Notes under the pieces: model-generated
What the model was told of the DNA's origin: nothing
Seen by the model: only the letters and a program-made list of their open reading frames with translations
Databases searched by the model: none
Program-made: the position numbers and the translations under genes
Part shown: positions 1 to 44,517 of the stretch, piece after piece
How positions within the stretch are numbered: position 1 is the first letter of the stretch
Layout of the letters: every line of letters starts with the position of its first letter
NCBI GenBank assembly: GCA_030602615.1
Contig: JAUVZM010000015.1
Location: 1 to 44,517 of the forward strand
Length of the DNA: 44,517 nucleotides
From: a bacterium
GTDB taxonomy: Bacteria; Armatimonadota; Zipacnadia; Zipacnadales; Zipacnadaceae
Reading direction: 5' to 3'

Positions 1-945
1 CACCCGTGCCGCACGGACAATCTCCGCATATTTCTCCTGGGTCTGGGGGCCGATATCCAGCGCATCCCAGCCCGGTTCGATGCCATGGGCCGGCGCATAC
101 CTGGTCTCGCCGGTGGTGACGTTCTTCATATGCACATCAACTGGCAGAGCCATATTCTCCAGATAATCAGACATTGTGTCCAAAATATCCCGGGCGCCGA
201 CAACACTCTCTTCGCTGCACAGCGACTCGCCGATTTCCATAGCTTCAGCTTTGAAGAAGGCCCAGGCCATCGCCCCGCCGATGAGCAGGCTTTCTACTCG
301 CGGCAGCAACTGCTTGACCACCCCGATCTTATCCTCAACCTTGGCCCCGCCCAGTATGGCAACGAAGCCGTCCTGCTCGGCGTCAACAATACGCTGGAGC
401 TTGCTCAGCTCCTCTTCAACCAGCAGCCCAGCTACGCACGAGCTGAGGAACCTGGTGACTCCGTAGGTGGAACCGTGCTTACGGTGCGAGGCTCCGAAGG
501 CATCGTTGACGTACATCTGGGCGGGGGCCGCCAGCTTCTCAGCGAAGGCGAGCATTTCGGCCTCATCCTTGGACGTTTCACCGGGGTAGAAGCGAGTGTT
601 TTCCAGCAGGATCACATCACCGGGCTGGCCTGCTTCCACGGCATTGGTGACTTCGGGACCAATGCCGTCATTCACAAAGGTCACGTCATCGTCGAGCAGC
701 TCGGAGAGTCGGACAGCGACCGGCGCCAGGCTATGCTCAGGCACTATCTGGCCCTTAGGGCGGCCCAGGTGCGCGCATAGAATGACCAACGCTCCCGCTT
801 CCCGCAGATAATTGATAGTGGGCAGCGCAGCTCGGATGCGGGTATCATCGGTTATCTGTCCGTCCTCCATCGGGACGTTGAAGTCCACGCGCACCAGCAC
901 CCGCTTGCCGCTGGCGCCCACGTCGCGGATAGTCTTCTTGTTCAT
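1..945 (-). CDS. pgk: Phosphoglycerate kinase, 3' part cut by window edge
   Basis: Cytoplasmic glycolytic enzyme that transfers phosphate between 1,3-bisphosphoglycerate and ADP. Reading the minus strand from ATG at 945-943 gives MNKKTIRDVGASGKRVLVRV and an open frame to the window edge, 315 codons, about three quarters of the usual ~395. Family signatures are visible: DFNVP (residues 21-25), AHLGRPKG (58-65), an ENTRFYPGE segment and an AILGGAKVEDK segment. It lies 23 bp downstream of gap on the same strand, so gap-pgk is very likely one transcript, possibly with yvcK. The C-terminal nucleotide-binding loop lies outside the window. Confidence 0.97.
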   Translation of the reverse strand, partial: MNKKTIRDVGASGKRVLVRVDFNVPMEDGQITDDTRIRAALPTINYLREAGALVILCAHLGRPKGQIVPEHSLAPVAVRLSELLDDDVTFVNDGIGPEVTNAVEAGQPGDVILLENTRFYPGETSKDEAEMLAFAEKLAAPAQMYVNDAFGASHRKHGSTYGVTRFLSSCVAGLLVEEELSKLQRIVDAEQDGFVAILGGAKVEDKIGVVKQLLPRVESLLIGGAMAWAFFKAEAMEIGESLCSEESVVGARDILDTMSDYLENMALPVDVHMKNVTTGETRYAPAHGIEPGWDALDIGPQTQEKYAEIVRAARV

Positions 946-968
946 CTTTGTCAACTCTCGCCCGTAGT

Positions 969-1985
969 CTACCAGCCCCGGTCTGCAATCAGCTTCATTA
1001 GCTCAACGGTGCGGCTGGAGTAACCCCACTCGTTGTCGTACCAGCCCAGCACCTTGACCAGAGTGCCACCCAATACCATTGTCTCCAGCGAATCGAAGAC
1101 GCACGAGGCGGGATCGCCTACGACATCCTGCAGAACGATGGGCTCGTCGCAGTAGTCGAGGTAGGGAGCCAGGTCACCTTCAGAGGCAGCGGCCTCGAAG
1201 GCGGCGTTGACCGCGTCCTGGTCGGTGGCCTGCTCGACTTCCACAACCAGGTCAACTACAGAGCCGGTCGGCGTGGGCACCCGCAGGGCCATACCGTCCA
1301 TCTTGCCAGCGAGTTCGGGGATGACCAGACCAATAGCTGCGGCTGCGCCAGTGCTTGTAGGGATGATGTTGAGCGCGGCAGAGCGGGCCCGGCGCAAATC
1401 TGAGTGGGGGAAGTCCAGGAGCCGCTGGTCGCTGGTATAGGAGTGGACGGTAGTCATCAGGCCCCGCCTGATGCCAAAGCTATCGTTCAGCACCTTGCAC
1501 ATCGGCGCCAGGCAGTTGGTGGTGCAGGAAGCATTGGAGAGAATGTGGTCGTTGGCTGAATCGTAAGTGTCGGTGTTAACGCCCAGCACCACCGTGCAGC
1601 AGTCGCCCTTGGCCGGTGCCGAGATTATCACTTTGCTTGCCCCGGCCTCCAGGTGCCAGGCAGCCTTGTCCACCTCCCGGAAGACGCCGGTTGACTCCAG
1701 AACGATATCCACGCCCATATCTTCCCATGGCAACTGCTTGGGGGCGCGGATTTCCAGTGCGGCCATCTTCTCTCCATCCACGATGATCGAGTCATCGCTA
1801 GCCGCAACGGTCCCCGGATATTTGCCGTAGACGCTGTCATACTTCAGTAGATGGACAAGCGTCTCATTATCCGTTAGGTCGTTGACGGCAACGACGTCAA
1901 GCTCGTCGGCAAACCGCTCCTGGATGATCTTGAAGACCTGTCGTCCGATGCGTCCAAAGCCATTGATACCTATTTTGGCAGCCAC
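969..1985 (-). CDS. gap: Type I glyceraldehyde-3-phosphate dehydrogenase
   Basis: Oxidises and phosphorylates glyceraldehyde-3-phosphate to 1,3-bisphosphoglycerate with NAD. 338 aa, full length for the family. The N-terminal Rossmann motif INGFGRIGR is at residues 7-15. The catalytic Cys154 sits in NASCTTNCLAP, and the conserved His181 in TTVHSYT. The ND pair at 35-36 after the second beta strand is the usual NAD-preferring arrangement (inference). The start is a GTG with a strong AGGAGGT ribosome site (1993-1999 on the opposite strand). Upstream yvcK ends 86 bp away and pgk begins 23 bp downstream, consistent with a yvcK-gap-pgk carbon-metabolism operon. Confidence 0.98.
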   Translation of the reverse strand: MAAKIGINGFGRIGRQVFKIIQERFADELDVVAVNDLTDNETLVHLLKYDSVYGKYPGTVAASDDSIIVDGEKMAALEIRAPKQLPWEDMGVDIVLESTGVFREVDKAAWHLEAGASKVIISAPAKGDCCTVVLGVNTDTYDSANDHILSNASCTTNCLAPMCKVLNDSFGIRRGLMTTVHSYTSDQRLLDFPHSDLRRARSAALNIIPTSTGAAAAIGLVIPELAGKMDGMALRVPTPTGSVVDLVVEVEQATDQDAVNAAFEAAASEGDLAPYLDYCDEPIVLQDVVGDPASCVFDSLETMVLGGTLVKVLGWYDNEWGYSSRTVELMKLIADRGW

Positions 1986-2071
1986 TTTACATACCTCCTG
2001 ATGGAATTGAAGTTACTAACTACACACTCGTGAACTCATTCAAACCAACTGTAGACCGCTAGGTTCAGTTG

Positions 2072-3367
2072 TTAGATGGGGAAGCTGCCGCTGTGTTTAG
2101 CTGCGATCTTGAGCAGTGCATCACTCAACTTTTCCGGGTCGTGCCGTGCCAGGCTATCCGCAGAGACCAGGTCCCGACAGACGGGAATGAAGCCCAGCTT
2201 GGCGATCTCCTGAGCAGCCGGCGCTACAAAGCCTGCTCCCTCTTCTTCGTACCGAGCCAGCACCTCGGCAGATGGCCTCGTATCATTGAGCAACACGTAA
2301 TCGAAGACCCGCTCCGAGACGTGCCGACGGATAGCCTCAACATGGTCAACAGCACCAAAGCTGTCAGTCTCACCGGGCTGGGTCATCACGTTGCAGACCA
2401 ACACCCGAACCGCAGCAGTCCGGACCAGCGCTGCGGCCACCTCCGGAACCAGCAAGTTCGGCACGATACTGGTAAAAACGCTGCCCGGGCCCAGCACTAC
2501 CAATTGCGCTTGCTCAATAGCTTCTACAACATCAGGTACAGCAGCCGGATTCGGCGGATCCAGGTAAACCCGCTCTATCTCCTGACCACCAGCGCTCGCC
2601 ACAGCCAGCTCTCCGCGCACCGACTGGCCATCGCGCAGCTTAGCACACAGCGTCACATTCTGTAGAGTCGGCGGCAACACTCGGCCGCGAATCGCCATAA
2701 TCTGGCTGCTGGCAACGACAGCTTCTTCAAGATCTCCAGTGATTTCGGTCAGTGCTGCGATAAACAGGTTCCCGAAGCTATGCCCACTCAGCGGGCCGGC
2801 CGCCTGCCCGAAGCGGTGCGAGAACAGCCGCGTCATCGTCGGCTCAGAGTCGGCCAGCGCCACCAGACAACTGCGCAGGTCGCCAGGCGGAAGTACGCCC
2901 ATATCCTCCCGCAGCCGCCCCGAGCTGCCGCCCTCGTCAGAGACTGTTGCCACCGCCGTGATGTTTGTGGTGCGCTGTTTGAGCCCGCGCAGCAGATTCC
3001 CCAGTCCCGTCCCACCCCCCACTACCACACAGGGCACGCCTACGGCGGCATCCCGCCGCGAGATCATCACATCTACCAGCCGCTGTTCCTCGGCAGGCAG
3101 GAATGTGCGCGCGATGGCCTTGATCACGCCGCGGACCCCGAATATCACAGCGGCGAAGCCCAGGGCAATGCTCAGCGCGCCGAATGGCACGGCATAATCC
3201 AAGCCGACTGCCCTGGCCCAGTCATACGCGAGCAAGTTGAAAAAGAGTACGGCCCCTACTCCTGCCAATAATAGCCCAACCAGAATAAGGGCATACCAGC
3301 GCTTGATACCCAGACCCGGAATCAGCCAACGCAGAGGGCGGGCAACTTTGCCGGTATCAATGTTCAT
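2072..3367 (-). CDS. yvcK: YvcK/CofD-like gluconeogenesis factor with N-terminal membrane segments
   Basis: 431 aa. Two hydrophobic segments (about residues 26-46 and 63-83) precede a YvcK-like Rossmann domain: VVGGGTGLGNLLRGLK around 115-130 and SDEGGSSGRLREDMGVLPPG around 143-162. In Bacillus and Mycobacterium, YvcK-type proteins bind UDP-sugars and are needed for growth on gluconeogenic carbon and for cell-wall homeostasis; the substrate here is not shown by sequence. Membrane-anchored versions are known in the family. Its place upstream of gap-pgk fits a carbon-flux role. A TTGACG-N17-TATACT promoter lies about 150 nt upstream. Confidence 0.9.
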   Translation of the reverse strand: MNIDTGKVARPLRWLIPGLGIKRWYALILVGLLLAGVGAVLFFNLLAYDWARAVGLDYAVPFGALSIALGFAAVIFGVRGVIKAIARTFLPAEEQRLVDVMISRRDAAVGVPCVVVGGGTGLGNLLRGLKQRTTNITAVATVSDEGGSSGRLREDMGVLPPGDLRSCLVALADSEPTMTRLFSHRFGQAAGPLSGHSFGNLFIAALTEITGDLEEAVVASSQIMAIRGRVLPPTLQNVTLCAKLRDGQSVRGELAVASAGGQEIERVYLDPPNPAAVPDVVEAIEQAQLVVLGPGSVFTSIVPNLLVPEVAAALVRTAAVRVLVCNVMTQPGETDSFGAVDHVEAIRRHVSERVFDYVLLNDTRPSAEVLARYEEEGAGFVAPAAQEIAKLGFIPVCRDLVSADSLARHDPEKLSDALLKIAAKHSGSFPI

Positions 3368-3524
3368 CGCTCACTGTCTCCCCAGTCAGTTTCATCTACC
3401 AGTGCAACTTGCTTCCACCACAAAAAAAGAGCCAGCAGTAGCCCTTGCAGTATCGCTTGGTAGTGACGTGTTCGTTGCCCACTTTGGGCATGCGACACTA
3501 CACCGGCGCAAATTCCATATATTG

Positions 3525-3553
3525 AGTATAACAATAAACCTGGTCATCGTCAA
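3525..3553 (-). promoter_or_regulatory. Predicted sigma70-type promoter of yvcK
   Basis: On the minus strand, TTGACG (3553-3548), a 17-nt spacer and TATACT (3530-3525). The expected start near 3518 gives a ~150-nt leader before yvcK. The leader contains a TGCCCA-AAG-TGGGCA hairpin (about 3475-3490) and a run of seven T just upstream of the gene, which could be an attenuator; that part is speculative. Confidence 0.6.
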
Positions 3554-3601
3554 ATGCCTTCACCTGCCGCTGATGTCGAGGTAGCAGTTGCCCTGAGACC
3601 C

Positions 3602-3630
3602 TTGACTCTCTCCGATGATACTGCTACAAT
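3602..3630 (+). promoter_or_regulatory. Predicted promoter of ileS
   Basis: TTGACT (3602-3607), 17-nt spacer, TACAAT (3625-3630). The expected start near 3637 leaves a ~194-nt untranslated leader before ileS, long for a housekeeping gene. Confidence 0.6.
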
Positions 3631-3749
3631 TCTACGTCAATTGTCATCTTAGGCAGTCTCACCCAAACCGTTTGCACCCGCACTGGTCACATTTGAGATT
3701 CTTTTCGGCATCTGCGTTGCACTTGCCTCCACAGGGCTGCAGCGAAAAA

Positions 3750-3792
3750 GGTGCGGAGAACCGGCTTATTTTATAGGCGGCTTCTTCGCACC
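3750..3792 (+). promoter_or_regulatory. Imperfect leader hairpin upstream of ileS
   Basis: GGTGCG-GAGAA-CCGGC (from 3750) pairs imperfectly with GGCGGCTTCTTCGCACC (3776-3792) around an A/T-rich loop. It begins about 80 nt upstream of the ileS start codon, at the end of the long leader. The 3-prime side is not followed by a T run, so it is not a classical terminator. The conserved T-box sequence (GGTGGNACCGCG) is absent. Function unknown. Confidence 0.4.
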
Positions 3793-3830
3793 AGTTATTA
3801 CTGAATTCCTAAGCCCGCTTGGAGCGCGGC

Positions 3831-6596
3831 ATGGATTATACCAAAACACTAAATCTACTTAAGACTGGTTTCCCGATGCGCGCTAAGCTTGCCGAGCGCG
3901 AACCGGAGATTCTGGATTGGTGGCAGCAAACAGACATCTACCAGAAGGTGCGGGAGAGCAGGCGGGGTGCGCCGCCCTGGATTCTGCACGATGGCCCGCC
4001 CTACGCCAACGGTAATATCCATCTGGGCCAAGCCCTGAACAAAATACTCAAAGACATCACTATCAAGTACAAAACAATGCGGGGCTATGACTGCCCCTAT
4101 GTGCCTGGCTGGGACACCCAGGGCCTGCCTACCGAGCAGGCGGTGCAGACCGAGTACGGCATTGACCGCCACGAGGTGCCAGTCCTGGAATGGCGGAGCA
4201 AATGCCGGGAGCTATCCTTGAAATACGTCGAAATCCAGCGCGCACAGTTCCAGCGGCTGGGCGTTCGCGGTGACTGGGATAACCCCTATCTGACCCTTGA
4301 CAAAGACTACCAGGCCCGCCAGATAGAAGCATTCGGGAAGATCGCACTGGAGGAGCTGGTCTACCGGAGCCTGCGGCCGGTCTATTGGTGCTACCATTGC
4401 GAGACGGCGCTGGCCGAGGATGAAATCGAGTACGTCACCAGGACCTCAGATGCCATCTATGTGGCCTTCGAGCTGCACGAGGCCGACCAGTACTTCGAGC
4501 AACTGCCGCAGGGCGCCCGGGCTTACGTAGTTATCTGGACCACCACCCCATGGACCATTCCCGGCAACACAGGCATAGCGGTCAGCGAGCACTATGAGTA
4601 TGCGCTCGTGAAGGCGAATGATGATTACTATCTGATGGCCCAGGAATTGCTGAGCGAGTCTATGCAGCAGATCGGGATCTGCGACTACGAAGTGGTCGCG
4701 ACCAGGCCTGGCAAGGACCTGGCCGGGCTAGTGGCTCAGCACCCACTGTACGACCGGATCTCGCCGCTCGTGCTGGCCGACCATGTCACGCTCAAGCAGG
4801 GCACCGGCGCGGTGCACACTGCTCCCGGCCATGGACTGGAAGACTACCAGGTCAGCCTGGAGTACGATTTGGATATCATCAGCCCGCTGGACGATTACGG
4901 TAAATTCACTGACGAGGCCGGCCCCGAGCTGGAGGGGCTAGTCTGCGATGAAGCCAATGAGGAAGTTCTGGAGTTGCTGGAAGCTTGCGGTGCGCTGCTG
5001 GCTCGCACCACGTTAGAACACGAATATCCCCACTGCTGGCGCTGTCATCTGCCCGTCATCTACCGCGCTACGCTGCAGTGGTTTATGGATATTGACCAGC
5101 TCCGCGACCAGGCACTGACCGAAATTGCCAAGACCACCTGGATCCCTGCCTGGGGCAAGAGCCGCATCACTGGCATGGTCGAAAGCCGCCCCGACTGGTG
5201 CATCAGCCGGCAGCGCTCCTGGGGTGTGCCGATTCCGGTATTCTACTGCGCCGACTGCGGCGAAGCTCTACTAACCGAAGAGACAGTTGCCCACGTGCGG
5301 GATCTAGTTGCCGAACACGGTGCCGATGTCTGGTTCGCCCGCGAAGCCGCCGAACTAATCCCGCCCGGGACTACCTGCTCGGAATGCGGCGGGGACTCTT
5401 TCATCAAGGAACCCGATATTATGTCGGTGTGGGTTGATTCGGGCTGCAGCCACTATTGTGTGATGCGCTCCCACCCCGAACTGAGCTATCCCGCCGATCT
5501 TTACCTGGAGGGCGACGACCACTACCAATGCTGGTTCCAAACCTCTTTGTGGATCGCCGCAGCCCTGGGCGACCCGGCCCCCTATAAGACTGTGGTCGGT
5601 CACGGTTTCTTCGTGGACGACAGCGGACAGAAGATGTCCAAGAGCAAAGGCAATATCATTGATCCGGCCGAGATCTACAACAAGTATGGAGCCGACGTGC
5701 TGCGCCTGTGGTTCACCTATGCCGACTTCCGCCAGAAGATGCACTATTCGGAGGATATCCTTCAGCAAGTCGCTGAAGTCTACCGGCGCATCCGCAATAC
5801 GGCACGGTTCATGCTGGCCAACCTGCGGGACTTCGACCCAGCCGCCGATGCGCTGGCGCCGGAGCAGATGCGCGAGATCGACCGCTGGGCGCTGCTGAGG
5901 CTGAACCGAATTGTCAGACGGATGACCGAGGCGTTTGACCGCTGGGACCTGCACCTGTTCTACCACGACGTGCATGGCTTTTGCGCTAATGACCTGAGTG
6001 CATTCTACCTGAATGTGCTCAAGGACACTCTGTACACCGACCTGCCCGACTCGCCAGCCCGCCGGTCGGCTCAGACCGCGCTGTGGCAGCTACTGCTGGC
6101 CCTCACCAAGATGATTGCGCCGGTGCTGACGTTTACCGCTGATGAGATCTGGGAACACTGTCGAGAAATTGACCCGTCACTGCCGGTCAGCGCCCAGTTA
6201 GCAGATTGGCCCCAGGCCGACAAACGATTTGAAGACGAAGAGCTGAAAGCTCGCTGGGACCGCCTGATGCAAATACGGACCCAGGTCAGCGCTGCTCTGG
6301 AACAAGCCAAAGAAAACGGAGAGATTGACCAACCGCTGAGCGCAGCCGTCACCATCTACGCTCCAGAAGATGAGCAACAGCTATTGGAGAGTCTTGGCGA
6401 TGACCTGAGAACGCTATTCGTAGTCTCGGCTGCGCAAGTAAGACCACTGGGCGAAGGAATGAGTGAGCTACAGGTAGAAGTGGCCCAGGCTCGCGGTGAG
6501 AAATGCGAACGATGCTGGCTGTACGACGAGGGTATCGGCACAAGTCCCGAACACCCGACACTGTGCCCTCGTTGTGTGCAGCGGGTTAACCAGTAG
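3831..6596 (+). CDS. ileS: Isoleucyl-tRNA synthetase
   Basis: Charges tRNA-Ile with isoleucine and edits valine. 921 aa from ATG 3831, chosen over an in-frame TTG at 3819 because GGAGCG precedes the ATG and the protein then begins MDYTKTLNLL, as in relatives. Seen: the class I signature region PYANGNIHLGQALNK (HLGQ at 64-67), a CP1 editing region with TTTPWTIPGNTG, KMSKS at 601-605, and a C-terminal zinc finger with Cys892, 895, 912 and 915. Odd: the fourth residue of the HIGH motif is Gln instead of His. The gene heads a plus-strand run that continues with the DksA-like gene and lspA-lgt-ddl. Confidence 0.98.
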   Translation: MDYTKTLNLLKTGFPMRAKLAEREPEILDWWQQTDIYQKVRESRRGAPPWILHDGPPYANGNIHLGQALNKILKDITIKYKTMRGYDCPYVPGWDTQGLPTEQAVQTEYGIDRHEVPVLEWRSKCRELSLKYVEIQRAQFQRLGVRGDWDNPYLTLDKDYQARQIEAFGKIALEELVYRSLRPVYWCYHCETALAEDEIEYVTRTSDAIYVAFELHEADQYFEQLPQGARAYVVIWTTTPWTIPGNTGIAVSEHYEYALVKANDDYYLMAQELLSESMQQIGICDYEVVATRPGKDLAGLVAQHPLYDRISPLVLADHVTLKQGTGAVHTAPGHGLEDYQVSLEYDLDIISPLDDYGKFTDEAGPELEGLVCDEANEEVLELLEACGALLARTTLEHEYPHCWRCHLPVIYRATLQWFMDIDQLRDQALTEIAKTTWIPAWGKSRITGMVESRPDWCISRQRSWGVPIPVFYCADCGEALLTEETVAHVRDLVAEHGADVWFAREAAELIPPGTTCSECGGDSFIKEPDIMSVWVDSGCSHYCVMRSHPELSYPADLYLEGDDHYQCWFQTSLWIAAALGDPAPYKTVVGHGFFVDDSGQKMSKSKGNIIDPAEIYNKYGADVLRLWFTYADFRQKMHYSEDILQQVAEVYRRIRNTARFMLANLRDFDPAADALAPEQMREIDRWALLRLNRIVRRMTEAFDRWDLHLFYHDVHGFCANDLSAFYLNVLKDTLYTDLPDSPARRSAQTALWQLLLALTKMIAPVLTFTADEIWEHCREIDPSLPVSAQLADWPQADKRFEDEELKARWDRLMQIRTQVSAALEQAKENGEIDQPLSAAVTIYAPEDEQQLLESLGDDLRTLFVVSAAQVRPLGEGMSELQVEVAQARGEKCERCWLYDEGIGTSPEHPTLCPRCVQRVNQ

Positions 6597-6662
6597 CCGG
6601 GAAATCAGCAGTAATTAACGTTTGGTGCTGTGAAGCAACTGACAATTAGGAGGAGAGCTGTT

Positions 6663-7040
6663 GTGGCTCGTAAACGGAAACTGGATCTGGACAAATACAA
6701 GCAGAAGCTGGAAGAAAAACGTGCAGAGATAGCCGAGAACATCAAGCGCCTGGAGGGTGAGAGCAGCGGCCGCGATCGGCTCAGCCGCGAGGTGGTCCAA
6801 CAGGACTTCGAGGGCGGTGGCGATGCGGCTCTTCAAGCTATGACACGCAACCAAAGCGCAGCGATGATTGGCAATTTGCGCGATATGCTCATCACGATCG
6901 ACGAAGCTCTGGAGAACATTGAAGATGGCACTTACGGTGTCTGTGAAGTTTGTGGTAAGAACATTCCCAAGAAGCGCTTGGATGCTCTGCCGGAAGCCAC
7001 TATGTGCACTAAGTGCCGCACCGAAGTGGGCCCAAGATAG
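6663..7040 (+). CDS. DksA/TraR-family C4 zinc-finger protein
   Basis: 125 aa from GTG 6663, preceded by AGGAGGA at 6648-6654; an earlier in-frame GTG at 6630 would swallow that ribosome site. The N-terminal half is a predicted coiled coil (residues ~8-45). The C-terminal half carries CEVC (94-97) and CTKC (115-118), the TraR/DksA zinc finger. Family members bind the RNA polymerase secondary channel, but many Gram-positive and deep-branching versions (YteA/YocK type) are uncharacterised, so I give no symbol. It sits 66 bp after ileS and 59 bp before lspA, a common genomic placement for such genes. Confidence 0.9.
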   Translation: MARKRKLDLDKYKQKLEEKRAEIAENIKRLEGESSGRDRLSREVVQQDFEGGGDAALQAMTRNQSAAMIGNLRDMLITIDEALENIEDGTYGVCEVCGKNIPKKRLDALPEATMCTKCRTEVGPR

Positions 7041-7099
7041 GATCAAGCAGTCCTCCTCGATCTGCTTATGGATGAACCAGCTAGTTCGGAGAGTGACGT

Positions 7100-7618
7100 G
7101 TGAGCCGCTTTCTTCTGTATACAGTTGGCCTGCTGGCATTGGCAGCCGACCAGCTTACCAAGTTCGCCGCTACCAGCCTGCTGCTCGCTGGAGAGTCCCG
7201 ACCACTGCTGGGACCATACCTCAGCCTCACCGTTCAGCGCAATACCGGGGCTGCCTTCGGAATGTTTCCGGCAGCCACCACAGCTCTAATTGCTCTGGCC
7301 GCCATCATAATCATCTTCATCGCCGTCTGGGGTCCGCAAGTGGCTCAATCCACCAGACTGCTGACAGTGGGGCTGGGTATGGCCCTCGGCGGGGCTGCCG
7401 GCAATCTAATTGATCGCCTGCGGCTGGGCTACGTGCTTGACTTCCTTGATCTGCACTTCTGGCCGGTGTTCAATGTCGCAGACATCGGCATTACCTGTGG
7501 TGCAATACTGGTGGTGATTGCTCTGTTCCTCAGAGCGCGAACTAACCAACGTGACAACCATACCAACGCACAGCCAGCGCCACCAGGCCACTCCAACGGT
7601 CGCGGAAAGGGCAGCTAG
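7100..7618 (+). CDS. lspA: Lipoprotein signal peptidase (signal peptidase II)
   Basis: Inner-membrane aspartyl protease that cleaves the signal peptide of diacylglyceryl-modified prolipoproteins. 172 aa, four hydrophobic segments. Motifs: DQLTK (18-22), RNTGAAFGM (47-55), GNLIDR with catalytic Asp105, and NVADIGI with catalytic Asp127. The GTG start at 7100 follows GGAGAG. The C-terminal tail (about 150-172) is polar and Pro/Asn-rich. Its TAG stop overlaps the GTG start of lgt by one base, so the two steps of lipoprotein maturation are translationally coupled. Confidence 0.97.
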   Translation: MSRFLLYTVGLLALAADQLTKFAATSLLLAGESRPLLGPYLSLTVQRNTGAAFGMFPAATTALIALAAIIIIFIAVWGPQVAQSTRLLTVGLGMALGGAAGNLIDRLRLGYVLDFLDLHFWPVFNVADIGITCGAILVVIALFLRARTNQRDNHTNAQPAPPGHSNGRGKGS

Positions 7619-8574
7619 TGCATCCAGTTCTGGTTGAAACCGGTCCGTGGCCGTGGTGGGCCTACCCGATCATCGTCCTCATCCTGGCACTGGTCGCAGG
7701 CCTGGTGCAGTGGCTGGAAAGCCGCAGAGCAGACTCTCAGCCCCTTACAGCAACCAACTGGACACTCTTGGCCCTGTTCGTGCTGGCCGGCGCGGCCCTT
7801 GTGATCTTTGCTGTGAACAGACTGGCCCCAATCTATGTTCACTCATACGGGGTTATGCTCTTGATCGGCCTGGCCGCAGGCACCTGGTGGCTCAACAGGA
7901 CTGGCCGTGCCCACGGTTTCATCCTGGAAGATTGGATTGACTTTGCCCTGGTCATCCTGCTAAGTGGTGTGGTCGGCGCCCGGCTGCTCTACGTGCTCCT
8001 GCACTTGTCCGAGTATGGCTCCGCACCGGTGACTATCCTATACGTATGGGAAGGCGGCCTGACGTACCACGGCGGCGTGGCCGGTGCCATCATCGCTGGC
8101 TACGTATTTGCCGGCGCCCGCAAAATATCGTTCCCGCTAATAGCTGACCTGAGCGCGCCTGCGGTAGCCCTGGGATACGCATTTGCCCGAATTGGCTGTT
8201 TTCTCAACGGCTGCTGCTACGGGCACGAAAGCCACTTGCCCTGGGCTATCAACTTCCCTTCCGGAACCGAGGTCGGCGGCCTGCCGCGTCATCCCACCCA
8301 GCTCTACGCCTCCGTCGCCAGCTTCATAATCTTTCTCATACTGGCCCGGCTGCAACCACGCATCAAAGTCCGGGGGAATCTATTCCTGGGCTATCTTTTG
8401 CTGTATTCAATCTACCGGTTCATAGTTGAGTTCTTTCGGCGAGGCGCCACCGCCAATGTATTCGGTCCACTCGCACCACTGACTGAAGCCCAAACCGCGA
8501 GCATTGTAGTCGGGCTGGGAGCTTTGATCTGGATACTCGTGCGCAGCCGCAGGATAGAACCAGAAGGGGAGTAG
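7618..8574 (+). CDS. lgt: Prolipoprotein diacylglyceryl transferase with N-terminal extension
   Basis: Transfers diacylglycerol from phosphatidylglycerol to the lipobox cysteine of prolipoproteins. 318 aa from GTG 7618, which overlaps the lspA stop by one base. Core motifs: YHGG (150-153), RIGCFLNGCCYG (191-202, Arg191 matching the essential Arg143 of E. coli) and a C-terminal YRFIVEFFR segment. The core begins near residue 70 (PIYVHSYG). The first ~65 residues form two additional hydrophobic segments absent from a typical Lgt. A later start would remove the coupling with lspA, so I keep the long form. ddl follows after 4 bp. Confidence 0.96.
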   Translation: MHPVLVETGPWPWWAYPIIVLILALVAGLVQWLESRRADSQPLTATNWTLLALFVLAGAALVIFAVNRLAPIYVHSYGVMLLIGLAAGTWWLNRTGRAHGFILEDWIDFALVILLSGVVGARLLYVLLHLSEYGSAPVTILYVWEGGLTYHGGVAGAIIAGYVFAGARKISFPLIADLSAPAVALGYAFARIGCFLNGCCYGHESHLPWAINFPSGTEVGGLPRHPTQLYASVASFIIFLILARLQPRIKVRGNLFLGYLLLYSIYRFIVEFFRRGATANVFGPLAPLTEAQTASIVVGLGALIWILVRSRRIEPEGE

Positions 8575-8578
8575 AACG

Positions 8579-9538
8579 ATGCTGCAAGCGCCCCTGGAGG
8601 TGCTAAGGGACAAGCGTATTGGCGTGCTACGCGGCGGACAATCTGGCGAGCGGGAAGTATCGCTGCGTTCCGGCCAGGGCGTGCTGGAGGCGTTGGCCCG
8701 CCAGGGCTTCGATGCAGTAAGCATTGACCCGGGTTCAGATCTAATCGGCCAACTGTGCGAAGCAGATGTGGATGTTGTCTTCAACGCTCTGCACGGCGGC
8801 GCCGGCGAGGACGGCACAATTCCCGCCCTGCTTGACTATGCCAGCATCCCCTACAGCGGCTCAGGTATGGTAGCCAGTGCCCTGGCTATGAACAAGCTGC
8901 TTACCAAGCGCCTGCTGCGCAGCGCAGGCCTACCCACCCCCGATTTTGTGCACGTAACCAAGCAAGTTGACCTGAATGACCAGGTTAGTGCTGTGATAGA
9001 CCACCTCGGTTTGCCCGTGGTCACCAAGCCACTGTCGGAGGGCTCCAGTCTGAATGTCAGTATTCCCAAAGATGAAGACAGCCTGCGAGAGGCGCTGGCC
9101 AAGCTGCTTGCAGAGTATGGGGAGGCGCTGGTCGAGCGATTCTGCAGTGGCACCGAGATCGCTGTGGGTGTGCTCGGGGTCAGGGAGAGTCTGCGCGCGT
9201 TGCCCGTGCTCGAGATAGTTCCCCACAAAGAGTTCTACGACTACGAGGCCAAGTACACCGAGGGGCTGACCGAACTCATCGCTCCAGCGCGCATCCCGCA
9301 GAAGGCAGCACAAAGCGCGCAAGACATTGCCGTACAGACGCACCAGGAGCTGGGCTGCGTCGGCATCAGCCGGGTAGATATGCACCGGGACGAGGCTGGA
9401 CAGGTGTGGGTGCACGAGCTGAACACCATTCCCGGCCTGACTGAGCTTTCTGACATCCCCGCGGCAGCGGTCGCCGCCGGAATGAGTTACGACGAGGTTA
9501 TCCTGGAAATCCTGGCCAGCGCTACCACGCGGATGTGA
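8579..9538 (+). CDS. ddl: D-alanine--D-alanine ligase
   Basis: ATP-grasp enzyme joining two D-Ala for peptidoglycan precursors. 319 aa, normal length. Seen: VLRGGQSGEREVS (16-28, Glu24 matching E. coli DdlB Glu15), FNALHGGAGEDG, VTKPLSEGSSLNVS (ATP-binding loop) and the C-terminal HELNTIPGLT metal-binding segment. It starts 4 bp after lgt, so lspA-lgt-ddl form a cell-envelope operon. The usual ftsQ neighbour does not follow; instead a small membrane protein with its own promoter begins downstream. Confidence 0.97.
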   Translation: MLQAPLEVLRDKRIGVLRGGQSGEREVSLRSGQGVLEALARQGFDAVSIDPGSDLIGQLCEADVDVVFNALHGGAGEDGTIPALLDYASIPYSGSGMVASALAMNKLLTKRLLRSAGLPTPDFVHVTKQVDLNDQVSAVIDHLGLPVVTKPLSEGSSLNVSIPKDEDSLREALAKLLAEYGEALVERFCSGTEIAVGVLGVRESLRALPVLEIVPHKEFYDYEAKYTEGLTELIAPARIPQKAAQSAQDIAVQTHQELGCVGISRVDMHRDEAGQVWVHELNTIPGLTELSDIPAAAVAAGMSYDEVILEILASATTRM

Positions 9539-9591
9539 TACGGCGCCGACGACGCGGTCGCCCGCCGGGAGGTGCTTGCTGCGCTAACAGG

Positions 9592-9620
9592 TGGACATTG
9601 TTCGTCCTTTGTACTATACT
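9592..9620 (+). promoter_or_regulatory. Predicted promoter for the small membrane protein gene
   Basis: TGGACA (9592-9597), 17-nt spacer, TATACT (9615-9620): five of six matches in each hexamer. The expected start near 9627 lies upstream of a strong ribosome site (AAAAAGGAG) and GTG 9706. This argues against the longer in-frame ORF that begins at 9535 overlapping the ddl stop. Confidence 0.6.
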
Positions 9621-9705
9621 GGTACTCGTCTGCGGCCGACTCTTCCGCATGATGCATTACGCTACTGTACCAGCAAAGCAAACTGAGAAAAAGGAGACAC
9701 AAACC

Positions 9706-10128
9706 GTGGCAACAGGCCCAGGACAAGAATTGGACCCGACCAGACTGATGGTAATCGTGCTGTTCCTGATAGTGGGCGGCATATTCGTCCGGACGTTCTT
9801 TCACAATTATGTTTCCGTACCTGCCAAGGCCGTTGACCTCTACGTGGACCGCGCCGAAACATACCGAACCAGGGGAGTTCTACCTGATCTACCCATGGAC
9901 GGGCCCGCCAATCCCTACTATAAACAAGCGCAACTAATGCGCGAGTATGTCATGACTGGCGACAAGCGAGCCAAGCGGCGGCTAATCCAACATGTGAAAG
10001 GACGTTCGCGAGCCAAACACCCGCTGGCAATATGGGGAAGCTTCGCAATGGTCTGTATCAGCATCATTGCCGTCGTCGGTGCAGGACTTCCTATGCTACA
10101 GGAGCGGCTGCTGGAGCGCCGGGCATAG
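9706..10128 (+). CDS. Hypothetical small two-TM membrane protein
   Basis: 140 aa from GTG 9706. This start has AAAAAGGAG at good spacing and its own promoter at 9592-9620; a longer frame from GTG 9535 exists but would be Arg-rich and would run through that promoter. One hydrophobic segment lies near residues 14-30 (MVIVLFLIVGGIFV) and one near the C-terminus (MVCISIIAVVGAGLPM). Between them is a soluble ~75-residue region rich in Tyr, Arg and Lys (VDLYVDRAETYRTRG, then a TGDKRAKRRL segment). I do not recognise the family. The hairpin topology would put the basic loop on one side of the membrane. Confidence 0.6.
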   Translation: MATGPGQELDPTRLMVIVLFLIVGGIFVRTFFHNYVSVPAKAVDLYVDRAETYRTRGVLPDLPMDGPANPYYKQAQLMREYVMTGDKRAKRRLIQHVKGRSRAKHPLAIWGSFAMVCISIIAVVGAGLPMLQERLLERRA

Positions 10129-10344
10129 GGGCCAGGAGTTACCTCTGGGGGAGGCAAAGCTGCTGATCATAACTACCTGAAGTCCGTACTTCACTGGCAG
10201 TGGCAGGCGTTGAGCAATATCCACTATCCTTGCCTTCTTCTACTACTTAATCCCCAGATGTGTTTCTTGCCGTAGAGGCCGACGCGTGTCAGTGTGGTGG
10301 GTGAGGGTATACTACATACGGCATGGCACACCATAACCCCCAAT

Positions 10345-11736
10345 ATGGACACGGCCGGTATGGGTGACTACGACGTCGTCATAATCGGAGCTGGGCCGGC
10401 TGGTCTTTTCGCCGCTGATGAATTGGCTCGCCGCTCGACGGCGAAAGTGGCCCTGATCGAAAAAGGGCTGGATCTGCCCGACAGGGTAGCCGTCCGCACT
10501 GGTAACAAGCCTGCTCCGGAGGGCAAGTCCGTCATGCTGGAGGGGTTTGGGGGAGCGGGCGCATTCTGCGACGGCAAGCTAACGCTGACCACCGAGGTCG
10601 GCGGGCATCTCCATGAGCTGGTCGGACGCCCCCGGGCCGAGCAGCTAATCGAGATGAGCGACCAGCGCTGGCGGCAGTTCGGCGCGCCTGCCACGGTCCA
10701 CGGGACCGACAGCGAGGCGGTTGCTGATATCGCCCATCGCGCCACCCTCTGCGGGATGAAGCTGGTCACCATGCCACTGCGTCATATCGGTACCAATCGC
10801 ACTCCCCAGGTCCTCGGCCAGATCCGTGAGGCGCTAGCTGGCCAAGTTGACATTTTCACTCAAACGACGGCCAGCGATCTGCTGGTCCGCGATAGGCGAA
10901 TACACGCCGTAGTCCTCGAAGACGGACAACAGATCGCGGCCAGCTATGTCATCGCTGCACCCGGGCGCAGCGGCGCTAGTTGGCTGCGTCAGCAGGCAAT
11001 TGCGCTGGGATTACCTACTGAGTCAGGTCCGGTGGACCTAGGCGTGCGCGTGGAGGTGCCCGCGGCGGTGGTTAGCGAGCTTACCGACAACCTCTTCGAG
11101 TTCAAGCTGCTGTACTGGTCGCCCACCTTCGACAACCTGGTGCGCACCTTCTGCGTCTGTCCGCATGGGCAGGTGGTGACCGTCCAGACTGACGATGTAA
11201 TCACGGTAAACGGTCACACCTACAAGGATCAGCCGACCGACAATACCAACTTCGCCCTGCTGGTGACCAGCCGCTTCACTGAGCCGTTCGACGATCCCAT
11301 CGCCTACGGTCAGTATATCGCCCGGTTGGCTAATCTGCTGGGCGAGGGTGTGCTGATTCAGCGGCTGGGGGATTTGCGCCGGGGGCGTCGTAGCACTGAC
11401 CACCGCATCTCCCACAGCATCGTAACCCCGACGCTGCCGGAAGCTACTCCCGGCGACCTCAGCTATGTTCTGCCCCATCGACACCTGGCCGCTATATTGG
11501 AGATGTTACAAGCGCTTGACCAGTTAGCTCCGGGGATAGGAAATCCCCAGACTTTGTTGTACGGAGTGGAAGTTAAGCTGTACTCCTCACGGCTGAAGCT
11601 GACTGCTGACCTGGAGACCGAAGTTGCGGGCCTTTATGCCTGCGGGGACGGCGCCGGGCTGACGCGCGGGCTGATGCAGGCCTCGGCCTCGGGCATAGCC
11701 GCCGCTCAGGCTATAGAGCAACACATCAACCGATAG
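10345..11736 (+). CDS. NAD(P)/FAD-dependent dehydrogenase, COG2509-like
   Basis: 463 aa from ATG 10345; ATG 10360 and GTG 10294 are also possible, none with a clear ribosome site. The N-terminal dinucleotide-binding motif is YDVVIIGAGPAG. A glycine-rich region (GFGGAGAFCDGKLTL) follows at about residues 58-72, typical of the COG2509 group of FAD-dependent dehydrogenases. The C-terminal FAD-contacting motif is GLYACGDGAG, followed by TRGLMQASASG. These proteins are widespread but their substrate is generally unknown, and I infer none. No operon partner is evident: the gap upstream is ~216 bp, and a repeat-rich region follows. Confidence 0.8.
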   Translation: MDTAGMGDYDVVIIGAGPAGLFAADELARRSTAKVALIEKGLDLPDRVAVRTGNKPAPEGKSVMLEGFGGAGAFCDGKLTLTTEVGGHLHELVGRPRAEQLIEMSDQRWRQFGAPATVHGTDSEAVADIAHRATLCGMKLVTMPLRHIGTNRTPQVLGQIREALAGQVDIFTQTTASDLLVRDRRIHAVVLEDGQQIAASYVIAAPGRSGASWLRQQAIALGLPTESGPVDLGVRVEVPAAVVSELTDNLFEFKLLYWSPTFDNLVRTFCVCPHGQVVTVQTDDVITVNGHTYKDQPTDNTNFALLVTSRFTEPFDDPIAYGQYIARLANLLGEGVLIQRLGDLRRGRRSTDHRISHSIVTPTLPEATPGDLSYVLPHRHLAAILEMLQALDQLAPGIGNPQTLLYGVEVKLYSSRLKLTADLETEVAGLYACGDGAGLTRGLMQASASGIAAAQAIEQHINR

Positions 11737-11738
11737 GA

Positions 11739-11754
11739 GCGACATTCCTGTCGC
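11739..11754. repeat. Small inverted repeat right after a stop codon
   Basis: GCGAC-ATTCCT-GTCGC begins three bases after the stop of the flavoprotein gene. Short GC-rich hairpin words of this type are commonly dispersed in such genomes. No T run follows, so it is not a terminator. Confidence 0.4.
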
Positions 11755-11876
11755 GACTACCCCCGCTAGGCAGGTTCCCTTGTGCTTTTTCGGTGTTCTC
11801 TCAAGTCAATTTCGCTTAATCGGGCATTTACCCCCAGACTTCACAAAGGTTTAACAAAAGTTTTAGACTCTATCCA

Positions 11877-11915
11877 TTGACACGCACTTTATCCATCGGT
11901 ACCATAATTATGGTA
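11877..11915 (+). promoter_or_regulatory. Promoter of the first PEP-CTERM gene with a 16-bp palindrome
   Basis: TTGACA (11877-11882), 17-nt spacer and TACCAT (11900-11905). The last hexamer begins a perfect 16-bp palindrome, TACCATAATTATGGTA (11900-11915), which covers the -10 to start-site area and is a good operator candidate. CATAAT (11903-11908) is an alternative -10 at 20-nt spacing. Confidence 0.5.
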
Positions 11916-11983
11916 AATCTTGTATATCGGCAGACCGGTGGAAAACTCTAGTTGCGGTAGGTATTAGGTAAGGACTAAGAATA

Positions 11984-13087
11984 ATGCGCCGGAGTTTGTG
12001 GTTCGATCCTGTACATAGTTGCATCACATGTGCGTTACTGGTGGCACTCCTGGTAGTGTCTGGCACGTGGGTATGGGCCGACATCTTCACCTTCATCGAG
12101 CCCGGTACTGGTTACGAACTGGAACTGATGGTGATCGACAGCCCGCCCACACCGCCCCTGAGTGTTGCAGCAGCAATCGTTGGCCCGGGTGTGCTATCCG
12201 AGAGCGCGTATACGTTGAGCGGTGTGCCGACGTCGAGCTGGACCTACGGATGTTCGGCTACGTCCGCCGGGATGATATTTGGTTACTATGATCGGCACCC
12301 AAGTGGGTATTACGCGGACATGTACACAGGCCCGTTTGATGGCGGTATGGTCCCGCTGGCAGACCTTGGTGCCCAGTGTTCGATCATCGCGACCATCAAC
12401 GGCTTTGACGGTCGGACCACCCGCGGCCATGTAGACGACTACTGGATCTCATATGGCAGCTCGGGACCGGACCCGTGGGAAGGAAGCTGGACCGAGCACA
12501 CCTGGGGGGAGTGTACGGCGGATTATATGGGCACCAACCAGTGGAAGTGGGATACAGGCCCGCCACCCGGTACTCCGGATGGGAACATTGACTACAACAC
12601 AGATGGCGGCACGTTGTGGTGGTCCTACGGTAGTGCGACCAAGCTTTATGATTACATACCGCCTGCTGACCAGGGCTTGCCCCAGACGGCGGGATGTCAC
12701 GGGATGCGGCTGTTTGCTGAGTCACGCGGCTACGAGGTAATTGAGAACTACACCCAGAAGATTGACACACTCTACGCAGGCGGCTTCTCGTTTGCGGACT
12801 ACATGTGGGAGATTGACAATGGCTATCCGGTCCTGATCCACGTCGTTGGCCACAGCATGGTCGGTGTCGGCTATGACGTGATTGAAGAGGTTGATACCAT
12901 CTTGCTGCACGACACATGGGGAGACTACCAGGCCTCCATGACCTGGGGCGGGTCATACTCCGGCATGGACCACTACAGCATGACCGTGATTCATCTGGAG
13001 GCGATTCCCGAGCCGGGGACGATTGCGCTCTTCGGGCTGGGGCTGCTGGGCCTGGGGGCCAAGCTGCGCCGGCGCAGGCAGAGCTAG
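11984..13087 (+). CDS. Secreted C39-like cysteine-peptidase-fold protein with PEP-CTERM anchor
   Basis: 367 aa. A signal peptide covers about residues 1-32 (basic start, hydrophobic core, WVWA). The core looks like a papain-fold C39-type domain: SSWTYGCSATSAGMIFGYYD with candidate nucleophile Cys90, a GHSMVGVGYD segment with His290, and LLHDTWGDY with Asp310, a plausible Cys-His-Asp triad. The tail is a PEP-CTERM signal: IPEPGT (PEP at 342-344), a Leu/Gly-rich helix, then RRRRQS. PEP-CTERM tails are processed by exosortase (none in the window) and direct export to the surface or matrix. The substrate is unknown. An AAGGA ribosome site precedes ATG 11984. Confidence 0.8.
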   Translation: MRRSLWFDPVHSCITCALLVALLVVSGTWVWADIFTFIEPGTGYELELMVIDSPPTPPLSVAAAIVGPGVLSESAYTLSGVPTSSWTYGCSATSAGMIFGYYDRHPSGYYADMYTGPFDGGMVPLADLGAQCSIIATINGFDGRTTRGHVDDYWISYGSSGPDPWEGSWTEHTWGECTADYMGTNQWKWDTGPPPGTPDGNIDYNTDGGTLWWSYGSATKLYDYIPPADQGLPQTAGCHGMRLFAESRGYEVIENYTQKIDTLYAGGFSFADYMWEIDNGYPVLIHVVGHSMVGVGYDVIEEVDTILLHDTWGDYQASMTWGGSYSGMDHYSMTVIHLEAIPEPGTIALFGLGLLGLGAKLRRRRQS

Positions 13088-13090
13088 AGG

Positions 13091-13180
13091 GTCGGGGCAT
13101 ACGCCTTCGCTTCCCCCTTCGCTGAAGCTACGGGGGACAGGAAAGGCTATGGCGCACTAAGGGGTGCCCCTCCCACAATA
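13091..13180 (+). repeat. Hairpin repeat copy 1, interrupted by a 61-nt insert
   Basis: GTCGGGGCA (13091-13099) and GGGGTGCCCCTCCCACAATA (13161-13180) are the two halves of a repeat found intact at 14121-14149 and 17851-17879. Between them lies a 61-nt insert containing TCCCCC...GGGGGA arms around CTTC-GCT-GAAG, itself hairpin-forming. Confidence 0.7.
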
Positions 13181-13207
13181 ACAGGGTCCCTAACAAGAAG
13201 ATAGAAT

Positions 13208-13239
13208 GGCTCAGGTAAAAAGCCTGGGCCGTTTTCTTT
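13208..13239 (+). terminator. Intrinsic terminator after the first PEP-CTERM gene
   Basis: GGCTCAGG (13208-13215) pairs with CCTGGGCC (13223-13230), with one G-U pair, followed by GTTTTCTTT. It is a homologue of the terminator at 14178-14211. Confidence 0.75.
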
Positions 13240-13320
13240 GGTGCTGACAGTCGCACAGGCATGTAGAGGTGCATAAATTATATTTATCGGTAAATTTCGC
13301 GTAAACTTTAGCCCGGGGGC

Positions 13321-13349
13321 TTGACAAAGATTCGGCTGTATGGTATCAT
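13321..13349 (+). promoter_or_regulatory. Predicted promoter of the second PEP-CTERM gene
   Basis: TTGACA (13321-13326, perfect), 17-nt spacer, TATCAT (13344-13349). The expected start near 13356 gives a ~33-nt leader carrying GAGGGAGG before ATG 13389. Confidence 0.7.
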
Positions 13350-13388
13350 TACATAAGCTCGCTATCCCAGCATGAGGGAGGAACAGAG

Positions 13389-14117
13389 ATGTCTCGCAGG
13401 ATGCTGGTAGTATTGTCTCTGTGTCTGTTTTTCGCAGTTGCTCAAACTGCCTGGGCGCACGACCCCGACCCCTGGAAGTGGCAACAGCTCCCTAATATGG
13501 ACGATCCCGCTGCCACCGATTGGTCGTCCACCATCCCACTTGGTACAATAGTGGCCGATGACTGGATGTGTGAGCACCCTCACCCGGCCACAGACATACA
13601 CTGGTGGGGTAGTCTCCCCTACGAGCCGGACGACCCAACTGACCCCTTGTATCAACCAATCGCCTTCCAAATCACCATATACGGCTACGTCCATGAGCCA
13701 CCGGACCCCAGCATGCCCGGTCCCATACTCCTCCAGGAATATCATGACTACTACCAGTGGTGGGGGTATGGCATAGACGCGGGCGGCGACTGGGTCTATG
13801 ATTACTGCATTTTCTTGGATGAGCCGTTCGAACAGATACCGGGCGAATTGTACTTCCTAAGCATCGAGGCGGACTATCCGGCTGCCAACGTGTACAATTG
13901 GGGCTGGCACGAGGCAATCACTCACAACTTCGATGATGCCGTAGACGGGTCCACTGGCATCTGGCTTCCCATCGAGGCGTGGCGCGGCGACCCGGAGGAA
14001 CTTCAAAGTCTGGATATGGCCTTCGAGGTCTCCATTCCTGAGCCGGGGACGATTGCGCTCTTCGGGCTGGGGCTACTGGGGCTGGGCGCGAGGCTGCGGA
14101 GGCGCAAGCAGAGTTAG
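13389..14117 (+). CDS. Secreted PEP-CTERM protein, DUF7901-like domain
   Basis: 242 aa. The signal peptide (1-~23) ends in TAWA. The mature part begins with a region (KWQQLPNMDD..., then VADDWMC...ATDIHWWGS) that I associate with the DUF7901-type beta-sandwich domain of PEP-CTERM proteins; this is from memory and not certain. It is rich in Trp, Tyr, Asp and Pro, as extracellular carbohydrate- or matrix-binding modules often are. The tail is IPEPGT (PEP at 217-219), a Leu/Gly helix and RRRKQS, nearly identical at DNA level to the tail of the gene at 11984. A perfect -35, a good -10 and GAGGGAGG suggest strong expression. Confidence 0.75.
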   Translation: MSRRMLVVLSLCLFFAVAQTAWAHDPDPWKWQQLPNMDDPAATDWSSTIPLGTIVADDWMCEHPHPATDIHWWGSLPYEPDDPTDPLYQPIAFQITIYGYVHEPPDPSMPGPILLQEYHDYYQWWGYGIDAGGDWVYDYCIFLDEPFEQIPGELYFLSIEADYPAANVYNWGWHEAITHNFDDAVDGSTGIWLPIEAWRGDPEELQSLDMAFEVSIPEPGTIALFGLGLLGLGARLRRRKQS

Positions 14118-14120
14118 AAG

Positions 14121-14149
14121 GTCGGGGCAGGGGTGCCCCTCCCACAATA
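14121..14149 (+). repeat. Hairpin repeat copy 2
   Basis: GTCGGGGCAGGGGTGCCCCT followed by CCCACAATA; the core GGGGCA-GGGG-TGCCCC folds on itself. An identical 29-mer occurs at 17851-17879 and an interrupted one at 13091-13180. All three follow coding genes by less than 30 bp. Confidence 0.8.
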
Positions 14150-14177
14150 ACAGGGTCCCTAACAAAGGAGATAGAAT

Positions 14178-14211
14178 GGCCCAGGCTTTTTGCCTGGGCC
14201 GTTTTCTTTTT
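14178..14211 (+). terminator. Intrinsic terminator after the second PEP-CTERM gene
   Basis: A perfect 9-bp stem, GGCCCAGGC (14178-14186) and GCCTGGGCC (14192-14200), with a five-T loop, followed by GTTTTCTTTTT. Confidence 0.9.
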
Positions 14212-14222
14212 GCCCACAGGCC

Positions 14223-14239
14223 GCAGGCGGGACGCCTGC
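14223..14239. repeat. GC-rich inverted repeat
   Basis: GCAGGCG-GGA-CGCCTGC, a perfect 7-bp stem with 3-nt loop. No T run. It lies in the 326-bp gap before the GspF-like gene, which otherwise holds nothing I recognise. Confidence 0.5.
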
Positions 14240-14443
14240 GCTACTGATAACGGGTGGCGGGCGGGTTGACTTGCCCACCATCCACTGGAAGGTCTACTGC
14301 ACTCCTACGGGGAAAAGCAAGGAGAGTCGGCCTACCAGAAGCGACCGCCGTCATCGAGAGTGACCCGCAGCGACCATATTTCTGCACCCTGCACAGTGAG
14401 CCAGGAACGGACCCGGTCAGGCGGGCACGGTGAGGCACAAGTA

Positions 14444-15616
14444 ATGCCAAAGTTTGAATACCAGGCAACAGATCCCGAAGGCCGCCCGGTCGCGGACGTC
14501 ATCGAGGCAGACTCGCGGATGATGGCTACCGTCAAGCTGCGCCAGCAGGGGCTGGACATTCAGACGCTTGAGCAAAAGTCCGAGCAGCCGGCACAGGCCC
14601 GCTACTCGCCTCTTTACCCGCTGCGTCCGGTCTCGGCCCGGCACCTCTCTGACTTCTACGCGCAACTGGCCGAACTGCTGGAGGCGGGCGTACCGATATA
14701 TGAGGCCACCGAGTCGCTCAAAGGCCGCGTTGATCGGAGGCTGGAGGGCATCCTGGCCGAGGTTTCACCGAAGCTGGGCGAGGGGGAAGATGCCTCGGAG
14801 ATTCTGGCTAAATATCCTCAAATCTTCCCCGGTCATGTCCGGGCAATGCTCAAGGCGGGCGAAACTTCGGGCAACCTGGATCAGATCTGTGCCGCAATCG
14901 CCGGGCAATACGAGGAAGAACACGACCTGCGCCAAAAGATGCGCCTGCCGAGGATATACTATGGCCTAGTGCTGATAGTGGCAATTCTGATACCACCTTT
15001 CCCCTGGATAATTGTGCGGGGTTTCAGTTGGTACGTCGAGCTATTATTGACGGTGCTGCTGCCCATAATTGTCGGCCTGATTGTACTGGTGCAGGCCGGC
15101 CGGGTAGTTGCGGCCATCCCGCGGGTCAAGGATTTGCTTGACGATGTCATTGGTGCGCTCCCCTGGCTGGCGCCGTTTGGGATGCGCGCCGCCCGCGCAC
15201 GCATCCTCCAGACAATGTACATTATGACCAGGTCCGGCGGTGATCTGCCCACCTCGCTCAATCTTGCTGCGCAGGCGTCGGGTATTCGACCCATGGACGC
15301 CCAGTTGCGCATCGCCGCCGCCAAGATTCACGGGCGAGTACCCGTTGAGCAGGCCCTGGCGGACTGTAATGCACTCACCGACCGCGAAAAAGGTGCGCTA
15401 TCCACTGCTCAGCAGACCGGACTGTACGAGGACGCGCTCCGCCGACTGTCCGAGGCGGCCACCGCGGAGCGCCGTGCCATCATCAACCGAATACTTACGG
15501 GCAGCCTGCTCAGCTTTGTGGTGTTCACAGCGATACCCGTCGCAGCGGCGGTCTTTTTTGCGTACCGTGCTTATATCGAAGCAGTGCTGGAACGAGCTGA
15601 AGAATGGATGCCATGA
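14444..15616 (+). CDS. GspF/PilC-like inner-membrane protein of type II secretion or type IV pilus systems
   Basis: 390 aa from ATG 14444, giving the family N-terminus MPKFEYQATDPEGRPVADV; a frame extension to 14360 looks spurious. Two T2SSF domains follow. The first (~residues 65-185) contains FYAQLAELLEAGVPIYEA and a LKAGETSGNLD segment; the second (~235-370) contains ILQTMYIMTRSGGDLPTSL. Hydrophobic segments lie at ~170-190, ~195-225 and ~355-380. GspF/PilC proteins are the membrane platform on which the ATPase acts. No GspE, GspG or other pseudopilus gene is adjacent, so it must work with parts encoded elsewhere. Its stop overlaps the next gene in ATGA. Confidence 0.88.
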   Translation: MPKFEYQATDPEGRPVADVIEADSRMMATVKLRQQGLDIQTLEQKSEQPAQARYSPLYPLRPVSARHLSDFYAQLAELLEAGVPIYEATESLKGRVDRRLEGILAEVSPKLGEGEDASEILAKYPQIFPGHVRAMLKAGETSGNLDQICAAIAGQYEEEHDLRQKMRLPRIYYGLVLIVAILIPPFPWIIVRGFSWYVELLLTVLLPIIVGLIVLVQAGRVVAAIPRVKDLLDDVIGALPWLAPFGMRAARARILQTMYIMTRSGGDLPTSLNLAAQASGIRPMDAQLRIAAAKIHGRVPVEQALADCNALTDREKGALSTAQQTGLYEDALRRLSEAATAERRAIINRILTGSLLSFVVFTAIPVAAAVFFAYRAYIEAVLERAEEWMP

Positions 15617-17823
15617 AGATCAGATTCGCCGTTGTTCCCATCCTGTTGACTATACTCATTGCCAGTGCAGGCGGCGCGGCAGGCACTGACCAGCAGTTGA
15701 AGCTGGATCGCAATGGCTGGACGGTGGTGGGGCCGCCGCGTTCGGGATCTAAGATCTTCGTGGAGGGCGAACTGTACCCTAAGCCAGCGTTTGCCATCAC
15801 GCCGTCTTCGCCGGCTGGAGCGTGGGTAGTATCGCAGCCGCTGTCGGCCATGGCCGGGCCGGTAACCCTTTCGATGCGAGTGCAGAGGCGCTCAGGCAGC
15901 GGCGCGTTTGCTGTCAGCTTCGTATCGGACATTCCAGAATCACCAACCCAGATAACGCCGCTGTGGCATCTGGAACTCGCAGACGATCGCAATCATAAGA
16001 TTGAATTAGGCTTGCAGCCTGCGACAACCAGGACAGTCCGGCTGGCCATCGGTGCGCTCGGTGGTGAAGGCCAGTGGATAGTTGAGGATATAGAACTGAG
16101 CGACTGGACGCCCGCTGAGCGCAAGCCGGGCCCGCTGGCTGAGCTGCCCGCGGCAACCAGCCCGGAGCCGCTGCCGGTCGGCTGGGAGCCGCCGGGTAGT
16201 CTGGACGGGCGCTGGCGCACGGTGGGCACCGACCGGGAGATGGTCACAGACGTAAGTGGCCTGCGTATCACCTTCCCGGCAAAGGTAACGGTGGCCCAGG
16301 GCGTCCGCCATGAGATGGAGGTTCTGGTCACCAACCGCGGCAATGTTGAGAATGACCTCACTATCAGCCTGCAGGGCCCACCCGGGGCTTATATGCCCAC
16401 CTTCACCGTGCCTTTCGCCGCTGGCGGAACCACGCTGTTCCGCCCGCCGGTCCAGATGCTCCAGGTTGGCAATCACTGGGTCAAGGTCAAATTGTCTTCC
16501 GGCTCCGAGACGGTCGAGGTTCCCATCGAGGTAGTCTGCGAGCAGCGCTATCCGGCCATCGGCACCTGCGCTGACTCGCAGTCACTTGCCTCTTCCCTAC
16601 CTGATACTCATCAGCTAGCCCAGTTCCTCCATATGCGTATGTCCGAAAAGCCTGCTCCTACCGGCACAACCAGCCAGCAGCCAAACGAAGTGGCTGGCCA
16701 AATCATCCTCTCACTGCCACTGGGAAATGATGCTTCGGCGGTGCTGGCCAGTGCCAACGCAGCGCAAGTCAACTGGATGACCTCTCTGGTGGGTCTGTAC
16801 CTACCTGCTTCAATGCAGCAAAGCAGCGGCAGCGACATCGCTGCCGCGGTAGCCTCTGCTACTGAGCAGATACGCAGCACCCTCTCGGAGGCAGCTATCA
16901 TAAGCCCACCGCTGCCAGTAATCAACTCCGCTGAGGGACTAGTGCTTTCCCCTCAGTTTGCGGAGGCTCTGGATGCGGGCATGGGCACAGCCGTCGGCTC
17001 CGTCGGCTTGCACATCAGTGATCTACCACATAGTGCAGTCCTGACCGAAGAAATAGATGGTGATTTGCGCCGGCAGCCCGGCTCGTTTTGGGCAGGATTC
17101 GATGGGCGGTATGACTTTGCCAGCCTGCGACAAACGCTCACTCAGCGACAATTGCGGCTGCCGCTGTTCCTGGACTGCTTACCCGTTGCGGGGACAGGCG
17201 AGGCCCGCCTGGATGCATTGATGCTGGGTCGGCTGCTGATCAGCGGCTTCGCCCAGGGCTGCACCGCTGCCACGTTCCCAGTAGACCTACTGTCCTCGCT
17301 GCAGGAGGAGGCGGACTCCTCGTCGCTATTCGCGATGATACGGGAACTGACGCGCGAGCTGGCGGGCACAGTGCCGTTGCGCGGGCTGGCTGGCCAAGAG
17401 GGGTTTTCCGGGCGGATGGGCGAACCGATTGTCTACCGCTCGTTTATGCGAAAAAACGAAGGCGTCCTATTTATGTGGAATAATACCTCAAGGCCAATAG
17501 ATGTGGCGGTGGTGCTGCAGGCACTTCCCCTGCAGATGCACCTGCTGCGGCTATCTTATTCAGAGCAGTTCGTACAGCGACGCTTCCAGGGGCTGTTCTC
17601 GCTAAGTGACGAAGCGCGGACCAACCGCCAGCAGGCGGTCTACGTCCGGGTCCGGCCCCTGGAGATCGTCGGCCTCAGCTTCAATTTCAAGAATCCCCAC
17701 GCCGGCTGGCTGGGACAACTGGCCCCGCGCCCGCCAATCAAGAAGGATTACGGCCCCCACTGGCCGGAACGTGGTGACCAGCCCTGGGGGCTGAGGAAAC
17801 GAGAGCAGTTCGGCGAGCAATAG
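15613..17823 (+). CDS. Large secreted protein of unknown function with a CARDB/APHP-like module
   Basis: 736 aa from ATG 15613, which overlaps the upstream TGA (ATGA); an ATG three codons earlier is also possible. The signal peptide is ~1-24 (MKIRFAVVPILLTIL core). Residues ~215-310 resemble an adhesion-type Ig module (VTVAQGVRHEMEVLVTNRGN, then a LQVGNHWVKVKL segment). Residues ~345-590 read like a TIM-barrel or glycoside-hydrolase scaffold (GSFWAGFDGRYDFASLR; LPLFLDCLPVAG), but I see no certain catalytic pair. The C-terminal ~100 residues form another predicted beta domain. Translational coupling to the GspF-like gene suggests a joint role in export or assembly. Family not recognised. Confidence 0.65.
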   Translation: MKIRFAVVPILLTILIASAGGAAGTDQQLKLDRNGWTVVGPPRSGSKIFVEGELYPKPAFAITPSSPAGAWVVSQPLSAMAGPVTLSMRVQRRSGSGAFAVSFVSDIPESPTQITPLWHLELADDRNHKIELGLQPATTRTVRLAIGALGGEGQWIVEDIELSDWTPAERKPGPLAELPAATSPEPLPVGWEPPGSLDGRWRTVGTDREMVTDVSGLRITFPAKVTVAQGVRHEMEVLVTNRGNVENDLTISLQGPPGAYMPTFTVPFAAGGTTLFRPPVQMLQVGNHWVKVKLSSGSETVEVPIEVVCEQRYPAIGTCADSQSLASSLPDTHQLAQFLHMRMSEKPAPTGTTSQQPNEVAGQIILSLPLGNDASAVLASANAAQVNWMTSLVGLYLPASMQQSSGSDIAAAVASATEQIRSTLSEAAIISPPLPVINSAEGLVLSPQFAEALDAGMGTAVGSVGLHISDLPHSAVLTEEIDGDLRRQPGSFWAGFDGRYDFASLRQTLTQRQLRLPLFLDCLPVAGTGEARLDALMLGRLLISGFAQGCTAATFPVDLLSSLQEEADSSSLFAMIRELTRELAGTVPLRGLAGQEGFSGRMGEPIVYRSFMRKNEGVLFMWNNTSRPIDVAVVLQALPLQMHLLRLSYSEQFVQRRFQGLFSLSDEARTNRQQAVYVRVRPLEIVGLSFNFKNPHAGWLGQLAPRPPIKKDYGPHWPERGDQPWGLRKREQFGEQ

Positions 17824-17850
17824 CTGGCAAGTCACGGTCAACGTGGGGAG

Positions 17851-17879
17851 GTCGGGGCAGGGGTGCCCCTCCCACAATA
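17851..17879 (+). repeat. Hairpin repeat copy 3
   Basis: The same 29-nt word as at 14121-14149, located 27 bp after the stop of the secreted protein gene. It forms the GGGGCA/TGCCCC hairpin. No T run follows. Confidence 0.8.
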
Positions 17880-17953
17880 GCTGAGGTCAGGCCCTGCTGG
17901 TACACTCTTGTCACACGGAGGCAAGCTCACATCACAGCAGCCAGCTTCCCTGC

Positions 17954-18700
17954 TCAAAGCCGGGTTATATCAACCAGTTGAGATCGCTGGATGCCAGCCT
18001 GCCGCATCAGCCGCTGTACGTAACGAAGGTTGCCTACCCCGTTGATATCGCAGCAATCGCTGCCGGCAATAAACTTCACGCCGCAGCGCGAGAAGGCTTG
18101 CAGAACCCGGGCAAATTCTTCGGTGAATTCGCCCACCGGCAGGTCGGGATACCACCACCAGGCGCGATTGCACAACTCGCAGGCTACCTCCGCCGCAGCC
18201 ATTGCATCCCCCAGCTCCTCCAGCCGCTCGGTGGGCAGTTCGCCGGGAGTCACCGGCGCGGGGAACCGACCCAGATTAAAGGGATAGGCCAGGACATTAA
18301 CCAACCCCGTCTCGATCGCACCCGTCAGGGAGGCAAAAATGTTGTCTATCAGCTGCTCCCAGCGGACCGGCACATCATGGCCGATCGCGGCAGTGCGCTC
18401 GCTCAGATGGGCCAGCACCAGGGGGAAGGACTGGCAGGCACTGGCCGGAGCGCGGATGCGCCCCGAGCTGTCCAATATTTCTGTCTGGATCGCCGGGACG
18501 ACCTGTACCGGGCTCGTCGAGGCAACCGCCTTCAGTCGCTCAGCACAGTTATCGGCACTGTTCTCAGAAGGCGCGTAACTGGTCACCAAGGCAACCGCCT
18601 GCAGACCAGCAGCTTCGGCGGCGCGCACGAACTGGCCCGCCTCAGATGTCCCCGAGGCCCTGTCGATATTGACGTGAGCATCATAAGAAATCAGACGCAT
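17954..18700 (-). CDS. PHP-like metal-dependent phosphoesterase homologue with altered active site
   Basis: 248 aa. The opening ISYDAHVNIDRASGTSEAG and the AAGLQAVALVTSYAPS segment align in layout with the PHP fold (DLHxHT..., then xTDH). Later come PAIQTEI, LAYPFNLGRF, a CELCNRAWW segment and FIAGSDCCDINGVGNLRYV, in the order expected for a PHP barrel. Odd: only one His of the first HxH motif is kept (His9, then Asn11), and TDH is replaced by TSY, so the metal site is probably changed or lost. It lies 27 bp downstream of pcm on the same strand, suggesting one transcript. Function unknown. Confidence 0.6.
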   Translation of the reverse strand: MRLISYDAHVNIDRASGTSEAGQFVRAAEAAGLQAVALVTSYAPSENSADNCAERLKAVASTSPVQVVPAIQTEILDSSGRIRAPASACQSFPLVLAHLSERTAAIGHDVPVRWEQLIDNIFASLTGAIETGLVNVLAYPFNLGRFPAPVTPGELPTERLEELGDAMAAAEVACELCNRAWWWYPDLPVGEFTEEFARVLQAFSRCGVKFIAGSDCCDINGVGNLRYVQRLMRQAGIQRSQLVDITRL

Positions 18701-18727
18701 TGTTCTCTCCTTGCTTCCCCGATGCAG

Positions 18728-19396
18728 CTACCAGCCGTGCTGGCCGATCAGTGGCACAAAGACGCACCCAATACTTCTCTCAATACGAAGTTCGCCGTCT
18801 TCTTTGCTGCCTATTATACATGTCTGCACGCCCCGGCTGCCCACTGGCGCCACCAGTCGCCCGCCTTCGCCAAGCTGCTCGGCCAGTGGCGGAGGGACCT
18901 GCGGGGCAGCCGCCGCTACGATAATTCGATCATAGGGCGCGGCTTCCGGATAGCCCAGCGTCCCATCGCCCACCACAATGCTAACATTCTCATAGCCCAG
19001 GCGGGACAGCACCTGGCGAGCGCGCTCGGCCAATGTTTCGACGATCTCGATCGCGTAGACCTCCGCTGCCAGCTCTCCGAGGAGCGCCGCCTGATAGCCT
19101 GAGCCTGCACCCACCTCTAACACGCGATGCTCGGGCCGGCAGGCCAGCAACTCCAGCATCTTAGCCACCATATACGGTTGGGATATAGTCTGGCCCTCAC
19201 CAATAGACAGGGCACTGTCATCGTAAGCAAAGCGGCGCTGGTGCTCCGGAATGAACTGCTCGCGCGGGACCTTGCCCATCGCCGCCAGAACCCGCTCGTC
19301 GGCGATTCCCCGCCGGCGCAACTGGCCTTCGACCATCATCCGCCGCTGCTCAGTAAAGTCGTCAACGTCTGAGTTGTTCGTCGTGCGACGTAGCAT
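18728..19396 (-). CDS. pcm: Protein-L-isoaspartate O-methyltransferase
   Basis: Repairs isoaspartyl residues in aged proteins using SAM. 222 aa, full length. Family signatures: REQFIPEHQRRFAYDDSALS (45-64), the GQTISQPYMVAKMLELL region with the catalytic Ser/Pro segment (68-84), SAM motif I VLEVGAGSGYQAALL (92-106), and a YDRIIVAAAAPQVP post-motif. It is the first gene of a two-gene minus-strand unit. The 118 bp between its start and the divergent phosphatase gene should hold both promoters, but I could not pick convincing hexamers there. Confidence 0.96.
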   Translation of the reverse strand: MLRRTTNNSDVDDFTEQRRMMVEGQLRRRGIADERVLAAMGKVPREQFIPEHQRRFAYDDSALSIGEGQTISQPYMVAKMLELLACRPEHRVLEVGAGSGYQAALLGELAAEVYAIEIVETLAERARQVLSRLGYENVSIVVGDGTLGYPEAAPYDRIIVAAAAPQVPPPLAEQLGEGGRLVAPVGSRGVQTCIIGSKEDGELRIERSIGCVFVPLIGQHGW

Positions 19397-19514
19397 CTAT
19401 TCTTTCCCGCGCGCTGATCATCTGCAACCTCTGGGCAGGAGTAAGTCCCTTCAACAGGGAACTATGAGTTAGTCACAGCCGTCAAAATAGATAACCGCGA
19501 GGGAGGTGAACCAA

Positions 19515-20822
19515 GTGCGTCACACCACCTTCACTGGGGCACCGGACCGAGTCCTGCCTCTGTGGGAAACCGATATCTTTGTCGGCTTGTTCCGCACCGC
19601 CTTTATTCTTGCCTTCGTTATCACCGGCACACTGTCCCCGTTCAATCCCCAGGCCCACACCGGTGTCTGGATACTGCTGATAGTTGCGACAGTCTTCACG
19701 ACGGCCCTGTTTGTGAGGTTTGGACGCGGGCGTGCGCTGCCCCACCAACGCCTTATCGCTCTTGTTATCGACTTACTGCTGGTCAGTGCTGCCATCCTCC
19801 TGATCGGCCCGGGCCAGCAGCAGTCGCTCTTTCAAGTCTACTATCTCATTGTACTTATTGGGGCAATATGGTTCCAACTGGTCGGCTCACTGTGCACAGC
19901 CGCAGGAGCCCTGGTCCTGTTCACCCTGGTCAGGTATGTAGCAACCTACCCCACTGCACTCAGCGATATCGCCTTGAGCGTCCTGTGGGACCAGGGGGCA
20001 CTGTTCTTGTTCTTGATCGCGTTAATCGGTGGATTCCTGGTACGAGCACTGGACCGCCAATATCAGGCTACTGCGCAATTCACCCATGAGTTGCAACTGG
20101 CCCGCACCGTCCAGGACACAATTCTGTCAACAAGCTTGCCGCAACTACCCGGCTGGCAACTGGCTCTGCGTTTCGAACCAGCCCGCTGGGTGGGCGGCGA
20201 TCTATATGAAGTAGCAAAGCTGCCCGACGGTCAGTGCTTGGTCTGCCTGGGCGATATGCCCGGCAAGAGTGCCTACGGACTTGTTCACCTGTCTCTCATA
20301 TACTCACAGGTACGGGGAGCAGCCTTTGCCGGTCTGGCACCGGCCGCCATAGCCAATCGGATCAACCAGACGGTCTACGATGTACTCCAACCCTACAGCT
20401 ACGCCCCGTTATTCATCAGCATGTTGCAGTCTGATACAGGTAAACTTACATTCGTCTCCTGTGGCCATCATCCTCCTGCGCTGTTGCGAGCCGATAACTC
20501 TTATCAAGAGCTTTCCAGCGATGGAATCGTTATTGGTGGTCGCCGCGATGCCGACTACCAGCAGCGTGAGACGCAGATTGAGCCCGGGGACCTGCTTATC
20601 TGCTATACCGACGGCATAACTGAGCTACGCAACCGGGCAGGGGAGCAGTTCGGCGTGCAAAGGGTCGTCCAAGTCGCTCGCAGCGTGGAGGCAGCCGGAG
20701 GATCAATCGAGGAGATCAGCGACGAGATTCTGCGAGAAAGCCATAAGTTTAGCTCCGAGTGGGACCGCGATGATGCCACTTTGATACTGCTGCGCCGAGG
20801 GCCAAGCAGTGCATCACAATGA
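19515..20822 (+). CDS. Membrane-anchored PP2C/SpoIIE-type serine phosphatase
   Basis: 435 aa from GTG 19515, placed five bases after a near-perfect GGGAGGTGA; the in-frame GTG at 19506 lies inside that ribosome site. Five or six hydrophobic segments fill residues ~20-180. A short linker helix then leads into a SpoIIE/RsbU-type PP2C domain (~190-430): VGGDLYEV, LGDMPGKSAYGL, FVSCGHHPPALL, YTDGITELRNR and DRDDATLILL, which include the metal-binding aspartates. Such proteins dephosphorylate anti-anti-sigma factors in partner-switching circuits; the membrane region may sense a signal. No anti-sigma or STAS gene is adjacent, so its target is unknown. Confidence 0.88.
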   Translation: MRHTTFTGAPDRVLPLWETDIFVGLFRTAFILAFVITGTLSPFNPQAHTGVWILLIVATVFTTALFVRFGRGRALPHQRLIALVIDLLLVSAAILLIGPGQQQSLFQVYYLIVLIGAIWFQLVGSLCTAAGALVLFTLVRYVATYPTALSDIALSVLWDQGALFLFLIALIGGFLVRALDRQYQATAQFTHELQLARTVQDTILSTSLPQLPGWQLALRFEPARWVGGDLYEVAKLPDGQCLVCLGDMPGKSAYGLVHLSLIYSQVRGAAFAGLAPAAIANRINQTVYDVLQPYSYAPLFISMLQSDTGKLTFVSCGHHPPALLRADNSYQELSSDGIVIGGRRDADYQQRETQIEPGDLLICYTDGITELRNRAGEQFGVQRVVQVARSVEAAGGSIEEISDEILRESHKFSSEWDRDDATLILLRRGPSSASQ

Positions 20823-20899
20823 TTGTGTCACTCAGCTTGCCAGCATGGATGTCAGTAATGCCCAGGCAGGAAGCTACCAGTTCATTGAGCCTATTCAAT

Positions 20900-21514
20900 C
20901 TAAGTGACGGTGCGGATCACGCCGACGACCTTGCCGATGATCTCGGCCTGGGCGCTGACAATAGTTTCCATCGTAGGGTTCGCCGGGCGCAGTTCGATGG
21001 CATCTTGGCCGGGATAGAAATGCTTGACGGTGGCCTCGTCTTCGAGAAGTGCCACCACTATCTCGCCGGCTTCGGCCGTGCTTTGCTGGCTGACAACGAC
21101 CATGTCACCGTCGAGGATGCCCGCTTCAATCATGCTATCGCCGCTGACCCGCAGCATAAACAGGTCCTGGCCGGGAAACATCTCCTCAGGAACAGGCACC
21201 CGGCTTTCGATGTTTTCGGTAGCCAACAGGGGTTCGCCGGCGGGTACCGTACCCAGGATCGGCACGTAGTTAGCTTCAGCCCGGGGCTCGGAGCCGCCGG
21301 TGACAGACCTGATTGCGCGGTTCAGAGACGGAGTGCGCTCGATCAGACCGGCCTTTTCCAATACGCGCAGGTGAAAGAGCACCGTCGAAGGCGATTTCAG
21401 ACCGACAGCCTTGGCAATTTCGCGCATTGAGGGAGGATATCCCTGTTCCTGAGCCGTCTCGATCAAGTAATCGAGAATCTGTTGTCGTCGCCGGGTTATC
21501 TCGTCTTTCGCCAT
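20900..21514 (-). CDS. lexA: LexA repressor of the SOS response
   Basis: 204 aa. The N-terminal winged helix (1-~70) has the LexA recognition helix region PPSMREIAKAVGLKSPSTV. The C-terminal S24 domain has the autocleavage site Ala92-Gly93 in GTVPAGEP, the catalytic Ser127 in SGDSMIEAG and the Lys164 in EATVKHF. It is cleaved when RecA filaments form on damaged DNA. The start ATG follows AGGTGG. The promoter (21555-21583) overlaps a GAAC-N4-GTTT candidate operator, consistent with autoregulation. It is divergent from a methyltransferase gene that shares the control region. Confidence 0.97.
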   Translation of the reverse strand: MAKDEITRRRQQILDYLIETAQEQGYPPSMREIAKAVGLKSPSTVLFHLRVLEKAGLIERTPSLNRAIRSVTGGSEPRAEANYVPILGTVPAGEPLLATENIESRVPVPEEMFPGQDLFMLRVSGDSMIEAGILDGDMVVVSQQSTAEAGEIVVALLEDEATVKHFYPGQDAIELRPANPTMETIVSAQAEIIGKVVGVIRTVT

Positions 21515-21554
21515 AGTTATTCACCACCTCGCAGAGCTGGTAAGTCGCCTATAA

Positions 21555-21583
21555 AGTTTACCAGATTTGTCGAAACTTGTCAA
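21555..21583 (-). promoter_or_regulatory. Predicted lexA promoter
   Basis: Minus strand: TTGACA (21583-21578), 17-nt spacer, TAAACT (21560-21555). The perfect -35 overlaps both the candidate LexA box and the -35 of the divergent methyltransferase promoter. Confidence 0.65.
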
Positions 21584-21605
21584 ACATTCGTTCCAGAGGC
21601 ATAAT
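21577..21605 (+). promoter_or_regulatory. Predicted promoter of the divergent methyltransferase gene
   Basis: TTGTCA (21577-21582), 17-nt spacer, CATAAT (21600-21605). The expected start near 21612 is about two bases before ATG 21614, so the message would be leaderless; no ribosome site precedes the ATG. Confidence 0.55.
21581..21594 (-). promoter_or_regulatory. Candidate LexA (SOS) box
   Basis: Minus strand GGAACGAATGTTTG compares with the Bacillus-type consensus CGAAC-N4-GTTCG: GAAC and GTT are kept at correct spacing, with one change in the right half-site. It covers the lexA -35 and lies in the spacer of the divergent promoter. Confidence 0.5.
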
Positions 21606-21613
21606 AGACAAGC

Positions 21614-22342
21614 ATGGATGCTGTATACCTGAAGCAAATGTACGAACTGGAAGACACCTACTGGTGGTTTGTGGCGCGGCGCCGGCTGGTGCGCAGCTTG
21701 ATTGGCAGATATGCAGGCAGCTCGCCGTTGAAGATCCTGGATGCCGGAGCAGGAACTGGAGCGTTGATGAGTTCGCTGGCAGATATAGGAGAGGTCTGGG
21801 GCTGCGACACATCGCCCGAGGCTCTGGCTTTCTGCCGGCAGCGGGGCTTGGAGAATCTGGTGCAGTGCAGCGTCGAGCGCCTGGATTTTCCCGATAACGC
21901 CTTTGACGTGCTGACTAGTTGCGATGTCATTGAACATGTCGAGGATGACAACCAGGCCCTCCGCGAATTCCACCGCGTACTGCGCCCTGGAGGTATAGCA
22001 GTATTGACTGTGCCGGCTCTGCAGTGGTTGTGGAGCCCCCACGATGAAGTGCTCAGTCATCAGCGCCGCTATCACCGCAAGCCGCTGCGCAGGATGCTGC
22101 GGGCCGCCGGCTTCGAAGAACTCAAGCTGACTTACGTCACCAGCTTTCTGTTGCCCTTGATGGTGATTCACCGGCTGTGGATCCGGTTTGTTGGCGCAGG
22201 TGCCCGAAGAACCGGCATTACGCCACTGCCTTACGGAATCGACCGACTCTTTCTGGCTATCCAAGAACTGGAAGCATTCTTTGTGCATACCACCGGGTTG
22301 CCCTGGGGGGCCTCGCTGGTGGCAGTAGTGCGCAAGTCTTAG
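21614..22342 (+). CDS. Class I SAM-dependent methyltransferase
   Basis: 242 aa, Methyltransf_11/23 type. Motif I is ILDAGAGTGALMSSL (41-55). The acidic residue ending beta2 is in VWGCDTSPEAL, and motif IV is DVLTSCDVIEHVEDD, followed by LREFHRVLRPGGIAVLTVPA. The N-terminal DTYWWFVARRRLVRSLI segment and a C-terminal hydrophobic stretch resemble methyltransferases found near polysaccharide or lipid glycan loci; the substrate is not deducible. Its promoter overlaps that of lexA and a candidate LexA box, so it may be damage-regulated (inference). It is probably cotranscribed with the gene 26 bp downstream. Confidence 0.85.
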   Translation: MDAVYLKQMYELEDTYWWFVARRRLVRSLIGRYAGSSPLKILDAGAGTGALMSSLADIGEVWGCDTSPEALAFCRQRGLENLVQCSVERLDFPDNAFDVLTSCDVIEHVEDDNQALREFHRVLRPGGIAVLTVPALQWLWSPHDEVLSHQRRYHRKPLRRMLRAAGFEELKLTYVTSFLLPLMVIHRLWIRFVGAGARRTGITPLPYGIDRLFLAIQELEAFFVHTTGLPWGASLVAVVRKS

Positions 22343-22368
22343 CACTCGATCATACGGGAGTAGCTGCT

Positions 22369-23322
22369 ATGGATATTGGCTTGGCCATCACTGGTGGAAT
22401 AGAGTCGCTGGATGAGGTAAACATCGAGGCAATCGTGAGTAGCGGCGTCAGCAGCTTGCTCATCGGCTGCTACGAGGATGAACTGCGCTGGGAGGCCGAG
22501 CGGATGGCGGCATTTGTACTGGAAGCCCGGCGCAGCGGCCTGGAATGCTACGCCATACCGTGGGGCTACGGCCGGCTGCTGGATCCTGACCCTCGCATTC
22601 CCAGCCTCTACGTCCACACCTGGCCGCAGACTTTGCAGATTGACAGCCGCGGGCGGCGCTGCCCTAAAGCCTGCCCCAATGATCCCCGCTTCCTGGAATG
22701 GTTCAACTCCAGCATACGCACGCTGGCGTGGCTGCTGGAGGTCAACGGATTTGTGTGGGATGAGCCCTCTTTTCATTACTCACGGGGCACCTGGAGCTGC
22801 CGCTGCGAGTACTGCCAGCGGCTGTTCCGCGGCAGTTATGACAAGGAGCTGCCCAAGCGCCTGACGCCAGAGGTTCTAGAATTTCGGCGCCAGAGCATCG
22901 CTATGTTTCTACTGGCCGCCCGTGCAGCCATACATGCGGTAGACCGGCGCCTGCGCTCAATAGTTATGCCACCGCCGCTGGCCTCCTCCAGCTTCCGTTA
23001 CACCGGCGCCGACGACTGGGCACTGCTGGCTGACAGTGCCGCAGTAGATGCAGTATCCCTGTTAGCGGTAGGAGACGATGAGAGTTTCATACACAGTAAG
23101 ATGGCCACCTACACCGATGCGGCCTCGGCGGTTGCCGCCCGGGGGAAGCAGTTATGGGTCTGGGTTACCAGTGACCTGGAAGACACTGCCAGCGTGGTGA
23201 GGCAAGAGCAGTTGGCGACGAGCCTGGGGGCCGAACGTCTGGTGGTAGCTGACTATATTAGCCTGGTCGAACTCCACGGCCTCGAGCGGATGACCCGAAT
23301 TCTGGCGAAACTGGCTCGTTAA
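22369..23322 (+). CDS. Hypothetical TIM-barrel-like protein
   Basis: 317 aa from ATG 22369, preceded by GGGAG; the frame is open further upstream but would overlap the methyltransferase gene by 160 bp. The regular alternation of hydrophobic strands and helices, with strand ends such as ECYAIPWGYGR, GFVWDEPSFHY and LWVWVTSDLEDT, suggests a (beta/alpha)8 barrel like glycoside-hydrolase-type proteins. The WDEPSFHY Asp/Glu could be catalytic. A Cys-X-Cys-X2-Cys cluster (SCRCEYCQR) about 12 residues later might bind metal. No secretion signal is seen. I do not recognise the family. The gene ends 6 bp from the convergent SLBB gene. Confidence 0.6.
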   Translation: MDIGLAITGGIESLDEVNIEAIVSSGVSSLLIGCYEDELRWEAERMAAFVLEARRSGLECYAIPWGYGRLLDPDPRIPSLYVHTWPQTLQIDSRGRRCPKACPNDPRFLEWFNSSIRTLAWLLEVNGFVWDEPSFHYSRGTWSCRCEYCQRLFRGSYDKELPKRLTPEVLEFRRQSIAMFLLAARAAIHAVDRRLRSIVMPPPLASSSFRYTGADDWALLADSAAVDAVSLLAVGDDESFIHSKMATYTDAASAVAARGKQLWVWVTSDLEDTASVVRQEQLATSLGAERLVVADYISLVELHGLERMTRILAKLAR

Positions 23323-23328
23323 TTCGGT

Positions 23329-25008
23329 TCAATCAAACCACCGCGCCATCGTGCCGATCCACAGCAAATCGCGGAGCTGATCCATCAGCGACTTGCTTGG
23401 CTTCTTGGGCGGCACATAGACTATATCCGCGGGCCTCAGAATCGCCTCGTCAGGCGGAACTCCCTTTCTATAGTCACCTATCGAGACTACAATGTGCTCC
23501 CACTCTTCCGCCTCGGGATCCGGCCGCAGGATATGCACTTCCTCGGTATTGGCACTCTCGCTGAGTCCCCCGCTGCGCGCGACTACATCAAGTGCGGTCA
23601 GGTCCGGCTCCCAGGGAAACTTGCCTTGAACTCCCACGGCGCCGAGCACATAAAGCGTTTCTTTCTCCGGTATCAACACGATGTCGCCGGGCGCGACATC
23701 TATGTTCTCCGAGAGTTGGCCCTCGTCCATCATAGCCTTGACGTCAACACTGATGGGCTTCTCCTGACGGTAGACAGTTACACGCCGCAGGTCAGCCATG
23801 TCGGTAGGACCAGACAGCGTCACGATGCGCAGCAGGTCGCGCTCTTCAAGCTCCGCGATATCCAACACTCGTGGCTGTGCGACCGCACCAGCAATCAGCA
23901 CCGTTTCCGGCTCTTTTTCCGGAATCACCAATATGTCACCGGGGAAAAGCTCGATGTTCTGGGACTGATCGCCCTCTTCCCAGAGCGCCTCAAGGTCAAC
24001 AGGGCACATCTCGCCGTCCTGGGAGTAGACTCGGGCCTCGGCCAGATCCGCCCCCGGAGTAAAGCCCTGAGCACTAGCCAACAACTGCAGCACCCTGACC
24101 GGCTCGCCGCTGCGGAACGTAGCAGGAGTGGCCACCTCACCAACGATAGATATACTGCTCGCCTCATTGATGACCAGGACGTCACCAGCCTGCAGCACCT
24201 TGTTCTCGGAGATATCCCCCTCTTTCATCAACCGATGCAGATCTATCGTTTCACTGCGCTGGTCCTGATGGATGAGCAACGCAGTCGAGTTGTCGGCGCC
24301 TGCTGACAGCCCGCCGGCCAGCCGGGTAATCGCTTCCAGCACCCGGACCTGCTCGCCGACCGGGATGCGCACGGTAGTGGGATTCTCGACATACCCTAAC
24401 ACTGCGATGCGTTCGCGCACCTTGGGCACGTATATTATATCGCCGTACTGAACTCGCTCGGTGATATCAATGGGCTGCTCGGTGCGGATGCCGCTGAGAT
24501 TCAATACTTTGGGCTGCTCGCCAGGATGGCTCACCTGCACATGCGCCAGATCAGAAAGCTCAGTAAGGCCTGCACCAATCACCGCGTCCACCACCATTGC
24601 GCCAAACGGCAGCATCAGCGGCGCCTGGCTGCTAACATAGCCAGAGACATAGACCTTGCGCACCGACTCGATTTCGCGGATGCTCAGAACCACATACGGC
24701 AGCCGCAAAAGCTCACCAAGCCGCTCAGTGAGGTGCTGACGGGCCTGCTCCATAGTCATACCCCGTAGGTGCACCTGCCCAAGCTGGGGCATTGTTATAG
24801 TGCCTGCTGGCCCCACTGTATAGACACCCGACATATCGGCACTACCGAAGACCTCCACCTGCAGCACGTCGCCCGGACTCAGTTGATAGTCCGGACCCAA
24901 CAGGCCCTGACCCGCCGCTGACGACAAGCCAGTAGTCAGCAGTAAGCCTGATATGAATAGCAGGTGGATGGCCGCCGCATGAGAAACTACTGTTGTGATA
25001 CGCTTCAT
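23329..25008 (-). CDS. Polysaccharide export protein with Poly_export and repeated SLBB domains (Wza-like)
   Basis: 559 aa. The signal peptide is ~1-33. A Poly_export domain follows (LSPGDVLQVEVFGSADMSG, then VGPAGTITMPQLGQVHLRGM). About five SLBB-type repeats then succeed each other (marked by GDIIYVPK, GDVLVINE, GDILVIPE, GDIVLIPE and DIVYVPPK). Wza-like proteins form the outer-membrane pore for capsule or exopolysaccharide export. No lipobox cysteine is seen after the signal peptide, unlike E. coli Wza. The C-terminus is short and amphipathic. No Wzc or polymerase gene is adjacent. The promoter at 25061-25089 is divergent from that of purQ. Confidence 0.88.
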   Translation of the reverse strand: MKRITTVVSHAAAIHLLFISGLLLTTGLSSAAGQGLLGPDYQLSPGDVLQVEVFGSADMSGVYTVGPAGTITMPQLGQVHLRGMTMEQARQHLTERLGELLRLPYVVLSIREIESVRKVYVSGYVSSQAPLMLPFGAMVVDAVIGAGLTELSDLAHVQVSHPGEQPKVLNLSGIRTEQPIDITERVQYGDIIYVPKVRERIAVLGYVENPTTVRIPVGEQVRVLEAITRLAGGLSAGADNSTALLIHQDQRSETIDLHRLMKEGDISENKVLQAGDVLVINEASSISIVGEVATPATFRSGEPVRVLQLLASAQGFTPGADLAEARVYSQDGEMCPVDLEALWEEGDQSQNIELFPGDILVIPEKEPETVLIAGAVAQPRVLDIAELEERDLLRIVTLSGPTDMADLRRVTVYRQEKPISVDVKAMMDEGQLSENIDVAPGDIVLIPEKETLYVLGAVGVQGKFPWEPDLTALDVVARSGGLSESANTEEVHILRPDPEAEEWEHIVVSIGDYRKGVPPDEAILRPADIVYVPPKKPSKSLMDQLRDLLWIGTMARWFD

Positions 25009-25060
25009 AATAGTGATTCCGTCCCACGTCCGCCGTTACCATTGGATACGTTACCTGGTC

Positions 25061-25089
25061 ATTGTAGACATTCAGCCGCCTGACGTCAA
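25061..25089 (-). promoter_or_regulatory. Predicted promoter of the SLBB export gene
   Basis: Minus strand: TTGACG (25089-25084), 17-nt spacer, TACAAT (25066-25061). The expected start near 25054 gives a ~45-nt leader. Confidence 0.6.
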
Positions 25090-25115
25090 CTATTATGTAT
25101 ATACCGCAGTCGCGC

Positions 25116-25144
25116 TTGTTCAAACCTAAGTCTTCAGATATAAT
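25116..25144 (+). promoter_or_regulatory. Predicted promoter of purQ-purS
   Basis: TTGTTC (25116-25121, weak), 17-nt spacer, TATAAT (25139-25144, perfect). The expected start near 25151 leaves a short leader with AGGGAGGAG before the gene. No purine riboswitch or PurR-box sequence is recognisable in so short a leader. Confidence 0.5.
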
Positions 25145-25183
25145 TACTCTACATTGTTGCTACAGCAGGGAGGAGCAGTGCTG

Positions 25184-26044
25184 ATGGAAGACTCAACCGA
25201 GGGGCGACCGCGCGTTGCCCTGATTCAATTTCCCGGCTCGAACTGCGAGTGGGAATCCCAGCGGGCGGCGGAGGCCGCCGGTATATCCTGTGACATCTTT
25301 CGGTGGAATCGCGACCCGTCCGGCCTGGTCGAATACCACGGTTACATAATAGGTGGCGGCTTCTCCTACCAGGACCGCGTCCGCTCCGGCGTGATTGCCA
25401 CCAAAGAACCCATCGTGACTACAATGTTCGAGCAGGTAACCGAATATGATAAGCCGGTGCTGGGCATCTGCAACGGCGCCCAGGTGCTGGTCGAGGCCGG
25501 GCTTATCCCTGGTCTTGAACCCGGTCTGGTGCAGATGGGGCTAGCGCCCAACTACCCGGATCCTGCCGGCCGGATCGGCGACTTCTGCTGCCGCTGGGTA
25601 TATCTGAAACATAGCTGCCCGGCGGGGCGTTGCGCGCTGAGTAGCCAGATGCCCGCTGATTACGTCTGGCCGGTGCCCATAGCCCACGGCGAGGGGCGAT
25701 TTACCACCCGCGATCCGCAGATAATCGCTCAGTTGCACAGCAACGACCAGATCGTCTTTCAGTATTGTGATGCCGACGGGCATATTGACGCCACTCGCGA
25801 GATCAATCCTAACGGGGCTATGGAGAATATCGCCGGGCTGTGCAATCCGGCCGGCAACGTGCTGGCGATGATGCCCCATCCGGAGCGGGCCAGCTTCATC
25901 CGCCAGATTCCTTCCGAACTGACCAACGAGTGGGGTCAGCGCAAGCGCCAGGCCTGGGGCGAGGTTGAGGCTATGCAGCAACCCGGGCCGGGCCGGCTGA
26001 TCTTCGAGTCCCTGCGTCAGGCCCTGCTCGTAGCGGTTCACTGA
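25184..26044 (+). CDS. purQ: Phosphoribosylformylglycinamidine synthase, glutaminase subunit
   Basis: Supplies ammonia from glutamine to PurL in purine synthesis step 4. 286 aa from ATG 25184; GTG 25178 is an equally possible start because AGGGAGGAG (25167-25175) serves both. Class I amidotransferase triad: Cys96 in GICNGAQVL, His232 and Glu234 in MMPHPERA. The N-terminus VALIQFPGSNCEWES is the PurQ signature. It is longer than B. subtilis PurQ (227 aa), as in several deep-branching groups. purS follows after 70 bp; purL is not in the window, and the order purQ-purS is the reverse of the usual purS-purQ-purL. Confidence 0.95.
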   Translation: MEDSTEGRPRVALIQFPGSNCEWESQRAAEAAGISCDIFRWNRDPSGLVEYHGYIIGGGFSYQDRVRSGVIATKEPIVTTMFEQVTEYDKPVLGICNGAQVLVEAGLIPGLEPGLVQMGLAPNYPDPAGRIGDFCCRWVYLKHSCPAGRCALSSQMPADYVWPVPIAHGEGRFTTRDPQIIAQLHSNDQIVFQYCDADGHIDATREINPNGAMENIAGLCNPAGNVLAMMPHPERASFIRQIPSELTNEWGQRKRQAWGEVEAMQQPGPGRLIFESLRQALLVAVH

Positions 26045-26114
26045 TAGCCCACAGCCGGACATCACTATGCCGGACTGAGCAACGCAGAACTTCGAAGAGA
26101 GCCGGGAGGTTCAA

Positions 26115-26648
26115 ATGCAAACGCTTGAACTGCTGGTCAGCCTGAAGATCCCCGATGTTACCGCTCTGACCGCCGCCTCGGCCATTCGCCGGCGTCTGGG
26201 CTATGACGAGGTGCTCAAGGAGCTGCGGCGTAGCGATTACTACTCGCTCGACCTGAATGCCACGGACCCGCTGGCTGCCAACGGGCTGGCCCAGGAGCTG
26301 GCCGAGAAGACCAACCTTTTCGTCAACCCCAACAAGCACAGCTACGAGGTCCGTTCTCCGCAAGACCGAGGCGGCGGACCTACCCCGCAGGAGGGCCTGT
26401 GGCGAGTGGAAGTGCTGGTCACCGATGCTGAGGGAGCGGAGGCCGACGATATTCAGCAGGCGCTGACCCAGCGACTGGGCTACAGTGAGCAGGTCACGTC
26501 TGTCCGCCGCGGTATTCTGTGGACGCTGCTACTAACCGCCGACAGTGCTGAAGAAGCCCGAGAGATTGCCGAGCAGATAACAGTAACCACCGCCCGCGAC
26601 CAGGGCGTACTGGTCAACCCGCATTTTCAGGCGTGGGAGATAATATAG
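26115..26648 (+). CDS. purS: PurS, tandem two-domain form
   Basis: 177 aa, about twice the usual ~80-85. The first half (3-~80) contains KIPDVTALTAASAIRRRLGY and ends LFVNPNKHSYEV; the second half (~96-177) contains LVTDAEGAEADDIQQALTQR and ends LVNPHFQAWEII. Both match the PurS pattern of a short helix ending near GY and a terminal NP motif, so this looks like a fused duplication. PurS dimerises to bridge PurQ and PurL; the fusion would build that dimer in one chain. RBS GGGAGG precedes ATG 26115. The last 41 bases are duplicated at 27942-27982. Confidence 0.85.
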   Translation: MQTLELLVSLKIPDVTALTAASAIRRRLGYDEVLKELRRSDYYSLDLNATDPLAANGLAQELAEKTNLFVNPNKHSYEVRSPQDRGGGPTPQEGLWRVEVLVTDAEGAEADDIQQALTQRLGYSEQVTSVRRGILWTLLLTADSAEEAREIAEQITVTTARDQGVLVNPHFQAWEII

Positions 26649-26650
26649 GC
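26610..26650 (+). repeat. Direct repeat, copy 1 (functional 3' end of purS)
   Basis: CTGGTCAACCCGCATTTTCA and the 21 bases after it, covering the last 12 codons, stop and two bases of purS. It matches 27942-27982 at 37 of 41 positions. The differences fall at third codon positions and are silent. It would be attL in an integration model. Confidence 0.85.
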
Positions 26651-26654
26651 AAAG

Positions 26655-26674
26655 GTCGGTCAGACAGGACCGAC
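26655..26674 (+). terminator. Hairpin after purS (possible weak terminator)
   Basis: GTCGGTC (26655-26661) and GACCGAC (26668-26674) around AGACAG, seven bases after the purS stop. No T run follows, so termination is uncertain; it may instead mark the element boundary. Confidence 0.4.
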
Positions 26675-27206
26675 TGGATGAGCTGTTCCGCAGCGGAGCG
26701 CTGGTGCCAGCTCCATGAACAGCGTAACTCAGGGCTAAGTGGCGCAGTGATATGTGATCAACATCACAGCTCTGGCAGATGCTTGGCTCAGGTTCGATCT
26801 TCCGTGACCGGTTAGCTCATCGATTTCCCAAAACCCTAAGCTCACGATGTACTCTCCCTCACATTCTGGAGATCAAGTAGTCTGTAATCCGACAGGCTGC
26901 TAGTCGGTGCCAGTTGATTTTCTCTGCTCCCGGCGGGTAGACAGCGGACCCTAACCTCGGCTCAACCTGGGCGACAGCCCGCTGTCCCCGCCGGCAAATG
27001 TTTGATGATCCCTGCTGCAGTTCTCTGCACCACGGGGAAGGTTTATCATCCTGGATGACGAATACAATCGGGGCAGGATGGGCGATATTGGGCTTCTGTC
27101 AAACCGTCTCTGTATCGTCTGTCCTGCTTCGCTTTTATTGTCTGGGCTCTCTTCACCACTACCGCTGTGGCGGCAAGCACAGCAATCCATACTAGTTGCA
27201 GCCAGA
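26675..27206. other. Intergenic part of the candidate element, no supported gene
   Basis: About 530 bp with stop codons in every frame and no ORF with a ribosome site. It holds one strong hairpin (26930-26994). A short GGTTCGATC at ~26792 resembles a tRNA T-loop, but the flanking stem does not pair. Confidence 0.6.
26930..26994 (-). ncRNA. Bulged 65-nt hairpin (third of the series)
   Basis: CCGGCGGG (26930-26937) and GACAGCGG (26940-26947), separated by a TA bulge, pair with CCGCTGTC (26979-26986) and CCCGCCGG (26987-26994): 16 bp with a 31-nt loop. The plan (outer helix, bulge, inner helix, ~30-nt loop) matches the hairpins at 27540-27611 and 27803-27877. Read on the minus strand, all three have GGCTGT at or near the 5' side of the loop. 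No promoter fits directly upstream, so it may lie in the 3' part of the orphan gene's transcript. Confidence 0.4.
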
Positions 27207-27458
27207 TCACTGTAACTTCTCCAGCTCTGCTATCAGCCGGGCGAGTGCCTCTTTACCCGGCTCCACCTGTTTACTGCTGACTATACGAAAGCCCCGCTCC
27301 TGCCACTCCCGCTTCGCCAGGGCTTCGTGGTCGGTGTAGTGAATCAGCAGCTCGCCCTCCACCTTGATCAGACCCCCGGCCAAAGACTTGACATCACTCA
27401 CCACTCTCACAAGTTCGGGACTATGAACTGCTGCTTCCATGGTCAGTTTGACGAGCAT
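27207..27458 (-). CDS. Orphan small protein (83 aa) in the candidate element
   Basis: ATG at 27458 with GAGGTGAT just upstream; a longer frame to 27521 would run into the hairpin RNA. The sequence begins MLVKLTMEAAVHSPELVRVV, then SDVKSLAGGLIKVEGELL, and ends in a charged helix, AEGLIAELEKLQ-like (ALARLIAELEKLQ). Predicted pattern: beta, alpha, beta-beta, alpha, a compact alpha/beta fold without Cys, signal peptide or membrane segment. It resembles small nucleic-acid-binding or antitoxin-sized proteins in size only. I do not recognise it. It is downstream of the hairpin and promoter at 27520-27647, which may be its leader. Confidence 0.55.
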   Translation of the reverse strand: MLVKLTMEAAVHSPELVRVVSDVKSLAGGLIKVEGELLIHYTDHEALAKREWQERGFRIVSSKQVEPGKEALARLIAELEKLQ

Positions 27459-27519
27459 GGCATCACCTCGCTTTGCCTGTCCTGCTCCCTGTGAAAGGTC
27501 GCGACGTCTGGGGGCACAC

Positions 27520-27611
27520 AAAAAGGCCGGCCCCCGATGGTACCCTGAGGATTGGAACTCCGCAGCACCGAGAACCGGCCACAGCCGGCACGGAGTTCCA
27601 TCTTAGGGTAC
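27520..27611 (-). ncRNA. Structured RNA 2: closed hairpin with U-rich end
   Basis: The expected start of the promoter at 27619-27647 falls on the first base of GTACCCT (27611-27605, minus). That pairs with AGGGTAC (27546-27540). An inner helix, TGGAACTCCG with CGGAGTTCCA, follows an internal loop. The apex holds CCGGC-TGTG-GCCGG. Downstream is GGGGGCCGGCCTTTTTG; its CCGGCC could alternatively pair with GGCCGG of the apex, giving a switch-like or terminator arrangement. It could be a short sRNA or the leader of the 83-aa gene. Confidence 0.5.
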
Positions 27612-27618
27612 GCAGCAG

Positions 27619-27647
27619 ATTGTAATATACGACTGGAAGAAAGTCAA
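27619..27647 (-). promoter_or_regulatory. Strong predicted promoter P2 for structured RNA 2
   Basis: Minus strand: TTGACT (27647-27642), 17-nt spacer, TACAAT (27624-27619). Five of six matches in each hexamer at optimal spacing. Confidence 0.7.
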
Positions 27648-27778
27648 GCTCACCGCCCGGCGAGAGAGTGAGCGCCTGGGCACGATCAAGCGCTTGGGGA
27701 CCCAGACTACGCGCGGGGGGACAGGCGAGGGTGTACTGGTCCAGCTCGAGTGCCCGGCCATCCATACTTTGGAGCTCA

Positions 27779-27877
27779 TAAGGAAGGCCGGCTCCGTAGC
27801 CTGCACCTGGTGACCGAAGCCACATCAGAGGCCAACGAAGCCGACCTATACAACAGCCGCTTCGGTCACTCAGGTGC
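27779..27877 (-). ncRNA. Structured RNA 1: closed hairpin
   Basis: The expected start of the promoter at 27884-27912 falls on the first base of GCACCTG (27877, minus). The stem is GCACCTG-A-GTGACCGAAGC paired with GCTTCGGTCAC-CAGGTGC (27820-27803): 18 bp with one bulged A and a 38-nt loop. Downstream GGAGCCGGCCTTCCTT resembles the end of RNA 2. The primary sequence of the stem is unlike RNA 2 but the plan is the same, which suggests a structural family. Confidence 0.5.
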
Positions 27878-27883
27878 ACGATC

Positions 27884-27912
27884 ATTATAAGATGGGAATG
27901 GGAAAAAGTCAA
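27884..27912 (-). promoter_or_regulatory. Strong predicted promoter P1 for structured RNA 1
   Basis: Minus strand: TTGACT (27912-27907), 17-nt spacer, TATAAT (27889-27884, perfect -10). Probably the best promoter match in the window. Confidence 0.75.
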
Positions 27913-27941
27913 CCTTTAGTGGATAGTTTCGAAGGGGTCTT

Positions 27942-27982
27942 CTGGTCAACCCCCACTTCCAGGCGTGGGAGATAATCTAGGC
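27942..27982 (+). repeat. Direct repeat, copy 2 (orphan purS 3' end)
   Basis: It encodes the same terminal residues LVNPHFQAWEII and stop as purS, with four substitutions in 41 bases, silent in the coding part. Upstream in frame only a Gly-Leu pair still resembles purS (GVL), then a stop codon appears, so it is a disconnected tail, not a gene. It would be attR in an integration model. secA ends 40 bp further on the other strand. Confidence 0.85.
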
Positions 27983-28021
27983 TTCACCGTACGCAGGGGC
28001 GTGGCTCATCGCGCGTAGGGA

Positions 28022-31006
28022 TTACTTCTTGAGCATGCAGCACTTCTTGTACTTTTTGCCGCTGCCGCAGGGGCACGGGTCGTTGCGGTCTGGTTCAGCA
28101 GTGGCGTGGTAGGTGGTCGGGCCACCTCGGCTGTCCTCGGCGGCCTGTTCCATCGTCGCCTCACCGCCGGGCTCGCCGCCCGCCGCAACGCCGGCCCCCA
28201 CCAGTTCCGGTGCAAGCATTTCCTGGCTGGTCTCCAGTCCTTCCAGATCCCGCTCTTCCCGCTCGACGCTCTCTTCGGACATCATAATTGCCTGGGTCAT
28301 GTCTTCGGCGATATGATCCACCATCCGCTCGAAGCATTCGTAGGCCTCTTTCTGATACTCGATCAGCGGGTCACGCTGGCCGTAGCCGCGTAGCCCAATG
28401 CTATCGCGCAGATCGTCCATCTCCCGCAGGTGCTCCATCCACCATCGGTCCACGGTGTGCAGCAGCCAGCTTCGCTCGATCTCCCGCATGTTCTCCGGCC
28501 CGATAGCCTGCTCACGCCGGCGGTACAGATCGTGGACGATTTCCTTAATCTCATCCCCAATATGCTTGGGGTTTATCTCGTACAAATCTTCATGGGCAAG
28601 CACCGAATCAAGCGCCGGGATAGCCTCGACCAGCGCTGAATAGAGCATATCCAGATCGCGATCGTCGGGGTGGATTTCAGGGTTAGCATAGGCCTCCACC
28701 ACGCCGTCCACAGCTCGGTCGAGCATACCCACGATATGGTCGCGGACATCCTCGCTCTCCAGCACGCGGCGGCGCTGCTCATAGATAATCTTGCGCTGCT
28801 TATCCATCACGTCGTCGTACTTGAGCGTGTTCTTGCGGATTTCGAAGTTGCGCAGCTCGACCTTGGCCTGCGCCCGCTCAAGTGACTTGCTGACGATACT
28901 GTGTTCGATGGCCTCTTCCTCCGGCCAGCCACGCAGGAACATACCGAATCGGTCCGGGCCGAACAGCTGCATAAGTTCGTCTTCCAGGCTGACATAGAAT
29001 CTCGAACGGCCCGGGTCGCCCTGTCGTCCGGAACGGCCCCGAAGCTGATTGTCAATGCGACGGCTCTCGTGGCGTTCGGTGCCAAGTATGTGCAGACCGC
29101 CGACCTTCTTCACCTTCTCATACTGCTCAGGATAGAAGTCTTTGTCTTCGTCCTCCGGTTTACCACCCAGCACGATATCCACACCACGGCCGGCCATATT
29201 GGTGGCAACAGTAATTTGGCCGGGGCGGCCGGCCTGGGCGATGATGCGGCCTTCTTCTTCGTGATACTTGGCGTTGAGAATATTGTGGGGGATGCCCTCG
29301 TCCAGCGCCTGCTCCAGGCGACTCTGATAATGCTCAATCGTCTCCGGGTCGGTCTCTTCGCCTGCAACCTCAAGCACACCCAGCAGATAATCAATGTTCT
29401 CTTCGGCTTGCACATCCGGGTCCAGGTCGAGGTCGCGAGCTATTGTCGCCAGATCGTGGCGACTCAGTTCGTCAATCGACGTGCGCAGCGCCTCGGTATA
29501 TTCCTGTTGCCTGTCACCATCCAGGCGTTGTCCGTCCTGCAGTTGCCGCTGGCACAGCAGTACCAGGCAGTGGCGGCGCAGCTTGTCGGGAGCCAGGCGC
29601 GTCCCCAGGTATTCGGAGACTTCCACCGATCGCGAGCCACACAACACTGGCTGCTCGCGGATGTACATATGCAGTAGCTCCGTGGCAATTCCCCGATACT
29701 TGGCCTCTTCGGTCTTGTAGACAACATCGGGGTGGTCCTTACGGATTACTGGCTCATTGGTGGGAACTATCACCACCGGCATACCATATATCTGGACAAA
29801 TTCCGCCTCTTCGGTCTTGGCCGTACCGGTCATCCCCGCCAACTTCTCATAGAGGCGGAAGAAGTTCTGATAGGTGATGCTGGCCACCGTCTGGCGGGCC
29901 TGTTGGACGCGCACACCTTCTTTGGCCTCAATAGCCTGGTGCAGTCCATCACTGTAGCGGCGGCCCGGCTGCAGATGCCCGGTAAACTCGTCAACGATGA
30001 CGACCTCATTGTCTTTGATCACGTAGTCAACGTCGCACTCGTATAGAGTATGCGCCTTTAGCGAGTTGTCAATATGATGACGGATGTCCGAATAATGCGG
30101 GTCACTGAGGTTATCGATCCCCAGTATTTCCTCCGCTTTCTCTTGCCCCTTCTCAGTCAGTGCCGCCTGGTGGAATTTCGGATCGTAGATGTAATCGGCC
30201 TGGGGATTGTCCTGTCCGTCGTGGATTTCCTTGTACTGTTGGTTCTGATTCTCGGGAATTGCCTGCAGCCGTGAGACGACCCGGTCAACCTCTTCGTAGA
30301 ACTGCACATCTTTTTGGGGCATCCCTGAGATAATCAGCGGGGTGCGGGCCTCGTCAATGAGGATGCTGTCTACCTCGTCAACGATGGCGTAGTACAGATC
30401 CGGCAGCACCAGGTTCTGGGGATAGGCGGTCATATTATCGCGCAGATAATCGAAGCCCAGCTCGCTGTTTTGGACATATGTAATATCTTTGGCGTAGTTG
30501 GCCTGCCGCTCGGCGGGAGCCATGCCCTGCTGGATATATCCGCAGCTCATGCCCAGGAATTCATATATCCCCCCCATCCAGTTGGCCTGCCAGCGCACCA
30601 GGTAATCGTTGGTGGTAACAAGCTGGACGCCGCGACCGGTCAACGCATTCAGGTAAAGAGGCATAGTAGCAGCGAGCGTCTTACCCTCGCCCGTCTTCAT
30701 CTCGGCGATCTTGCCCTCGTGCAGGGCAATTGCGCCCATCACCTGTACGTCAAAGTGGCGCTGGCCGATCGTGCGCTGGGCGGCCTCGCGCACCGCTGCA
30801 AAGGCCTCCGGGAGAATATCATCCAGGGTTTCCTCGCCCGCCAGGCGCGATCTGAATTCCTCAGTCTTAGCCCGCAGCTCTTCATCGCTGAGCTGCTGAA
30901 ACTGCGGCTCTAACTCGTTAATCTCCTCGGCGCGGCGCCGCAGCCGGGCCACTTCGCGCTCGTTGGAGTCAAATATTCGTTTCAGTACCTGCAAGCCAGC
31001 AGCCAT
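28022..31006 (-). CDS. secA: Preprotein translocase ATPase SecA, with an insertion in the second motor domain
   Basis: 994 aa from ATG 31006 (1001 from ATG 31027). I prefer 31006 because a TATAAT at 31034-31029 would start transcription inside the longer form; neither start has a ribosome site. Seen: MKTGEGKTLAA (Walker A), the IVDEVDSILIDEARTPLI segment, the preprotein-crosslinking domain, VATNMAGRGVDIVLGG, RGRSGRQGDPG, and the C-terminal zinc SEC-C motif DPCPCGSGKKYKKCC. Odd: ~90 extra residues, rich in Asp, Glu and Arg, between VEVSEYLG and DEGIPHNILNAKYH, where most SecA proteins have about 14. It drives Sec-dependent export across the inner membrane. Confidence 0.97.
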   Translation of the reverse strand: MAAGLQVLKRIFDSNEREVARLRRRAEEINELEPQFQQLSDEELRAKTEEFRSRLAGEETLDDILPEAFAAVREAAQRTIGQRHFDVQVMGAIALHEGKIAEMKTGEGKTLAATMPLYLNALTGRGVQLVTTNDYLVRWQANWMGGIYEFLGMSCGYIQQGMAPAERQANYAKDITYVQNSELGFDYLRDNMTAYPQNLVLPDLYYAIVDEVDSILIDEARTPLIISGMPQKDVQFYEEVDRVVSRLQAIPENQNQQYKEIHDGQDNPQADYIYDPKFHQAALTEKGQEKAEEILGIDNLSDPHYSDIRHHIDNSLKAHTLYECDVDYVIKDNEVVIVDEFTGHLQPGRRYSDGLHQAIEAKEGVRVQQARQTVASITYQNFFRLYEKLAGMTGTAKTEEAEFVQIYGMPVVIVPTNEPVIRKDHPDVVYKTEEAKYRGIATELLHMYIREQPVLCGSRSVEVSEYLGTRLAPDKLRRHCLVLLCQRQLQDGQRLDGDRQQEYTEALRTSIDELSRHDLATIARDLDLDPDVQAEENIDYLLGVLEVAGEETDPETIEHYQSRLEQALDEGIPHNILNAKYHEEEGRIIAQAGRPGQITVATNMAGRGVDIVLGGKPEDEDKDFYPEQYEKVKKVGGLHILGTERHESRRIDNQLRGRSGRQGDPGRSRFYVSLEDELMQLFGPDRFGMFLRGWPEEEAIEHSIVSKSLERAQAKVELRNFEIRKNTLKYDDVMDKQRKIIYEQRRRVLESEDVRDHIVGMLDRAVDGVVEAYANPEIHPDDRDLDMLYSALVEAIPALDSVLAHEDLYEINPKHIGDEIKEIVHDLYRRREQAIGPENMREIERSWLLHTVDRWWMEHLREMDDLRDSIGLRGYGQRDPLIEYQKEAYECFERMVDHIAEDMTQAIMMSEESVEREERDLEGLETSQEMLAPELVGAGVAAGGEPGGEATMEQAAEDSRGGPTTYHATAEPDRNDPCPCGSGKKYKKCCMLKK

Positions 31007-31028
31007 AAGACTTGAATCACCAAACATA

Positions 31029-31069
31029 ATTATAGCACAATAGGTGTCCTATTTGAAGTATAGACACCT
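31029..31069 (-). promoter_or_regulatory. secA promoter region with a 7-bp inverted repeat
   Basis: Minus strand: TTCAAA (31057-31052), 17-nt spacer, TATAAT (31034-31029). The -35 lies between the arms of a perfect inverted repeat, AGGTGTC (31042-31048) and GACACCT (31063-31069), with 21 bp between arm starts (about two helical turns), as for a dimeric regulator. Confidence 0.5.
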
Positions 31070-31204
31070 GCTGGCGGAGAATTGTGCGGGAGTATCAGCA
31101 ACAACTTGCCCCCAAAAGGTTATCGCGTCACGCAGCCAGAGCTCCATCTATTCTGTCCAGCATTACCTACGGAAGATCGTCAGCGAAGCCAGGCAGACAT
31201 CGGG

Positions 31205-31258
31205 TTGACAACCGCGCGGATTTATGATATTTTGGCAGTCGAAGGTCGAGAGTGCTAA
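31205..31258 (+). promoter_or_regulatory. groESL promoter with CIRCE (HrcA) operator
   Basis: TTGACA (31205-31210), 17-nt spacer, TATTTT (31228-31233). It overlaps TTGGCAGTC-N9-GAGTGCTAA (31232-31258), which matches the CIRCE consensus TTAGCACTC-N9-GAGTGCTAA except for two bases in the left arm. This predicts HrcA repression relieved by heat shock. Confidence 0.9.
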
Positions 31259-31311
31259 AACCTACACTAGGTTTGTAGCTAACCAATCGCTACGAAGGGA
31301 GGTAACATATC

Positions 31312-31596
31312 GTGGCGCTGAAGATTCTTGGCGACAGAGTGATGATTAAGATCGATGAGCCGGAGACGACCGAGGGAGGTATCCACATCCCGGAATCTGC
31401 CCAGGAAAAGCCGCAGCAGGGTACAGTGATCAAAGTGGGCGAAGGCAAGCGGCTGGATGATGGCACGCTAGTATCACCCGATGTAGAGAAGGGCGGCAAA
31501 GTCATCTTTGCCAAGTACGGCGGAACCGAGATCACTGACGAGGGCGAAGAGTATCTGATATTGGACACCAGTCAGATCTACGCTAAGCTGGAGTAG
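31312..31596 (+). CDS. groES: Co-chaperonin GroES
   Basis: 94 aa, normal length. The GTG start at 31312 follows GGGAGGTAA. Family features: [16 protein letters not shown] at the start, the mobile loop [19 protein letters not shown] (which contacts GroEL), and [12 protein letters not shown] with an EGEEYLIL end. It caps the GroEL ring during folding of client proteins. CIRCE and the promoter lie directly upstream, and groEL follows after 67 bp with its own AAGGAGG site, so this is a standard heat-shock operon. Confidence 0.98.
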
Positions 31597-31663
31597 AATA
31601 GCTTGGTTGACAGCCGATATCGACCAGATCAGACACTGATAATAAGGAGGCGAGTAGTAGGCT

Positions 31664-33313
<1,650 letters not shown>

Positions 33314-33354
33314 CACCAGGATGATACCGGGCACAATTGGACCCTATCCAACGG

Positions 33355-33383
33355 GGGCAGAGGCGCTAGGCCTCTGCCCTTTT
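33355..33383 (+). terminator. groESL intrinsic terminator
   Basis: A perfect 10-bp stem, GGGCAGAGGC (33355-33364) and GCCTCTGCCC (33370-33379), loop GCTAG, followed by TTTT. Confidence 0.88.
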
Positions 33384-33431
33384 CCCTGCCGAACTTCATA
33401 CCTCTATCCGGCAGCTTAGCAACACTTACTG
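33376..33431. repeat. 56-nt dispersed repeat, copy A
   Basis: It starts inside the groESL terminator (GCCCTTTTCCCTG) and runs through GAACTTCAT and GCAGCTTAGCAA to ACTTACTG. Roughly 85 % identical to 35202-35257, ungapped and in the same orientation. Confidence 0.7.
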
Positions 33432-33575
33432 CGTACCGTCAGGCCCGCTATCGGCGGCGTAGAAAGATCGAAGGGCAGGGCAGATGATGAAGCTTGATAG
33501 CGATGCCGGCAAGAGACCGGAAGACTACTGCCCGAAGCGAGGTGCAACTTGCTTAGACCGACCGTTCCGAGCCAA

Positions 33576-33599
33576 TGAAAAGGCCGCTGCCAGCGGCCT
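33576..33599 (-). terminator. Intrinsic terminator for the TadG-like gene
   Basis: Minus strand: AGGCCGCT-GGC-AGCGGCCT, a perfect 8-bp stem followed by TTTTC. It is positioned about 115 nt downstream of the stop of the minus-strand TadG-like gene. Confidence 0.7.
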
Positions 33600-33607
33600 G
33601 AATACAG

Positions 33608-33660
33608 GAAGCCGGACCGAATGCAATGCCCTGGAGGGGTGCGCGGTCCGGCTTCTTTGT
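33608..33660 (+). terminator. Long hairpin with short T run, opposite orientation
   Basis: GAAGCCGGACCG (33608-33619) pairs perfectly with CGGTCCGGCTTC (33644-33655) over a 24-nt loop, followed by TTTGT. It may be a second plus-strand terminator or part of an RNA. The rest of the 401-bp gap 33314-33714 holds only this, the minus terminator and the 56-nt repeat. Confidence 0.5.
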
Positions 33661-33714
33661 CCCAACAGACGCATCGAGGTGAGGAGACAACGTCGCAGAG
33701 ATGTGGCGCGACAG

Positions 33715-34920
33715 CTATCGGATGAGGCGAAGTTCAATGACCGGTGACCCAGTCTCGGTGCCGCCGACTATGCGGAATCCTGTTCCCCTTATGTCCACAG
33801 TCTGGCCCAACAGCGGGCCGCGATGTAGGTGACTGTTGCTGGCTGTGAACATCAGACCGCCATTGGGCGCGAAAATGATGCCCTCGGTGCGCATGCCTGC
33901 GCCTTTGAAGTCCAGGGCCGTGGTAGCGGATGACAGGGACAGCAGCAACACGTCGTTTTCATACGGGTTACCGAGCACGCATGGGCCATCGAAAATGATT
34001 TTGCCCTGGGCTACAATGGTAGATCTCTCGAGGCTGAAGCGAGGGCCCTTGATATAGACATTGCCCTCGACCATGTACAACGAGTCGACCGCTCGGCAGT
34101 CAGGTCCGTCGACAACGATGTCTTTCTTCACAAGTATTCTACCCTCGGGAAGCAGGACGCCGGACTCTGTCACGCGAATACTCTGCAGGGTAATATTGGT
34201 AGCGCTGAAGTCGTCCCAGCCGAAGCTCACCGGGTAGTCCTCCACAACGACCGACTCAACAAAGCCCCCGCTTATGTCTGCCCCTGAGCCAGTGAACTTA
34301 TAGTAATCTACGTATTCCGCGGCGCCGATAACCGTCAGGTTATTTCCTGTGTATGAAATCGGGCTGTTGCTGTGAATATTGCCGTCTATGGTGGAGTCGT
34401 TGCCATCATACTTGATCCCGAATGTGCCGCTGGAGTTCTTGGCAAAGATGGCGTAATCGCCGACAGCACGCACGCGTCGCTGGGCCACGGCTAATTTCCG
34501 GACGATAGCCGTGTCAAGACCCACAGCCCGGGCGAAGATGTAGTCAAGCTGCGTCTGGCCGCGCACCATACACGCATCAGTCCGACCTTTGGACTGGTCC
34601 AACTGGCCATACTCTGGTATGTATGAATCTGGTCCATAGCACACGAACCCTTGGTCATCGCTGATTTCGATCTGATAGCCACTATCTTCATTATTTGCGG
34701 CGACGTACTGCGTAGCCAAGTCAAAGGCATCGGCTGACACAGGCAACTCACTGGCTCCCGCCAAAGCCGCCGCATCTACTGTGTTCTGCGCAGTATGGGC
34801 TGCAGAAACCAGGCGAGATACGTCGACAGCAAGTGCTGCCATGACCAGGATGGCCATAAGCGCCACCACCACCCAAACCATGACTACGCCCTCATTCTGC
34901 TGCAGGCGTGGTCCTAACAT
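33715..34920 (-). CDS. TadG-like pilus-assembly protein with beta-helical C-terminal part
   Basis: 401 aa. The N-terminus has a short basic/polar lead, one hydrophobic helix (~13-35: VVMVWVVVALMAILVMAALA) and VDVSRLVSAAHTAQNTVDAAALAGAS, the signature of TadG-type proteins with a TadE/G-like N-terminal helix. The remaining ~270 residues are rich in Gly, Asn, Ser and Val with short repeated strands (DGNIHSNSPISYTGNN; EGNVYIKGP), suggesting a right-handed beta-helix rather than the von Willebrand A domain of many TadG proteins. It is likely a minor pilin-like or surface component. It lies inverted and 3.5 kb away from the Tad cluster. Confidence 0.75.
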   Translation of the reverse strand: MLGPRLQQNEGVVMVWVVVALMAILVMAALAVDVSRLVSAAHTAQNTVDAAALAGASELPVSADAFDLATQYVAANNEDSGYQIEISDDQGFVCYGPDSYIPEYGQLDQSKGRTDACMVRGQTQLDYIFARAVGLDTAIVRKLAVAQRRVRAVGDYAIFAKNSSGTFGIKYDGNDSTIDGNIHSNSPISYTGNNLTVIGAAEYVDYYKFTGSGADISGGFVESVVVEDYPVSFGWDDFSATNITLQSIRVTESGVLLPEGRILVKKDIVVDGPDCRAVDSLYMVEGNVYIKGPRFSLERSTIVAQGKIIFDGPCVLGNPYENDVLLLSLSSATTALDFKGAGMRTEGIIFAPNGGLMFTASNSHLHRGPLLGQTVDIRGTGFRIVGGTETGSPVIELRLIR

Positions 34921-35251
34921 AGACTTTATCTTTCTCGCCTACCTATGGCATGCACGGGTAGGCATCTTCCATAAGCATATGGTCTGCCTGGCCTAAAGTT
35001 GCGCTCAACTCGACTATACCCGTTTTCGTGTGCGATCAACCCAACTCTGGGAGTATAGCCGCTGTGACCTTGCCGCCAAGAGCAAATCCAGGCACAATGT
35101 GGGTGCTAGGGTATGGAATTACTATCCTGGGCCCCATCAGTTCGAGGTAGGCAGCGCACCGGCTGCCACAATCTCACTGTCCTCGCCAGCGCTGCACTAA
35201 AGCCCTTTTTCCTGACGAACTTCATGCCTCCATGCAGCAGCTTAGCAATAC
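34921..35251. other. 331-bp intergenic region
   Basis: No supported gene. It contains GCCTACC/GGTAGGC arms (34937-34963), a small hairpin just upstream of the TadG-like start, and most of copy B of the 56-nt repeat at its right end. TATAGT- and TATACT-like words on the minus strand could be promoters, but their -35 partners are poorly spaced. Confidence 0.5.
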
Positions 35252-35257
35252 TCACTG
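35202..35257. repeat. 56-nt dispersed repeat, copy B
   Basis: GCCCTTTTTCCTGACGAACT onward to ACTCACTG. It overlaps the last codons of the minus-strand membrane protein gene by six bases. Partner of 33376-33431. Confidence 0.7.
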
Positions 35258-36850
35258 ACTGTCCCCTGGAGCCGCGGTCAGCACCAGCCGGCCCTCGGCG
35301 CCCAGACGAAGCGGGGCAGCAGGATCCAGTTCGATCAGATACACTTGCACCTCGCCGTCGTCCCAGATTCTCTTTCGGGGGGTCGCCGTGGGTAGGTATG
35401 CTTGCAATCTGGGATCAACCAGGACTAGGTTGCGGATACCCCTACATACAACTGGTGGACTCACGCGCTCTGCTTTCATATGATGTGCATAGTTGGGCGG
35501 GTCACCGCCGTACAAGCGAGACCACTCCAGAGGAAAGGTGTACACCGGCAGATGCGGAGCCAGGTACATAGCCAGGCGAAAGTTCAGCATGGGATGTTCC
35601 GCCCGTGTCTCTCCGCGAGTAGGCATGCCTGTCAACGCAACAGTGTCGGTGCCTTCAAAGCCAGCCAAGACGCGCCGCACGCCGGCGAAACTGCGCTGAA
35701 GCCGCTCATCGCCGACGGTGAACACAGATCCAATGAAGATGCCATTGAGCAAGACAACTAGGAGAACCAAACCAGCCAATCGGGCCAGGCTCAGGGACTG
35801 CGAGAGGCGTACTACCGCTGCGGTAGCCAGCAGGACTGCCGGGCCCAGCACAAGCAACATGTAGCCAGCCTGGCCGAAATGGATCAGAACATAGAAAACT
35901 AGCGCCGGGCCTGACCAGATAGCCAAGAACGGCCAAGCCCGAGCAGTGCGCAAGGCGCGGGGCAGATACCTGCGGCCGGCAAGCAGCAGCAGAGGGGAAC
36001 CCGCCAGCAGCAGGCCCGCGCCGCAGCTTACCAACTGGTGGCCGAATACCTTGAAGGTCGCCAGGTTTCCCGCCATAGGAGCCGAGCCTATAACCATCCG
36101 TGACAGATGTGCAGAAACCTCCCGATAACGGGCTATCCCGCCGACCATTGCTACCATAGGCACCACCCAGGCGCTGGTCACCACGGCAAAGATCGCTATA
36201 GCTATTGCTATCTTCCTGCCCGGCCGCCCGCGCATCGCCCACAGCCACAGAGGGACCAGAAAAAGCGCATCGGTCGGCCGAACGCCACCAGCCACGCCCA
36301 TAACGAGAGCCGCCGGCCACACCGACTGCTCCGGATCAGTCAGCATCCGCCAGCACAGGTATCCGACCAGCAGCGCGAAGAAGCCCGATATGGCATAGGT
36401 GTCACCGCGCGTGGAATACAGCCAGGCCAGCGGACTGAACAGAACCAGAGCACCAGCAACCACCCCGCCCCGTGGCCCCAGCAACCGCCCTGCCCACCAC
36501 ACCATAAGCCCAACCGTGAGCCCGCCAGCGCACAGACTCATCGTCACCAGAGCCAGGTAAGGCGGCAGGCCCACCAGACCAAGTGCCTTGGCAGTGTGGA
36601 TATACAGGAAGTATCCCGGTGGGTGAGGCTGATGCGCAACGACGTCGTAGTCAACCACTCCCAGCACAAACTGCACACTGTCCCAAGTCAGGGGCAGGTG
36701 CGTGCGAAAGACAAAACGAGCCCCAACCGCCACCAGCCCGGCAACCACAGCGAAGATAAGCAAGGACCTCGCTGCTGGGCTACTCAGTCGGGCCTGCTGA
36801 CTTTCCTCACTGTCCTGAGAATCTTGCGCATTGGCTAGTTGCTTAGTCAT
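35252..36850 (-). CDS. Multi-spanning GT-C-type membrane glycosyltransferase-like protein
   Basis: 532 aa from ATG 36850 (ATG 36868 is also in frame). About 10-12 hydrophobic segments. The first periplasmic loop contains LTWDSVQFVLGVVDYDVVAH, then PHPPGYFLYI, resembling the acidic loop of GT-C enzymes (PMT/ArnT/DUF2723 type) in which an Asp near the first TM is catalytic. STRGDTYA and GGVRPTDALFL segments follow in later loops. A soluble C-terminal part (~390-532) follows the TMs. Such enzymes use polyprenyl-phosphate sugars to glycosylate proteins or lipids; pilin glycosylation is conceivable given the neighbours but is not shown. Confidence 0.7.
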   Translation of the reverse strand: MTKQLANAQDSQDSEESQQARLSSPAARSLLIFAVVAGLVAVGARFVFRTHLPLTWDSVQFVLGVVDYDVVAHQPHPPGYFLYIHTAKALGLVGLPPYLALVTMSLCAGGLTVGLMVWWAGRLLGPRGGVVAGALVLFSPLAWLYSTRGDTYAISGFFALLVGYLCWRMLTDPEQSVWPAALVMGVAGGVRPTDALFLVPLWLWAMRGRPGRKIAIAIAIFAVVTSAWVVPMVAMVGGIARYREVSAHLSRMVIGSAPMAGNLATFKVFGHQLVSCGAGLLLAGSPLLLLAGRRYLPRALRTARAWPFLAIWSGPALVFYVLIHFGQAGYMLLVLGPAVLLATAAVVRLSQSLSLARLAGLVLLVVLLNGIFIGSVFTVGDERLQRSFAGVRRVLAGFEGTDTVALTGMPTRGETRAEHPMLNFRLAMYLAPHLPVYTFPLEWSRLYGGDPPNYAHHMKAERVSPPVVCRGIRNLVLVDPRLQAYLPTATPRKRIWDDGEVQVYLIELDPAAPLRLGAEGRLVLTAAPGDSQ

Positions 36851-36866
36851 GATAGTAAACGCTATC
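36851..36866 (-). promoter_or_regulatory. Small stem-loop abutting the GT-C gene start
   Basis: GATAG-N6-CTATC directly precedes the ATG at 36850 on the minus strand. No ribosome site is visible, so this hairpin may affect initiation. Minor observation. Confidence 0.3.
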
Positions 36867-37124
36867 AAGGTGTGGGCCTTGCACAGTACAGTTGGTCAGC
36901 AGTAGCTTCGTGATTCCCCAACCCAGTACCTCTAGGACTTCGGTATTTGTGCCGGAACTTCTCAGATTCAGCAAGTGGTCCCAAAGACAACGAGTATATC
37001 GTTGCCCCTGCGATGGCCTTGACTGCTGGCTCCTGGCTGCAATACAAAAAGATTTCCGGGAATAGGTTTAACTGAATATAACTTGAGGTATACTTTAGTC
37101 ACAAGCTAGATTTTCCTGCGGTCC
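36867..37124. other. Divergent intergenic region upstream of the Tad locus
   Basis: No gene recognised. A weaker promoter-like pair, TTTAAC (37067-37072) and TATACT (37089-37094) with 16-nt spacing, lies ahead of the main Tad promoter. Confidence 0.4.
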
Positions 37125-37153
37125 TTGACAATTTTCTCCGGTTATGCTACAAT
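37125..37153 (+). promoter_or_regulatory. Main predicted promoter of the Tad pilus locus
   Basis: TTGACA (37125-37130, perfect), 17-nt spacer, TACAAT (37148-37153). The expected start near 37160 gives a ~100-nt leader before the first small ORF. Confidence 0.75.
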
Positions 37154-37263
37154 ACTCAGCGTAAGTTCAAATGCACCTGAGTAAAGCGTCTGAGTAATAG
37201 GCAAAATGAATCAGCAAAGACTCGTCGGGCGCAGGTATTAGCAGACTAACTGGAGGGATACCC

Positions 37264-37407
37264 ATGGGTGAGATCATACACCAAACAGTCGCACAGCAGG
37301 GAGTACTGGCAGTTGCCCAGTATGTGTTGCTCTTTCCTCTGGTAGTTACCGCAGTGCTGGCGGGATGGCGAGCAATGGGTAACGTCCTACACCGGACGTC
37401 AACCTGA
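37264..37407 (+). CDS. Small membrane protein (47 aa), possibly frameshifted
   Basis: ATG 37264 follows TGGAGGG at good spacing. The product begins MGEIIHQTVAQQGVLAVAQY and has a single hydrophobic helix (~15-35). It stops at 37407. The -1 frame from ~37389 to 37526 remains open and reads as plausible coding sequence (PDVNLTVAPLPEEDVAELQE...), ending exactly over the start codon of the first Flp gene. The two frames together would make an ~85-residue membrane protein, so the gene may carry a frameshift. First gene after the Tad promoter; role unknown. Confidence 0.5.
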   Translation: MGEIIHQTVAQQGVLAVAQYVLLFPLVVTAVLAGWRAMGNVLHRTST

Positions 37408-37522
37408 CGGTAGCGCCGTTACCAGAGGAGGATGTGGCGGAACTGCAGGAGAGCACGCAGCGACGGGCAGCCAGGTACTTTCTGTTCCGAAATCCTATCC
37501 TCAACAGAAGGGAGGAAAAAAA

Positions 37523-37690
37523 GTGAAAGCGATCAAGGCTCTGTGGACTGACGAAGATGGTGTCACCACGGTAGAGTACGCACTGCTGTTGGCTGTTCTG
37601 GTCGTTGGTGCAGCTAGCATCTGGACCGCTCTGAAGACCGGCATCGAATCCGGCGTGGACGCAGCCAGCGCGGAAATCGACTCCCCATAA
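37523..37690 (+). CDS. Flp pilin 1
   Basis: 55 aa from GTG 37523, preceded by GGGAGGA. Structural subunit of the Tad/Flp pilus. The short leader MKAIKALWTDEDG precedes the prepilin-peptidase-type junction, then VTTVEYALLLAVLVVGAA, the class IVb pilin helix with the conserved Glu-Tyr pair. The mature tail ends ASAEIDSP. It is followed at 250 bp by a strong terminator, which would make it the most abundant product of the operon (inference). Confidence 0.93.
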   Translation: MKAIKALWTDEDGVTTVEYALLLAVLVVGAASIWTALKTGIESGVDAASAEIDSP

Positions 37691-38095
37691 ACACAACCAA
37701 CACGCGACTCTCACCACTCCCCGCAGTATATGCGGGTTGTGACACTCCAAGCTCGAGGGAGAAGGGCACTCGCTATCAGCACCCGGACAACTTGACACCG
37801 AAGCACAGGTCCGAGCTGAGAAAACGGACGCAACAAAATAGAATAGGAGAAGAACCAAATCGGACCGCGAGTGTCCTCTCCCCGGCAGCTACTATCCGAG
37901 TCTCACAGGAAACCTGTAGCTGCAAAGAGGATCTGGATCGGGGAAACTGGCTGTAATAGACAACATAAGCTGTTCAGGTTGTGCCATACCAGTTTCCCCT
38001 TTCTTCTTTTCAACAGAATAATAAGGCGAACATGACTGCTGGGCCAGCCGCCTGCCCGGCGCAATGCTGGTGACAGTTGTAGGTGATGATCAACA
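37691..38095 (+). other. 405-bp gap between Flp pilins 1 and 2
   Basis: No supported gene. It contains the intrinsic terminator at 37940-38010. From 38061 it contains the upstream end of a unit that is repeated at 38341 (see the Flp repeats). CCCGCAGTATATGCGGG at ~37724 is a small inverted repeat. Confidence 0.5.
37940..38010 (+). terminator. Intrinsic terminator between Flp pilins 1 and 2
   Basis: GGGGAAACTGG (37940-37950) and CCAGTTTCCCC (37989-37999) form a perfect 11-bp stem with a 38-nt loop, followed by TTTCTTCTTTT. The unusually long loop contains ACAAC/GTTGT and could itself fold. Confidence 0.8.
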
Positions 38096-38272
38096 ATGCA
38101 CATACAACATTGGTTTGCGACGCTAATTAAGGATGAACAGGGTCTGGTAACCGTTGAATATGCCGTACTGCTTTCCGGGCTCATTGTCGGAGCAGGCGCC
38201 ATATGGCAGGTATTGGCCAGCGCTCTGACCACTCCCGCTGAACAGGCCGGACAATGCGTCAGCCCCAACTAG
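38096..38272 (+). CDS. Flp pilin 2
   Basis: 58 aa, ATG 38096 with AGGTGAT upstream. Leader MHIQHWFATLIKDEQG, then LVTVEYAVLLSGLIVGAGAI. The tail contains a single Cys (QCVSPN) not present in pilins 1 and 4. Tandem duplicate of pilin 3, including flanking DNA. Probably a minor or alternative Tad pilin, placed after a terminator. Confidence 0.9.
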   Translation: MHIQHWFATLIKDEQGLVTVEYAVLLSGLIVGAGAIWQVLASALTTPAEQAGQCVSPN

Positions 38273-38308
38273 ACGTCGCACGCCGGACGCCATAACATCG
38301 TTAAGCAG

Positions 38309-38356
38309 ATGATGCGAATGGCACACGAATTGTCTCGAGAGCAATACTTGTGGTAG
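38309..38356 (+). pseudogene. Relic of a fifth Flp pilin start
   Basis: ATGATGCGAATGGCAC-C-AATTGT matches the first ~25 bases of Flp pilin 4 (38590) with two differences, then diverges and reaches a stop after 15 codons. It overlaps the start of the pilin 3 repeat unit, so it looks like a junction left by unequal recombination among pilin genes. Confidence 0.6.
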
Positions 38357-38375
38357 TCGCAGGCGATGATCGACA

Positions 38376-38576
38376 ATGCATATCCGACACTGGTTTGTGA
38401 CGCTAATCACAGATGAAGAGGGTTTGGCAACGGTCGAGTACGCCGTACTGCTGTCGGTGCTCATTGTAGGATTAACCGTCACATGGCAGCCCCTTGCCGA
38501 CGTTATGATGAGTACGGGTGAAGAGGCCGAAGAGGTCATCGCTGCCGGTGGAGTGACGGGAGTAGGTTGCCGATAA
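38376..38576 (+). CDS. Flp pilin 3
   Basis: 66 aa. Leader MHIRHWFVTLITDEEG, then LATVEYAVLLSVLIVGLTV. The C-terminal tail is longer than in the other three and acidic (STGEEAEEVIAAGG), ending with Cys (GVGCR). Duplicate of pilin 2, with the shared GATGATC-ACAATGCA initiation region. The terminal Cys in pilins 2 and 3 could allow a disulfide between subunits (inference). Confidence 0.9.
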   Translation: MHIRHWFVTLITDEEGLATVEYAVLLSVLIVGLTVTWQPLADVMMSTGEEAEEVIAAGGVTGVGCR

Positions 38577-38589
38577 GATTGGGGAACCA

Positions 38590-38754
38590 ATGATGCGAAT
38601 GGCACGCAAATTGTGGAAAGATGAATCAGGTGTTTCAACCGTCGAGTATGCCCTACTCCTGGCTGTATTGGTGGTAGGCGCGGCCGCTGCCTGGACGGCT
38701 CTGAGTAGTGCTATTTCGGCAACAATCACTGAGGTCGCCAACACGTTCAGTTGA
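38590..38754 (+). CDS. Flp pilin 4
   Basis: 54 aa from ATG 38590 (or ATG 38593), with GGGGA upstream. Leader MMRMARKLWKDESG, then VSTVEYALLLAVLVVGAAAA, most like pilin 1 in the helix (YALLLAVLVVGAA). Short tail ending ANTFS, no Cys. It lies directly upstream of the prepilin peptidase gene. Confidence 0.92.
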   Translation: MMRMARKLWKDESGVSTVEYALLLAVLVVGAAAAWTALSSAISATITEVANTFS

Positions 38755-38823
38755 CACACAGCGCAAAGGCATGACGGTACCAAGCACATTACCGGGAAAT
38801 CTGCACACAGACGAGTGACACTG

Positions 38824-39354
38824 ATGATCACTATCATGGTAATTACGACGAGCCTCACAGTGCTGTTAGTGGCGGCAGCAGTTTATACTGACGTTCGGTG
38901 GGGTAAGATATTCAACTACCTGACTATGCCGGCAATTGCTCTGGGCCTGGTCATCAACTCACTGACCGGCGGCATAGACGGTTTCGTGCACAGCATAGAG
39001 GGCGTGGGCCTGGGGCTGGGCTTGTTTCTGGTAAGTTGTCTGTTGGGCCGGATCTTAGGGGGCGGCGATATTAAGCTGCTGATGGCCGTGGGCGCCCTGC
39101 AGGGGCCGGTTTTTCTGGCATGGACAATCTGCTGCACCGCAATTATCGGCGGTGTCTTGGCCGTAATCATTGCAGCTCGGCATGGCATACTGCTGGAGAA
39201 GATCAAAGCGCTCTTTACCAGTTGCTATATGCGGTTAACCTTCCGGGTACCAATGGAGATGGAGGACAGCGAGGCAACTCAGCCACGGCTGCCATATGCC
39301 ATTGCCATCAGTCTGGGTACGGTGGCGACGATAGCAGGGCTACACATCTTATGA
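38824..39354 (+). CDS. cpaA: Prepilin peptidase TadV/CpaA type
   Basis: 176 aa from ATG 38824 (GTG 38815 possible). Inner-membrane aspartyl protease that processes Flp prepilins. Catalytic Asp pair: VYTDVRWGKI near the start, and GRILGGGDIKLL in the GxGD motif. About five TM segments. It lacks the N-methyltransferase domain of PilD, as is normal for TadV. The C-terminal ~25 residues add a further hydrophobic segment after a charged loop (MEMEDSEATQPRLPYAIAIS). It lies among the pilins and TadE in the Tad operon. Confidence 0.92.
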   Translation: MITIMVITTSLTVLLVAAAVYTDVRWGKIFNYLTMPAIALGLVINSLTGGIDGFVHSIEGVGLGLGLFLVSCLLGRILGGGDIKLLMAVGALQGPVFLAWTICCTAIIGGVLAVIIAARHGILLEKIKALFTSCYMRLTFRVPMEMEDSEATQPRLPYAIAISLGTVATIAGLHIL

Positions 39355-39376
39355 AGGGAACGGAGGGGGACCAACA

Positions 39377-39892
39377 ATGAAGAATCACAACACCGAAAAC
39401 GAAAGAAACATGATGCGCAGCCAGCAGCGAACTGAACCAGGAAGCGTTACAGTGGAAATGGTCCTGGTCACTCCGATACTGCTGATGCTACTGTTTGGCA
39501 TCATTGAGTTTGGTCTAATATTCAAAGATATTGCCGTTATGAAGCAGGCAACGCGGGAGGGCGTCCGCTCTGCCGCCGTTGGGGAGACAACCAGCCAGAT
39601 AATCAGCCAGGTCGAAGCCAGCGCGGCGACCATGTCCCCGGAGGATCTGACCATTGAGCTTAAGTACAGGGCTTACTCAGGTGGCTGGCCTTCGTGGGAC
39701 ACCGCTCCCACACTGGGTAATATCGGCAGCGGCGAAACTGCCCAGAATGATGCTCTCCCGGGCGCTCAGATCAGAGTGCACGTCTCCTCCCCGCATCACC
39801 TAATCAGCGGCAGGCTATTCTCGGGCCTGGCTGACAACCCTGACAGCCAAACCATGACCTTGACTACCTCTTCAGTTATGCGCAGAGAATAG
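39377..39892 (+). CDS. tadE: TadE-like minor pseudopilin
   Basis: 171 aa, ATG 39377 after CGGAGGGGG. A 20-residue polar leader, then EPGSVTVEMVLVTPILLMLL and FGIIEFGLIF, the TadE signature with the conserved Glu of the pilin-like helix. The ~110-residue C-terminal domain is soluble and would be outside the inner membrane. TadE proteins are processed by TadV and are needed for pilus assembly. It starts 22 bp after cpaA, clearly in the same operon. Confidence 0.9.
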   Translation: MKNHNTENERNMMRSQQRTEPGSVTVEMVLVTPILLMLLFGIIEFGLIFKDIAVMKQATREGVRSAAVGETTSQIISQVEASAATMSPEDLTIELKYRAYSGGWPSWDTAPTLGNIGSGETAQNDALPGAQIRVHVSSPHHLISGRLFSGLADNPDSQTMTLTTSSVMRRE

Positions 39893-40112
39893 TCGTGAAC
39901 AGTTGTGCGCTCGCGACCTGCTCGTTTGTTGCTGCCTTATGCACCATCAGTGCTGAGACGCACCCCCCTGGGCAAGCCACCAGCAAGTATGCCGGTTCAG
40001 ATGGCTTCAATTCCACAGCAATTTCGCATTACAAAGATAGCCAATATTTAGTACTATTAGTCGGTTGGGCTGCACTCACAACTACCCTTGAGACTTTTAT
40101 TAGGCTCTGCCC
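39893..40112. other. Intergenic region between tadE and cpaB
   Basis: An 81-codon GTG frame (39895-40140) overlaps the following promoter and lacks a ribosome site or recognisable fold, so I treat it as noncoding. No terminator is visible. Confidence 0.5.
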
Positions 40113-40141
40113 TTTGCATTTTGCCCGGATTGTGGTATAAT
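40113..40141 (+). promoter_or_regulatory. Predicted promoter of the cpaB-cpaC-cpaE-cpaF part
   Basis: TTTGCA (40113-40118), 17-nt spacer, TATAAT (40136-40141); TTGCAT at 16-nt spacing also fits. It splits the Tad locus into a pilin/processing unit and a secretion-machine unit. Confidence 0.55.
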
Positions 40142-40231
40142 TAAGATACAATTTATGTAGTGCCGTCACGACATCATCGCAATAATCGCAGCAATCGGAT
40201 ACAGCGTAGAGATGGAAGGAGTGCTTCGCAG

Positions 40232-41164
40232 ATGAGAATGACACGGCGCTTAGCCATAGTAATTGCCGTCGTGTGCGGCCTGCTAGCAGCATTGCTGACA
40301 TATTTCTATCTCAGCAAGCTGCAAGAGCAGGCAAGGCCCATCGAGGCAGCAAAGAACGTAGAACTCGTGACGCCCCTCCGCGACATCACAGCGGGCACCA
40401 TAATCCGCAGCAAGATGCTGGGGAGTATGGAGAGACCTGCAGATCAGGTTCCAGCCGGCGCCGTGCGGTCGGCAAGCCAGATTGTCGGGCAGGCCGGGCT
40501 TGTTGATTTGCCAGCAGGCCAGCCGATTACTTCCGCTCAGGTACAATCCCCTACCCAACTTTCCTACCGCGTCCCCGAGGGTATGAGAGCGGTAACCGTG
40601 GCCATTGACCCGGTTGTCGGTGTGGCAGGATTCCTCGAGCCCGGTGACCGGGTGGACGTGGTCGCTACCTTCGAGATCGGCGAGGTGACGATAACCCGCA
40701 CGGTCCTGCAGAACATCAAGCTGCTGGCGTTAGGTACGACCGCCACAGCGGCCAAGCCGAAGAGACCCCCTGCTGAAGGCGAAGAAGCTGAGGTGGAAGC
40801 AGCGCGGGAGGAGCAGCCCAATGCCACCCTCGCCGTTAACCCCGAGCAGGCCCAGACGCTGATACTCAGCGATGCTCGCGGCAAGCTGCGCCTGGCACTT
40901 CGCCCGAAATTCGAAGACCAGTACATCGCCCTCGGGGCCATTGACACTGCTAAGGTCATCGGGGAAGAATTCGAGGAGGCAATTGCCGCTCAGGAGCGGC
41001 TCAAGCCAGGAGCACCTGAAGTAGTTCCCCCGCCAGGCCCACCGGGAGCCACTCTCACTAGAGAACCTCGGGGCCCTGCCGTTGAAGTAATTCGCGGTAC
41101 CGAACGAAAGATCGTCATCATAGGCGGCAGTCAAACCAGCTCATCAGCGCGGGGAGGCCAATAA
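40232..41164 (+). CDS. cpaB: Flp pilus assembly protein CpaB/RcpC
   Basis: 310 aa from ATG 40232, with GGAAGGAG upstream; an upstream GTG at 40160 would add an implausible basic leader. One N-terminal TM (~7-28). A SAF domain (VTPLRDITAGTIIRSKML, later GLVDLPAGQPIT) is followed by an RcpC/CpaB-type domain (VTVAIDPVVGVAGFLEPGDR, then VDVVATFE). A charged linker rich in Glu and Ala is inserted at ~175-205, and the Pro/Gly-rich tail ends SSSARGGQ. CpaB is periplasmic and thought to link the inner-membrane platform to the secretin. Confidence 0.93.
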   Translation: MRMTRRLAIVIAVVCGLLAALLTYFYLSKLQEQARPIEAAKNVELVTPLRDITAGTIIRSKMLGSMERPADQVPAGAVRSASQIVGQAGLVDLPAGQPITSAQVQSPTQLSYRVPEGMRAVTVAIDPVVGVAGFLEPGDRVDVVATFEIGEVTITRTVLQNIKLLALGTTATAAKPKRPPAEGEEAEVEAAREEQPNATLAVNPEQAQTLILSDARGKLRLALRPKFEDQYIALGAIDTAKVIGEEFEEAIAAQERLKPGAPEVVPPPGPPGATLTREPRGPAVEVIRGTERKIVIIGGSQTSSSARGGQ

Positions 41165-41167
41165 CCA

Positions 41168-43027
41168 ATGACACGACCAACCTCAACACAGCACAACTTG
41201 ATCTCCGGGCACAAGCGGTTGGGTCTGATTGGGTTAGCAGCGATACTCACCGTCGCCATAGGCAGCCCGGCACTTGCTGCGCAACAACCCAGTCTGGTTC
41301 TGCAGGAAGGCTCCAGCCGCATCTTGCAATTCGACCGAATGCGACGGGTGGCAATCGTCCAGCCGGCCATTGCTGACGTCGTGGTCTCCTCGCTCAACGA
41401 GCTATTAGTGATCGGGAAGACTGTCGGCCACACCCAGCTCTATGTATGGGACAGGGCCGGCCGGCACCAGTTCAGCGTTTCAGTGACAGCAGCGCCTTAC
41501 GCTCAAATGCTGGCAAAAGAGCTCGAGCATGTGCTGGGCGGGCAATTCCGCTACGAGGTGGTTGACGGTCGGACACTGCTCGTGGATGGCCAGGCCGCAA
41601 ATTCGATGGAGCTGGAGCGAGTGACCAAGATAATCACGGGGCTGGCTAAGAACGCCGAGGTTATCAACCTCGTAGCGCTCGAGGATGCTCAACTTACGCC
41701 CGCTCAGCAAAAGGTAAAAGCCCTGCGGAAGATGCTGGGCGATGAATTCGATTACATCGCGTGGGATGAGAACACGGTCTTGATAACGGGTCACACCGGT
41801 ACCCAGGCGCAACAGCAGCGCCTCGACGATATTGCTCAAGCCGCCAGCGGCGAGGTTAAGATAAGCAACCTGACCACAATTGATCCCAGCCAGGCCCGCC
41901 CGCCGGTAACGGAGGTCGCAACAGCTATTGGTCCCGACTACACCGTCTGGGCGTTGCATGGGAATACTATAGTAGTCGAAGGCACAGCACGCAATCAGCT
42001 AGAGAAACAGCGAGTGGACAGTCTGTTGGCTGCTTTCGCCGATGTAGAGACAATTAACCTGGTTACAGTTAGTGACACGCCCGAGGTGCCTCTGCAGGCC
42101 CACCGCGATTTGCTCCAGGCGGCTCTGGGCGACCGGTACCAGGTGCGGATAGTTGAAGGCAAGGCGCTGCTGGTCGAGGGATTGGTGGCGGACGACGAGG
42201 AGTTGGAGAACATCAGCAAGATCATTGAGCTGTTCGAACCACAGACTAAGGTGGTCAACTTGACCACCCTGGCCGACCCCGGCCGTCGTCAGGTACTGGT
42301 GCGCGCCAGGATTGTCGAAGTCAACCGCGGCGCGTTGGAAAGGTTGGGGGTCAACTGGGGACAGATCGACAGCGGGGAATTTCGAGATCAGCCGATACTG
42401 TTCCAGGTCGAAGGTCCCGGCGCGGGCAATATCTACAAGATCGGCGCCCAGGTGGAGGCCCTGGTCAACGACGACCTCGCCCGGGTTCTCTCAGAGCCCA
42501 ACCTGCTGGTCAACGACGGGGAGACGGCCACGATGTTGGCCGGTGGGGAGATACCTATTCCGGTGCCACAGACCGGCGGGATGGGGGCCGGCATCACCAT
42601 CGAGTACAAGAAGTATGGCGTGGAACTCAGCATCACGCCCCGGATCCTCCCGGGCAACCAGCAGATAGAACTGGAGGTCAAACCCAGTGCCTCGTCGTTG
42701 GACTACGCCAACGCCCTGACCATACAGGGCTTCAATATTCCCGCTCTGCGCAAGCGGGAAGCGAGCACGACGGTCACTGTCGCTGACGGGCAGACTCTAA
42801 TCATTGGCGGGCTGGTCCAGCGCGAGCAGTCGTATAACATAAGCAAGATACCGATACTGGGCGACCTGCCTATCATCGGCCAGCTATTCAGGCACAAGGA
42901 GTTCAAGGAGGGGAAGACCGAACTGGTTATCCTGGTTACGCCACAAATACTGCAGGGAGGCCCCAGCGGCATCCCCGGTGCTACCGAACCGGAGATTGTC
43001 AATCCTGAAGAGGCCATGAACCAATGA
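41168..43027 (+). CDS. cpaC: Tad secretin CpaC/RcpA with four BON-like repeats
   Basis: 619 aa, longer than typical CpaC (~450-520). The signal peptide (1-~38) ends ALAA. The pilus-and-secretin N-terminal domain follows (SSRILQFDRMRRVAIVQPAI). Next come about four ~80-residue repeats, each with a pattern like GGQFRYEVVDGRTLLVDGQA and a closing E-I/V-INLV strand: ~115-165, ~185-235, ~250-300 and ~315-370. The C-terminal secretin domain has VRARIVEVNRGALERLGVNW, ETATMLAGGEIPIPVP, PALRKREASTTVTVADGQTL and GDLPIIGQLFRH. It forms the outer-membrane channel. Three extra repeats would lengthen the periplasmic part. It overlaps cpaE by ATGA. Confidence 0.95.
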   Translation: MTRPTSTQHNLISGHKRLGLIGLAAILTVAIGSPALAAQQPSLVLQEGSSRILQFDRMRRVAIVQPAIADVVVSSLNELLVIGKTVGHTQLYVWDRAGRHQFSVSVTAAPYAQMLAKELEHVLGGQFRYEVVDGRTLLVDGQAANSMELERVTKIITGLAKNAEVINLVALEDAQLTPAQQKVKALRKMLGDEFDYIAWDENTVLITGHTGTQAQQQRLDDIAQAASGEVKISNLTTIDPSQARPPVTEVATAIGPDYTVWALHGNTIVVEGTARNQLEKQRVDSLLAAFADVETINLVTVSDTPEVPLQAHRDLLQAALGDRYQVRIVEGKALLVEGLVADDEELENISKIIELFEPQTKVVNLTTLADPGRRQVLVRARIVEVNRGALERLGVNWGQIDSGEFRDQPILFQVEGPGAGNIYKIGAQVEALVNDDLARVLSEPNLLVNDGETATMLAGGEIPIPVPQTGGMGAGITIEYKKYGVELSITPRILPGNQQIELEVKPSASSLDYANALTIQGFNIPALRKREASTTVTVADGQTLIIGGLVQREQSYNISKIPILGDLPIIGQLFRHKEFKEGKTELVILVTPQILQGGPSGIPGATEPEIVNPEEAMNQ

Positions 43028-44190
43028 TTCGAGTGCTGCTTTCGGAAAATACGCCGGGCGCCGCCGATGAGATAGCTCGCAAACTGGCCGAGGCGGATGA
43101 CATAAAGGTCGTCGGCTATGCCCGCGATGGGCTGGAAGCTGCCCAGATGACGGCGCAATTAAACCCGGATGCAGCATTGATCTACACAGATATGAGCGGC
43201 ACGGACGGCTTCCAGGCTTGTCGCATGGCCAGCCTGGCGGCCCCCCAAACCGGCTGCATACTCATAGCACCACCGGACACCAACAACCAGGAGACCTGGC
43301 AAAAAGCAATGAATTCGGGGGCCCGAGGCTTGCTAACGGCAGAGGCTAGCGCCGAGGACCTCCTTGAAGCCGTGCGGCAGGCCGGTAGCTTGACCCAGCA
43401 TATGGACGAACCTGAGTATCAATTAGTCACTGATCCCAGCAAAATGCCGGTGACTATTGCGGTGACCGGGGCCAAAGGTGGCATCGGCAAGACCACCATT
43501 GCCACCAATCTGGCCATCTGCCTGCAGAAAGAGTTTCCCAGTCAAGTGGTGTTGGTCGACTTTCTGGGGCAGTACGGGGATATACCGTTGTTGCTGGATA
43601 TGCACCCCCCAGGCGGACTGGGCGAGTTGATGTTGATCACCGAGCTAGACGCAGACATGGTGCAATCGCAACTGGCCCAGCACAGTTCAGGTCTGTGGAT
43701 TCTGGCAGCACCAAATGGTAGTGATATGAGCCGTATCGAGCCGAACATCCGCATCCCATACATCGCCGATCTAATCAGCATTTTGCGCAGCAAATACCGT
43801 TTCGTAGTCTTCGACGCCCCACCCCTGATCGGCAATATAAGCTCATATCTGTTCTCGCGCTGTAACTTCGTAGTGGTAGTCACCTACCTGGTAGACCTGG
43901 CCGCTATTCGTGATACTGGTACCTTGATTGAGACTCTGGCCAACAGCCAGAGACCCACTGAGAGCATCAAGCTGGTGGTCAACCGACGCAGCCAGCGTAA
44001 TCCATTTTCGACTGCCGATCTGCAGCAGACCGTCAAGCACGATATCGCGGTGGAAGTACCCGAAGACTCAACTGCGGTAACCTCTGCACTCAACGAGGGT
44101 ATCCCGCTGACACTAAAGGCACCAAGCTCGCCAGTGGCCCGGGCTATCCGCGGCCTGTCCAAAGATATCATAGCCGAGCTACCTAAATGA
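43024..44190 (+). CDS. cpaE: Tad pilus localisation ATPase CpaE/TadZ
   Basis: 388 aa, starting in the ATGA overlap with cpaC. The N-terminal receiver-like domain (1-~120) begins IRVLLSENTPGAADEIARKL; the phosphoacceptor position reads IYTDMSG, so an Asp is present. The C-terminal MinD/ParA ATPase domain has the deviant Walker A GAKGGIGKTTIATNL around residues 149-163, VVLVDFLGQYGDIPLLLDM and FVVFDAPPLIGNISSYL. TadZ proteins place the Tad machine at the pole or focus. cpaF follows after 101 bp. Confidence 0.93.
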   Translation: MIRVLLSENTPGAADEIARKLAEADDIKVVGYARDGLEAAQMTAQLNPDAALIYTDMSGTDGFQACRMASLAAPQTGCILIAPPDTNNQETWQKAMNSGARGLLTAEASAEDLLEAVRQAGSLTQHMDEPEYQLVTDPSKMPVTIAVTGAKGGIGKTTIATNLAICLQKEFPSQVVLVDFLGQYGDIPLLLDMHPPGGLGELMLITELDADMVQSQLAQHSSGLWILAAPNGSDMSRIEPNIRIPYIADLISILRSKYRFVVFDAPPLIGNISSYLFSRCNFVVVVTYLVDLAAIRDTGTLIETLANSQRPTESIKLVVNRRSQRNPFSTADLQQTVKHDIAVEVPEDSTAVTSALNEGIPLTLKAPSSPVARAIRGLSKDIIAELPK

Positions 44191-44291
44191 AGCCGAGGCA
44201 ACGGCAGCAGACAACATAGCGAGGACATAACATAATAGGACGCAAGCAGAATTACATACGAAGAGCCAGGTGAATCGGTGAGCTAAGCGCA

Positions 44292-44517
44292 ATGGAAACG
44301 ATTACTAATCTATACGAAGTCGAAAGCAAAGAAAAACAGGAGACTCTTGAGGAACTCAAGAGTACTGTTCATCGGCGCCTGCTGACCGAGACTGAGTTTG
44401 CTATTCTTCAGCGCATGACCCGAGAGCAGTTAGCTGAGCGTATCAGCCAATTGACCCAACAGGCTGCAGCCGACTCGGGCCTGACGCTGGGATCGCGGCT
44501 GATGGGGGGGGTCGAAC
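44292..44517 (+). CDS. cpaF: Tad secretion ATPase CpaF/TadA, N-terminal fragment
   Basis: ATG 44292, open to the window edge (75 codons). METITNLYEVESKEKQETLE, then LKSTVHRRLLTETEFAILQR, where LKSxVHRRLL is the conserved N-terminal segment of TadA/CpaF ATPases. It ends within the N-terminal helical domain, so Walker motifs are not visible; the identification rests on this motif and on position after cpaE. Confidence 0.8.
   Translation, partial: METITNLYEVESKEKQETLEELKSTVHRRLLTETEFAILQRMTREQLAERISQLTQQAAADSGLTLGSRLMGGVE

Follow-up and report, generated by a model that had tools for sequence, protein, structure and literature searches.

Two promoter–hairpin units in an insert between secA and purS

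We analysed a 44,517-nt stretch of DNA from a member of the Armatimonadota (contig JAUVZM010000015.1 of assembly GCA_030602615.1), referred to here as the window. In the secA–purS interval, an insert of ~1.33 kb contains two promoter–hairpin units, P1 and P2, together with an 83-amino-acid and a 54-amino-acid ORF. The insert lies between two 41-bp copies of the purS 3′ end that are 90% identical, and no recombinase was seen within it. From secA towards purS, the features are:

27942–27982: secA-side copy (host-like) of the purS 3′-end direct repeat
27884–27912, minus strand: P1 promoter, TTGACT-N17-TATAAT (sequence and unit scan)
27803–27877, minus strand: P1 long hairpin, 75 nt, expected +1 at 27877 (sequence and fold)
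27784–27797, minus strand: P1 3′ arm, ACGGAGCCGGCCTT, a 13-bp complement of the P1 apical loop
27619–27647, minus strand: P2 promoter, TTGACT-N17-TACAAT (sequence and unit scan)
27540–27611, minus strand: P2 long hairpin, 72 nt, expected +1 at or within 1 nt of 27611
27523–27536, minus strand: P2 3′ arm, CGGGGGCCGGCCTT, an 11–12-bp complement of the P2 apical loop
27510–27535, minus strand: P2 alternative 3′ hairpin, GGGGGC...GCCCCC (sequence)
27207–27458, minus strand: 83-amino-acid ORF led by P2, ATG at 27458 with GAGGTG upstream
27046–27210, minus strand: 54-amino-acid ORF with one hydrophobic segment (sequence and hydropathy)
26610–26650: the other direct repeat, at the 3′ end of purS as it now stands

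A genus mate (G003) has a single copy of the repeat between secA and purS, corresponding to the empty site, and four other genomes (G005, G006, G002 and G004) have different sequence in this interval. Across genus mates, the interval (window positions 26610–27982; L101–L106) is an insertion hotspot, and the inserts in three genomes (G000, which contains the window, G006 and G002) have duplicated purS 3′ ends. The G002 cassette at this site (L103, G002:C325; L005, minus strand from 1110), which adjoins a duplicated secA 3′ end, has the −35 side of the P1 promoter in common with the window. Its leader is unrelated to P1; it has a closing stem near +1, formed by CAGTGATA with TTTATTGCTG, contains a plain canonical terminator-like hairpin and leads an NYN-domain gene.

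The original prediction had placed twin promoter-plus-hairpin units on the minus strand at 27520–27912, and sequence, folding and a unit scan showed both to be present as described. For P1, the boxes are TTGACT at 27912–27907 and TATAAT at 27889–27884; for P2, they are TTGACT at 27647–27642 and TACAAT at 27624–27619, with a 17-nt spacer in each case. The scan, which required a promoter with at most one mismatch per box and a closed hairpin of 55–95 nt at +1 below −30 kcal/mol, returned exactly these two units from the window; 60 Markov-1 random windows gave no hit. The predicted placement of the start on the first hairpin base also held, on or within 1 nt, for P1, P2 and all eight copies of the family described below. 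Fold z-scores against dinucleotide shuffles were −7.7 for the P1 stem and −4.8 for the P2 stem, and none of 200 shuffles was as stable as either.

The hairpin plan that had been proposed was borne out, with one correction. The long stems are there, that of P1 consisting of 7 bp, one bulged A and 11 bp. The supposedly large loop is occupied by a small apical hairpin (with AGGUCGG in P1 and GCCGGC/GCCGGU in P2) and by the complement of the downstream GCCGGCC arm. Directly 3′ of the arm is a short U-rich stretch in P1 and a U-run in P2. The alternative 3′ hairpin of P2, whose loop takes in part of the arm and the U-run, keeps all six of its pairs in five of five P2-type copies (R1 structure, below).

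P1 and P2 belong to one structured RNA family

Candidatus Zipacnadia is a class of Armatimonadota. Using covariance models and blastn, we found eight copies in four genomes of one Zipacnadia family, six of them beyond P1 and P2: two on C51 and one on C24 of G004, one each on C7 and C2 of G006, and one on C13 of G010. All come from metagenome-assembled genomes (MAGs), and the alignments of these eight copies were fitted by hand. P2-like copies were found by blastn of relatives in G004 (two), G006 and G010. Model R1, built from five hand-aligned P2-type sequences with N as gap placeholder, matches P2 at 27507–27619; model R2, built from P1 and the G006:C2 copy, matches P1 at 27779–27885, and the G004:C24 copy was found with it. 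Because R2 also picks up all five P2-type copies (E values 2.8e-7 to 0.019 over 187 kb), we regard P1 and P2 as two branches of one structured RNA family. The covariance-model search of related genomes, a check named in advance, thus recovered homologues and joined the two types. Of the weak R1 matches in family genomes, only that in G006:C2 appeared genuine by eye, and the weaker R2 matches looked unrelated.

No credible copy was found outside the Zipacnadia family among 291 genomes of the phylum, searched with stricter filters than the family; three weak matches there (L113, L114 and L115; E values 0.0016–0.007 per genome) were taken as chance. There were no copies in phage records and no viral contigs with the full pattern. 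Among the viral contigs listed for a loose P2 pattern, none of those searched was matched by R1, and the sole viral contig with the P1 pattern gave only an E value of 0.013 over 20 nt. In the window, no Rfam release 15 family, including T-box, SRP, 6S, RNase P and tmRNA, reached its gathering threshold, the best sub-threshold matches were at chance level, and ARAGORN found no tRNA or tmRNA; the statement that no known RNA class fits therefore stands. We also found no matching system in the literature.

The stems change in sequence while pairing is kept, as had been predicted. When only the P2-type copies are considered, both sides have changed in 9 of 32 pairs and 98.1% of cells are paired, versus 34–53% when the strands are slid. 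Across all eight copies, 16 of 32 pairs are doubly changed and 98.8% of cells are paired, a figure inflated in part by the structure-based alignment of the two types, so that the P2-type figure is the cleaner one. Sequence varies most in the outer stem, which is nevertheless strongly paired, and the apical core is conserved. Promoter, stem at +1, apical core, arm and U-run follow in the same order in all eight copies. With homologues in relatives, compensatory stem changes and no Rfam match, we judge this to be a real and previously undescribed structured RNA family, in agreement with the original prediction.

Copies precede unrelated genes in mobile DNA

In seven of the eight copies, a Shine-Dalgarno-like sequence, a start codon and a same-strand ORF follow closely downstream; P1 is the exception, with no convincing gene of its own. 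The led ORFs are mutually unrelated. They encode ankyrin repeats, a tRNA_anti-like domain and a PEP-CTERM protein, and the others have no Pfam match; no toxin family was found among the downstream proteins with Pfam. The 83-amino-acid protein led by P2 matches nothing in Pfam and lacks homologues in the 14 other family genomes searched, and its stop codon overlaps the GTG start of the 54-amino-acid ORF. A hydrophobic N-terminal segment occurs in five of the seven led genes versus 24 of 91 background ORFs (hydropathy, post hoc comparison), and a sixth led gene has such a segment further in. These segments hint at surface or membrane functions. The PEP-CTERM gene led by the RNA lies inside a prophage-like region (L111:9917–10744, minus strand) and is possibly a lysogenic-conversion gene.

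The copies are surrounded by mobile DNA. The G004:C24 copy adjoins a terminase, an integrase and an HTH-IrrE gene, the G010 copy adjoins an integrase and a prim-pol gene, and serine recombinases lie beside the copies in G006:C7, G004:C51a and G006:C2. The G004:C51b copy is within a 2.5-kb segment bracketed by 53-bp direct repeats (89% identity; L107:5761–5813 and 8250–8302). The same repeat sequence occurs, inverted, just upstream of the RNA promoter in G006:C7 and G004:C51a. We also noted a large serine recombinase (L110:9444–11519, plus strand) whose C-terminal part matches LuxR-type GerE and sigma-70 region 4 HTH models, an unusual fusion.

In all-against-all blastn comparisons, homology between most copies did not extend beyond about −51 to +120. 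The G004:C24 and G006:C2 copies are 95% identical over these positions with no flank homology detected, and the pair G004:C51a/G006:C7 is the exception, with more sequence in common. Since homology is confined to this interval, the exchanged unit appears to be promoter plus leader, ~170 bp.

The apical loop is complementary to the downstream arm

In all eight copies, the apical loop (GGCCGGYUCUC in P2-type and AGGYCGGCUUCG in P1-type copies) is complementary over 11–13 bp to the arm before the U-run. Over the 11 pairs shared by the eight copies, 88 of 88 cells form standard pairs. Many of these are G–U and none is A–C, which fits pairing in RNA of the transcribed strand; the stems contain G–U pairs as well as A–C mismatches and do not distinguish RNA from DNA. 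The covariation score of the loop–arm pairing was equalled or exceeded by 3 of 500 shuffles. Only two of its pairs are doubly changed, a number attained by 150 of 500 shuffles, and because GCCGGC is its own complement, some of this pairing would arise in any case.

The loop–arm helix crosses the long stem. A linker of 3–5 nt bars its formation in cis with the stem of ~20 bp intact, an arrangement that we therefore rejected on geometric grounds; the helix would have to belong to an alternative fold or form in trans. We estimated the hairpin state at −40 to −47 kcal/mol and the loop–arm state at about −23 to −27 kcal/mol, the latter with the inner stem kept and +9 assumed for the pseudoknot. Because the hairpin is far more stable by these estimates, it is the expected default, and an off state would depend on a trigger or on kinetic effects. 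The complementarity leaves room for two competing folds.

A candidate portable leader for cargo genes

The family, its stems, the loop–arm complementarity, the gene context and the insertion were computed directly. Seven of the eight copies lie between a promoter and a co-directional gene. We estimate a probability of roughly 0.6 that the family works as a mobile cis-acting 5′ expression leader for unrelated cargo genes with two exclusive folds, the exclusivity following from the inability of the 11–13-bp loop–arm helix to coexist in cis with the full stem. Of the parts of this reading, a role as cis-acting leader is probable. That the leader acts as a switch is a tentative suggestion, and regulation by alternative pairing is plausible; the fullest version, a portable two-state RNA switch that recombination has carried into phages, recombinase-borne elements and small inserts, is doubtful.

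We infer the following sequence of events. The ~170-bp module, a sigma-70-type promoter with a structured 5′ leader in front of unrelated mobile-element cargo, would start transcription at the 5′-most nucleotide of the long hairpin. Burial of the 5′ end in the stem would then be expected to shield the mRNA from 5′-end-dependent decay. The 5′ hairpin fold would allow read-through and leave the gene on, and the loop–arm helix with the U-run would terminate transcription and turn it off. A trigger, perhaps a host or phage signal serving as common input, would shift the fold.

A leader could also work with no switch, as a promoter and a 5′-terminal stem that stabilises the cargo mRNA in the manner of E. 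coli ompA; the loop and arm would then be kept for something else, for instance to bind a protein. We consider this possible, if on the unlikely side; being a restricted version of the leader idea, it shares part of its probability with the favoured explanation. It agrees with an outer stem that is highly variable in sequence, strongly paired and begins at +1 in all copies, and with the thermodynamic dominance of the hairpin, but would leave the conserved loop–arm complementarity and the U-run unexplained.

The original prediction treated the units as independent, implying stand-alone trans-acting small RNAs of ~95 nt that end at the U-run, with the ORFs as bystanders. The structural family in that reading holds, but the RNAs most probably act as 5′ leaders of cargo genes that mobile elements carry, which leaves independent units unlikely. 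Each has its own promoter, most have a U-run, P1 lacks a clear gene and the loop–arm helix before the U-run could serve as a terminator. However, a Shine-Dalgarno-like sequence and a co-directional ORF stand close behind seven of the eight copies, no simple local hairpin precedes the U-run, and the loop–arm helix would need to invade a stable stem.

Mobile contexts with recombinases nearby, and repeats that flank two segments, might instead suggest a role at the DNA level, in which the palindromes fold in single-stranded DNA and serve mobile elements as sites of recombination or replication. We consider this improbable, as the repeats of the insert lie outside the hairpins, the promoter is at a fixed distance in all copies, and the loop–arm helix has G–U and no A–C pairs. 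An integron attC site has conserved basal boxes and a variable apical part, with recombination at the site; we rejected this candidate on the variable outer stem, the conserved apical core and the position of the insert repeats. A type III toxin–antitoxin-like system, in which an RNA antitoxin and a terminator precede a toxin gene, has the same order of RNA, terminator-like site and gene (PMC4147584), but is very improbable given aligned RNAs with no tandem repeats and unrelated downstream proteins with no ToxN-, CptN-, TenpN- or AbiQ-like Pfam match.

Comparison with known systems

The proposed leader resembles transcription-attenuation leaders and riboswitches in having a structured 5′ leader in which two pairings, predicted to be mutually exclusive, and a U-run precede the gene. 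Unlike these, one Zipacnadia leader stands before unrelated mobile-element genes, and it has no known aptamer, Rfam match or ligand. The 5′-terminal stem-loop of the E. coli ompA 5′ UTR reportedly stabilises its mRNA, and such stabilisers likewise bury the 5′ end in a stem at +1; the Zipacnadia family differs in its covariation, its conserved apical core and arm, and its spread over unrelated genes.

In LoaP-type antitermination, genes acquired horizontally are preceded by a conserved leader hairpin, and the leader contains a terminator-like site (PMC12691694). The conserved hairpin and terminator-like site are common to LoaP/RfaH-type leaders (dfn hairpin, ops/JUMPstart) and the present family, whereas the Zipacnadia genomes have one NusG where found, the cargo operons are short, and the hairpin is long and starts from +1. 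We found one NusG each in G004, G006 and G010 and none in G000, an incomplete MAG; with no second NusG found, antitermination by a NusG paralogue was rejected. The ToxIN order of promoter, RNA, terminator-like site and gene (PMC4147584) is also seen here, but the Zipacnadia family has neither repeats nor a common toxin.

Phage morons and the gene cassettes of integrons are likewise accessory genes within mobile DNA that bring expression signals of their own, and mobile-element cargo genes in general usually appear to do so individually. The Zipacnadia module differs in that a shared structured RNA, not an attC site, is found on unrelated genes and elements: unrelated cargo genes of a prophage, of elements carrying recombinases and of small segments between repeats are all preceded by one structured leader in a ~170-bp exchanged module. 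If the switch is real, a regulatory RNA would be spreading with mobile DNA and would place unrelated genes under one control input.
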